Made by a program: the position numbers and the translations under genes
Shown here: piece after piece, positions 1 to 37,991 of the stretch
Position numbering within the stretch: position 1 is the first letter of the stretch
Layout: every line of letters begins with the position of its first letter
Source of the DNA: a virus
Direction: 5' to 3' (one strand)
Virus record (IMG/VR): IMGVR_UViG_3300036770_002095
Coordinates: 1-37,991 of that record
DNA: 37,991 nucleotides
The notes under the pieces: generated by a model
Database searches by the model: none
The model's input: only the letters and a program-made list of their open reading frames with translations
What the model was told of the DNA's origin: nothing

Positions 1-164
1 AACGGCTTGGCTGCGGGGTCTAGCCCTGCTTGGCTGCACCTGTAGTTGTAGTACGCCACTTTCTGCTGTGGCTGTAGCTTACTCAAATCGCCATTGATGA
101 CGATGCTCTCAATTACTTTCGGGTCTAGGACTTCACCCTGCTTCATGTTGACTACGTTTGTCAT
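1..164 (-). CDS. Single-strand annealing protein-like recombinase, N-terminal part (cut by window edge)
   Basis: The ATG at 164 opens 54 codons that run off the left edge. The visible residues include a DLSKLQPQQKVAYYNY stretch followed by GLDPAAKPF, which resembles the N-terminal GLNPLTRPF-type motif of a phage family of RecT/Bet-like annealing proteins (family recognition from memory). Such proteins anneal complementary single strands produced by a partner exonuclease, and a YqaJ-type exonuclease lies three genes upstream at 877-1770. The C-terminal part of the same kind of protein is at the other window edge (37493-37991), and the two fragments are in compatible reading phase if the ends are joined. 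A GAAAGGGAAAG Shine-Dalgarno and a CCTAATC leader motif (178-184) precede the ATG. Function is inferred; the partial gene is clear. Confidence 0.75.
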   Translation of the reverse strand, partial: MTNVVNMKQGEVLDPKVIESIVINGDLSKLQPQQKVAYYNYRCSQAGLDPAAKP

Positions 165-179
165 GGCTTTCCCTTTCGA

Positions 180-371
180 TTAGGACTCAAGGAAGTTAAT
201 GGTAGGCTGCTCTTTCTTTAGTGCGTAGTACTCAACTTGCACCTTGGCCGAGTTAATTATTTTGCCAGCAAGGTTTGCAAACTCTGAGGCTTTCTTGGCG
301 TCAATCTCGCCAGACTCAAGTGAATCAAAGATTTGGGAAAGACGGTCACGGACTTGTTCTGCGTTTTTCAT
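180..371 (-). CDS. Small conserved phage protein (63 aa), function unknown
   Basis: A 63-residue, mostly helical, charged protein beginning MKNAEQVRDRLSQIFDSLE and containing an AGKIINSAKVQVEYYALKK segment. Proteins of this pattern are common in phage recombination modules, but no function is known to me. It sits between the charged protein at 368-868 and the annealing protein start at 164. The ATG overlaps the upstream stop (ATGA), and AAGGAG lies a few bases before it, so it is probably translationally coupled. A CCTAATC motif (388-394) also precedes it, inside the end of the upstream gene. The stop codon itself lies within another CCTAATC copy. Confidence 0.7.
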   Translation of the reverse strand: MKNAEQVRDRLSQIFDSLESGEIDAKKASEFANLAGKIINSAKVQVEYYALKKEQPTINFLES

Positions 372-868
372 TTGCTACTCCTTAAAAGATTAGGATTGGT
401 TTTACGACGGATTTGAAGTGCTACACGAACTACGGGTACTAACTGCTCTGGAAAGTTTTTAGCGGTAGACAGGTAATGCCTAGCTGCCTGATTACGCAAG
501 TAGGAATCACTTAAAACCTGCCTGTCTCGCCGCTTTAACTCCCTCTGTCGCTCACGCTCAGACTCAAGCCAGTCGGGGTCATTGCGCTTCTTGGCCATGA
601 ACTGCCGAAAGTATTGCAGCCAATGCTCCCGATTGTTTGCACGCCATTTGTAATGTTCGATGCGACGTTTCTCAAGGTATTGGGCATAAGCCTCTTGATC
701 TTGCCGCAACTCTGCACGCTGTTGGCGCAACTTGGCATTGCGTTTTGCGTTTATTTCCTCCCTATTTGCGTAGTATCGAGCCAAAGCCTTTTGCCGTTCT
801 TGCTCTCTATGTTGCTCTCGATACATGCGGTCATACTCACGTTTTTTCTCAGGGTCTTTGCGTGGCAT
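368..868 (-). CDS. Highly charged, Arg/Glu-rich protein of unknown function
   Basis: About 166 residues, dominated by Arg, Lys, Glu and Gln, with long helical heptad-like stretches (PRKDPEKKREYDRMYREQ at the N-terminus). This composition is typical of phage proteins that precede HNH endonuclease domains, but no HNH histidine motif can be seen, so a nuclease call is not justified. I chose the ATG at 868 because GAGG lies six bases upstream of it. A GTG at 880 would add four residues and would overlap the exonuclease stop. The high positive charge suggests nucleic-acid contact, which is inference only. It lies directly downstream of the exonuclease gene in the same operon. Confidence 0.7.
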   Translation of the reverse strand: MPRKDPEKKREYDRMYREQHREQERQKALARYYANREEINAKRNAKLRQQRAELRQDQEAYAQYLEKRRIEHYKWRANNREHWLQYFRQFMAKKRNDPDWLESERERQRELKRRDRQVLSDSYLRNQAARHYLSTAKNFPEQLVPVVRVALQIRRKTNPNLLRSSK

Positions 869-876
869 GTTGCACC

Positions 877-1770
877 TCACTTGACCAAGAACCTACGGCT
901 TCCGGGTTGCTCTACTACAAACTGGTTGTAAATATCAGGCATGGCTGACTTGAGAAGCTCGGCAGAGAATCTTTTAGAGGGCTTGGCCGTCTTCCAAGTG
1001 CAAAGCACTGAACCATCAAAGCTCGTGACGGTGGCCTTTTCCTTCATCCATGACTGAATGAACTCCTTAAGCCCATCTTCAGCCTCTTCAAACTCCTTCA
1101 TCTTGGCCTTCAACTGCTGCAACTGGATACAGGCTGTCTCAATGCTGGCATTGGCAACGATAGAACTACCGTCGTCTACCCGGTAAACGTCCTTCACAAC
1201 GTCAGCCATCGTCTGCGGGTTGAAGCTACGGGTCTGGCACTGTGCCCAGAACTCAGCCATTGCTCGGATATGCGCTTCTTGCTCCAGCTCTGTTACTTCT
1301 TGAGGGAACCTGCACAGCTCTTGCCCCCCAAAAAGAACGATAAGCTCGATGCGCTCGACTTGGTGGACAACAAGCTCGTGCATACATTGGGCACGGTAAC
1401 GGTCAGAAACCTGCTCGGACATGTTATCGCCGTAATGCTTACGCTGATGCAAGCCAAGGTTCTTGACCTCGTACAGCGTCTTACCGTCTGCACTAATGTA
1501 GTCAAAATGGCTTGCCATCCAGTCATGCTTGGGGTGGCGTAGAGCATAGTCAGCCTCTTTGAACTCTAGCCCCCAACGCCCTGCTGCGGCTCGCATAATC
1601 GGCTCTTGCAGTAGCGTGCCCATTTGCACTGCCTCATTGTCGGAAAGGTCTTCAGGCTCTTTCTGGCCCGTTTTAAGCATGTAGACCTCGCCTGCCTTGC
1701 CTGCCGCTATCTGCCCTGCATCGGTAGCCCAAATCGCACTGGCCCTTGTTTCTGGTGAAAAGTCGGACAT
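877..1770 (-). CDS. YqaJ/lambda-type exonuclease (recombination)
   Basis: A 297-residue protein with the fold-defining motifs of the YqaJ viral recombinase family, a PD-(D/E)XK nuclease that resects dsDNA 5' to 3' to give single strands for an annealing partner. Visible motifs are GTLLQEP near residues 51-57 (Glu56), ASHFDYIS with Asp90, and LYEVKN with Glu101 and Lys103; together they form the metal-binding catalytic set. The length is somewhat longer than lambda Exo, and the C-terminal third (about residues 205-297) is a helical region not needed for the nuclease core. The partner annealing protein is encoded downstream (164 and, across the edge, 37991-37493). The start ATG at 1770 is spaced by two bases from the stop of 1773-1955, so the two are co-translated. 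Confidence 0.92.
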   Translation of the reverse strand: MSDFSPETRASAIWATDAGQIAAGKAGEVYMLKTGQKEPEDLSDNEAVQMGTLLQEPIMRAAAGRWGLEFKEADYALRHPKHDWMASHFDYISADGKTLYEVKNLGLHQRKHYGDNMSEQVSDRYRAQCMHELVVHQVERIELIVLFGGQELCRFPQEVTELEQEAHIRAMAEFWAQCQTRSFNPQTMADVVKDVYRVDDGSSIVANASIETACIQLQQLKAKMKEFEEAEDGLKEFIQSWMKEKATVTSFDGSVLCTWKTAKPSKRFSAELLKSAMPDIYNQFVVEQPGSRRFLVK

Positions 1771-1772
1771 GA

Positions 1773-1955
1773 TTATTCCTCCCCTATGATGACGGGAATA
1801 CTGTATTCATTGCTGTTTACAGTGATCTCGATGCACTGCTTGTGTTCGCCTTGGATGCGAATGACCCGATAGCTGTTTAGCTTGTCTTCGCTACGGAACA
1901 ATTCGCCAATCTCGATGCGAGTGACGTTTCTAAAGTCTAGTGATGCGTCTGTCAT
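1773..1955 (-). CDS. Hypothetical 60-aa protein
   Basis: A 60-residue protein, mainly beta by eye (RVIRIQGEHKQCIEITVN near the middle), with no motif I recognise. The ATG at 1955 is preceded by AAAGGGGC. Upstream lies the paired leader CCTAATCAC (1973-1979) and CGTAAACGT (1988-1996), suggesting that a transcript or regulatory event begins before this gene, just ahead of the exonuclease. It probably forms a translational pair with the exonuclease gene, two bases away. Confidence 0.65.
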   Translation of the reverse strand: MTDASLDFRNVTRIEIGELFRSEDKLNSYRVIRIQGEHKQCIEITVNSNEYSIPVIIGEE

Positions 1956-1972
1956 TTGAAGCCCCTTTATGT

Positions 1973-1996
1973 GATTAGGAAGATACTACGTTTACG
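1973..1996 (-). promoter_or_regulatory. Paired leader motif CCTAATC + CGTAAACGT
   Basis: On the minus strand a CGTAAACGT nonamer (1988-1996) precedes CCTAATCAC (1973-1979), then the SD and ATG 1955. The same pair in the same order occurs before the ArdC-like gene (6721-6729 and 6698-6704), and a degenerate version before 4270 (4286-4303). Single CCTAATC copies precede 164, 371 and 5697. The motif sits 13-21 bases upstream of each start. Its role (operator, promoter part or mRNA element) is unknown. Confidence 0.5.
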
Positions 1997-2774
1997 AGTT
2001 TACACCGAAATAGAGTTTATGCAAGTGTGGTCTGTTGCGTTTTAACCACGGCTCTGCATCTTTGTGGTTCTTAGCACTGGCTTCTTGGCTTCTGCCAATC
2101 GTTTGAGAGCAAGCATGGTGGACATAGCTACGGCTAATAAAGTGCATGAAATTGTCCTTGGCCATGTCATCACAGGCTACGTTATCGCTGTACCAGTTCA
2201 AGGGCGGGAAGCCCGGCCAGCCATCAATGCCCACAGAAGCCCAAATAGGTGCTACCCAAGGTACCTGAATGATTAGCTGCTCAGACGCCCACTGCATACC
2301 GTTCCAGTGGTCTTCAGTCAGCCTATTACGCACGTTCATGTGCAAGCTACTCATGTTGGTTCTAGCACCCAAGAAGCCTACCTTTACATTCTTAGCCTGC
2401 AACTGCTTGCGGTCTTCTAGTAGCAACGTGTAACTGGTCGGGTCAAGTACTATGTCGTCGTTGGCTATGATGACCTCTTCATGGCCATCAAGAAACGCCT
2501 CCTTCATACAGGCGTTGTAAGCCTCTCCAAAGGTTCCGTAATGGTTTGGTATCCATTTGTACGGGGAAGGGCTTAGACGGGGCTTAGAGGGGCTTGCAAG
2601 GTAGATTGGAACCCCATGTGGTAGGTAAAGGGACATGGACTTGAAGAACAGCTCCAAGCCCTTCTTGTTGCTGGTGCTGCACACACAAATTGGGGTCATA
2701 GAATGATCTTTCTGCACTTGACGCAATACTTGGTTTTTGGTTTCCAGTGGAATCGTTGACAGCAACGCTTGCAT
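1992..2774 (-). CDS. Glycosyltransferase-like protein (GT-A fold, family 2-like)
   Basis: About 260 residues. The N-terminal half carries GT-A-like features: TPICVCSTSNKKGLELFF around residues 27-44, FGEAYNACMKEA at about 82-93, then VIIANDDIVL at about 101-110, where Asp106-Asp107 would be the metal- and nucleotide-sugar-binding DXD-like site. Such phage enzymes transfer sugars to DNA, capsid or host surface, and the acceptor cannot be told here. A second, unrelated-looking GT-A protein is at 35791-36573. I prefer the ATG at 2774 because AAGG lies eight bases upstream; a GTG at 2783 is the alternative. It follows the 77-residue protein 2785-3018. Confidence 0.7.
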   Translation of the reverse strand: MQALLSTIPLETKNQVLRQVQKDHSMTPICVCSTSNKKGLELFFKSMSLYLPHGVPIYLASPSKPRLSPSPYKWIPNHYGTFGEAYNACMKEAFLDGHEEVIIANDDIVLDPTSYTLLLEDRKQLQAKNVKVGFLGARTNMSSLHMNVRNRLTEDHWNGMQWASEQLIIQVPWVAPIWASVGIDGWPGFPPLNWYSDNVACDDMAKDNFMHFISRSYVHHACSQTIGRSQEASAKNHKDAEPWLKRNRPHLHKLYFGVNS

Positions 2775-2784
2775 AGTCGCCACC

Positions 2785-3018
2785 TTACGGTTGTTTGTTT
2801 GCCCAAATTGTCAGACATGCGTGATCTAGCTCCATCGAGACAGGATTCGTCTTCAAGGCGTCTTGCTTGCCTCGCTGGTACATCTTAATGAGTTCCTCAG
2901 CTCTGACCGCCTCAATGTCAACTAGCTGCGGGTCAGACAGGAAACGATTAGCACCGATAACGGTAAGAGCGCCCATGCAAGCACCTAGAAGCCAAGTCAT
3001 AAACTTTTCCTCATTCAT
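2785..3018 (-). CDS. Small protein with N-terminal membrane segment
   Basis: A 77-residue protein. Residues 7-27 (TWLLGACMGALTVIGANRFL) look like a single membrane-spanning or signal-anchor helix, followed by a charged helical tail (IEAVRAEELIKMYQRGKQDA). No known family is recognised. The ATG at 3018 overlaps the preceding stop (ATGA), and the ribosome binding site AAGGAG-like sequence lies within the upstream reading frame, so it depends on translation of 3015-3206. Confidence 0.6.
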   Translation of the reverse strand: MNEEKFMTWLLGACMGALTVIGANRFLSDPQLVDIEAVRAEELIKMYQRGKQDALKTNPVSMELDHACLTIWANKQP

Positions 3019-3206
3019 GCGTTCTTCTCCTCTAGCTTGGCTCTAATTGTTGATTCAATAATTCTTTGTTCAGTCCGTGAATCAACTGGCTCTGCCCATC
3101 TCCCACACTTATTACATTGCCAGTTAATCCTGTCGAATGAGTCTCGCTTTATTGTCCCGCCACCATGAAACCAAGAGCACCATTGTTCTGATAGCCACTT
3201 AGCCAT
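3015..3206 (-). CDS. Small putative zinc-binding protein (63 aa)
   Basis: A 63-residue protein with C10, H14 and a CNKCGRW knuckle (C31, C34), which together could bind one zinc ion. It is Trp-rich at the N-terminus (MAKWLSEQWCSWF). The C-terminus RAKLEEKNA matches the C-terminal tails of the two upstream proteins; the DNA coding for this tail carries the SD of the following gene. It overlaps 3199-3486 by eight bases. Function unknown. Confidence 0.6.
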   Translation of the reverse strand: MAKWLSEQWCSWFHGGGTIKRDSFDRINWQCNKCGRWAEPVDSRTEQRIIESTIRAKLEEKNA

Positions 3207-3514
3207 TGTTCTTCTCCTTCAGCTTGGCTTCGACAAACTGAGCAAACTGAAACACAGTAGGGACGACTGGAAGCTGCCAAGAATCAACCTCATCTTTTGT
3301 CAGCCCAACCCATTCACGCTTTACATGGTCGTGCATCGCCATCATTGCGTTTGCAAACCATCCAGTCATTAAGGCTTCGTCAATATCTTCAACACGCCAA
3401 CTTTGCTCTGCCAATGTGTCAATAAAGAACTTAGCCCATGCTTGTGCGTCTGGGTTGCTATGTATGCTTTTGTCGTAGTCGTTCATGCGTTCTTCTCCTT
3501 CAGTTTGGCTTCGA
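3019..3514. repeat. Three dispersed direct repeats encoding an AKL(K/E)EKN tail with embedded SD
   Basis: Near-identical ~25-base copies lie at 3019-3042, 3208-3234 and 3487-3514 (core GTTCTTCTCC on the plus strand). On the minus strand each encodes the C-terminal AKLKEKN tail, and its GGAGAAGAA part sits just before the ATG of the next gene. Confidence 0.75.
3199..3486 (-). CDS. Hypothetical protein with REWVGLT module
   Basis: A 95-residue protein. Residues 50-65 contain HVKREWVGLTKDEV, and the protein ends FVEAKLKEKNNG. The upstream neighbour 3483-4124 ends with a closely similar arrangement (PKREWVRLTDEEI ... IEAKLKEKNA), so the two share a C-terminal module. Similar REWVGLTDEE...EAKLKEKN modules are widespread in phage hypothetical proteins (recollection); function is unknown. 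I chose the ATG at 3486 because it overlaps the upstream stop (ATGA) and has AAGGAG before it; a longer in-frame extension to 3525 lies inside the upstream gene. Confidence 0.65.
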   Translation of the reverse strand: MNDYDKSIHSNPDAQAWAKFFIDTLAEQSWRVEDIDEALMTGWFANAMMAMHDHVKREWVGLTKDEVDSWQLPVVPTVFQFAQFVEAKLKEKNNG

Positions 3515-4124
3515 TGGCTTGGCAAAGTCCTTTATAGCTGTCTACAGAACACGCAAGATCGACAATTTCCTCATCCGTCAGCCTAACCCATTCACGCTTT
3601 GGATTAGCCAAGCAGTCTGCAAGATAGGCTAAATCTCTTGTAGGGTCACAGGCTCCGTCCACTTTCCAGTCGCCTGCCTTAATAGCAGACTCCACAGTTG
3701 ACTTAAGGCAAGCCGCAGCAATCCAAATGTCATGTTCACTTTTTGCAACCTGTCGGTTTTGTTGACAGGTTCCTTGTTCAACCCAAACGTCATAAATATC
3801 GTGATCAGGCTCTTGCTGGTGACTATTTGGATAGTCACTAGGTACTATTTTTTCTGCCTCTGCGCTGGCATCACCCCTTGCTCTGATTGCTTCGGCACAT
3901 TCTTTAACACCGTACAAGTTAGCCCGCTCTCGTTCTTCACACACCTTCGCACAAGCCTCCCGCTCTGCCGCTACTGCGTCCTCTGCCTCTGCGATGGCTT
4001 GGCGTAGTGCTTTATATGCTGAGGTAGCTATTTGTCCCTCGTAAGTCTGGCAACCATGCCACTCGTCGCTGCTTGCAACTAAAGCCAACGCCTCCAATGC
4101 TTGCTTCATAGCCTCGATGCTCAT
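3483..4124 (-). CDS. Modular hypothetical phage protein (213 aa)
   Basis: The 213-residue protein looks assembled from short modules. The N-terminus MSIEAMKQALEALALV ... ALRQAIAEAE is a common phage helical module. Then follows EREACAKVCEERE ... AEAIRARG (about residues 55-86), another frequent cassette, then a linker, and finally the REWVRLTDEEI ... IEAKLKEKNA module shared with 3199-3486. No enzymatic motif is visible. It starts by ATGA overlap with the 49-residue protein 4121-4270 and is probably translationally coupled to it. Confidence 0.65.
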   Translation of the reverse strand: MSIEAMKQALEALALVASSDEWHGCQTYEGQIATSAYKALRQAIAEAEDAVAAEREACAKVCEERERANLYGVKECAEAIRARGDASAEAEKIVPSDYPNSHQQEPDHDIYDVWVEQGTCQQNRQVAKSEHDIWIAAACLKSTVESAIKAGDWKVDGACDPTRDLAYLADCLANPKREWVRLTDEEIVDLACSVDSYKGLCQAIEAKLKEKNA

Positions 4125-4270
4125 TCCCTGTCCTCCCCCTCAATGTCTAGCCTATAGTCCTTCAGTTTCTGCACAGCCTCTTCAAGCAAGGCTACAGAGT
4201 CTTTGGCACGATTAAGGGCTTGGGCAAGCTCGATCTCTAGCTGCCTGATCTGGTCTAACAGTTCGTACAT
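4121..4270 (-). CDS. Small coiled-coil protein, first gene of the left operon (49 aa)
   Basis: A 49-residue reading frame beginning MYELLDQIRQLEIELAQAL with clear heptad spacing of Leu and Ile, predicted to be one coiled-coil helix. A good SD (GGAGG) lies seven bases before the ATG at 4270. The stop overlaps the ATG of 3483-4124 (ATGA). It is the first gene after the promoter at 4304-4332, which supports it being real despite its size. Function unknown. Confidence 0.65.
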   Translation of the reverse strand: MYELLDQIRQLEIELAQALNRAKDSVALLEEAVQKLKDYRLDIEGEDRE

Positions 4271-4303
4271 GATTGTCCTCCAAGTGATTAGGAATACATC
4301 GTT

Positions 4304-4332
4304 AAACTAATACACCATCTATACTCTGTCAA
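4304..4332 (-). promoter_or_regulatory. Sigma70-type promoter of the left operon
   Basis: Reading the minus strand, TTGACA (4332-4327, perfect -35) is followed after 17 bases by TAGTTT (4309-4304, TA...T matching -10). Transcription would begin near 4297, giving a short leader that contains the CCTAATC motif (4286-4292) and the GGAGG of gene 4121-4270. Confidence 0.6.
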
Positions 4333-4623
4333 TCTATTTGTTGTGTTCTCGCTACATCCTAAATTTAGGCAAAGGTTCCCCAAGGGTGGTAGCCCCTACC
4401 ATCCCTGCCCGATAGGGCACCATCAATAGGCCCTACCTAGCAAACCCGAAGGCAGCGATTCATTCATCAGAGGCTTGTCCCACCCTGTGTCCCTCTGACT
4501 ACTTGAGTCCCTCGCTGACAGGCTCAGACCTATACGGGGGTGTATCCGCTAGGTGTCTTTTTTGGCGTGCAGTCGATTCAAACCCTTGTCTAACGTGCGC
4601 CTTGACGATCAGGAATGGGGGCG
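4333..4623. other. Noncoding region with several hairpins
   Basis: No convincing gene. It contains GGTAG-CCC-CTACC (4388-4400), TGCCC-GATA-GGGCA (4406-4419), a seven-base inverted repeat TCAGAGG/CCTCTGA (4467-4473 and 4492-4498) and an imperfect stem GGCGTGC/GTGCGCC (about 4564-4602). Structured RNA or DNA regulatory sites are possible; nothing more can be said. Confidence 0.5.
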
Positions 4624-4694
4624 AAAAAAAAGGGCTTAAGTCTGCGCCTGATGGTGACCCGCCCGAAGGCGGCAGACGCATACTTAAACCCTTT
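4624..4694 (-). terminator. Large inverted repeat with T8 tail: minus-strand intrinsic terminator
   Basis: Arms 4629-4650 and 4673-4694 match at 19 of 22 positions. As minus-strand RNA two of the mismatches become G-U pairs, leaving one G-A. The loop contains a nested CCGCC-CGAA-GGCGG hairpin. On the minus strand the stem is followed directly by eight T residues (plus-strand A-run 4624-4631). This is a very strong intrinsic terminator, yet no gene lies immediately upstream; it may end an untranslated RNA or back up the terminator at 5125-5146. Confidence 0.75.
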
Positions 4695-4732
4695 CGTATC
4701 CAGCACCATACCAGATGGGTTAGATACTACAT

Positions 4733-4922
4733 GGCCGTATCCAATGGGTCAAGGGGTCATGGGCCAATGGGGTCAATCGGTATTCAAAATAAAACCCGAA
4801 ATAGGGTTAATCAATCCCGAAATAGGGCTAAATCGGCTATCCAATGGGCCGTATCCAACTTGGGCACGGGCGCACGCACGGGTAAACGTACTATCCAGTC
4901 TGCAGTGCCGTATCCAATTGGC
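4733..4922. repeat. Dispersed GTATCCAAT repeats and a paired CCCGAAATAGGG repeat
   Basis: GGCCGTATCCAATGGG-like units occur at 4733-4748, 4835-4850, 4847-4859 and 4907-4922, with shorter TATCCAG copies near 4697 and 4892. Two copies of CCCGAAATAGGG (4795 and 4816 starts) lie exactly 21 bases apart, two helical turns. This looks like a protein-binding array rather than coding sequence. Confidence 0.65.
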
Positions 4923-5044
4923 CACAGTGAAACCAAATGACCATAACGCCTAGAAGCCCCCCACAAAGGGGCGCTGGTAGGCCAGCAGTGCTGCAATAGG
5001 GGTGAAATAGGTCGGATGATGGTGGCCATAGCCTAGCCATAAGC

Positions 5045-5102
5045 CTAAGCCTAGCTAAAAGCCCCTTATAAGCCCTTATAAGCCCTTCAATAGCCTAGCG
5101 TG
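5045..5102. repeat. Short tandem AGCCCTTATA-type repeats
   Basis: Consecutive units of AGCC(C)CTTATA and AGCCTA fill this stretch, giving a low-complexity block between the repeat array 4733-4922 and the terminator 5125-5146. The whole interval 4695-5124 contains no gene I can support. Confidence 0.6.
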
Positions 5103-5124
5103 TAGGTTATCCCTAGCCCATAAG

Positions 5125-5146
5125 AAAAAAGCCCCTGACGGGGCTT
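5125..5146 (-). terminator. Intrinsic terminator of the ArdC-like operon
   Basis: Minus strand AAGCCCC-GTCA-GGGGCTT followed by a T-run. The stem is perfect with a four-base loop. It lies 25 bases after the stop of the last small gene (5171). Confidence 0.85.
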
Positions 5147-5170
5147 ATAAAGGGTTTACGGGGTTAGTCA

Positions 5171-5263
5171 TTAGAACCCGGCTACAGTGCCTAGCACCAT
5201 TAAAGCCCATAGAGAACCGTAAAAGACTATAGCCCCGGCTATAAACTTAATAGCATTAAGCAT
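5171..5263 (-). CDS. 30-residue single-helix membrane peptide
   Basis: A tiny reading frame, ATG at 5263 and TAA at 5171, with an excellent SD (AAGGGGC) six bases upstream. The peptide begins MLNAIKFIAGAIVFYGSL and is almost wholly hydrophobic, so it should span the membrane once. Its start overlaps the stop region of 5256-5444, and it is the last gene before the terminator at 5125-5146, all of which supports translation. Function unknown. Candidate roles (membrane depolarisation, exclusion or toxin-like) are guesses. Confidence 0.6.
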   Translation of the reverse strand: MLNAIKFIAGAIVFYGSLWALMVLGTVAGF

Positions 5264-5444
5264 GGTTAGCCCCTTTCGCTATGGCTTGGAAAGCCCTGAA
5301 ATACTCGCACGCTACCCGGTAGGAATCACAGCGCACCTTATCGGCTAGCTCTGTGCCCCTATAGCATTGAACTAAATACATGCCACTCGGGAAAAGCCTT
5401 TCAATTGATGCATGCCCATTCTTAAAGGTTTTGATCTTATACAT
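5256..5444 (-). CDS. Hypothetical 62-aa protein in the ArdC-like operon
   Basis: Begins MYKIKTFKNGHASIERL and has a compact beta-then-helix pattern (GMYLVQCYRG followed by YRVACEYFRAFQAIAKG). I chose the ATG at 5444 because AAGGGGC lies six bases before it; an ATG at 5465 in the same frame lies deeper in the neighbouring gene and has no SD. The start overlaps the end of 5437-5697. Small modifiers of this type are frequent next to antirestriction genes, but no family is recognised. Confidence 0.6.
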   Translation of the reverse strand: MYKIKTFKNGHASIERLFPSGMYLVQCYRGTELADKVRCDSYRVACEYFRAFQAIAKGANHA

Positions 5445-5697
5445 GGCTTGCCCCTTCGATTTCATGGCCGTAAATCGTCACGTCAATGACGGTTCCAGCT
5501 ACCCCGTTTACGTCATTTGTCCAGTTAAAGTAGCTTTCCCCTTTATCAACAAAAACAAGCCCTTCGTAATCGTCAAATTGCATAACAAATTGTTCTAGTT
5601 CGTTTTCCTCTGTGCCTGATAAATCGTCGGTTTCCCCGTAAATCAGATACGGTAAAGCCCACTCAGGCACTGTGTAGGTGTCTATTTTCTTAAGCAT
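5437..5697 (-). CDS. DUF6926-like protein (86 aa)
   Basis: The N-terminal motif TYTVPEWALPYLIYGETDDL, the acidic middle and a late ESYFNWTNDVNGVAGTVIDV segment match my recollection of the DUF6926 family, small proteins of plasmids and phages with no assigned function. It is expressed with the ArdC-like gene upstream and overlaps the 62-residue gene downstream. SD AAGGGGC precedes the ATG at 5697, and a CCTAATC leader motif lies at 5718-5724. Confidence 0.65.
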   Translation of the reverse strand: MLKKIDTYTVPEWALPYLIYGETDDLSGTEENELEQFVMQFDDYEGLVFVDKGESYFNWTNDVNGVAGTVIDVTIYGHEIEGASHV

Positions 5698-5785
5698 GGT
5701 TAGCCCCTTAAAGGTTAGATTAGGATTGATAAGGTTAACCCTTATCGCATAGCCCCCGGATAAGGGGCTATACGCTAGGGGCTAG

Positions 5786-6676
5786 CTAGGCGGCCAGTTC
5801 TTCTTCTACTGGCTTGGCCATTGTGAAATAGTCTAAGGCTTGTTGCGCTTTAGCGGCGGCCGTTAGTATGGCTTTTTTGTCGTTGCGTAGCACCTTAAGC
5901 CAGTTTGCAATGTAGGCGACATGATTAGACTGCATTTGGCCATTAATTCCAGTATGGGCACAGAGCATGGCGGCACCAAGCTCGGCCACTAATTCTTCAA
6001 AAGCATAGGCTTCATCCCCGAAGCGCTTAGCCTTGCTAAAGTCACGATCAAGCCTAGATTTATGCCCCGTAGCATGCACGCTTTCATGCAATAAAGTCGC
6101 ATGGTATCCATCAGCATCATTAAAGGCGGCCATGGGCGGCATGCTAATAAAATCCCGGCTAGGGCTATAAAACGCCGAATTACCGCCATGCGTTAACCCA
6201 TTCTCTAGCCCTAGTTTGTCGACTAAGGCCATAACTGCCGGGTTAGCGTCAAAGTCAGGTTTTGGTGGCTCGGGTATAGCCGGGATGACTAAATCGTCGC
6301 ATTGTTCGACATTGAAAACGTAATAATGCTTAATGAAAGCATAGGCACTGGTCACGGTTTCCCCGGCACTATCCTTTGATTCTTTTTTGTTTACTGACCA
6401 GTAGACTACCGGCAAGCCCTTGGAACCCGCCTTTACGCTAGCCCCTAGACTTTGCGCTTGTTTGAATGTAAGCCAGTAGGGGCTTGAGTATGACCCTTGC
6501 GCCATTGAAAGCCAAAAATGGTTAATTCCACGGTAAAGGGTGCCTGATACCGGGTTATATGGCATGCCGTGGCCCGGGGTTGATCTCAGGTTTTTCCACG
6601 GTTTAACCCATGGCGTGCTGCCCTTTTCAAGTTCGGCAATGATTCGATCTGTAATGGTTTGTGCAATGTCTAGCAT
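5786..6676 (-). CDS. ardC: ArdC-like antirestriction protein (ssDNA-binding domain + zincin)
   Basis: A 296-residue protein with the two-domain layout of ArdC. Residues 1-125 form the N-terminal ssDNA-binding domain (STPWVKPW, YNPVSGTLYRGINHFWL, SPYWLTFKQAQSLGASVK and a VYWS...YAFIKHYYVFNVEQC end). Residues 140-290 form the metallopeptidase-like domain with HESVH (His197, Glu198, His201) and downstream FEELVAELGAA (Glu227/228), the zincin signature. ArdC proteins protect incoming single-stranded DNA and inhibit restriction systems (family knowledge). The gene heads a four-gene leftward unit with its own terminator, away from the recombination operon, which fits an early anti-defence role. SD AAGGGGC; leader motifs at 6698-6704 and 6721-6729. 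Confidence 0.9.
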   Translation of the reverse strand: MLDIAQTITDRIIAELEKGSTPWVKPWKNLRSTPGHGMPYNPVSGTLYRGINHFWLSMAQGSYSSPYWLTFKQAQSLGASVKAGSKGLPVVYWSVNKKESKDSAGETVTSAYAFIKHYYVFNVEQCDDLVIPAIPEPPKPDFDANPAVMALVDKLGLENGLTHGGNSAFYSPSRDFISMPPMAAFNDADGYHATLLHESVHATGHKSRLDRDFSKAKRFGDEAYAFEELVAELGAAMLCAHTGINGQMQSNHVAYIANWLKVLRNDKKAILTAAAKAQQALDYFTMAKPVEEELAA

Positions 6677-6697
6677 GGTAAGCCCCTTCTATTTAGT

Positions 6698-6729
6698 GAT
6701 TAGGTAAGTAGAAGAGTAGCACGTTTACG
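6698..6729 (-). promoter_or_regulatory. Leader motif pair before the ArdC-like gene
   Basis: Minus strand CGTAAACGT (6721-6729) then CCTAATCAC (6698-6704), followed by AAGGGGC and the ATG at 6676. The pair matches the one at 1973-1996 and suggests the two leftward units share a regulator. Confidence 0.5.
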
Positions 6730-6782
6730 CTAAAGTTTCAGACTGTAGCGATTCTTTTTTTTTATCGAATTGACTAAGCCTA

Positions 6783-6851
6783 TAGCCTATAGTTAAACTA
6801 TAGCTATAGTTATAATCTAGCTATAGTTAAAATATAGCTATAGTTAAAATC
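6783..6851. repeat. Iteron-like tandem array, four TAGC(C)TATAGTTAAAAT units
   Basis: Units at 6783-6800 (18 bases), 6801-6817, 6818-6834 and 6835-6851 (17 bases each) read TAGCTATAGTTAWAAT with few changes, each containing the palindrome CTATAG. Partial AAGCCTATAG copies flank the array on both sides. It lies in the AT-rich intergenic region between divergent operons, a usual place for an origin or operator array. Confidence 0.8.
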
Positions 6852-7186
6852 TAAGCCTATAGTACTACCTATATGGGTAACCTTAGTTATATAAGCATAT
6901 ATGTCTATGCTTAGGATTATGGGGCTATGTATTTTATAGGGTAACCACCCGCCCCCCGTGAAGCCCCTTTTTAGCCCCGCTATGGGCTTGGGGACATGGG
7001 GTTATAGTCTAGGGTCAACCTACCATCGCAAACCCTTTACGCAACGTCTAAAGGCTTAGGCTTGCATCAACCTAGTTCGTTATCAATCTGGCTTGCAATG
7101 ACGGGAAATCAAATGGGACTTGGCCTGTCGGTTTGCGTGCCCCACTACCGCCCCCGCCCCAAAGGAATTTACGTTTTTCTACCGTT

Positions 7187-7216
7187 TTGCGTTAATGGAT
7201 AGTTTGCGTTTATAGT
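7187..7216 (+). promoter_or_regulatory. Possible promoter of the rightward operon
   Basis: TTGCGT (7187-7192) and TATAGT (7211-7216, five of six -10 bases) are 18 bases apart and lie 25 bases before the first rightward gene. The -35 is weak, so an activator may be needed. Confidence 0.4.
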
Positions 7217-7241
7217 TCAACCATCGTGTATGGAGGACTAG

Positions 7242-7454
7242 ATGTATAAGGTAGAAAAGGATGTACCGTTACCGCAGCCCAAGGTGAGGCATAACTACCC
7301 GTATGAGCAGATGCAGGTGGGTGAGAGTTTTTGGGTAGAGGGGTTGAGCCTGCAGGCCTTGTGCAACAGTAATAACCGATGGAGTAAGAAGTTGAACCGT
7401 CGGTTTATATGCCGCAGGGAGGGTGAAGGGATACGGGTGTGGCGTCAGGCTTAG
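7242..7454 (+). CDS. Small conserved phage protein (70 aa), DUF7303-like
   Basis: MYKVEKDVPLPQP, then YPYEQMQVGESFWVEG, a basic NNRWSKKLNRRFICRRE stretch and a final GIRVWRQA. The order 'P-Y-x-M-x-V-G-E-S-F ... R-x-x-R-x-F ... R-V-W-R' matches a widespread family of small phage proteins, probably DUF7303 (from memory); function unknown, perhaps DNA-binding. SD GGAGG lies before the ATG. First gene of the rightward region. Confidence 0.65.
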   Translation: MYKVEKDVPLPQPKVRHNYPYEQMQVGESFWVEGLSLQALCNSNNRWSKKLNRRFICRREGEGIRVWRQA

Positions 7455-7624
7455 ATATACCCAAGCTGGCTCAGGAGTATGCCAAGTTCACGCTCAAGCG
7501 GGATTGGCCCCAGATTGAGGAAACCATGCGTCTGTATGCGGGGAAGCCCTCGGATGACCCGTGGTATGGCCTCTATCAAGAGACGTTGAAAATATTGAAA
7601 AAACAATACAGGAGGCCACAGTGA
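7439..7624 (+). CDS. Hypothetical 61-aa protein
   Basis: Starts with GTG at 7439 (SD-like GGGTGAAGGG) and overlaps the previous gene by 16 bases. A helical, charged protein (LAQEYAKFTLKRDWPQIEETM) with no recognised domain. Its last codons contain the strong SD AGGAGG of the methyltransferase-like gene, indicating translational coupling. Confidence 0.5.
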   Translation: MASGLDIPKLAQEYAKFTLKRDWPQIEETMRLYAGKPSDDPWYGLYQETLKILKKQYRRPQ

Positions 7625-8190
7625 CAGCCAATCAGGTCTTGCCGCATATTGCGCCGCAGTGTACGGACATGTGGGAACACTTCCCAACCTTGCGTAGCCT
7701 TGCAAGCCAATGTCAGTCCGTGGTGGAGATGGGGGTCAGGGGTGGTTGCTCGGCCTTTGCACTGCTGGCAGGTCTTGAGCAAAGTCATGCAACAGATCGT
7801 TGGATGATCTACTTGGACATTAACCCGTGCCAGAACCCGAAGCTGGAAGAGCTTGCCCACCAGAGCAACATTAAGATTGACTTTGTGCAGGCCGACAGCA
7901 GGCAAGTGGAAGTGCCTGAGTGCGATTTGCTATTTATCGACACCCTGCACACCTACGGTCAGTTAAGCATTGAGCTAGCCTTGCATAACCAAAAGGCGGC
8001 CAAGTACATCGTCATGCACGACGTAGAGGCTCCGTGGGGGCACAAGAATGAGGCAGACGATGGCAGCCCCAAGGAGGGCTTGCAAGACGCCATTACAGAC
8101 TTCTTGATGGATAACAAGACGTGGCGTATCAAGGATTGGTACAAGAACTGCCACGGGCTGTGCGTCTTAGAAAGAGTCAATGAAGTTTGA
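7621..8190 (+). CDS. Class I SAM methyltransferase-like protein (Methyltransf_24-like)
   Basis: About 189 residues. SVVEMGVRGGCSAFALL (about 33-49) is a glycine-rich SAM-binding motif I, WMIYLDINP (about 61-69) carries the acidic end of strand 2, ADSRQV (91-96) and CDLLFIDTLHTYGQL (101-115) resemble motifs III/IV, and YIVMHDV follows. The pattern fits methyltransferases of the Methyltransf_24 / cephalosporin-hydroxylase-like group. The substrate is unknown; sugar or DNA-modification partners are possible since two glycosyltransferases are encoded elsewhere. I chose GTG 7621 because AGGAGG is five bases before it; an upstream ATG at 7561 lies within the previous gene. Confidence 0.7.
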   Translation: MTANQVLPHIAPQCTDMWEHFPTLRSLASQCQSVVEMGVRGGCSAFALLAGLEQSHATDRWMIYLDINPCQNPKLEELAHQSNIKIDFVQADSRQVEVPECDLLFIDTLHTYGQLSIELALHNQKAAKYIVMHDVEAPWGHKNEADDGSPKEGLQDAITDFLMDNKTWRIKDWYKNCHGLCVLERVNEV

Positions 8191-9937
8191 CACCCAGAAG
8201 TTCTACAACTTCTGCAGACACCTGCGGATTGAATCCAAAGAGCAGGGAATGATTACCCTTGGGCAAACCCTACTGGGTACACAGACCTATGTGATTGACG
8301 AGGTGGCCAAGGGCTTAGAAGACAACATCCATTTTTTTATTGTGCTGAAGGGTAGACAGCTTGGTATCACGACGATTAGTCTGGCGATGGACTTGTACTG
8401 GCATTTTCTTAATCCAGGTATGCAAGGCACCTTAACCACAGACACCGAGGAAAACCGTGAGCAGTTCCGAAGCACCTTGCAGATGTACATGGATGGCTTG
8501 CCCAAGGAATACAAGATTCCTTTAATGAGCCATAACCGCAACCAGATGGTTCTAAAGAACCGTTCCCGTATGTTCTATCAGGTTGCAGGCACACGATCCA
8601 AAGGAACTCTAGGCCGTGGTAAGGGCATTACCTTCTTGCATGGCACAGAAACATCCAGTTGGGGTGACGAAGAGGGTCTAGCGTCCCTGCTGGCCTCCCT
8701 TGCGGAAACCAACCCCTTGCGCTACTACATGTTTGAATCCACCGCCCGTGGCTTCAATATGTTCCACGACATGTGGACAACCGCTAAAAAGGCACGCACC
8801 CAGAGGGCGATCTTCTGCGGATGGTGGCGCAACCAACTCTATTCTGCCGACCCCAACAGTGACGTCTACAAAACCTACTGGGATGGCAAGCTAAGTTCCG
8901 AAGAAAAGGAATGGACTCGGGAAATCAAAAAGATTTACAACTTTGAGATCAACAGCAGGCAGATGGCATGGTGGCGCTGGAAGCTGCACGAAGGACTTAA
9001 AGACGATGGCCTGATGTACCAAGAGTTCCCACCCACGGAAGATTACGCCTTTGTAATGACGGGCAGCAGCTTCTTTAGTACGGCTCGATGCACGGACTCA
9101 ATGAAAGAAGCCAAACGCTTAGATGCAAGCTATTACCGCTTTAGCATGGGTGCCAACTTTCAAGACACTGAGCTACTTAAAAGCAATGCCAGACTGTCCA
9201 CCATGACTATTTGGGAAGAGCCGGTGGCCCAAGGCTATTACGTCATTGGTGCCGACCCTGCCTATGGCAGTAGCGACTGGGCTGACCGTTTCTGTATTCA
9301 AGTCTACCGAGCCTATGCCGACGGGCTGGATCAGGTGGCCGAGTTCTGCACGTCCGAGCTAAACACCTACCAGTTTGCATGGGTGATTTGCTATCTGGCC
9401 GGTGCCTACCGCAACTCCACCCTTAACTTAGAGGTCAATGGCCCCGGGCAAGCCGTGATTAACGAGATGCGTAACCTTAAAAGGCAGGCCACCAGCATGG
9501 GTGGTCAAGAAGGCAAGAACCTGCATGACGTGCTTGGCAACATGCAGCACTATTTGTGGCGGCGCAACGATTCTTTTGGCAACGTGTCCAATAGCATTGG
9601 ATGGGTCACGACACACAGCAGCAAAGAACGGATGCTTAACTACTTCAAAGACTACTTTGAACGCAACATGTGTACGGTCAGAAGCATTGACCTGCTCGAC
9701 GAGATGAAAGGGATTGTCCGAGACCAAGGAACCATTGCCGCCTATGGGAGGGGAAAAGATGATCGGGTTATTGCTTCAGCGTTGGCCTGTGCAGCCTTTG
9801 CAGAACAAGTCCAACCAAGACTCATTGCCGCCAGAGTTACCCGAGAACAGAAGGCCATCGCCGACGAAGCAGAAAGTGCCGAAGTTGCTCAAGTCCAACG
9901 ACAGGTCGGGAATTACCTTAAGGCGCTTGGTTTTTAG
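8180..9937 (+). CDS. terL: Terminase large subunit
   Basis: A 585-residue packaging motor. ATPase: VLKGRQLGITT (about 55-65) is Walker A, GITFLHGTETSSW (about 149-161) is the Walker B region with the catalytic Glu, and FESTARG (about 185-191) is the coupling motif. Nuclease: IGADPAYG with Asp359, LEVNGPG with Glu418 and GKDDRVIASALA with Asp527/528 form the RNase H-like metal site. The protein docks on the portal and translocates DNA into the prohead. It overlaps the methyltransferase-like gene by 11 bases. A small-subunit candidate is the next gene (9940-10320). Whether packaging is headful or by cohesive ends cannot be read directly. Confidence 0.96.
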   Translation: MKFDTQKFYNFCRHLRIESKEQGMITLGQTLLGTQTYVIDEVAKGLEDNIHFFIVLKGRQLGITTISLAMDLYWHFLNPGMQGTLTTDTEENREQFRSTLQMYMDGLPKEYKIPLMSHNRNQMVLKNRSRMFYQVAGTRSKGTLGRGKGITFLHGTETSSWGDEEGLASLLASLAETNPLRYYMFESTARGFNMFHDMWTTAKKARTQRAIFCGWWRNQLYSADPNSDVYKTYWDGKLSSEEKEWTREIKKIYNFEINSRQMAWWRWKLHEGLKDDGLMYQEFPPTEDYAFVMTGSSFFSTARCTDSMKEAKRLDASYYRFSMGANFQDTELLKSNARLSTMTIWEEPVAQGYYVIGADPAYGSSDWADRFCIQVYRAYADGLDQVAEFCTSELNTYQFAWVICYLAGAYRNSTLNLEVNGPGQAVINEMRNLKRQATSMGGQEGKNLHDVLGNMQHYLWRRNDSFGNVSNSIGWVTTHSSKERMLNYFKDYFERNMCTVRSIDLLDEMKGIVRDQGTIAAYGRGKDDRVIASALACAAFAEQVQPRLIAARVTREQKAIADEAESAEVAQVQRQVGNYLKALGF

Positions 9938-9939
9938 AC

Positions 9940-10320
9940 ATGGATACGGTGCTAACCAAAGAAGAGATTATTAGGCGCTGCGATGCCATGCGGAAAAACC
10001 GCAGAAAAGGCTTCAGCATGAAAATGTTTGCCGAGTTCGCCTGCATGAACTACCGGCACTTTGAGGCCGTACTGCGTGACCGTAAGGACACCTTTACAGA
10101 AACCAGCCAACGCAAACTATCCCGTGCCCTGCTTGCCCTTGAAAGGGGCGAGGCTGGCCCGAGGATCGACATTCTTGGCAACCGCTTTGTGGGCTACCAC
10201 CCGAAGGCCAAACCCGTCTACCGGCGCTCCATGAGCCTTGAAAAGACGGGCGACGGATTCAAAATTTCTATCGGTTTGCGAAATAAATACGATTTTTCTA
10301 AACCAAGACTTGATGACTAA
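9940..10320 (+). CDS. Putative DNA-binding protein, possible small terminase subunit
   Basis: A 126-residue basic protein. The N-terminal 60 residues are helical with an HTH-like pattern (KGFSMKMFAEFACMNYRHFEAVL), followed by SQRKLSRALLALERGE and a basic beta-rich tail. It starts two bases after TerL, a frequent place for regulatory or small terminase genes, but no sequence signature settles it. A transcription regulator of late genes is the alternative. Confidence 0.45.
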   Translation: MDTVLTKEEIIRRCDAMRKNRRKGFSMKMFAEFACMNYRHFEAVLRDRKDTFTETSQRKLSRALLALERGEAGPRIDILGNRFVGYHPKAKPVYRRSMSLEKTGDGFKISIGLRNKYDFSKPRLDD

Positions 10321-10337
10321 CAAAGAAAGGGGCTAGT

Positions 10338-10757
10338 ATGAGCGTGACGCATGACTATAAATGCCCGGCGCACGGGTTTTTTGAGTCGAGAAAGCCGGTC
10401 TGTCCACATGGATGCACCGAGGTGTCGATGGTTTTCTTGCAACCACCGGGGACGATGAGTGATCGAACCAAAGGCAGCGATAAAACGGTAAGGCAATTGG
10501 CAATGGACTTTAATATGAGCGATGTGAAGTCAGTGCGAGAGGGCGAAGCCCAACCGCCACGCTTTGCCAACAAGAAGCCTGACAACCCGTTTGCGCCACG
10601 TTGGGGCAGCCCCGGCGACCTGTCTGGGTTTAACCTCAACCCCGTTGCAGGCGAGAATGTCAGTGGAATCGGGGCGCTTAAACAAGATGCAAAGCTATCA
10701 GGGCCAAAAGTCGGTTCCTACATTGCTGACCATCAGAATTTGCAGATTAAAAAATGA
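10338..10757 (+). CDS. Zinc-ribbon-containing conserved phage protein
   Basis: 139 residues. The N-terminus YKCPAHGFFESRKPVCPHGC provides C9, H12, C22, H24 and C26-type ligands resembling the FmdB-like zinc ribbon. The rest is low-complexity, Pro/Asn-rich and probably disordered (DNPFAPRWGSPGDLSGFN). It lies between packaging genes and the portal and overlaps the portal start by four bases. SD AAAGGGG before the ATG. Family members in other podovirus-like phages occupy the same place (recollection); function unknown. Confidence 0.6.
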   Translation: MSVTHDYKCPAHGFFESRKPVCPHGCTEVSMVFLQPPGTMSDRTKGSDKTVRQLAMDFNMSDVKSVREGEAQPPRFANKKPDNPFAPRWGSPGDLSGFNLNPVAGENVSGIGALKQDAKLSGPKVGSYIADHQNLQIKK

Positions 10758-12391
10758 GAATCCCGAACAATCCGCTGGAACGTGAGTTTTTCTACATCGA
10801 CATTATGCAAAAGTGCATGGTGTCACTGGAAAACCGTAAGGCAGGCTACGAAGGACTGCGCTCCTACTACCTTTTTGGTGCTGGCCCTGAAGAGGCACCG
10901 GCCCAGTACAACAAAATCTTCCCGCACATCGACCAGTTGTCAGCCTTTATGTACGCTGCCGACAGCACTCGGTTTAGTATCAACATTGGTGCAAGCCAAC
11001 CTAAGCAGTTTCATAAGATGGTGCCCGTCTTAACCAAGGCACTCTACGATTATTGGCTCAATTCCAACGCCGATCAGGTCTTTGGGCAGGCTTTGAACTG
11101 GTCATTCTGCTACTCCACCACGTTTGTCAAACCAATCTGGCGAAATGGCATCCATCCGTACATGGTTGAACCCTCTGTTATGGGCGTTTTGCGTGAAGAT
11201 ACGCCCTATACAGACCGCCAAGAAGCGATGGTGCAAGAGTATTACATGACCCGCAGTGAGCTGTTCTCACGCCTCTATAGCCACCCCAAGAGAGATGAAT
11301 TGGTGCAGCGCATCACATTCTCTGAGCAACAGACCGAGACAAGCGCAGGCGGCGTGGATCGAGTCATTACCTCGGCCACCAACCCCACAATCTACGGCAA
11401 CATCAACCTTAGCCTTGAGGGTGTCAACCGTTATGTCGCACAGATTGCCGAAGAAACCGTCAAGATGCGGGAGCTTTGGATATTTGATGACGAGATTGAA
11501 GACTATGTCTGCGTAACCATTGCTGACCCAGACGTTGTGATCTACGACAGGCCGTCAAGCAAGATGTTTTTGAAGGGTGAGGTGCCCTTTATCCAGATTT
11601 CGCCCAACCCACAGTACGACTACTACTGGGGTCAGTCCGAAGTGCAGCGCCTTGTCTTCTTGCAAGACATGCGAAACAAGCGCACAACCCAAATCATGCA
11701 GTTGCTAGACAAGCAGGTTGACCCACCCACCGCCCTTATGGGCTTTGGCGGCATCCTTGACGAGAAATCTTTTGCTTTGCGCCGTGCCGGTGGCCTGTTG
11801 GCCAACGATATGCCCAACGCTAGGGTCGAGCAGTTCATGCCTGACATACCCAATGACATATTCCGTGAGATTTCAGAGATCGACAACATGTTTGCCGAAG
11901 CCTCTGGCATCGTTAATGTGCTGCAAGGACGGGGTGAATCAGGGGTTCGCAGTGCTGGACACGCCTCCCAACTGGCTCGTTTAGGCTCTTCTCGGGCCAA
12001 AAAGCGTGCTTTGGTGGTCGAATCGGCCCTCGAAAAGCTGGCCACGATCTATCTCAAGATGATGATGGTCTACGACGACACGCCTTATGTGGACGAAGAC
12101 GGTAATAAATTCATTGCCGCACAGTTCACACACGATTTTAACGTCAAGGTTGACGCCCATTCCAACAGCCCAATCTTCATGGAAGACCAGCGAGAGCTTG
12201 CATTTAACCTGTTTAATGCTGGTGCAATTAGCAAAGAGCGCCTTATTGACATGCTTGACCCCCCAATGAAGCAGCTTTTGCTCGAAGATTTGAAAAAACA
12301 GACGGCAATGGTGGGCGAAACACCGCAGGCACCGGCCATTCCACAACCTGAAGGTGCAGCACCTGCCCTTCCACCCCCGCAAGGAGCTTGA
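10754..12391 (+). CDS. Portal protein
   Basis: A 545-residue protein located directly after packaging genes. Portal-like features are an N-terminal helical region, a beta-rich wing (IYDRPSSKMFLKGEVPFIQ), the YDYYWGQSEVQRLVFLQDMR stretch around residue 290-310 and the long stem/crown helix with SSRAKKRALVVESALEKL near 415-433. It forms the dodecameric vertex channel used by the terminase and later by the tail. The C-terminal 40 residues are Pro/Ala-rich (APAIPQPEGAAPALPPPQGA) and probably disordered. The length is shorter than P22 gp1, closer to other podoviral portals. Confidence 0.9.
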   Translation: MRIPNNPLEREFFYIDIMQKCMVSLENRKAGYEGLRSYYLFGAGPEEAPAQYNKIFPHIDQLSAFMYAADSTRFSINIGASQPKQFHKMVPVLTKALYDYWLNSNADQVFGQALNWSFCYSTTFVKPIWRNGIHPYMVEPSVMGVLREDTPYTDRQEAMVQEYYMTRSELFSRLYSHPKRDELVQRITFSEQQTETSAGGVDRVITSATNPTIYGNINLSLEGVNRYVAQIAEETVKMRELWIFDDEIEDYVCVTIADPDVVIYDRPSSKMFLKGEVPFIQISPNPQYDYYWGQSEVQRLVFLQDMRNKRTTQIMQLLDKQVDPPTALMGFGGILDEKSFALRRAGGLLANDMPNARVEQFMPDIPNDIFREISEIDNMFAEASGIVNVLQGRGESGVRSAGHASQLARLGSSRAKKRALVVESALEKLATIYLKMMMVYDDTPYVDEDGNKFIAAQFTHDFNVKVDAHSNSPIFMEDQRELAFNLFNAGAISKERLIDMLDPPMKQLLLEDLKKQTAMVGETPQAPAIPQPEGAAPALPPPQGA

Positions 12392-12392
12392 T

Positions 12393-12563
12393 ATGGCACA
12401 AAATGGCAACCAAGGCATGATCCGTGGTGGCGATCAACCCCGTATGACCGAGCGTCAGCTTAGTCAAGGCAACAAAGACATGGGACGCATCAGTTATACC
12501 CGTCAAGCCCAACGTGGGCCTATGCCCAGAGGCGGTTATGGCCGTTCCTCACGCAAGTCTTAA
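12393..12563 (+). CDS. Small basic Arg/Gly-rich protein (56 aa)
   Basis: Begins MAQNGNQGMIRGGDQPRM and ends with RGGYGRSSRKS, an Arg/Gly/Ser-rich disordered peptide. AAGGAG precedes the ATG, and the portal stop is one base upstream. Could bind nucleic acid or portal surfaces; function unknown. Confidence 0.55.
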   Translation: MAQNGNQGMIRGGDQPRMTERQLSQGNKDMGRISYTRQAQRGPMPRGGYGRSSRKS

Positions 12564-12596
12564 CTGGGGAAATTCACTTGTACACCCTTTTTTTGG

Positions 12597-12626
12597 TTGA
12601 CACGATAGTTTTTATTAACGAACAAT
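12597..12626 (+). promoter_or_regulatory. Possible internal promoter for scaffold/coat genes
   Basis: TTGACA (12597-12602) and AACAAT (12621-12626), 18 bases apart, in the only clear gap (12564-12653) between portal and scaffold genes. The -35 is perfect, the -10 weak. Confidence 0.4.
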
Positions 12627-12653
12627 CGACCCAACATAGTTAAAGGTGAACAC

Positions 12654-13076
12654 ATGGCCGTTTCAAGCAAGGAAATGATGGACATGCTTAAGGCAGATCA
12701 AATGCCTGAGCAAACACCCCCGCCAAGTGAGCAAGGTGCGATGACTGCACCTATGTCAAGCCCCATGACCACGCCTGAACCACAGGAAGGCAACATGGAG
12801 CAAGCCCGTCTGAACGTGATGATGGCGCTCGACATGCTTCAAAACGCTTTGACCGAGTTCGGTATGGACACTGAAGAGGGCATGGCCCTGCAAAAAGTCG
12901 TGTCCGACATTACCCGTGAGTTCGGTGAGCGTGAGTCGTCAACCCGTGAGTTGATGCCAGCCGAAATAATGAACTTGATTCAAACTTTGCCGCAGGCGGG
13001 AGGCGCCACGCCTGAAGCAAGAGCAATTGCCCAAGCGCCTGTACCCGGTACTCAGCAACCACCCATGCCAATATAG
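12654..13076 (+). CDS. Conserved head-region protein (140 aa), Met/Pro-rich
   Basis: The N-terminal 45 residues are Pro/Met/Gln-rich and disordered; the middle is helical (ARLNVMMALDMLQNALTEFG and VVSDITREFGERESSTREL), then AEIMNLIQTLPQAGG and a Pro-rich tail. Proteins of this type regularly lie between portal and capsid in related phages (recollection). It could be an accessory scaffold or head assembly factor, which is an inference from position only. Confidence 0.55.
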   Translation: MAVSSKEMMDMLKADQMPEQTPPPSEQGAMTAPMSSPMTTPEPQEGNMEQARLNVMMALDMLQNALTEFGMDTEEGMALQKVVSDITREFGERESSTRELMPAEIMNLIQTLPQAGGATPEARAIAQAPVPGTQQPPMPI

Positions 13077-13085
13077 GAGTAGCAA

Positions 13086-13271
13086 ATGGAACTTTTCAAA
13101 CCTCGGGGCAACATGTCTCCCCGCCGTCCTACCGACAACACGCAGCAGAACGGTCAGATTGTTAACACTCCCCGTTATGCCACCTTTGGCGGTCTAAAGG
13201 ACTCAGCCAAGATCGGGCCTAAGAACAAGATGACTCTTAGCAAGCCCGGTGACGGCAAGAAGGTTATCTAA
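13086..13271 (+). CDS. Small basic head-region protein (61 aa)
   Basis: A 61-residue, Lys/Arg/Asn-rich protein with little predicted structure (FKPRGNMSPRRPTDNTQQ and KIGPKNKMTLSKPGDGKKV). TAGGAG lies before the ATG. Position between head genes suggests a virion or assembly role; nothing specific. Confidence 0.5.
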   Translation: MELFKPRGNMSPRRPTDNTQQNGQIVNTPRYATFGGLKDSAKIGPKNKMTLSKPGDGKKVI

Positions 13272-13293
13272 TTTCAACGAAAGGGGCTAACGT

Positions 13294-13824
13294 ATGTCAT
13301 TAGAAAACTTATCAGTCGAAGCACAAGCGGAACTTGCGGCCTTAGCCAAGTCATTGGCCGAAGACCCCAAGACCCGCAAGCAGTTTTTGCAACTCACCAA
13401 GCAGGTTCGTCCTGACGTTCCCATCCCAGAAATTGAAATTGAGGAGCGCACGAACCAAGTGCTAGCCGATGCCAACAAGCGAGTCGAGTCCTTGGAAGCC
13501 AAGTTACGGGCAAAAGAGGCCAAAGAAGAGCTTGAGCGTCGGCGTTCGTCTTTGAAGCAAAAGCAATTGGTCGATTCCGATGATGATATTCAGGAGATCG
13601 AGAAATTGATGATTGAAAAAGGCATTGCCAATCACGAAACCGCCGCTGAGTACCATCAGTACATGAAGCAGATGACGGCACCTACGCCCAGTCAGTTTCC
13701 TCAGCCGGTAATGAGCAAGTTCAACACAAAGGATTACATGAAGAATCCCGTGGGTGCTGCTCGTGACGCAGCACATGCAGCATTAGCAGAATTTAGGAAG
13801 AATCCTCGACCCATTGGGCTGTAG
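13294..13824 (+). CDS. Scaffolding protein (putative)
   Basis: A 176-residue, highly charged and helical protein just upstream of the coat gene, the classic place for a scaffold. A long coiled coil covers roughly residues 45-90 (RTNQVLADANKRVESLEA, then RAKEAKEELERRRS). The C-terminus is short and basic (ALAEFRKNPRP), as in scaffolds that contact coat protein through a charged tail. No protease gene is seen, so the scaffold would be expelled rather than digested. Function inferred from position and composition. Confidence 0.7.
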   Translation: MSLENLSVEAQAELAALAKSLAEDPKTRKQFLQLTKQVRPDVPIPEIEIEERTNQVLADANKRVESLEAKLRAKEAKEELERRRSSLKQKQLVDSDDDIQEIEKLMIEKGIANHETAAEYHQYMKQMTAPTPSQFPQPVMSKFNTKDYMKNPVGAARDAAHAALAEFRKNPRPIGL

Positions 13825-13869
13825 GATTCTGTTTTTCGTTTTAGGGGCTTTTTAGTTTAGGAGATCGTT

Positions 13870-14871
13870 ATGCCTATCGGCGGTGGAATTTTACCGGCCT
13901 CGGGTAGCAACCAATACACCGAGTTAACTTATGTTACTCGGCGTGCGTTTATCCCGAAAATGGTCGTGCAGATTTACAACTCTACGCCCCTTATGGCCGC
14001 ACTGATCGCCAACAGTCAGACCGCTTCAGGCGGTGTGTCGTCGGTGACGGTGCCCGTCCAAGGGTCGCAGTTCGTCAACGCACAGTGGTCAGATTACTCT
14101 GGCTCCTTTGCTCAACCTTCAGTGCAACAAGGCGCTTATAACGCTGAGTTCAACCTGAAGCTGCTGGTTTCTCCCGTACCGTTCCTCGGTATGGAAGGCG
14201 CTGTTCAGCAAGACTACGCCATTATTCCTTTGATCGAGGCTCGCATGAACGATGCGACCAACGTGATGATGGACGCTATGGCCACGTCGCTGTACAACAA
14301 CACCAGCGATACACAGCAATTTACTGGCCTGCCTTTAGCGGTTGATTCGTCTGGTACCTACGGAAACATCAATCGTTCCACCTATAGCTGGTGGCAGTCC
14401 AAAGAGTATGCGGCTGGTTCCGTTAACCCCACCCGTCAAAACGTGTTGCAATACATCTCTGGCACAGTGAAAAACTGCGCTGAAGTGCCCACGTTTGGTG
14501 TGTGCGGCTTCGGTACTTGGACGCTACTTGCCCAAGATTACGTCGGTCAAGAGCAGTACATGATTACCCCGGGATCAGGTTTTGACGGTGATGCCAATGG
14601 CCCTCAAGCAGCTTTCCGTGCTTTGATGGTTGCTGGTGTACCTATTTACCCAGACCCCTACTGCCCAGAGGGTACGCTTTACCTGTTGAACACCAACTAT
14701 CTGTCCATGTACATCCATGAGCAGGCATCGTTTGCGTTCACTGGGTTTGAGTCCACTCTGCCCAACTTCCAAATCGGCTACGTCGGTGCCGTGCTTATGA
14801 TCGCTGAGATGGTTAGCACGAAACCTAAGTCGATGACGAAGGTGACTGGCTACAACTCTCTTACGCTTTAA
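13870..14871 (+). CDS. Major capsid protein
   Basis: A 333-residue protein after the scaffold gene, rich in beta and with an HK97-fold-like layout: N-terminal ELTYVTRRAFIPKMVVQ helix region, the VSSVTVPVQGSQFVNAQW stretch, a long helix MNDATNVMMDAMATSLYNN (about residues 117-136) and a conserved C-terminal QIGYVGAVLMIAEMVSTKP. AGGAG precedes the ATG. It should form the icosahedral shell; no N-terminal delta domain or prohead protease is visible. Its abundance is consistent with the isolated SD and preceding gap. Confidence 0.88.
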   Translation: MPIGGGILPASGSNQYTELTYVTRRAFIPKMVVQIYNSTPLMAALIANSQTASGGVSSVTVPVQGSQFVNAQWSDYSGSFAQPSVQQGAYNAEFNLKLLVSPVPFLGMEGAVQQDYAIIPLIEARMNDATNVMMDAMATSLYNNTSDTQQFTGLPLAVDSSGTYGNINRSTYSWWQSKEYAAGSVNPTRQNVLQYISGTVKNCAEVPTFGVCGFGTWTLLAQDYVGQEQYMITPGSGFDGDANGPQAAFRALMVAGVPIYPDPYCPEGTLYLLNTNYLSMYIHEQASFAFTGFESTLPNFQIGYVGAVLMIAEMVSTKPKSMTKVTGYNSLTL

Positions 14872-14883
14872 GGAGAAATAACC

Positions 14884-15219
14884 ATGTCACTCGCACTCAA
14901 TAAAATTCTTCTTGCTGGCGCTAACGCCAACAGCACGGCAGCGTACTTTACCGCCGGTTCGCAAGGACTGACGGATGCTGCCAATGTTGTTCTGGCCGCA
15001 GGCGCTTACATCGTTTACCCCACGGTAAACGTCGCTGTGCAGGTTAACAACGCCTCTGCTGGCACTGGTTTTGCCACGGTGCTTGCTAATAACGCTGGTG
15101 GTTTCATTGTTTCTGATGGTACCAACGTGCGTCTTAGCAACCTTGGCGACCAACTTGTGACCTCAACCTACGTTGTTGTAGGCAGTGAGCAAGCCGCTAA
15201 CAGCACTTACGCTAGCTAA
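14884..15219 (+). CDS. Small Ala/Val/Thr-rich virion protein (capsid decoration candidate)
   Basis: 111 residues, beta-rich with repeated Ala-Asn-Val patterns (DAANVVLAAGAYIVYPTV). It follows the coat gene by 12 bases with AAGGAG in between. Small proteins in this position often decorate or cement the shell, but no family signature is recognised. Confidence 0.5.
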   Translation: MSLALNKILLAGANANSTAAYFTAGSQGLTDAANVVLAAGAYIVYPTVNVAVQVNNASAGTGFATVLANNAGGFIVSDGTNVRLSNLGDQLVTSTYVVVGSEQAANSTYAS

Positions 15220-15230
15220 GGGGGAGCAAT

Positions 15231-15635
15231 ATGGACGCTAATCGTATAGGAGCGCAGTTGCCTGATCGGTTTGGCGGGATATTGCTTGGCGAATTGATTG
15301 GTGCCAATATGAATAGCACTGGCGATCAGCAGATCGTCATATTCTCGGCACCAGCAAAGTACATCATTCGGCGTATTGTTGCGACCAACGCTTCAATTAG
15401 TCTGACCACGGCTGTCGGCGGTATTTATACCGCTGTCAGCAAAGGTGGTACGGCTGTTGTGGCTAACTCGCAGGCATACAGCACGTTGTCGGCAGGCACG
15501 AAGTTTCTTGACCTTACGCTTGCCAGCAACACGGATTACCGTACAGCCACAAGCCTGTATCTCTCACTAACAACTCCGCAAGGTGCTGCTGCTACAGCAG
15601 ACATTTTTGTGTATGGAGATATTGTCACGCTATGA
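15231..15635 (+). CDS. Hypothetical beta-rich head-region protein (134 aa)
   Basis: Begins MDANRIGAQLPDRFGGILL and continues with a beta-strand rich segment (PAKYIIRRIVATNASISLTT, and FVYGDIVTL at the end). Possible jelly-roll-type virion protein; this is a structural guess. The stop overlaps the ATG of the next gene (four bases). Confidence 0.5.
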   Translation: MDANRIGAQLPDRFGGILLGELIGANMNSTGDQQIVIFSAPAKYIIRRIVATNASISLTTAVGGIYTAVSKGGTAVVANSQAYSTLSAGTKFLDLTLASNTDYRTATSLYLSLTTPQGAAATADIFVYGDIVTL

Positions 15636-15979
15636 ACAAGATGATTTTTGTCACAAATAAGGGTATGCCTGTCACTGGTCGGTTTGAAGGCAAGGATTAC
15701 GTTTTCGAAACAGACAAAGAAACAGAAATTTCCTTAGATGCGGCAAAACACATTTTTGGTTATGGCGTTGACAATAAAGAGCCGTATTTTGTAAGGCTTG
15801 GGTGGATGAAAATGAACACGGATTTGCCCCGTGCTTTAGAGCGCATGGCAGATATTTCATTTTCGTCCGAGCCTGCAAAGAAAGTCCACTTGTCAGCCCC
15901 GGTGGTGGAGCGAGTAGCTGCGCCGATGCCCGAGCCAAAAGCGAAAGGCAAAAGCGCAGCCAAAGTCCATGCCCATTAA
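15632..15979 (+). CDS. Hypothetical head-tail region protein (115 aa)
   Basis: The N-terminal 75 residues form a mixed alpha/beta region (MIFVTNKGMPVTGRFEGKDY, KHIFGYGVDNKEPYFVRLGW), and the last 30 are a Lys/Pro/Ala-rich tail (PMPEPKAKGKSAAKVHAH). Position between capsid and adaptor suggests a head-closure role, which is not proven. Confidence 0.5.
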   Translation: MNKMIFVTNKGMPVTGRFEGKDYVFETDKETEISLDAAKHIFGYGVDNKEPYFVRLGWMKMNTDLPRALERMADISFSSEPAKKVHLSAPVVERVAAPMPEPKAKGKSAAKVHAH

Positions 15980-15991
15980 CTATGAGCATGT

Positions 15992-16630
15992 ATGCCTACG
16001 CTAAACGATTACATCGTCGAAACCCGACGACTTTTGCATGACGTTAATGGGAATTTCTGGACAACAGCAGAAATAACCGATTACGTTAACGACGCTCGTA
16101 GTCACACGGTTCAAGACACGGGTTGTAAGAGAGTAATCCAGTCCTACACCATGTCGGTAGGACAAGAAACCATCGCATACAGCGCACTGCCGCAAGGCAA
16201 CAATACGATTGATGTGCTTAACATTAACCTGTATTGGGGCGATTCCCGCTGGCCAATGTATTACATGGCTTGGACGGACTTCAACGCCCAGTTGCGTTTC
16301 TGGCAAAACTACAATGGCCGTCCTATAGGCTTCTCAATCTATGGCGGCAAGACGATTTACATAGGGCCAAAGCCCGATCAAGCCTACGAAATCGAGCTTG
16401 ATACGGTTGTTTTGCCTACTGCGCTTGTTAGTACGGACGATGAAGACGATGACATACCGTCGCCTTACTATGAGGCTGTGGCGTACTATGCCGCTAGCCG
16501 TGCAAAGTACCAAGAGCAGTCGTATGGCGAGTCAGAAATATTCAAGCAAGAGTACACCAAACAGATACTTGGAGCCTTAAACAGCACCTTCACACGGCGC
16601 TTGCCCTCCGTTTACCAATCGGGGTACTAA
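15992..16630 (+). CDS. Head-tail adaptor protein (P22 gp4-like, putative)
   Basis: A 212-residue protein beginning LNDYIVETRRLLHDVNG with NFWTTAEITDYVNDARSH, a helical start typical of head-tail adaptors, then a beta-rich middle (SIYGGKTIYIGPKPDQAYEI) and a closing helical part (YYEAVAYYAASRAKYQEQ). Adaptors of this class bind beneath the portal ring and connect it to the nozzle. Its position, between capsid genes and the nozzle-like protein, agrees. Confidence 0.7.
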   Translation: MPTLNDYIVETRRLLHDVNGNFWTTAEITDYVNDARSHTVQDTGCKRVIQSYTMSVGQETIAYSALPQGNNTIDVLNINLYWGDSRWPMYYMAWTDFNAQLRFWQNYNGRPIGFSIYGGKTIYIGPKPDQAYEIELDTVVLPTALVSTDDEDDDIPSPYYEAVAYYAASRAKYQEQSYGESEIFKQEYTKQILGALNSTFTRRLPSVYQSGY

Positions 16631-18361
16631 ATGGCAGCGTTAGAGCAGAAAAAGTCTTATTACGTTTCAAAAGACTTCAAGGGCATCAATGTCACGAATA
16701 ACCGTACCGCTATTGGCGAGGGTGAGTTTGCGTGGCTTGAAAACGCACAGCCCATTGGCTTTGGTAACGTCAAGATCGTCAATGCGCCCGACACGCAAGC
16801 AGGGGTAACCTTTGCCAACACGGTTAGCTACATGGCTGCCGCAAACATTAACAACACCGAGTTTCAGTTTGCCTTTCAAGAAGACGGCTCGGCACAGTAC
16901 GTCAACATCGAAAACAATACCCTTGGCAACCTAGCCGCAGCCAATACGTTTTCCAACTCCAATGTGCAGATTGTGCAGTGGAAAAACGAGCGAATCCTTA
17001 TCATTGACCCGAATAACGGGTACAAAACATGGGATGGCACGAATCTTGTCGATATAGGCTCTGTCGGTACAGTCACAATCAATGACGGTGGAAGCAACTA
17101 CACCAACGTCACAGTCACATTTAGCGCACCCGACCAAACGGGTGGCGTGCAAGCCACAGGTGAGGCCGTTACGCTTGGCAATACCATCGTACAAATTCTT
17201 GTTACGGAGGCTGGAACCGGCTATACAGCAGCCCCAACCATCACAATTACCGACCCGGGCGGCTCCAATGCCAACGTAACTTGCACGTTATTTAGTCAAA
17301 GTGGCACTGGAATCGCTACTTTTTCGGGCAGAACATGGATTAGCGAGGAACGGACGGTCTATTACACCGCCGCAGACACCTATAACGACTTCATTAACGT
17401 CAGTTCGGGCTTTATCACGCTTACCGACAGCACGCTTAGAACCAACATTGCCACGATTATTGCGGCAAACAACTTCCTTTACATCTTTGGCGAAGACTCA
17501 ATCAACGTCTTTTCCGACGTTCGGGTCAACAGCGTCACAGGGGAAACCCTATTTACCAACACCAACGTGTCGGCAAGCATTGGATCGGGCTTTAAGTACG
17601 CCATTTTTCCGTACTTCCGAAGCATGTTGTTTCTCAATCGCTACGGTGTGTACGCTCTTGTGGGTGCAACCACCACCAAAATTAGCGATTCCATCGACGA
17701 TATATTCACGGACATTGACTTTACGAAGCCCATTACGGCTGGTCAAGTCCTTATTAACAACATTCTGTGCGCTGCTTGGACGTTTACCTACAACGATGCA
17801 GGCACGCCACGCAAGGTGCAGCTTGTTTTCTTTGACCGCAAGTGGTTTATAACTAGTCAAGGCGACAACATTACCTTTACCGCCTCGGCCACGCTTGACG
17901 GCAACATCCTCATGTACGGCACCACGGGCACAGACTTTGTAAAGTTCTACTCCAACTCCACCACGGGCATTGACTGGGAGCTAGAAACGGCATTGTGGCC
18001 AATGGGCGACCCCATACGGGATAAGCAAGCCCTTAAGGTGGGCATTGAAGCAACCCTTGGAACGGGCTTTGCCTCCTTGCAAGCCTTTATTGACTCGGAA
18101 AACCAGCAATCGCCTGCCATTGATTTTTCCAACACTATTTTTTGGACTAACAATAGCAATACAGTCATACCGTGGATTAACAATAGCAATATTCAGATTG
18201 GCTGGACGGGGCAAGGCGGCTCTGTAACCAGTGGCTATTTTTTATACAAATCCGATGCGAAAATGTACGGTAAATATCTTGGGCTAACCGTGACGGGCAA
18301 CACCACGCCATTCACGATCAATGGCTTCCAACTTGAACATGAACTAAGAGCGAGGTTCTAA
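16631..18361 (+). CDS. Tail nozzle / DNA stabilisation-like protein with inserted beta repeat domain
   Basis: A 576-residue beta-rich protein starting one base after the adaptor stop. The N-terminus (KDFKGINVTNNRTAIGEGEF) and repeated blade-like segments (ILIIDPNNGYKTWDG, NFLYIFGEDSINVF, YGVYALVGATTTKI) suggest a beta-propeller like the P22 gp10 group. Residues about 146-222 look like an insertion of a twice-repeated unit (VTINDGGSNYTNVTVTF and VTEAGTGYTAAPTITIT), the GG-x-Y-T...P-T type repeat often found in phage tail proteins. It should close the tail and hold packaged DNA. The propeller assignment is inference. Confidence 0.6.
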   Translation: MAALEQKKSYYVSKDFKGINVTNNRTAIGEGEFAWLENAQPIGFGNVKIVNAPDTQAGVTFANTVSYMAAANINNTEFQFAFQEDGSAQYVNIENNTLGNLAAANTFSNSNVQIVQWKNERILIIDPNNGYKTWDGTNLVDIGSVGTVTINDGGSNYTNVTVTFSAPDQTGGVQATGEAVTLGNTIVQILVTEAGTGYTAAPTITITDPGGSNANVTCTLFSQSGTGIATFSGRTWISEERTVYYTAADTYNDFINVSSGFITLTDSTLRTNIATIIAANNFLYIFGEDSINVFSDVRVNSVTGETLFTNTNVSASIGSGFKYAIFPYFRSMLFLNRYGVYALVGATTTKISDSIDDIFTDIDFTKPITAGQVLINNILCAAWTFTYNDAGTPRKVQLVFFDRKWFITSQGDNITFTASATLDGNILMYGTTGTDFVKFYSNSTTGIDWELETALWPMGDPIRDKQALKVGIEATLGTGFASLQAFIDSENQQSPAIDFSNTIFWTNNSNTVIPWINNSNIQIGWTGQGGSVTSGYFLYKSDAKMYGKYLGLTVTGNTTPFTINGFQLEHELRARF

Positions 18362-18362
18362 A

Positions 18363-18974
18363 ATGGCACTACCTGTCGTTGTTCCTAATACGTTTGCCGG
18401 TGCTACGGCTTCTATCCCACTTTCCCAGTTAGATGCCAACTTTGGCACGCTATCAAACGCTATTAACGGCATTGCCAACGGCGTTGAAACGCTTGCCAAC
18501 GTGCAAGTCACTGGCGGCAGTCTTGACAACATTAGCGTGTCCAACGTCACGATTACCACGGGCACAAGCGATGGGCTAAACGTAGCCAATTCAGCCCTTA
18601 CAAATGTCTCTGTGGACTTTGTAGGCAATCTGGCTACCCAACCTAAGCTCAAGTACTACAGCGTTGAGGGAAGCGCATTAGGCGTTACCAGTGGCAATGT
18701 GACAATTGACCTTGCTGTTGCCAACTTCTACAGTGCCACGACCAACGCCAATGCAACATGGACGTTTGCTAATGCCTCGCCTGCCAATACCTTGAGTGGT
18801 GTGGTGTTAGCCCTTAGCAATGGTGGTGCAGATACGCAGACGTGGACAAACGTGGATTGGGCCGGTGGTGTAGCGCCTTCGTTAACGGCCAATGGCCTCG
18901 ATATATTGGTATTCGTGTCGTATGACGCTGGTACGACGTGGCATGGAATGGTTAGCTCAACGGACTCAAAGTAA
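18363..18974 (+). CDS. Tail-fibre-like virion protein (203 aa)
   Basis: The N-terminus contains SIPLSQLDANFGTLSNAING, a pattern common at the start of phage tail fibres, followed by Asn/Val/Thr-rich repeats (SLDNISVSNVTITTGTSDG) typical of beta-helical fibre shafts. The C-terminal half is compact and Trp-containing (NATWTFANASPANTLSG, DAGTTWHGMVSS). It overlaps the LamG protein by one base (TAATG). Possibly the attachment part to which the LamG protein docks. Confidence 0.6.
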   Translation: MALPVVVPNTFAGATASIPLSQLDANFGTLSNAINGIANGVETLANVQVTGGSLDNISVSNVTITTGTSDGLNVANSALTNVSVDFVGNLATQPKLKYYSVEGSALGVTSGNVTIDLAVANFYSATTNANATWTFANASPANTLSGVVLALSNGGADTQTWTNVDWAGGVAPSLTANGLDILVFVSYDAGTTWHGMVSSTDSK

Positions 18975-20971
18975 TGGATAACATCGTTCAGGCAATGATG
19001 GGTGCGGCAGGCCAAGGCGGTGGGCTTGCTACCGACCCCAACTTTAACCAAACCGTCCTACTCTTACACGGTGACGGAACCAATGGCGCACAGAACAACA
19101 CCTTCCTAGACTCGTCTACAAACAACTTCACCATCACTCGTAACGGCAATACCACGCAGGGTACATTTAGCCCGTTCAGTTTAGCGGCAGGGCAGTGGAG
19201 TAATTATTTTGATGGTACTAATGATTATTTAGATACAGACTCCACACTTAAAGATTTAAGTACAGGTGATTTTTGTATTCAGTTTTGGATATATTGGAAT
19301 AGTGGGTCAATAGTAGTAGATACTAGAGACGATAATAATGTTGGGTGGATGATTTCATTACCTAACTCTGGGCCGTTTACAATGCGTTTTTATCATAATG
19401 CCGCAACCAGAGTTGAGGCTCCGATTCAAGCGAATGTTTGGACGCATTATGCAATTACTAGATCATCTGGTACTTTGCGTATTTTTGCAAACGGGGTAGA
19501 AGAAGATTCAGCAACCTATACGGCAGATTTATCAGACGGTGATGATTTTAGAATTGGTGCTAGATCAAATGCAAACTCAGTCGCTACTACTCTCAATGGT
19601 TATTTGTCAAATTTAAGTGTTGTAATTGGTTCTGCAATCTATACATCTGGATTTACCCCAAGTACAACACCATTAAGCCCATCTACAACTAACCAAAAAC
19701 TTCTTACTTGCTACTCCAACCGTTTTGTTGATGCTAATACCGCAACAACGGCTAAGGCGATCACGCCTACTGGTGATGTATCCGTCCAACCCTTCAGCCC
19801 CTTTGCGCCATCTGCGGCTTATTCTGCGAGTGTGAATGGCGGGAGTGGGTATTTTGATGGCAACGGTGACAATCTAACAGTTCCAAACGGATCAGACTTC
19901 ACATTCAGCGGAGCGTTTAGTGTTGAGGGGTGGATTTACCCAACAAACCTTACAACAGGTTGCACTTTTTTAGAAACAAGAACTGCGGCAACATTTTCAA
20001 ATTATTTCTTTTGGGTTGATAACTCTTCACCATATAACCCCTATTTCTTAACCACAAGTGGAATTGTTCTAGCGTCATCTATTGGCCCCATCCAAGGTCA
20101 ATGGAATCATATTGCTTGGAGTTCAGACGGATCAACCATTCGTGTTTATGTTAATGGCGTATCTGGTGGAACTGCGGCATTAGGTTCTCTTACAACAGGG
20201 GCGGCATCAACTGTTGGCATAGGTGGAACTCCGCTTAACGCAACTGCATACGCATTGACTGGCTATATGTCAGATTTAAGGGTAGTTAACGGAACAGACA
20301 CCTACCCTTCTGCGTTCACTCCACCAACCGCACCGCTTACTGCGGTAACCAATACAAAACTCCTTCTAAACTTCACCAACGCTGGCATATTCGACAACAC
20401 AGGCAAGAACAACCTAGAGACAGTCGGCAATGCTCAGATAGATACGACCACTAAGAAGTACGGTACTGGGTCTATGGAGTTTGATGGGACTGGGGATTAT
20501 TTGGTTGTTCCTAATTCTGTAGACAACCAACTTGGTACAGGGCCGTTCACGATAGAGGCATGGATATATCCAGACTCTACTAATAACAAAGGTATTGTTC
20601 AAAAAGGAACGGGGGCAACTGATGGGTGGTTGTTTTGGTTAAATGCCGATAAATTAGAGTTTGCGTATAACGCAAGCGATTTTATTAGGTCGTCTGCTTC
20701 TGTTTCAACTGGTGTATGGACTCATGTTGCTGTAGTGCGAGAAGGCACAGGATCAAACCAAACTAAACTTTACATAAATGGTGTAAATGACGGAATTGGA
20801 ACGGTAAGTAGTAACTTTAATCAAACGGTTGTTTTGCGAGTTGGAACAGATAGAGGAAATAATGCTTCTTCTCATTGGGATGGCTTCATAGACGACCTCC
20901 GTATTACCAAGGGCGTGGCCCGTTACACCACAACATTTACACCACCTACTGCGGCTTTCCCTGACTTATAA
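18974..20971 (+). CDS. Triple LamG/concanavalin-like receptor-binding protein
   Basis: 665 residues with three LamG-like jelly-roll units. Each has the signature order FDG-x-(G/N)-D-(Y/N)-L, then W(I/)Y, then a W-T/N-H-x-A segment and x-(Y/F)-x-NG: unit 1 (NYFDGTNDYLDT, WTHYAITRSSGTLRIFANG), unit 2 (GYFDGNGDNLTV, WNHIAWSSDGSTIRVYVNG) and unit 3 (EFDGTGDYLVV, WTHVAVVREGTG ... LYINGVND), roughly residues 25-235, 285-460 and 475-660. Such domains bind sugars, so a role in host-surface recognition is likely. Bases 19200-19700, 19870-20330 and 20460-20900 are clearly more AT-rich than surrounding genes, which suggests recent acquisition. Confidence 0.85.
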   Translation: MDNIVQAMMGAAGQGGGLATDPNFNQTVLLLHGDGTNGAQNNTFLDSSTNNFTITRNGNTTQGTFSPFSLAAGQWSNYFDGTNDYLDTDSTLKDLSTGDFCIQFWIYWNSGSIVVDTRDDNNVGWMISLPNSGPFTMRFYHNAATRVEAPIQANVWTHYAITRSSGTLRIFANGVEEDSATYTADLSDGDDFRIGARSNANSVATTLNGYLSNLSVVIGSAIYTSGFTPSTTPLSPSTTNQKLLTCYSNRFVDANTATTAKAITPTGDVSVQPFSPFAPSAAYSASVNGGSGYFDGNGDNLTVPNGSDFTFSGAFSVEGWIYPTNLTTGCTFLETRTAATFSNYFFWVDNSSPYNPYFLTTSGIVLASSIGPIQGQWNHIAWSSDGSTIRVYVNGVSGGTAALGSLTTGAASTVGIGGTPLNATAYALTGYMSDLRVVNGTDTYPSAFTPPTAPLTAVTNTKLLLNFTNAGIFDNTGKNNLETVGNAQIDTTTKKYGTGSMEFDGTGDYLVVPNSVDNQLGTGPFTIEAWIYPDSTNNKGIVQKGTGATDGWLFWLNADKLEFAYNASDFIRSSASVSTGVWTHVAVVREGTGSNQTKLYINGVNDGIGTVSSNFNQTVVLRVGTDRGNNASSHWDGFIDDLRITKGVARYTTTFTPPTAAFPDL

Positions 20972-20980
20972 GGACTAATC

Positions 20981-21436
20981 ATGCAAATCTACTTTAACGG
21001 CAAAGTAAGCCACTACAAAGACGCATTTCCTAATACATCCTTCCCCGCCTCTGGGCCTTCTGATTCGTTCCTAGCCTCTCATGGTGCGGTTAAGGTTTCA
21101 TTGTTCAGAGAACACAACAGAGCCACGCAGAAACTTGTGCCTTGTGATCCTGTAGTAGAAAACGGCTTTGCCTTTATTGTCTCTGTGGCTGATAAAACCG
21201 CAGAAGAAATTGCGGCTGATGTTGCAAGCAAGTCGGCACAGGTTCGTGCGGCTCGTGACAGGGCTTTAGAGGCTTGTGACTGGCGTGTGATTCGTGCGGC
21301 TGAGACAGGCGTGGCGATGGATCAGGAATGGGCAACATACCGACAGGCATTGCGTGATCTGCCTAGTGCCGAGGGCTTTCCTGATGTGAGCCTGCCGCAT
21401 GACCCTGATTATGTGCCAATGGAAGGAGTAATCTAA
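20981..21436 (+). CDS. Tail assembly chaperone-like protein (Phage_TAC/APC type)
   Basis: A 151-residue protein. The C-terminal half reads RAARDRALEACDWRVIRA, then QEWATYRQALRDLPSAEGFP, the pattern of the phage tail assembly chaperone (APC) family, in which Trp and the YRQALRDLP motif are conserved. Such proteins assist folding of adjacent fibre proteins. The N-terminal half is a separate beta region. Position right after the LamG protein fits a fibre chaperone. The stop overlaps the next ATG. Confidence 0.75.
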   Translation: MQIYFNGKVSHYKDAFPNTSFPASGPSDSFLASHGAVKVSLFREHNRATQKLVPCDPVVENGFAFIVSVADKTAEEIAADVASKSAQVRAARDRALEACDWRVIRAAETGVAMDQEWATYRQALRDLPSAEGFPDVSLPHDPDYVPMEGVI

Positions 21437-21780
21437 TGGGAATTAACGCCTTTACAGCCCTTGGCAAGACGGTAAAGCTGGTTGCCGATACAACGGCTCC
21501 TACGCCCGTTCAGGTGCCTTCTACGACCCTTGGTGGAAACCAGTACAGGGTAATTAACCTATCAAGCAATACGGCCTGTTGGCTGGCTTATGCTCAAGCC
21601 TCAGCCGATGCTGCGACCAACTGCGTAATCCCCACTGGGAGTGGCGCAAACAGCACTGCAGTGCTTACACTATTACCTCAAACAGACGAGATTTTATCGT
21701 TTGTTCCTAATGCTTACTTCACGGCGATTACAAGCTCTGGCACTGCCGACTTGTACATCACGCCGGGTGACGGTTTGTAG
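21436..21780 (+). CDS. Small beta-rich virion protein, paralog of 32650-33000
   Basis: 114 residues ending ADLYITPGDGL, closely parallel to the C-terminus ARLYVTPGEGL of the 116-residue protein at 32650-33000. Both begin with a short helix and a beta sheet (QYRVINLSSNTACWLAYAQ here, NQYFVFNPDKNDPVFVAYG there) and share the same spacing. Function unknown; probably a head or fibre accessory protein. Confidence 0.6.
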   Translation: MGINAFTALGKTVKLVADTTAPTPVQVPSTTLGGNQYRVINLSSNTACWLAYAQASADAATNCVIPTGSGANSTAVLTLLPQTDEILSFVPNAYFTAITSSGTADLYITPGDGL

Positions 21781-21789
21781 GAGAACATC

Positions 21790-22539
21790 ATGCTTAAGGC
21801 GCTTGGGGGCTTTGCAGTAACAGGTGGTGGCGGCGTAGGCGCTGTTACCTACAAAGGCACATGGGATGCGAGTACCAATACGCCTACCTTAGCGTCTGGA
21901 ACGGGCACGCAAGGCGACTATTATGTTGTCAATGTTGCTGGAAGCACGAATCTTGACGGCATTACCAATTGGGAGATTGGCGACTGGGCAATTTTCAACG
22001 GCAGTGTGTGGGAAAAGGTCGATAACACCGACTCGGTAAGCTCTGTAAACGGGCAGGTGGGCACGGTTGTACTGACTGCTGCCAATGTCAATGCTGCCGC
22101 AAGCAATGTATATGTGACCGCAGGCACAGGATTGGGCGGTGGTGGCAACCTAGAGGCCAACGTCAACGTATTTCTTGCCAATACTGCCGTATCGCCTGAC
22201 GACTACGGTGGTGCAAACACGGTAGCCACGTTTACCGTAGACCAGCAGGGCAGGCTTACAGCCGCTTCTAACGTCACAATTTCTATTACCACGGCTGAAG
22301 TCTCTGGCCTTGGCACCATAGCTACACAGGATGCCAGCAACGTCAACATTACGGGTGGCGTTATTGAAGTTGCAAACCTTACGGCTGCCAATGTCACGGT
22401 AACGGCTAACGTCTTTGCTAACCTTGCTACTGCCGCAACAGCTACCTTTGCCACGGACGAGCTTCCGTTGGTGCCAGAAGGCTACGTTTCCATTGTGATT
22501 AACGGTACAACCAAAAAAGTCCCTTACTACGGAGTGTGA
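21790..22539 (+). CDS. Tail-fibre protein with carbohydrate-module-like N-terminus (249 aa)
   Basis: Contains TYKGTWDASTNTPTLASGTG (about 20-39), DYYVVNVAGSTNLDG and WEIGDWAIFNGSVWEKVDNT, a conserved tail-fibre module seen in many phages, then SSVNGQVGTVVLTAANVNAA and GTGLGGGGNLEANVNVFLA repeats, and a Thr/Asn/Val-rich shaft. The end (YVSIVINGTTKKVPYYGV) is a short cap. Likely a second fibre or host-range protein. SD AGGAG-like, before the ATG at 21790. Confidence 0.7.
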   Translation: MLKALGGFAVTGGGGVGAVTYKGTWDASTNTPTLASGTGTQGDYYVVNVAGSTNLDGITNWEIGDWAIFNGSVWEKVDNTDSVSSVNGQVGTVVLTAANVNAAASNVYVTAGTGLGGGGNLEANVNVFLANTAVSPDDYGGANTVATFTVDQQGRLTAASNVTISITTAEVSGLGTIATQDASNVNITGGVIEVANLTAANVTVTANVFANLATAATATFATDELPLVPEGYVSIVINGTTKKVPYYGV

Positions 22540-22540
22540 T

Positions 22541-22774
22541 GTGGCCTTACAAGATCTTCTTAATCTTATTGGTGGCATTGGTTTAACGGCATTGGGCTGG
22601 TTTGCCCGTGAGTTATGGACTGCCGTTAAGGAGCTTAAAACCGATCTTGCTAAGTTGCGAGAAGAGTTGCCCAAGACTTACGCCCAAAGAGATGACGTAA
22701 AAGATGACTTTAAAGAAGTCAAACAGATGCTTACGGACATTTATCAAGAGCTAAGGAAAAAGGCAGACAAATGA
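22541..22774 (+). CDS. Small membrane-anchored coiled-coil protein (77 aa)
   Basis: GTG start with GGAG upstream. Residues 5-24 (DLLNLIGGIGLTALGWFARE) form a hydrophobic helix, then a long heptad coil (TAVKELKTDLAKLREELP and KEVKQMLTDIYQELRKK). This layout resembles BhlA-like or spanin-like small membrane proteins, but no family is certain. It overlaps the next gene by four bases. Confidence 0.5.
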   Translation: MALQDLLNLIGGIGLTALGWFARELWTAVKELKTDLAKLREELPKTYAQRDDVKDDFKEVKQMLTDIYQELRKKADK

Positions 22775-23118
22775 GTGGGTACAACATGGATACCTTGTCT
22801 CAAGTCCGTTTTGGCGACCCAGACGGACTTAATGAGTTTCTCTTTGAAAACGGTATCCAGCACCAGTCCTTTGCCGAGCGTTTGCAAGACCTTGGTTTTC
22901 AGGTGCCACGTTTCCCCTTAATTGATGCTGACGTGGAAGACTTAGACGATTGGCTTGCCATTCATCAAATTGAGCATCAATCGTTTGCCACGATCCTTGA
23001 TTTAGACAACCCGTTTAATCTTCTTGATAGCGATTGGAACCAAGAGGATGACTTTTATGACTGGATTCAGCAGCACTTGCTAATCCATGAGCAGATTGCT
23101 CGACGCTTAGGAGCCTAG
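22771..23118 (+). CDS. Hypothetical protein with three internal repeats (115 aa)
   Basis: Three copies of a ~23-residue unit: LNEFLFENGIQHQSFAERL (about 20-38), LDDWLAIHQIEHQSFATIL (about 58-76) and YDWIQQHLLIHEQIARRL (about 95-112). Each has an acidic lead, a hydrophobic helix and a conserved (I/E)HQ(S/I)F/A core. It resembles an array of small helical binding modules. SD-like GAAAAAGG upstream. No known family recognised; virion or assembly role is inferred from location. Confidence 0.55.
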   Translation: MSGYNMDTLSQVRFGDPDGLNEFLFENGIQHQSFAERLQDLGFQVPRFPLIDADVEDLDDWLAIHQIEHQSFATILDLDNPFNLLDSDWNQEDDFYDWIQQHLLIHEQIARRLGA

Positions 23119-23119
23119 T

Positions 23120-26056
23120 ATGGCGATTCAGAACCTTAGTTTTGCCGACCTTTTAGCATCAGCAAACCGGGCGGCAAGCTCGCCTGTTCTAAATATGGGG
23201 CCGTTTCCACCATCGCAACAACCTGCTGTTGTTTCGCCACGAACACCTATGGCGGTAGAAACAATTACGTTGCCTACCACGCCTGTTAATCAAATGCCGT
23301 TTGAAGATTTGATGCAGGCAACGGTAGAGCTTCCGCAAAACGTGCCTACTGTGGCACCCGAAGCACCTGCTGCCCCTGCTAGCCGTGAAGAAAGAACTGC
23401 AAATCTTACAGATGAACTAAAACGCATGTATGGGATTGTGGTTGAAACCAGCCCAACAGCACGCTACGGCGGTAGGCAAAGCGACTTAGACAAGATACAC
23501 ACGGAAACAGCCAAGAAGCTAGCCCAAAAGGGTGTGGACAACCTTGCACAGCTTACCGAAACAACGGATGACCGTGGCCGCAGGTTTGTGGTTAACCGAG
23601 ACACGGGCGAAAGCCTTTTCGAGATTAAAAAAGATCGAGACACGGGTGCCGATAAGTGGAGCGATATTCTTGGTGGCGTTAAAGACGGTGCCAACCTTTC
23701 AATCTATTTTGACAGCACAGGCCGAGCCGTTCTTTTCCCCGTCCATGAAAAAACTAAAAGCATTGGCCAACAATTATTAGGTCGTGATTTAGCGGCTTTT
23801 ATTGAGCCGGTTGCTACGATTGTCGGCGCTTATTACGGCGGCCCTGCTGGTGCCGCCATAGGAAGTTCTTTAGGTCAATTGGCTACTACAGGAAAAATTG
23901 AGCCTGAAAAAGTGGCTATGGCCGCAGCTACAACTTACATAAGTAGCGAGATTGCTAGTGCAGACTACGCAACCAAGATTGGTAACTCCGTACTTCCTGA
24001 GCAATTAGCAAACACTGCCGCCGCTAAAATTACTGGAAATGCAATTGTTAACTCTGGCGTTAGTGGTTTGATTGCAGGCGTTACTGGCGGCAATGTTGAA
24101 CAGTCCATGATTACTGGCTTTGTCGTTGGCGGTGCTATTGCAAGTGCCCCCGACATTGCCAATACGCTTATGGGTGGCGAAGCTAACGTGCAGGCAATTG
24201 CCGATATGACTGGCTTAGAACTACGTCAAGCCCAAGACATTATTGCTAGCTCTATTGCGGATGGTATTGTTGCTGACGCTCAAAACCGTGATGGCTTTGG
24301 TTCAGCCCTCGGTGCTAGCCTTGTTGCCCGTGGTTTAGGTACGGCTGCCGCTAACAAAGCTAAAGACTTTGTTGAGGCAAATATCACACAAAACCCACGA
24401 GCCTTGGCCACAGTTTTCAATGGAGTTAAAGGCGTTGCTCAAGTTGCTACGGACGCTGCTGTCAGAGGTCAAGACGTGGGTGATGCACTCAAGGCGGCTG
24501 GCCCCGGCATTGTTATACAAGCCGGTTTAAGCGGTTTGGGGCAAGAACCTGAGCCAGATCGAAGGGCTGAGACAGATCGTTTGCAGGTAGCTGGCGCTGA
24601 TGAAATAGGTTTTTCCGACACGCTTGAGTTGTTTGACCGTCTAAAAGCAGAGGCGTTGCCTAGCGAAAATGTTGTCGATACTCAGACTGCCGATGTTGAT
24701 GGCGTTACCGAAACTCGTAAATTAGTTGAGGGTGTGCGTTTTGACGGTATGCCCTATGAATATTTTATCGTTACAGACAACCTTGGCAATATTTTCTACG
24801 AATACCAGCCCGAGCCATTTACAAGCGTAGTAAGCCGTGAGCGCCCTGACATGCGTGGTCAGTCAGGCAGTTTTGGCATACCGCAGGCATTTCTTAGCGA
24901 GTACAACGCACTTATTGATTTGCGAGAGTTTGGTGGACAAGAAGGAACTAAACGTGCAGTCATTGGCGGTGGCGGTTATGGCACAGGTTCCTCGGCAGAG
25001 TTTATATTTATTGGCAGGGACGGTAATAACAACGAAGTTTATAAAGTTAACGGCGAGCCATTCGCTGTTATTGTGCTTCCGAACAAAGCTCAAACTAAAT
25101 TGCTTGCCTCAAAAATAACAAACAAGGTGTATACGGTGGATTTACAGATGCCACCCGTCACATCGCCAGACGTTACGCCAGAACTCAAGCTCACACCAAA
25201 ACCTATTGAGCAAGTCAAAGCTGATCTTGTAAAGCCACAACCCGTTCGATTGGAGCCGGGGCCACGAGCAGAGGGTGCAGAGGGCGCTTCAGGTGCAGAA
25301 GGCGCTGCTGGTACCCCCGGCGGTGCTACACCGGGTGATATTCAAGAGGCTTTGCGTGCCGAACTAGGAAGACTTGAGAAAAACCTACAAGATGCCCAAA
25401 AAGAGTACGAACAAACCCAAGTAAACCTTGCTAGGGCACGAGAACAGCAAGAAAGACTGCGTGCCCCCAACCTTGTAGCCGCTATTGGGCCTGATTTGCA
25501 GTCTGCTTTAGAGCAAGAATTAGCCGGTTTAGAGCGTGCCGAACGAGAGTCTCGTGAGCAAATTGAATCCCTCGGAACCCAAGTAGGTGCAATTGGTGCG
25601 CTGCAACAAGAAGAAGGACAAGAAGGTGGTCGTCCGAGTAGCGAAGTTATTGGCGACCTTATCCGTGGTGGCTTTGGTGAGGGATTACCAAGCCGTGAGG
25701 GTGCTGGCACTGGCGGTGTAGGCGGTGGCGAAGGCCCGGGAGCCGGTGAAGAGGGTGCCGGGCCGGGAGCCGGTACTGAGGGTTTTGGCCCCGGTGCGGG
25801 TGAACAAGGAACTGGCCCCGGTGGAGGTGGTGAAGGGGGCGCTGGCGGCGGGGAAGAAGGCACGCCGTTACGCCCTGTTGCGATATTTGATTCCCCCGAT
25901 ACTAGACCTGTTGCACCCTTTGCAAGTAGAGTGACAGGTGAGGCATTAGCGGGTATTCTAGGGGCTAAAGAACCGCTGTTTGGCGGTGATCCAGACGAAC
26001 AAAGGGCCGTTTGGAACCGCCGTTCATTGCGATTGCGAAGGGCGTTAGGCTTATGA
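23120..26056 (+). CDS. Large internal virion/ejection protein candidate (978 aa)
   Basis: The N-terminal 250 residues are mixed charged and Pro-rich. Residues about 230-290 are Gly/Ala-rich and hydrophobic (EPVATIVGAYYGGPAGAAIG, GQLATTGKIEPEKVAMAAAT), able to insert in a membrane, and further small-residue helices continue to about 430. A coiled coil follows at about 735-830 (RAELGRLEKNLQDAQKEYEQ ...), then a very Gly/Glu-rich hinge (about 865-925) and a short basic tail RNRRSLRLRRALG. Membrane-competent helices followed by coil match phage proteins ejected with DNA. It shares a four-base overlap with 26053-27201. Confidence 0.6.
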   Translation: MAIQNLSFADLLASANRAASSPVLNMGPFPPSQQPAVVSPRTPMAVETITLPTTPVNQMPFEDLMQATVELPQNVPTVAPEAPAAPASREERTANLTDELKRMYGIVVETSPTARYGGRQSDLDKIHTETAKKLAQKGVDNLAQLTETTDDRGRRFVVNRDTGESLFEIKKDRDTGADKWSDILGGVKDGANLSIYFDSTGRAVLFPVHEKTKSIGQQLLGRDLAAFIEPVATIVGAYYGGPAGAAIGSSLGQLATTGKIEPEKVAMAAATTYISSEIASADYATKIGNSVLPEQLANTAAAKITGNAIVNSGVSGLIAGVTGGNVEQSMITGFVVGGAIASAPDIANTLMGGEANVQAIADMTGLELRQAQDIIASSIADGIVADAQNRDGFGSALGASLVARGLGTAAANKAKDFVEANITQNPRALATVFNGVKGVAQVATDAAVRGQDVGDALKAAGPGIVIQAGLSGLGQEPEPDRRAETDRLQVAGADEIGFSDTLELFDRLKAEALPSENVVDTQTADVDGVTETRKLVEGVRFDGMPYEYFIVTDNLGNIFYEYQPEPFTSVVSRERPDMRGQSGSFGIPQAFLSEYNALIDLREFGGQEGTKRAVIGGGGYGTGSSAEFIFIGRDGNNNEVYKVNGEPFAVIVLPNKAQTKLLASKITNKVYTVDLQMPPVTSPDVTPELKLTPKPIEQVKADLVKPQPVRLEPGPRAEGAEGASGAEGAAGTPGGATPGDIQEALRAELGRLEKNLQDAQKEYEQTQVNLARAREQQERLRAPNLVAAIGPDLQSALEQELAGLERAERESREQIESLGTQVGAIGALQQEEGQEGGRPSSEVIGDLIRGGFGEGLPSREGAGTGGVGGGEGPGAGEEGAGPGAGTEGFGPGAGEQGTGPGGGGEGGAGGGEEGTPLRPVAIFDSPDTRPVAPFASRVTGEALAGILGAKEPLFGGDPDEQRAVWNRRSLRLRRALGL

Positions 26057-27201
26057 AAACTTTAACCGGCATGGGCGGTACTGGAAGCGCCCGAGAACTC
26101 GCAGAAATGCTGCGTCAAATGGGCCGTGGCCCAGACACTATGTTGGCTCATATTACACCAGAAGAAGCGCAAATGCTTCTTGAGTCGGGTGGCAGTGGCC
26201 GAATCAACCCCATGACAGGTTTGCCAGAGTTTCAGCCTGAAGACTTTACGGGTGCGGATTACGGCTTCGAAATGAACCAAGAGCCGATTGATTACTCGCA
26301 ACTCGATATTGGTTTTGGCCCCGGCCAATTCACACCTGAGACACAGGCTGCTGACATACAAGGCATGGCTCCCGACCAGTTTGAGCGATTTACAGCCCAA
26401 CAACCTATGTTTACGGGCCAAGGCAGTTTAGCTCCGACAAACTTTCAGCCATTTGGCGCTGGCCCCCAAGCCTTTGCTGACAGTTTTCAACCTATTCAGA
26501 CACAATCGCCTGCCGAAACTATGCGTTTGCAAGAGTACGCACAAGGCTTACGTACGCCACAGGAAGTGCAGCCTAGTATTCTTGATCGGCTTACTAGAAG
26601 CGCAGGCGAGGGTTTGCAAGGATTAGAAACCCGCTACCGTGATTTTTCTAGTCAATACCCCATGCTTTCTCGATTGCTTACGACTGGCGCAACAAGCCTA
26701 CCAGCCGTTTTAGCTGCTAGAAGTGCAAGGCAAGAAGGTAGGGCAGCCGCAGATGAATTGCGTCGCCTTGGCCAACCGTTGCGTGAGCAAGGTGAGGCAT
26801 TGCGCCAACAGGCCCTTACAGGTGGCCTTACGCCTCAACAGGCACGTCAAGAAGAGGCACGCAGGGCTTCTATGCGTCAGGCGGCCTCTACCCGTGGTGC
26901 AACCAGTGGCACACAGCAGGGCATGATTGAGAACACCCTAGCAAGAGAGCGTGCAGGCATTGCCGAAACCAATCTCAACAACGCCATTCGCCAGTTGAAC
27001 TTGGCTAATGCTTACGATGAAGCAGCTATTCGTGCCAAGTTGCAAACGGATACACAGTCTGCACAGATACTTGCAAGCATTATGGGTGACTTGGTAAGAA
27101 CAGCGGCAGGTCAGCCAAGGGGCGGTGGTGGGCAGCCGCAGCCTGAAATGCAGTCTGGTATGCCGCAAGAACCCGTAACCCGACGCCCCGAGGTGCGATA
27201 A
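26053..27201 (+). CDS. Internal virion protein candidate (382 aa)
   Basis: Starts with the ATGA overlap at 26053 (MKTLTGMGGTGSARELAEML). The region to about residue 180 is Gln/Phe/Pro-rich and flexible, followed by a hydrophobic helix (YPMLSRLLTTGATSLPAVL about 207-225) and long charged helices with Ala/Gln/Arg (DELRRLGQPLREQGEALRQQ). This Gln-rich helical layout is shared with the two following large genes and resembles P22/T7 ejection proteins, although sequence similarity is not visible. Function is inferred from composition and position. Confidence 0.55.
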   Translation: MKTLTGMGGTGSARELAEMLRQMGRGPDTMLAHITPEEAQMLLESGGSGRINPMTGLPEFQPEDFTGADYGFEMNQEPIDYSQLDIGFGPGQFTPETQAADIQGMAPDQFERFTAQQPMFTGQGSLAPTNFQPFGAGPQAFADSFQPIQTQSPAETMRLQEYAQGLRTPQEVQPSILDRLTRSAGEGLQGLETRYRDFSSQYPMLSRLLTTGATSLPAVLAARSARQEGRAAADELRRLGQPLREQGEALRQQALTGGLTPQQARQEEARRASMRQAASTRGATSGTQQGMIENTLARERAGIAETNLNNAIRQLNLANAYDEAAIRAKLQTDTQSAQILASIMGDLVRTAAGQPRGGGGQPQPEMQSGMPQEPVTRRPEVR

Positions 27202-28770
27202 ATGGCTGAGTTAGCAAGCACACTCAATCGCCCTGTTGACCCACTCAATTTGGTAGGTCAGGTTTCAAAAGAGGCTAGCCCACGTCGCCGTGCCTCTATG
27301 GTGCGTGAAGCGCAACCTGAGATGTTGCGTCAAGAATCGGAGGCTGCACGCCAAAAGTCTGAAGCAGAACGTGGCGCAAAACGCCAACAAGTTGAAGAAG
27401 AGGCCCGAGTAGAAGAAGGTTATGCCGCTGGCATGGGCAGGGCAAGACAAGAGTTGCAAGGCGTTATGGAGCAGGCTCCGCAACGTCGAGTCGAAGAATT
27501 TGATCCCGATGCTGGCATTGAGTTGGCTGGATTGGTGGCACTATTAGGCGCTTTTGCTGGCTCATTTAGTGGTCAGGCTGCGCTTCAGTCGATGAAGGGC
27601 ATTACTGAGGGCTACCGTGCAGGCAAACAAGACTTGTATGAGCGATCAGTCAAAGAGTTTGAGTCTGAGTTACAGGCTTACAAAGACAAAGTAGCAAACG
27701 CTAAAAGCGTTTACGACATGGCCATGAAAGAAGAGTCTGCAAAGCGTGGTGCTGGTATAGCACGTCTTAAGGCTTTTGCTCCCGAGCTTTCCGATAGTGT
27801 GGCTGCTGCTCACTTGAAGGCTAATGACCTAAGAAGCTACGGTAATGCCTTAAATGAAATGGCAAAACTTGGCGAACAGATGGAGCTTAAGGCGTTTGAG
27901 GCTGGAATCAAACCCAAATCTTTAGCACCACGCCTTACAACCATTGAGGGCACCGACGAAAACGGCAAGCCAACGCCACTTGTGGTTGATGTAAATGCTC
28001 AAGGTTTTAATCCAGCCAATGCAACAATTGGTGCCCCCGGCGTTATTGGCAAGGCACCACCTAAAGCAGCGCAAGCAGGTGTGCGAGAGCGTAGCTTTGC
28101 TTTGCGTACCTTTACTGCATTGCGTGGCGTGGTTCAAGACTTTAAGAACCTTCTTGATTCGCCTGAAACAGCCGCTATGCCAGCCCTGTCTGGAATTATT
28201 GCGTCTGATCCGACCACGATTACTGGCAGTCTTATTGCACTAGCTGCACGAGACATGACGTCAGAGGACGAGCGTGCCTTCCAACAGCTTAGTGAGCAGA
28301 TTGCTGCATCACTTGCCCGAATCGAAGCGCAAGGCTTGGCAAGTGGAACGACGCAAGCCAATATTCGATCATTCGATGCTTTGCGTCCCAAAGCAGGCGA
28401 CAAGGCGATTAACATGGCGCTCTACCTTGCACGCCTTAAACAAGAGATTGACATTGGCCTTGAGGTTTTTGAGACAAATACGGGTGCTAATGACGCACAA
28501 ATGCAAATTATTGAGCGCCTTAAAAACGAAGTGGACAACATTCTGCCTTACACGGTTGATGATGTTCTTAAACTTCTTCCCGGTGGACAGCGAAGCCTTA
28601 GTCAGTCTACGCAAGCATTGCTACGGCAGCCTGCTTTGTTTGGCACGATTGTTGACAATGAGCCAGCGCAAACTATGTCTCAAGAACAACAAGAAGCCTT
28701 GAACTGGGCTAACAGCAACCCTAATGACCCACGGGCAGCGCAAATCAAACAGCGTTTAGGAGTTCAATGA
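27202..28770 (+). CDS. Internal virion protein candidate (522 aa)
   Basis: A Glu/Lys/Arg-rich coiled region (about residues 25-95) is followed by a hydrophobic helix IELAGLVALLGAFAGSFSG (about 106-124) and another coil (EFESELQAYKDKVANAKSVY). The C-terminal half is helical and mixed. The pattern, one membrane helix flanked by long coils, fits a protein injected through the tail. It starts right after the stop of 26053-27201 (ATAAATG), suggesting coupled translation. Confidence 0.55.
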   Translation: MAELASTLNRPVDPLNLVGQVSKEASPRRRASMVREAQPEMLRQESEAARQKSEAERGAKRQQVEEEARVEEGYAAGMGRARQELQGVMEQAPQRRVEEFDPDAGIELAGLVALLGAFAGSFSGQAALQSMKGITEGYRAGKQDLYERSVKEFESELQAYKDKVANAKSVYDMAMKEESAKRGAGIARLKAFAPELSDSVAAAHLKANDLRSYGNALNEMAKLGEQMELKAFEAGIKPKSLAPRLTTIEGTDENGKPTPLVVDVNAQGFNPANATIGAPGVIGKAPPKAAQAGVRERSFALRTFTALRGVVQDFKNLLDSPETAAMPALSGIIASDPTTITGSLIALAARDMTSEDERAFQQLSEQIAASLARIEAQGLASGTTQANIRSFDALRPKAGDKAINMALYLARLKQEIDIGLEVFETNTGANDAQMQIIERLKNEVDNILPYTVDDVLKLLPGGQRSLSQSTQALLRQPALFGTIVDNEPAQTMSQEQQEALNWANSNPNDPRAAQIKQRLGVQ

Positions 28771-28771
28771 G

Positions 28772-31549
28772 ATGGCTTTTGACCCCGATGCTTTTTTAGG
28801 TACTACAGAGCCTAAGCGCAAAGAGTTTGATCCAGACGCCTTTCTTCAAGGCGAGGTGCCACGCCCTGCACAGCCACAGCCCGAGCCTGCACAACCACGC
28901 AAGGCGTTTACTGAACGGTTGAAAGATATAGGCCGGGAGACTGGTTTTGGAGCCGTAGCAGGTGTTTTTGCGCCAGAAATTATGACTGCCGCAAGTTTGG
29001 TTCCAACTCCCTTATCGCCATTTCTGGCCGCTGGTGGACAGCTTCTTAAAGGGCAACGATTAGCTAGTGCTGGTTATGGTGCCCTTGGTGGCGCTCTTGG
29101 TGAGACTGGTGGGCAAATTGCAGAAGCAAAAGGAGCAACTCCGGGTGAAGCCGAAGTAACTCGATTCCTTGCTGGCACGTTTGGCCCGGGAGCAGTGCAA
29201 GGTTTAGGGCGAGCTGGCGGCACAGTCATTGCCCGTGGTCTTGGCGCTATGGGCGTCCCGGGAATGTCTCGCATGGCCACCATTGGTCAGATGATGGAGC
29301 GTGAAGCGGGGCAGCCCGGTTCATTAACTGCCGAGCAACGTGCCTTTATTCAAGGCAAGATTGATGAAATTCGTAGGGGCAAAGACGCTCTTACAGCGCA
29401 AAAAGAAGTGGCCGACATGCTTGCCCGTGGCGCTCAAACCCGAGTGTCGCAGGCTGAAACGCAGGCCGCTGCACTAGAGCGACAGGCTCAAGATTTGATT
29501 TCGCAGGCACAAGCCCGTGCGGGACAGTTGGACGTAACCAGCCAACAACGTGTTGCTGCACTGCAAAGCCAGTTTGAAAACGCCGCCATGCGATTGCAAG
29601 AAGATGCGGCAAGCAGGGCACAGGCTGCTGTTGTTGCTGGCCGAGAGCGTGCCAATCAGATCATGCAACAGGTGCAGAACCAATCGCCTCAGTTACAGGC
29701 CGTGGCTAGGATTGATGCTGACCAAGCCATTGCTCAGGCTCAAGCACAGGCTGACCAGATTGCGGCCCAAGCCACGCAACGTATTAGTCGGTTGCGTCAG
29801 GTGCGTGACCAGTTACGCACGACAGGCCAACAGCGAGTGCAGGCCGCCCAGTTCCAAGTCGGCGAACCCAAAAAGATCAGCAATATCGGCCAAGACATAC
29901 GGCAGGGCTTTACCGACGTATTGGATCGGTTGCGTGCTACTCGCTCAGAAAATGCCAAGACTTATGCTCAAGAAGCCTTTGGTGAGGCGTTTGAAAAAGA
30001 AGCGGCAGGCGCAAGCATTAACCAGACTAAGGCAGCGCAAAACGCCGTCCAAGAGCTAAATACCATCCTCAAGAATCCCGTAACGGGTCTTGCTGGCGTA
30101 CCTGAAGGCACAATACGCAACCAGATCAAATCCATCCGTGATGTATTGCAGGGCACTCGTCTTGGCGAAATGGGCGGTCAAGTGGTCGAAGTTCCCATGC
30201 GTACATCGTTTGAGCAGCTAGAGATCATTCGTAGAAGTCTGCGTGATCGTGCGGCTGGCTTGCCTGCTGAGGGCTATGACGCCATTGGGCAACAACAGGC
30301 TGGCCGTCTTGCTGACTTGGTTGAGAACACTCAGCGTGAGTTTGCTCCTAAGTTTGCAGCCTTTTTAGAAAAGTACAAGGCAGATTCCGAGCCTATCAAC
30401 CGTTTTGCTAACAATCTGTCCAGACGCATTACAGGACGGGAAGAGGCCGACTTTGCCCAGTTTAAGTTCGACCCTGCTAGCCTTGCCGACAATGTGTTTG
30501 CCTCCCAACAGGGTGTAGCGCAGCTTGTTGAAACCATTGGCCAAGACCGTGCTGAAGCTATCGCCCGTAGCTATGTTGCAAATACGCTACGAAATGCTGA
30601 TGCACCAGCCTATGAACGATTCTTGATGGATCGTAAGACACAGGACTGGATTGATACATTCCCACGGCTGCGTGACGAGCTTATGGCAGGCGCTAGACGT
30701 TTAGGCATAGCCGAGCGTACTTCTCAGCGTCGTCGTGCAATAGCTGAAGGCATTGGTGTTCGGCTTGATCCAAACTTGCCGTCTGGCGAACCAGCAAAAG
30801 CAGCAAAACAAATTCGACGAGCAGAAGAAGCCGGTGCAAAAGAGGCTCAACGTGCCGAAAAAGCAGGGGAAACAGCCATATCCGATTTAACCCGTACTGG
30901 TGAGCGCAAAGCAGGTGAGGCCATTGCCGCAGGTGAGCGTGAGTTTGCCGACATTACTGCTGGCACTGAACGGCAGATTGGCGCTTCCGCTAAGGTTGTA
31001 GAACGGCAGCGCAAGGCACTGGAAGAGCAGGCCCGTAAAACAGGTGAGGCTGAGGTTAAGACGGCTGAAACGGCTGCTGGTGCCCTCACTAAAGAAGCAG
31101 AGGCAGCACGCAAAGAAGGGCAGCGTGTAGCAGAACTCCTTACTAGAGGCGATCAGTCGGGTGCCGCCCGTGTTCGTGACTTAGTCACTACCGAAAAGAA
31201 TGACGAGCTTGTCGAGGCGGCTAGAGTCATTATTGACAATCCGCAAGGTAGAGAGCGATTTGCTGAGGCTGTTTCACAGGTGGTGGCTGACATGGCCTCC
31301 CAAAGTCCCAAGAGCGCAGCCCAGAAGTGGAAGTACATTAGTGACCGCATGATCGAGGCTGGACTTCTTGATAAGCCCTTTACAGACCGTATTGCAGGCC
31401 AATTGCAAGAAATACTGGTTACGCCTATGGCTGCCGCACAAAGGCTGTCAATGGCTCAAAACTTGGTTAGAAACGCATTGGTATTTGAGGCTGGCCGACT
31501 TGGTGGTGCCGCAGCACAAAGCGGTTTAGAACTAATCACAGGAGAATGA
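28772..31549 (+). CDS. Largest internal virion protein candidate with FDPDAFL repeats (925 aa)
   Basis: The N-terminus has two copies of [13 protein letters not shown] / [11 protein letters not shown], a short repeat known from several very large phage proteins. Residues about 55-150 are Ala/Gly-rich and hydrophobic ([20 protein letters not shown]). Two long coiled-coil blocks follow (about 180-370 and 645-780; [20 protein letters not shown]). No transglycosylase catalytic Glu motif could be identified. Likely an ejection protein that helps DNA cross the envelope; this is inference. Confidence 0.6.
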
Positions 31550-31550
31550 T

Positions 31551-31691
31551 ATGCCGTTAAAAAAAGGTTCTAGCCAAAAGACGATTAGTAGTAACATTCG
31601 CAAGGAGATGAAAAGCGGCAAGCCGCAGAAACAAGCGATTGCCATTGCACTATCTACGGCCCGTAAAGCCAGAAAGGAACGCAGAAAATGA
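31551..31691 (+). CDS. Small basic protein, DUF6496-like (46 aa)
   Basis: The reading frame from ATG 31551 encodes [20 protein letters not shown] and [19 protein letters not shown], a match to my recollection of DUF6496, small phage proteins of unknown function. SD GGAG precedes it. It overlaps the next gene by four bases. Confidence 0.7.
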
Positions 31692-31864
31692 TGTACGGCA
31701 AAGGTAAGGGCAACACCTCACGCATGAACAAACTTGAAGAGCTTGGCCGTGTGGATTCGGAAAAGGCAAGCACTGCTAAGGGCAAGAGGAATTTAAGCGA
31801 AGAACGAAGCCGAATCGTTAAAGACCTAAAAAGAGGGTCGATGCGTAAAGGCAAGCGAGGCTAA
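31688..31864 (+). CDS. Small basic protein (58 aa)
   Basis: Starts ATGATG at 31688/31691. Lys/Arg-rich ([20 protein letters not shown], then [18 protein letters not shown] at the end). No known family. Overlap with the previous gene and the one-base gap to the next indicate one translated set. Confidence 0.55.
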
Positions 31865-31865
31865 G

Positions 31866-32021
31866 ATGCAATCGCCCAAGGAGCGTAACTACGACGAGAT
31901 GCGTAACCCTGATCGCAACTTGAAGCAGGGTGCGCCGATGCCGGTGCGCTCCAGCAATGGTGGCGAGGTCTTGGCACGCATGAAGCGTGATAAACGCTCT
32001 GGGAGAAAAATGGAACGATGA
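31866..32021 (+). CDS. Small basic protein (51 aa)
   Basis: MQSPKERNYDEMRNPDRNLK with a basic tail (RMKRDKRSGRKMER). Starts one base after the preceding stop and overlaps the next ATG by four bases. Possibly a nucleic-acid binding or virion-packaged peptide; unknown. Confidence 0.5.
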   Translation: MQSPKERNYDEMRNPDRNLKQGAPMPVRSSNGGEVLARMKRDKRSGRKMER

Positions 32022-32218
32022 AGAGGGTTAAGGGGCTAAATCCAGAGCTTGAAGAGGCTGTCTCCACGCTGCTAAAGCAGGTGATGAATGACGAAACTGC
32101 AAGCCTGACTGACAAAACAAAAGTCCTAGATCGGGCGCTAAAACTTGAGCAGATCAAGCAAAAGATTAGCGACGATGAATGGGGCAAAGGATTTTATAAC
32201 GATGACGAAGGGGATTGA
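32018..32218 (+). CDS. Hypothetical helical protein (66 aa)
   Basis: MKRVKGLNPELEEAVSTLLK and KVLDRALKLEQIKQKISDDE form two helices, followed by an acidic C-terminus (GFYNDDEGD). Similar short proteins occur near internal virion protein genes in related phages (recollection). Function unknown. Confidence 0.5.
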   Translation: MKRVKGLNPELEEAVSTLLKQVMNDETASLTDKTKVLDRALKLEQIKQKISDDEWGKGFYNDDEGD

Positions 32219-32220
32219 GG

Positions 32221-32448
32221 ATGGAAGAAACTATGTTGTTGAAGATCGTCCGTGTGGCGGTGCAGACCGTTTCTATGCGGTTGTTGACGATCCTGTCGAT
32301 GGTCATGTCGTTTGCATTGGCCGTATGGACGATGTTGGAGCCTACTTACGAGAGAATGGCTATGGCAGCGTTTTTTGCCGTGTGCGTGTATATCCCTTGC
32401 ATTAGCATTGAAAGGAAAAAAGATGAAGGTAAGCATCAAGAAGACTGA
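32221..32448 (+). CDS. Small two-helix membrane protein
   Basis: I chose the ATG at 32221 (a TTG six bases upstream is less likely). TM1 LLTILSMVMSFALAVWTML and TM2 MAMAAFFAVCVYIPCISI are separated by a short loop, and the tail is charged. Could be an additional holin-like or antiholin protein, or an envelope protein; it is 1.4 kb before the lysis genes. Confidence 0.55.
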   Translation: MEETMLLKIVRVAVQTVSMRLLTILSMVMSFALAVWTMLEPTYERMAMAAFFAVCVYIPCISIERKKDEGKHQED

Positions 32449-32650
32449 GGTGTACGCTTCTACTATGAACACGGGCAGCGCCGGTAAGCCCATTCGTCAA
32501 GCCTCCGTTGCCGATACCTACGGCATGGGCAAACCCACCCGTACCAACCCCGTCGGCGGCTTTATGCCTATGATGTGCTTTGGCGGTGGCGATCAGAAAA
32601 AGTCGCCCACCACCCCGGGCGTGGTCGGTTTTAAGAAGAGGTTTTACTAA
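32423..32650 (+). CDS. Small basic/Gly-rich protein (75 aa)
   Basis: Starts at ATG 32423 with SD AAAGGAAAAA. MKVSIKKTEVYASTMNTGSA, then GGFMPMMCFGGGDQKKSPTT. Disordered with a single Cys. It overlaps the end of 32221-32448, and its stop overlaps the next ATG (TAATGG). Unknown. Confidence 0.5.
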   Translation: MKVSIKKTEVYASTMNTGSAGKPIRQASVADTYGMGKPTRTNPVGGFMPMMCFGGGDQKKSPTTPGVVGFKKRFY

Positions 32651-33000
32651 TGGCCAACAACATTGCCTTTCAGCCGATGGGCAACTGCGTGGTAGCCTTT
32701 GCCTCCACTGGAAACGTGGCGGGTAATGTTGCTGTTATCACTGCCGTTAGCCCGGTCAATCAATACTTTGTCTTCAACCCAGACAAAAATGACCCTGTCT
32801 TTGTTGCATACGGTGAGACAGATAGCGTCACGCCTGTTATTCCTACTGATGGCAACAGTGCGGCAGTAGTCGCAATTGCCCCATACACGGAAAAGGTATT
32901 CACTGGCCCACAAGTCAGTGCAACAAAACATGTGTATGTTGCGATCATTGCCCCGCACAACAATGCTCGGCTGTACGTCACACCGGGAGAGGGGTTGTAA
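32650..33000 (+). CDS. Beta-rich virion protein, paralog of 21436-21780
   Basis: 116 residues ending LYVTPGEGL. The match to the fibre-region gene in length, ending and strand spacing suggests duplication. Beta strands NQYFVFNPDKNDPVFVAYG and TKHVYVAIIAPHN are visible. Possibly a decoration or capping protein; unknown. Confidence 0.55.
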   Translation: MANNIAFQPMGNCVVAFASTGNVAGNVAVITAVSPVNQYFVFNPDKNDPVFVAYGETDSVTPVIPTDGNSAAVVAIAPYTEKVFTGPQVSATKHVYVAIIAPHNNARLYVTPGEGL

Positions 33001-33044
33001 CATTCGGTTGTTAAGCTAGGGGCTTGGTTTAATGGGGGCAAATC

Positions 33045-33566
33045 ATCGACCCAATAACGATACTAGCTGCGTGCAGTGCAGTATGGAGTGGCATAAAGCA
33101 AGCCTCCGAGTTCGCTCAGGAGGCTGAAGGCGTTTGGAGTCAGCTAAGTAAATACGTTGGGCTGGCCGATCAACTAGAGCAGCACATCACAGAGGCAAAG
33201 AACAAGCCTCAAAAACCCAAACTGTTTGGCAAGCTAGAGTTCGGCAACGACACTCAAGAAGCCTTCAATGCGTTTGAGGCAGAGCATAAGCTAGCCGAGA
33301 TGGAGCGTGAGATTAGGCACGAGTTCCTCTACGGAGCCTTCTGCAACCTTGAGGGTGGCTTTGGTGGCATGGATGGCTACCGCAAGTTCTTAGAGATGCG
33401 GCGCAAGATCAGGGCTGACCGCATTAAGATGAAACAAGATCAGGAAAACATGCAGGCCGAGTTCTGGGCCAAGGTGCAGCTTTATGGCGGCGGCAGTGCC
33501 ATTGTGGTTATTGGCCTGCTGCTCATGTATGTGGCAATTGACTTTATCTTTAGGTACGCAAAATGA
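33045..33566 (+). CDS. Conserved phage protein with C-terminal membrane helix; apparent ATC start
   Basis: From an in-frame stop at 33030-33032, the frame is open to 33566. The first residues read (I)DPITILAACSAVWSGIK, and the MDPITI-type start is common in a family of phage proteins (recollection), so ATC at 33045 is the probable initiator; no ATG, GTG or TTG occurs before ATG 33300. GGGGG (33034-33038) lies six bases upstream. About 173 residues: an N-terminal amphipathic part, a charged coil (HKLAEMEREIRHEFL) and a final TM helix (AIVVIGLLLMYVAIDFIF). It overlaps the next gene (ATGA). A one-base indel in the G-run would instead connect it with ATG 33032. Confidence 0.7.
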   Translation: MDPITILAACSAVWSGIKQASEFAQEAEGVWSQLSKYVGLADQLEQHITEAKNKPQKPKLFGKLEFGNDTQEAFNAFEAEHKLAEMEREIRHEFLYGAFCNLEGGFGGMDGYRKFLEMRRKIRADRIKMKQDQENMQAEFWAKVQLYGGGSAIVVIGLLLMYVAIDFIFRYAK

Positions 33567-33838
33567 ACGAACGCTGGTCTACGGAAGAGATCGAGGTGCG
33601 GGTGTGGGCAATCATTGTCCTGTCACTAACCTCGATTCTGCTGCTCTCCACCTTTGGAATCATCATGGGCGTCATGTTTGTCGAGCATGACATGCAGTCC
33701 ATAGCGCCGATTGACGAGGCTTTCTTAGCCATACTGCGAGACATTATGCTGCTCTGTATCGGAGCCGTAGGTGGCATCGTGGGACGTAAAGGAGCCTATG
33801 CTGCCGCTAACGCACTGAAGAAGGAGGGCGAGCAATGA
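33563..33838 (+). CDS. Two-helix membrane protein, holin-like
   Basis: A 91-residue protein beginning MNERWSTEEIEVRVWAIIVL. Two TM helices (VWAIIVLSLTSILLLSTFGI and FLAILRDIMLLCIGAVGGIV), basic tail. Proteins of this pattern accompany lysis genes in related phages (recollection). With 33835-34236 it could form a holin/antiholin pair. It starts by ATGA overlap. Confidence 0.65.
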   Translation: MNERWSTEEIEVRVWAIIVLSLTSILLLSTFGIIMGVMFVEHDMQSIAPIDEAFLAILRDIMLLCIGAVGGIVGRKGAYAAANALKKEGEQ

Positions 33839-34236
33839 TTCCTTTGGCTGCCATTATGAGTATCGGGGAAAAGGTGCTGGACAAGGTTCTACCCGACCCA
33901 GAGGCTAAGAACAAGGCGATGGCCGAGCTTGCCAAGATACAGGCTGAGGGTAGGCTTGCAGAGCTTAATGCTGACAACATCGAGGCGCAAGAATTAACTA
34001 AGCGTGCCGAGGCCGACATGAGGTCGGATAGCTGGTTGAGCAAGAACATTAGGCCTATGACGCTGATCTTCATACTGTTGATCTACACTGTGTTTGGCTT
34101 TATGAGCGCATGGGACTTGGAAGTCAACGGCCCCTACGTTGAGCTACTTGGGCAGTGGGGCATGTTAATCATGTCCTTCTACTTTGGTGGCCGTACCCTC
34201 GAAAAGATTATGAACATGAAAGGCAAGGACAAATGA
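33835..34236 (+). CDS. Holin of the GTA three-TM type
   Basis: 133 residues. N-terminal helix (AAIMSIGEKVLDKVL) and charged coil (KIQAEGRLAELNADN), then SKNIRPMTLIFILLIYTVFG (TM), WGMLIMSFYFGGRTLEKIM with the FGGRTLEK motif. This C-terminal block is the signature of the 'holin of three TMs for gene-transfer release' family. It overlaps the endolysin by four bases (ATGA). It would make holes allowing endolysin to reach the cell wall. Confidence 0.85.
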   Translation: MIPLAAIMSIGEKVLDKVLPDPEAKNKAMAELAKIQAEGRLAELNADNIEAQELTKRAEADMRSDSWLSKNIRPMTLIFILLIYTVFGFMSAWDLEVNGPYVELLGQWGMLIMSFYFGGRTLEKIMNMKGKDK

Positions 34237-34697
34237 ACCTAACCAAGAACTTTACTCTAGCCGAGATGACTAAATCCGAGACGGCATTGCGTTTTAACAT
34301 GGGCAACCACCCGGGCGATACCGAGCTTGAGAACCTTAAGATTCTTTGCGAGAAAGTATTGCAACCCGTAAGAGATCATTACGGTAAAGGCGTGAAGGTC
34401 AACAGTGGTTATAGGCACCCGCTGGTCAATGCCAAGGTGGGTGGCAGCCCCCGATCAGACCATTGCAAGGGCATGGCAGCCGACATAGAAATACCGGGTG
34501 TGGCCAATGCTGACCTAGCCGAGTGGATTAGGGATAACCTTAAGTTCACGCAGTTGATCTTGGAGTTTTATACCCCCGGCATACCTGATAGCGGGTGGGT
34601 GCATGTGTCTTACAACTCTTACGATCTTAAGATGCAGACCTTGACGGCAATGACGAAGGACGGTAAAACACAGTATGAAGACGGATTGGTGGCGTAA
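34233..34697 (+). CDS. Endolysin, peptidase M15-type
   Basis: 154 residues, start ATG at 34233 overlapping the holin stop. Zinc ligands His77 and Asp84 (RSDHCKGMAADIE) and His124 (WVHVSY), plus the earlier VNSGYRHP, form the M15A peptidase signature. It cleaves peptide bonds of peptidoglycan. There is no signal peptide and no cell wall-binding domain, so it is a single-domain enzyme of a Gram-negative-infecting phage, reached by holin action. Confidence 0.92.
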   Translation: MNLTKNFTLAEMTKSETALRFNMGNHPGDTELENLKILCEKVLQPVRDHYGKGVKVNSGYRHPLVNAKVGGSPRSDHCKGMAADIEIPGVANADLAEWIRDNLKFTQLILEFYTPGIPDSGWVHVSYNSYDLKMQTLTAMTKDGKTQYEDGLVA

Positions 34698-34963
34698 TGG
34701 CTGATAAGAAGGGTGTCTCTTTGTCTGTTGGACGGGGTGAGAAACAATCCGTCAAGCAGGGTGCTGGCTTAACGGCTAAGGGTCGTGCCAAGTACAATCG
34801 AGAGACAGGCAGCAAGTTAAAGGCACCTGCCCCCAACCCTAAAACTAAGAAGGACGAAGGCCGCAAGAAGTCGTTTTGTGCCCGTATGCGTGGCGTTGTG
34901 GCCAAGGCCAAGGGGCCAGCAACAAGGGCTAGGGCATCGCTAAGGAGATGGAAATGTCGGTAA
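34697..34963 (+). CDS. Conserved basic protein, DUF6321-like (88 aa)
   Basis: MADKKGVSLSVGRGEKQSVK, then AKGRAKYNRETGSKLKAPAP and RKKSFCARMRGVVAKAKGPA. The pattern resembles DUF6321 (recollection), small Lys/Arg-rich phage proteins with one conserved Cys. Function unknown. Starts by TAATG overlap with the endolysin. Confidence 0.7.
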   Translation: MADKKGVSLSVGRGEKQSVKQGAGLTAKGRAKYNRETGSKLKAPAPNPKTKKDEGRKKSFCARMRGVVAKAKGPATRARASLRRWKCR

Positions 34964-35106
34964 AACGTGGACTCTATTCAAACATTAACGCCAAACGTAA
35001 ACGTATCGCTGCCGGTAGTGGCGAGAGAATGAGGAAACCCGGTACCAAGGGTGCCCCCACTGCCAAGGCATTTAAGCAGTCTGCACGTACTGCGAAGCGT
35101 AAATAG
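34954..35106 (+). CDS. Small basic protein (50 aa), last late gene
   Basis: A 50-residue reading frame beginning MSVKRGLYSNINAKRKRIAA and ending AFKQSARTAKRK, with AAGGAG upstream. It is the typical 'RGLYSNINAKRKRI' small phage protein (recollection). Overlap with the previous gene; the terminator follows. Likely DNA- or RNA-binding by charge. Confidence 0.7.
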   Translation: MSVKRGLYSNINAKRKRIAAGSGERMRKPGTKGAPTAKAFKQSARTAKRK

Positions 35107-35134
35107 TCATTCCTCCCCCTGAGTCACAGGGTTG

Positions 35135-35169
35135 ACCCGGCGGTGTTCATTCCCCGTCGGGTTTTTTTT
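35135..35169 (+). terminator. Intrinsic terminator at the end of the late operon
   Basis: Stem ACCCGGCGG (35135-35143) and CCGTCGGGT (35154-35162) with one G-T pair, 10-base loop, then eight T residues (35162-35169). It separates the rightward late operon from the convergent leftward genes, and its right arm and T-run encode the last codons of the 147-residue minus-strand gene. Confidence 0.85.
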
Positions 35170-35590
35170 CGAGATCAACCAGCATGCAGTACTCAATGGG
35201 CACGATGAAGAACGGCTCTTGAAAGCAAAACTTGTTGTCTCGCATCTCCACGGGGCACTGCGTCACAATCTCTCCCGGCACGAACACGGCCCACTTGCAG
35301 TCTTTACTCACGGCAAACAATAGGCTAGGCTGATCCAGCGTAAAGAACTTGCGCTTGCGCTCAGGGATATGCAGGGTATCGAAAGGGAAAACCTCGGTAT
35401 TCCAGTTATGGCGACGCTCGACCTCAACGTAGCCGCAAATCTTGTCTTCTTCGTAGATGACTAGATCAACCTCGTACTGGCTGCCTTCTTCGACAGGATA
35501 GCCCCAGATACCCTCTAAGAAGCCTTTAACGGCCTCCTTTGCTATGGCGTCGTTCTCGTCATGCAGGGCTTGGCTAAACTCCTTACGCAC
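35147..35590 (-). CDS. PD-(D/E)XK nuclease-like protein (147 aa)
   Basis: Residues 38-60 (YEVDLVIYEEDKICGYVEVE) carry Asp42 and Glu56-Val-Glu58, spaced like the catalytic core of restriction-like nucleases (D, then E-x-E/K). The N-terminal helix ALHDENDAIAKEAVKGFL precedes it. The rest is beta-rich. This may be a DNA processing or degradation nuclease, or an inactive relative because the last residue is Glu instead of Lys. The stop overlaps the late terminator. It overlaps 35583-35807 by eight bases. Confidence 0.55.
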   Translation of the reverse strand: MRKEFSQALHDENDAIAKEAVKGFLEGIWGYPVEEGSQYEVDLVIYEEDKICGYVEVERRHNWNTEVFPFDTLHIPERKRKFFTLDQPSLLFAVSKDCKWAVFVPGEIVTQCPVEMRDNKFCFQEPFFIVPIEYCMLVDLEKKPDGE

Positions 35591-35807
35591 GGTTTACATG
35601 CTCCACAATGACGGCAGCCGCTAGTGCTGCGTACTCAGGGCTGCGGGAGTCAATCTTAAAGACGGGTACGCCATCTCTATCAATAATCATCATGGCTCCG
35701 TCTTTGCCGATCTCTGCGGCCCAAGGCGTGCAGAGCATGTCATGCACCCATTCTTGCTCACTTTGTACTTCGTGCATGAAACGCTCTTCATCACTTTGGT
35801 TTTCCAT
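35583..35807 (-). CDS. Hypothetical acidic protein (74 aa)
   Basis: An acidic N-terminus (MENQSDEERFMHEVQSEQEW), then beta strand GAMMIIDRDGVPVFKIDSRS and a helical end. No recognisable family. Overlaps the glycosyltransferase-like gene 35791-36573 by 17 bases. Confidence 0.5.
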   Translation of the reverse strand: MENQSDEERFMHEVQSEQEWVHDMLCTPWAAEIGKDGAMMIIDRDGVPVFKIDSRSPEYAALAAAVIVEHVNRA

Positions 35808-36573
35808 TGCTTACTCCCGGCTCTTCAATTAGTTGACCTTCAAACAGGTAGGTGCCAAAGTGCCCGATCTTACACCACGGGGCACCCCAGACTTTGCCCT
35901 TGAGTTCTCGCCACTTATGGCAAAAGTGATAATCCTCACTAAGCAGCCTGCCTGTCTTGGGGCAAATGCTCTCGGTGAAGTATTGGCTGATCGGCTTACC
36001 ACCCGGTAAGTGGCTCATGTCGTTCCTGAAGAACGGCACCTTCTTCTTCATCTTCTCAAACACCTTGCGCTTAATCAGCATGATGCCCGTGCCACCTGCT
36101 GCGATCTCAAAGGGCTGGTTCTGCGGCACTGAGATATGGCTGGTGTTTTCCTTAAGGTTCACGACAAAGCTACCCGTGAACCGGCCAAGGTTCTCGTGCC
36201 CTGCCAAGGCTGCCTCTTTGACGCTGCGCCAGTTGATCTCTTTCTTAGGGCAAATACCCACAATAATGTCCTTGTCGGCCAGAATCATGTTGAGAATGTC
36301 AATGGCTCTGAACTTCATGTCAGCGTCGATAAACAACAGGTGGGTGTTGTCGGTCTGCAAGAACTGGTCAGCAAGGTTATTGCGTGCCCGTGTTATCAAG
36401 CTCTCATTGAACATGAAGGCGCATGTCAGGCGTATGTTTTGCGATGTGAGCATCCCTGATAGCTCTAGCAATGATTGGACATAGACCCCCGTGCATTGGC
36501 CGCCGTACATGGGCGTAGCAACCTGCACTCTGATCTCGGGTAACTCGGGTTCTACTTTCTTTTTGCGTGGCAT
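35791..36573 (-). CDS. Glycosyltransferase-like protein (GT-A fold, DAD motif)
   Basis: A 260-residue protein. IRVQVATPMYGGQCTGVYVQ (about 14-33), a second strand SQNIRLTCAFMFNESLITRA, and HLLFIDADMKFRAIDILNMI (about 78-97), where Asp83-Ala-Asp85 is the DXD metal-binding motif. GGTGIMLIKR and a KTGRLLSEDYHFCHKWRE acidic segment complete the GT-A type layout. The sugar and acceptor are unknown. It is distinct from the protein at 1992-2774. It is separated from the nuclease 36630-36992 by a short hairpin region. Confidence 0.75.
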   Translation of the reverse strand: MPRKKKVEPELPEIRVQVATPMYGGQCTGVYVQSLLELSGMLTSQNIRLTCAFMFNESLITRARNNLADQFLQTDNTHLLFIDADMKFRAIDILNMILADKDIIVGICPKKEINWRSVKEAALAGHENLGRFTGSFVVNLKENTSHISVPQNQPFEIAAGGTGIMLIKRKVFEKMKKKVPFFRNDMSHLPGGKPISQYFTESICPKTGRLLSEDYHFCHKWRELKGKVWGAPWCKIGHFGTYLFEGQLIEEPGVSNGKPK

Positions 36574-36594
36574 GTCATCCTCTCTAAGTTAGGT

Positions 36595-36620
36595 GGGGGG
36601 TGCCAGAATCGCTGCCCCCC
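36595..36620. other. G6/C6 stem-loop between nuclease and glycosyltransferase genes
   Basis: GGGGGG (36595-36600) and CCCCCC (36615-36620) can pair around a 14-base loop. No T-run follows on either strand, so it is not a typical terminator; it may attenuate read-through or stabilise mRNA ends. Confidence 0.5.
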
Positions 36621-36629
36621 GGCAACGTC

Positions 36630-36992
36630 CTAATCTGTTCCTTTTGCGGGAACTCCCTGCTCTGGCTCAGGTGGGGTTAATTCATTACCCATTAACTTCA
36701 ATGCGTCCTCTAGGTGGAACATGGCCATCGACTTCTTCCCATCCCCCCTAAAAATTACGACTGGGGTGTGATCTGCGTCACATGCTTTGTCAGCTTGTTC
36801 CATCCATTCGTAGACGGCTATGTTACGTCTGCGCTTGCACTCAATCAGAAAAGGGCCAAGCTCAAGATCGCCGTGGTCGGCTTCTTGATACTGCTTGAGG
36901 TTACGCTTGATCTTGATGCCCAAAGCATCAAAGACGGCTGCGGCAACCTCTCGCTCGTAGTTAGCCCCCCGATCTCGTGCTAGTTTAGACAT
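36630..36992 (-). CDS. Holliday junction resolvase-like / PD-(D/E)XK nuclease
   Basis: 120 residues. RGANYEREVAAAVFDALG (Glu13, Glu15), then ADHGDLELGPFLIECKRRRN with Asp42, Glu51 and Lys53, the Hjc/VRR-type D...ExK core. Length is right for a single-domain resolvase. It would trim or resolve branched DNA during recombination and packaging, consistent with neighbours SSB-like (36992-37267), annealing protein and exonuclease. C-terminal tail is Pro/Glu-rich. Stop and ATG overlap with neighbours. Confidence 0.75.
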   Translation of the reverse strand: MSKLARDRGANYEREVAAAVFDALGIKIKRNLKQYQEADHGDLELGPFLIECKRRRNIAVYEWMEQADKACDADHTPVVIFRGDGKKSMAMFHLEDALKLMGNELTPPEPEQGVPAKGTD

Positions 36993-37267
36993 TAGAAGGG
37001 TACGTCACCGTCAATGTCGTCAAAGCTCTTAGAAGGCGTTGGCTGCCGATTCTGCTTGTAGTTAGGGTCTGGCTTCCAAGTATCCTCTTTAATGCTGATT
37101 AGCGGCCCTTTAGCGGTACTCTTAATCCAGCCTGCCATCTTCAGGGTATCGCCTGCCTTGTAGTCCTGATCTAAAAGCAGCTCACCTTTCCAGTCTGGCC
37201 CCTTGCTGCCGTCAGGTTTGTTTTGTGCAAATAGGGCACCTGTGCCCGGTGGTCTTTCAAACGCCAT
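36992..37267 (-). CDS. SSB-like ssDNA-binding protein with acidic C-terminal tip
   Basis: 91 residues. MAFERPPGTGALFAQNKPDG, WKGELLLDQDYKAGDTLKMA, GWIKSTAKGPLISIKE form a small beta-barrel-like core; the linker is Gln/Pro-rich, and the end SFDDIDGDVPF copies the acidic tip of bacterial SSB (DDDIPF) that recruits partner proteins. Short phage proteins with this layout are known as single-strand DNA binding protein substitutes (recollection). Works with annealing protein and exonuclease. Overlaps the resolvase by one base. Confidence 0.7.
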   Translation of the reverse strand: MAFERPPGTGALFAQNKPDGSKGPDWKGELLLDQDYKAGDTLKMAGWIKSTAKGPLISIKEDTWKPDPNYKQNRQPTPSKSFDDIDGDVPF

Positions 37268-37268
37268 G

Positions 37269-37454
37269 TCAAACTCCTTTCACCAAATGATAACGGGCGA
37301 ACGACTTACCGCCCTCCTGTACCTCTTCTGTCACAATGTTGTGACCTTTACGACGTAAATCATCAATGCGTGCCGCCAGCCTGAACACGCCCATCATCTG
37401 CAAGGCTTCTAGTGCAGTCAGAGTGTGGCCCTTTGCCATGTAGCGCAGAATCAA
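37269..37454 (-). CDS. Small HTH protein (HTH_39-like), start uncertain
   Basis: LTALEALQMMGVFRLAARID and DLRRKGHNIVTEEVQ form a winged-helix pattern like the HTH_39 domain, with a beta hairpin ending ARYHLVKG. TTG at 37454 is the first canonical start. Upstream the frame stays open (VAEPVNGTRFSQSE in front), reaching back to GTA at 37496 with no ATG, GTG or TTG, so the true start may be non-canonical; the safe internal ATG is 37439. A DNA-binding regulator of the early operon is likely. Confidence 0.65.
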   Translation of the reverse strand: MILRYMAKGHTLTALEALQMMGVFRLAARIDDLRRKGHNIVTEEVQEGGKSFARYHLVKGV

Positions 37455-37492
37455 CTCTGACTGACTGAAGCGGGTGCCGTTGACTGGCTCGG

Positions 37493-37991
37493 CTACTTTT
37501 TTGCTTCTTCATCTATCGAGCGCCGTGCCGTGCCAATGCCGTTGCTGAAGACCTGATACAAGCCCTCGTGGTTACGGGCAAGCTCGTGAATGTTCTTTGA
37601 GTTGCACTTCTCAAAGTCAGACATTTTCAATAGCTTGGTGCCTGCGTCCATCTTCTTGTTGGCTGCGATCTTGTCAATCATGGTTAGGAAAGCGTCTGCC
37701 CAATCGTCCATCGTTTCGTGATAGGCATAAGGCTCGTCACTCCCGGGCACCATCAAAGCAATGCCGTCGGTAGGCTGCTCAACGACTGCTGCAACCGACG
37801 GGGCGGCTTCTGTTGAAACTTGAACCACTGGTTCCATTCTGGCCCCCGGGATTGTTTCGGCTTCTGTTTCGTCAAGCATCCCGAGGCCACAGTGGGCGAG
37901 GACTGCACGCCTAATCGCTTTCGTGGTCGCTTTGAGGACTGCATTGGCAAGGGCGTCCCCTTTGAGGTGTGCAATTGCCACTGCCCCTTGG
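37493..37991 (-). CDS. Single-strand annealing protein-like recombinase, C-terminal part (cut by window edge)
   Basis: The frame is open from the right edge (first codons Q-G-A-V-A-I-A-H-L). QGAVAIAHLKGDALANAV and IRRAVLAHCGLGMLDETEAE match the C-terminal conserved block of the same annealing protein family as the fragment at 1-164 (family recognition from memory). The remaining ~120 residues are less conserved with a helical C-terminal part. Upstream residues of the family that should lie between PF and DQGAV are absent in the window. GTG 37981 is not a true start. Joined to 164, the product would be one gene minus a middle piece. Confidence 0.8.
   Translation of the reverse strand, partial: QGAVAIAHLKGDALANAVLKATTKAIRRAVLAHCGLGMLDETEAETIPGARMEPVVQVSTEAAPSVAAVVEQPTDGIALMVPGSDEPYAYHETMDDWADAFLTMIDKIAANKKMDAGTKLLKMSDFEKCNSKNIHELARNHEGLYQVFSNGIGTARRSIDEEAKK

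Follow-up and report, generated by a model that had tools for sequence, protein, structure and literature searches.

Comparison of relatives points to AUC as the probable start codon of a phage lysis-cassette gene

The locus and its reading frame

Where does translation begin in a phage gene that opens with 255 bases lacking any in-frame ATG, GTG or TTG? The window, that is, the whole stretch of 37,991 nucleotides of the virus record IMGVR_UViG_3300036770_002095 that was analysed, contains such a gene on its plus strand. The frame is open from 33033 to 33566, between an in-frame TAA (33030-33032) and a TGA (33564-33566). Its first ATG is at 33300, 255 bases downstream of an ATC codon at 33045-33047, and no GTG or TTG occurs earlier in the frame either. 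A run of five G (33034-33038) precedes this ATC at a distance of 6 nt (caaatc). An earlier note on this DNA had pointed out these features, and its coordinates were all confirmed, as was its remark that the loss of one base from the G run would bring an out-of-frame ATG at 33032-33034 into the frame. Two details had been missed: the G of that ATG belongs to the G5 run itself, and the codon at 33042-33044 is also ATC, giving two adjacent ATC codons. Non-canonical initiation, slippage and sequencing error had all been left as options. The first is strongly supported by the comparisons described here, which speak against the other two. We propose, with a probability of about 0.85, that the gene at 33045-33566, encoding a predicted tail-anchored membrane protein of 173 aa, is translated from AUC by the ordinary fMet-tRNA, positioned by the G5 run acting as Shine-Dalgarno sequence. 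Comparison among relatives establishes where the start lies, that ATC or ATT occupies this place in three contexts unrelated to one another, and that the N-terminal codons are under selection.

Start codons among the relatives

Scans of IMG/VR for the family yielded 18 and then 40 relatives with 61-100% identity. In every one of them the similarity begins at the codon matching 33045 and continues as D-P-[I/V]-T (D-P-T-T in L039), so the earlier reading of DPIT... as a family beginning stands. The sequence 5' of the start is unrelated between groups of relatives. To avoid bias, a start-independent census was also made by searching IMG/VR with the DNA pattern of residues 2-14, the start codon being omitted. 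In the 52 contigs found, D-P-[I/V]-T is preceded by ATG (25), GTG (14), ATC (10), TTG (2) or ATT (1), and by no other codon. A codon inside a frame would not be restricted in this way, and the column is therefore the start codon. Residues D2, P3, T5, L7, A8 and A12 are invariant across the ATC, ATG and GTG members. In the frame of the window, no ATG, GTG or TTG lies at or near this homology-defined start.

The conserved start position is accompanied by selection on the codons that follow it. For codons 2-85, dN/dS is 0.088 between the window and L005, 0.043 between L025 and L028 and 0.090 between L030 and L033, in these ATC pairs lower than for the rest of the gene. Such strong purifying selection indicates that the N-terminus is translated.

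A scan of bacterial genomes for relatives gave a single truncated copy, which is insufficient to name a host. It lies at 4001-4508 of L097, within an 83.8-kb contig of a Chitinophagales MAG, and has an ATG start and a frame that ends after 27 codons. The similarity continues past the stop, so either the copy is broken or the assembly is in error here.

Upstream contexts of the ATC and ATT starts

The ATC and ATT starts sit behind three non-homologous upstream genes. Context A comprises the window, its identical copies L001 and L002, and L005, an independent phage that is 82% identical to the window in this stretch and likewise has ATC with a G5 run. It is marked by an upstream gene of 116 aa (32650-33000, plus strand), which occurs in this position in no members other than window/L001 and L005, all with ATC, at 80% identity. 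Context B comprises L025, L028, L029, L030, L033, L096 and L124, with the junction ...gacaagTGAGGccatcATCGA or close variants of it, whose TGA is the stop codon of the upstream gene. Context C consists of L018, with an ATT start two bases 3' of the stop of the upstream gene. Close forms of the three upstream genes were seen only with ATC or ATT; for the context B gene, remote homologues stand in front of ATG members, where the junction is different. That one gene should have ATC or ATT behind three upstream genes with no relation to one another argues for real biology and not for a sequencing error or a slip of frame.

The tree rejects a single ancestor for all ATC gene bodies (AU test, p about 2e-58), and in it the bodies of the ATC members are spread over more than one clade. 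This fits an exchange of gene bodies behind fixed upstream contexts. Because the bodies may recombine, origins of the ATC/ATT start were counted by upstream context (at least three) and not by changes on the tree under parsimony (five).

Several further observations were made around these junctions. A gene of the window at 22541-22774, about 10 kb before the ATC gene and ending in ...QELRKKADK*, resembles the context B upstream gene by eye. At L028:2990-3022 and the other context B loci, an out-of-frame GTG 11 nt before the ATC opens a short ORF, whose stop in all members seen is the TAG that arises where codons Leu7 and Ala8 meet (CTA/TTA GCG); the ORF could be a leader or a product of chance. 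The upstream motif GGGGCTTGGTT, common to the window and L005, was considered as a repeated signal and rejected, having two matches in the window at no more than one mismatch, which is no more than chance.

Alternative starts

Initiation one codon upstream, at the ATC of 33042-33044, would give a product beginning M-I-D-P. The pair ATC ATC is present in all of context A and in most context B contigs, and the distant protein of Limnohabitans phage DC31 has ATG ATT GAT, i.e. M-I-D-P, at the matching place (L042:2495-2510, where a GTG stands just before the ATG, which is the annotated start of the CDS). An Ile codon before D-P can therefore be internal in distant relatives. However, only 3 nt (context A) or 2 nt (context B) separate the upstream codon from the Shine-Dalgarno sequence. 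In context B this codon also varies, with ACC in L030/L111 (the same contig) and GTC in L124; the codon after it remains ATC throughout. Over the first 50 codons of the five distinct context B sequences, the same codon is kept at only 8 of the 36 conserved residues; the start stays ATC in all five, and third-base variation is seen at each of the three other conserved Ile codons. The relatives thus single out 33045, and a start at 33042 appears improbable.

Alternatively, translation could begin at the ATG of 33032-33034 and enter the gene by a +1 shift at the G run, or through a slipped transcript, to give MGQIIDPIT.... One G fewer would suffice to put this ATG in frame, in L005 the same relative frame is occupied by a GTG at -16, and AGGGG stands 7-9 nt before both the ATG of the window and the GTG of L005. 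Nevertheless, the ATG of the window reads ATA in L005, and contexts B and C have ATC or ATT at the same codon with neither a start in that frame nor a G5 run. A conserved N-terminal extension of this kind occurs in no relative, and five G are few for a site of slippage. A conserved upstream start combined with a slippery site in the other frame was not found. In context A, the ATG or GTG that lies out of frame close to the gene leaves a small opening for a frameshift, which we consider quite improbable.

The earlier note had named peptides starting at ATG 33300 as one outcome that would count against the longer gene. This ATG is indeed the first canonical start in frame and, as the sole start, would give an 88-aa protein with the upstream part untranslated. 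Against it stand the purifying selection that ATC pairs show on codons 2-85, the invariant residues shared by ATC, ATG and GTG members, and the shifting place of the first canonical start in other ATC members (L005 at codon 13, L028 at codon 40); this reading is highly improbable. The least probable alternative, an error of sequencing or assembly in the G run that masks a normal ATG start, would need only one base difference but is very unlikely, since contigs from two other samples (3300034073_000278 and 3300035670_001407) match the window at 6519 of 6519 bases, G5 included, and the independent L005 and context B likewise start with ATC.

Shine-Dalgarno pairing and local RNA

The evidence from the relatives favours AUC 33045 as the start, and its surroundings are consistent with this assignment. 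The G5 run of the window (GGGGG against CCUCC, with one G-U pair) has a calculated RNA duplex energy of -8.4 kcal/mol with the 16S tail. The ATC and ATT members of contexts A, B and C all carry a Shine-Dalgarno sequence at a suitable spacing, which is 6 nt in the window and 5 nt in L005 and context B. The mean pairing energy is about -8.2 kcal/mol for ATC/ATT members, compared to -5.1 for ATG and -6.6 for GTG members. The difference between ATC/ATT members and the rest (p = 0.02) is suggestive only, because the sequences are related and the independent contexts few. A stronger Shine-Dalgarno sequence in ATC/ATT members would agree with the AUU and AUA starts of S. aureus (PMC13009471).

RNA folding around the start is not unusual in the window, L005 or L028 (z of -0.4, -1.1 and -0.2, respectively). 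Around the ATT start of L018 (1070-1164) the RNA folds somewhat better than its shuffles (z -2.1), unlike the ATC members. A scan for promoters and terminators around the ATC gene gave none above shuffles.

The gene product and the lysis cassette

The product is predicted to be helical, with one C-terminal hydrophobic segment (residues 151-169) likely to span the membrane. It had no confident match to a known family in the Pfam/PHROG comparison of the region. The structure model is of low confidence (pLDDT 56) and proved too poor for a fold search. The gene is followed, on the same strand and with 4-base overlaps, by three others. The first, overlapping the ATC gene by ATGA, encodes a membrane protein of 91 aa (33563-33838; PHROG 25359, E 2e-9) with a hydrophobic segment at 17-35. 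A holin gene of the GTA_holin_3TM type (33835-34236; Pfam PF11351, E 4e-8, above the cut-off; PHROG 3427 holin, E 5e-23) and an endolysin gene of the peptidase M15 type (34233-34697; Pfam PF08291, E 1e-17; PHROG 894 endolysin, E 3e-42) come next. With holin and endolysin genes adjacent, this is a phage lysis cassette. Similar arrangements were read by eye from the ORFs of L005, L028, L124, L033 and L018; a holin-like gene comes directly after the ATC/ATT gene in L005 and L018, and in L028 the last gene is a different one, of lysozyme-like type.

Elsewhere in the window, the rightward genes start with ATG, GTG or TTG. The use of ATC is therefore specific to this gene, and a generally relaxed choice of starts in this phage was rejected. 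A search of the window and the loci gave no tRNA gene that might serve as an unusual initiator.

Proposed mode of initiation and its significance

Considering these observations together, we propose, as the simplest account, that the ordinary fMet-tRNA initiates on AUC 33045 with the help of the G5 Shine-Dalgarno sequence six bases upstream, and that AUC would be decoded as fMet. One point against an AUC start is that, in systems of the E. coli type, IF3 strongly disfavours AUC read by the CAU anticodon. Related third-base preferences in initiation have been described (PMC10158994). Initiation on AUC would be weak and limited by IF3, which may keep the membrane protein at a low dose. The product would be a mostly helical 173-aa protein with one C-terminal membrane segment, encoded by the first gene of the lysis cassette, and a low dose of such a protein could be useful to the phage. 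The start codon itself is probably a property of the junction to the upstream gene, with the module taking ATG, GTG, TTG, ATC or ATT according to the gene in front of it. It is also conceivable, although we regard this as doubtful, that AUC is a selected throttle: a weak, IF3-sensitive start would tie the level of a lysis-timing protein to the translation state of the host, and recombination at the start codon would retune it by swapping the five codons.

The presence of AUC or AUU in about a fifth of the sampled family members offers a natural test bed for the circumstances under which weak starts are favoured. Gene callers limited to NTG starts would shorten these proteins at different places, namely at codon 86 in the window, 13 in L005 and 40 in L028, and families and start statistics built from phage annotation are therefore biased against ATC and ATT starts. 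In the latter two phages such a caller would start at internal GTGs (L005:3037 and L028:3118), with the loss of 12 and 39 residues, respectively.

Comparison with known systems

In a limited search of the literature, no description of recurrent AUC use within one phage gene family was found. Switches to such codons appear to be rare: among 61,358 ancestral AUG starts in closely related prokaryote genomes, one switch to AUU and none to AUC was reported (PMC5622118). More distant proteins whose match begins at the same residue, with 25-31% identity, occur in Roseobacter phages CRP-2, CRP-9 and CRP-4, Caudoviricetes MW202496 (M-D-P) and Limnohabitans phage DC31 (M-I-D-P). Those of their starts that were inspected are ATG or GTG, unlike the ATC of the window.

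Isolated predictions have been made for other phages, such as an AUU start for orf28 of Streptococcus thermophilus phage TP-J34, where sequencing errors were excluded by resequencing (PMC3952083), and a GTC start for ORF35 of Ralstonia phage RsoM1USA (PMC6389784). These are single cases, whereas here 11 of 52 family members are involved, in three unrelated upstream contexts.

The closest parallels are bacterial. The gene infC, encoding IF3, starts with ATT in E. coli, with ATC itself in Streptomyces (PMC5472188) and with AUA in S. aureus (PMC13009471), codons that, like the proposed start of the phage gene, differ from AUG in the third base. Together with sigR (PMC5472188), it provides a model of a low-efficiency start under IF3 restraint that may apply to the phage gene. 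However, infC encodes the very factor that discriminates against its own codon and so forms a feedback, of which the phage membrane-protein gene gives no sign. In S. aureus, cvfC1 (AUU) and ccpN (AUA) have extended Shine-Dalgarno motifs and lowered initiation (PMC13009471), and resemble the phage gene in combining conserved third-base variants of AUG with strong Shine-Dalgarno sequences. They are chromosomal genes whose initiation was mapped by experiment, in contrast to the phage genes described here, which mainly use AUC and were recognised by comparison. With ATC in infC and isolated AUU and GTC predictions in phages already known, what appears to be new is the recurrent, gene-specific use of AUC in one lysis-cassette family.
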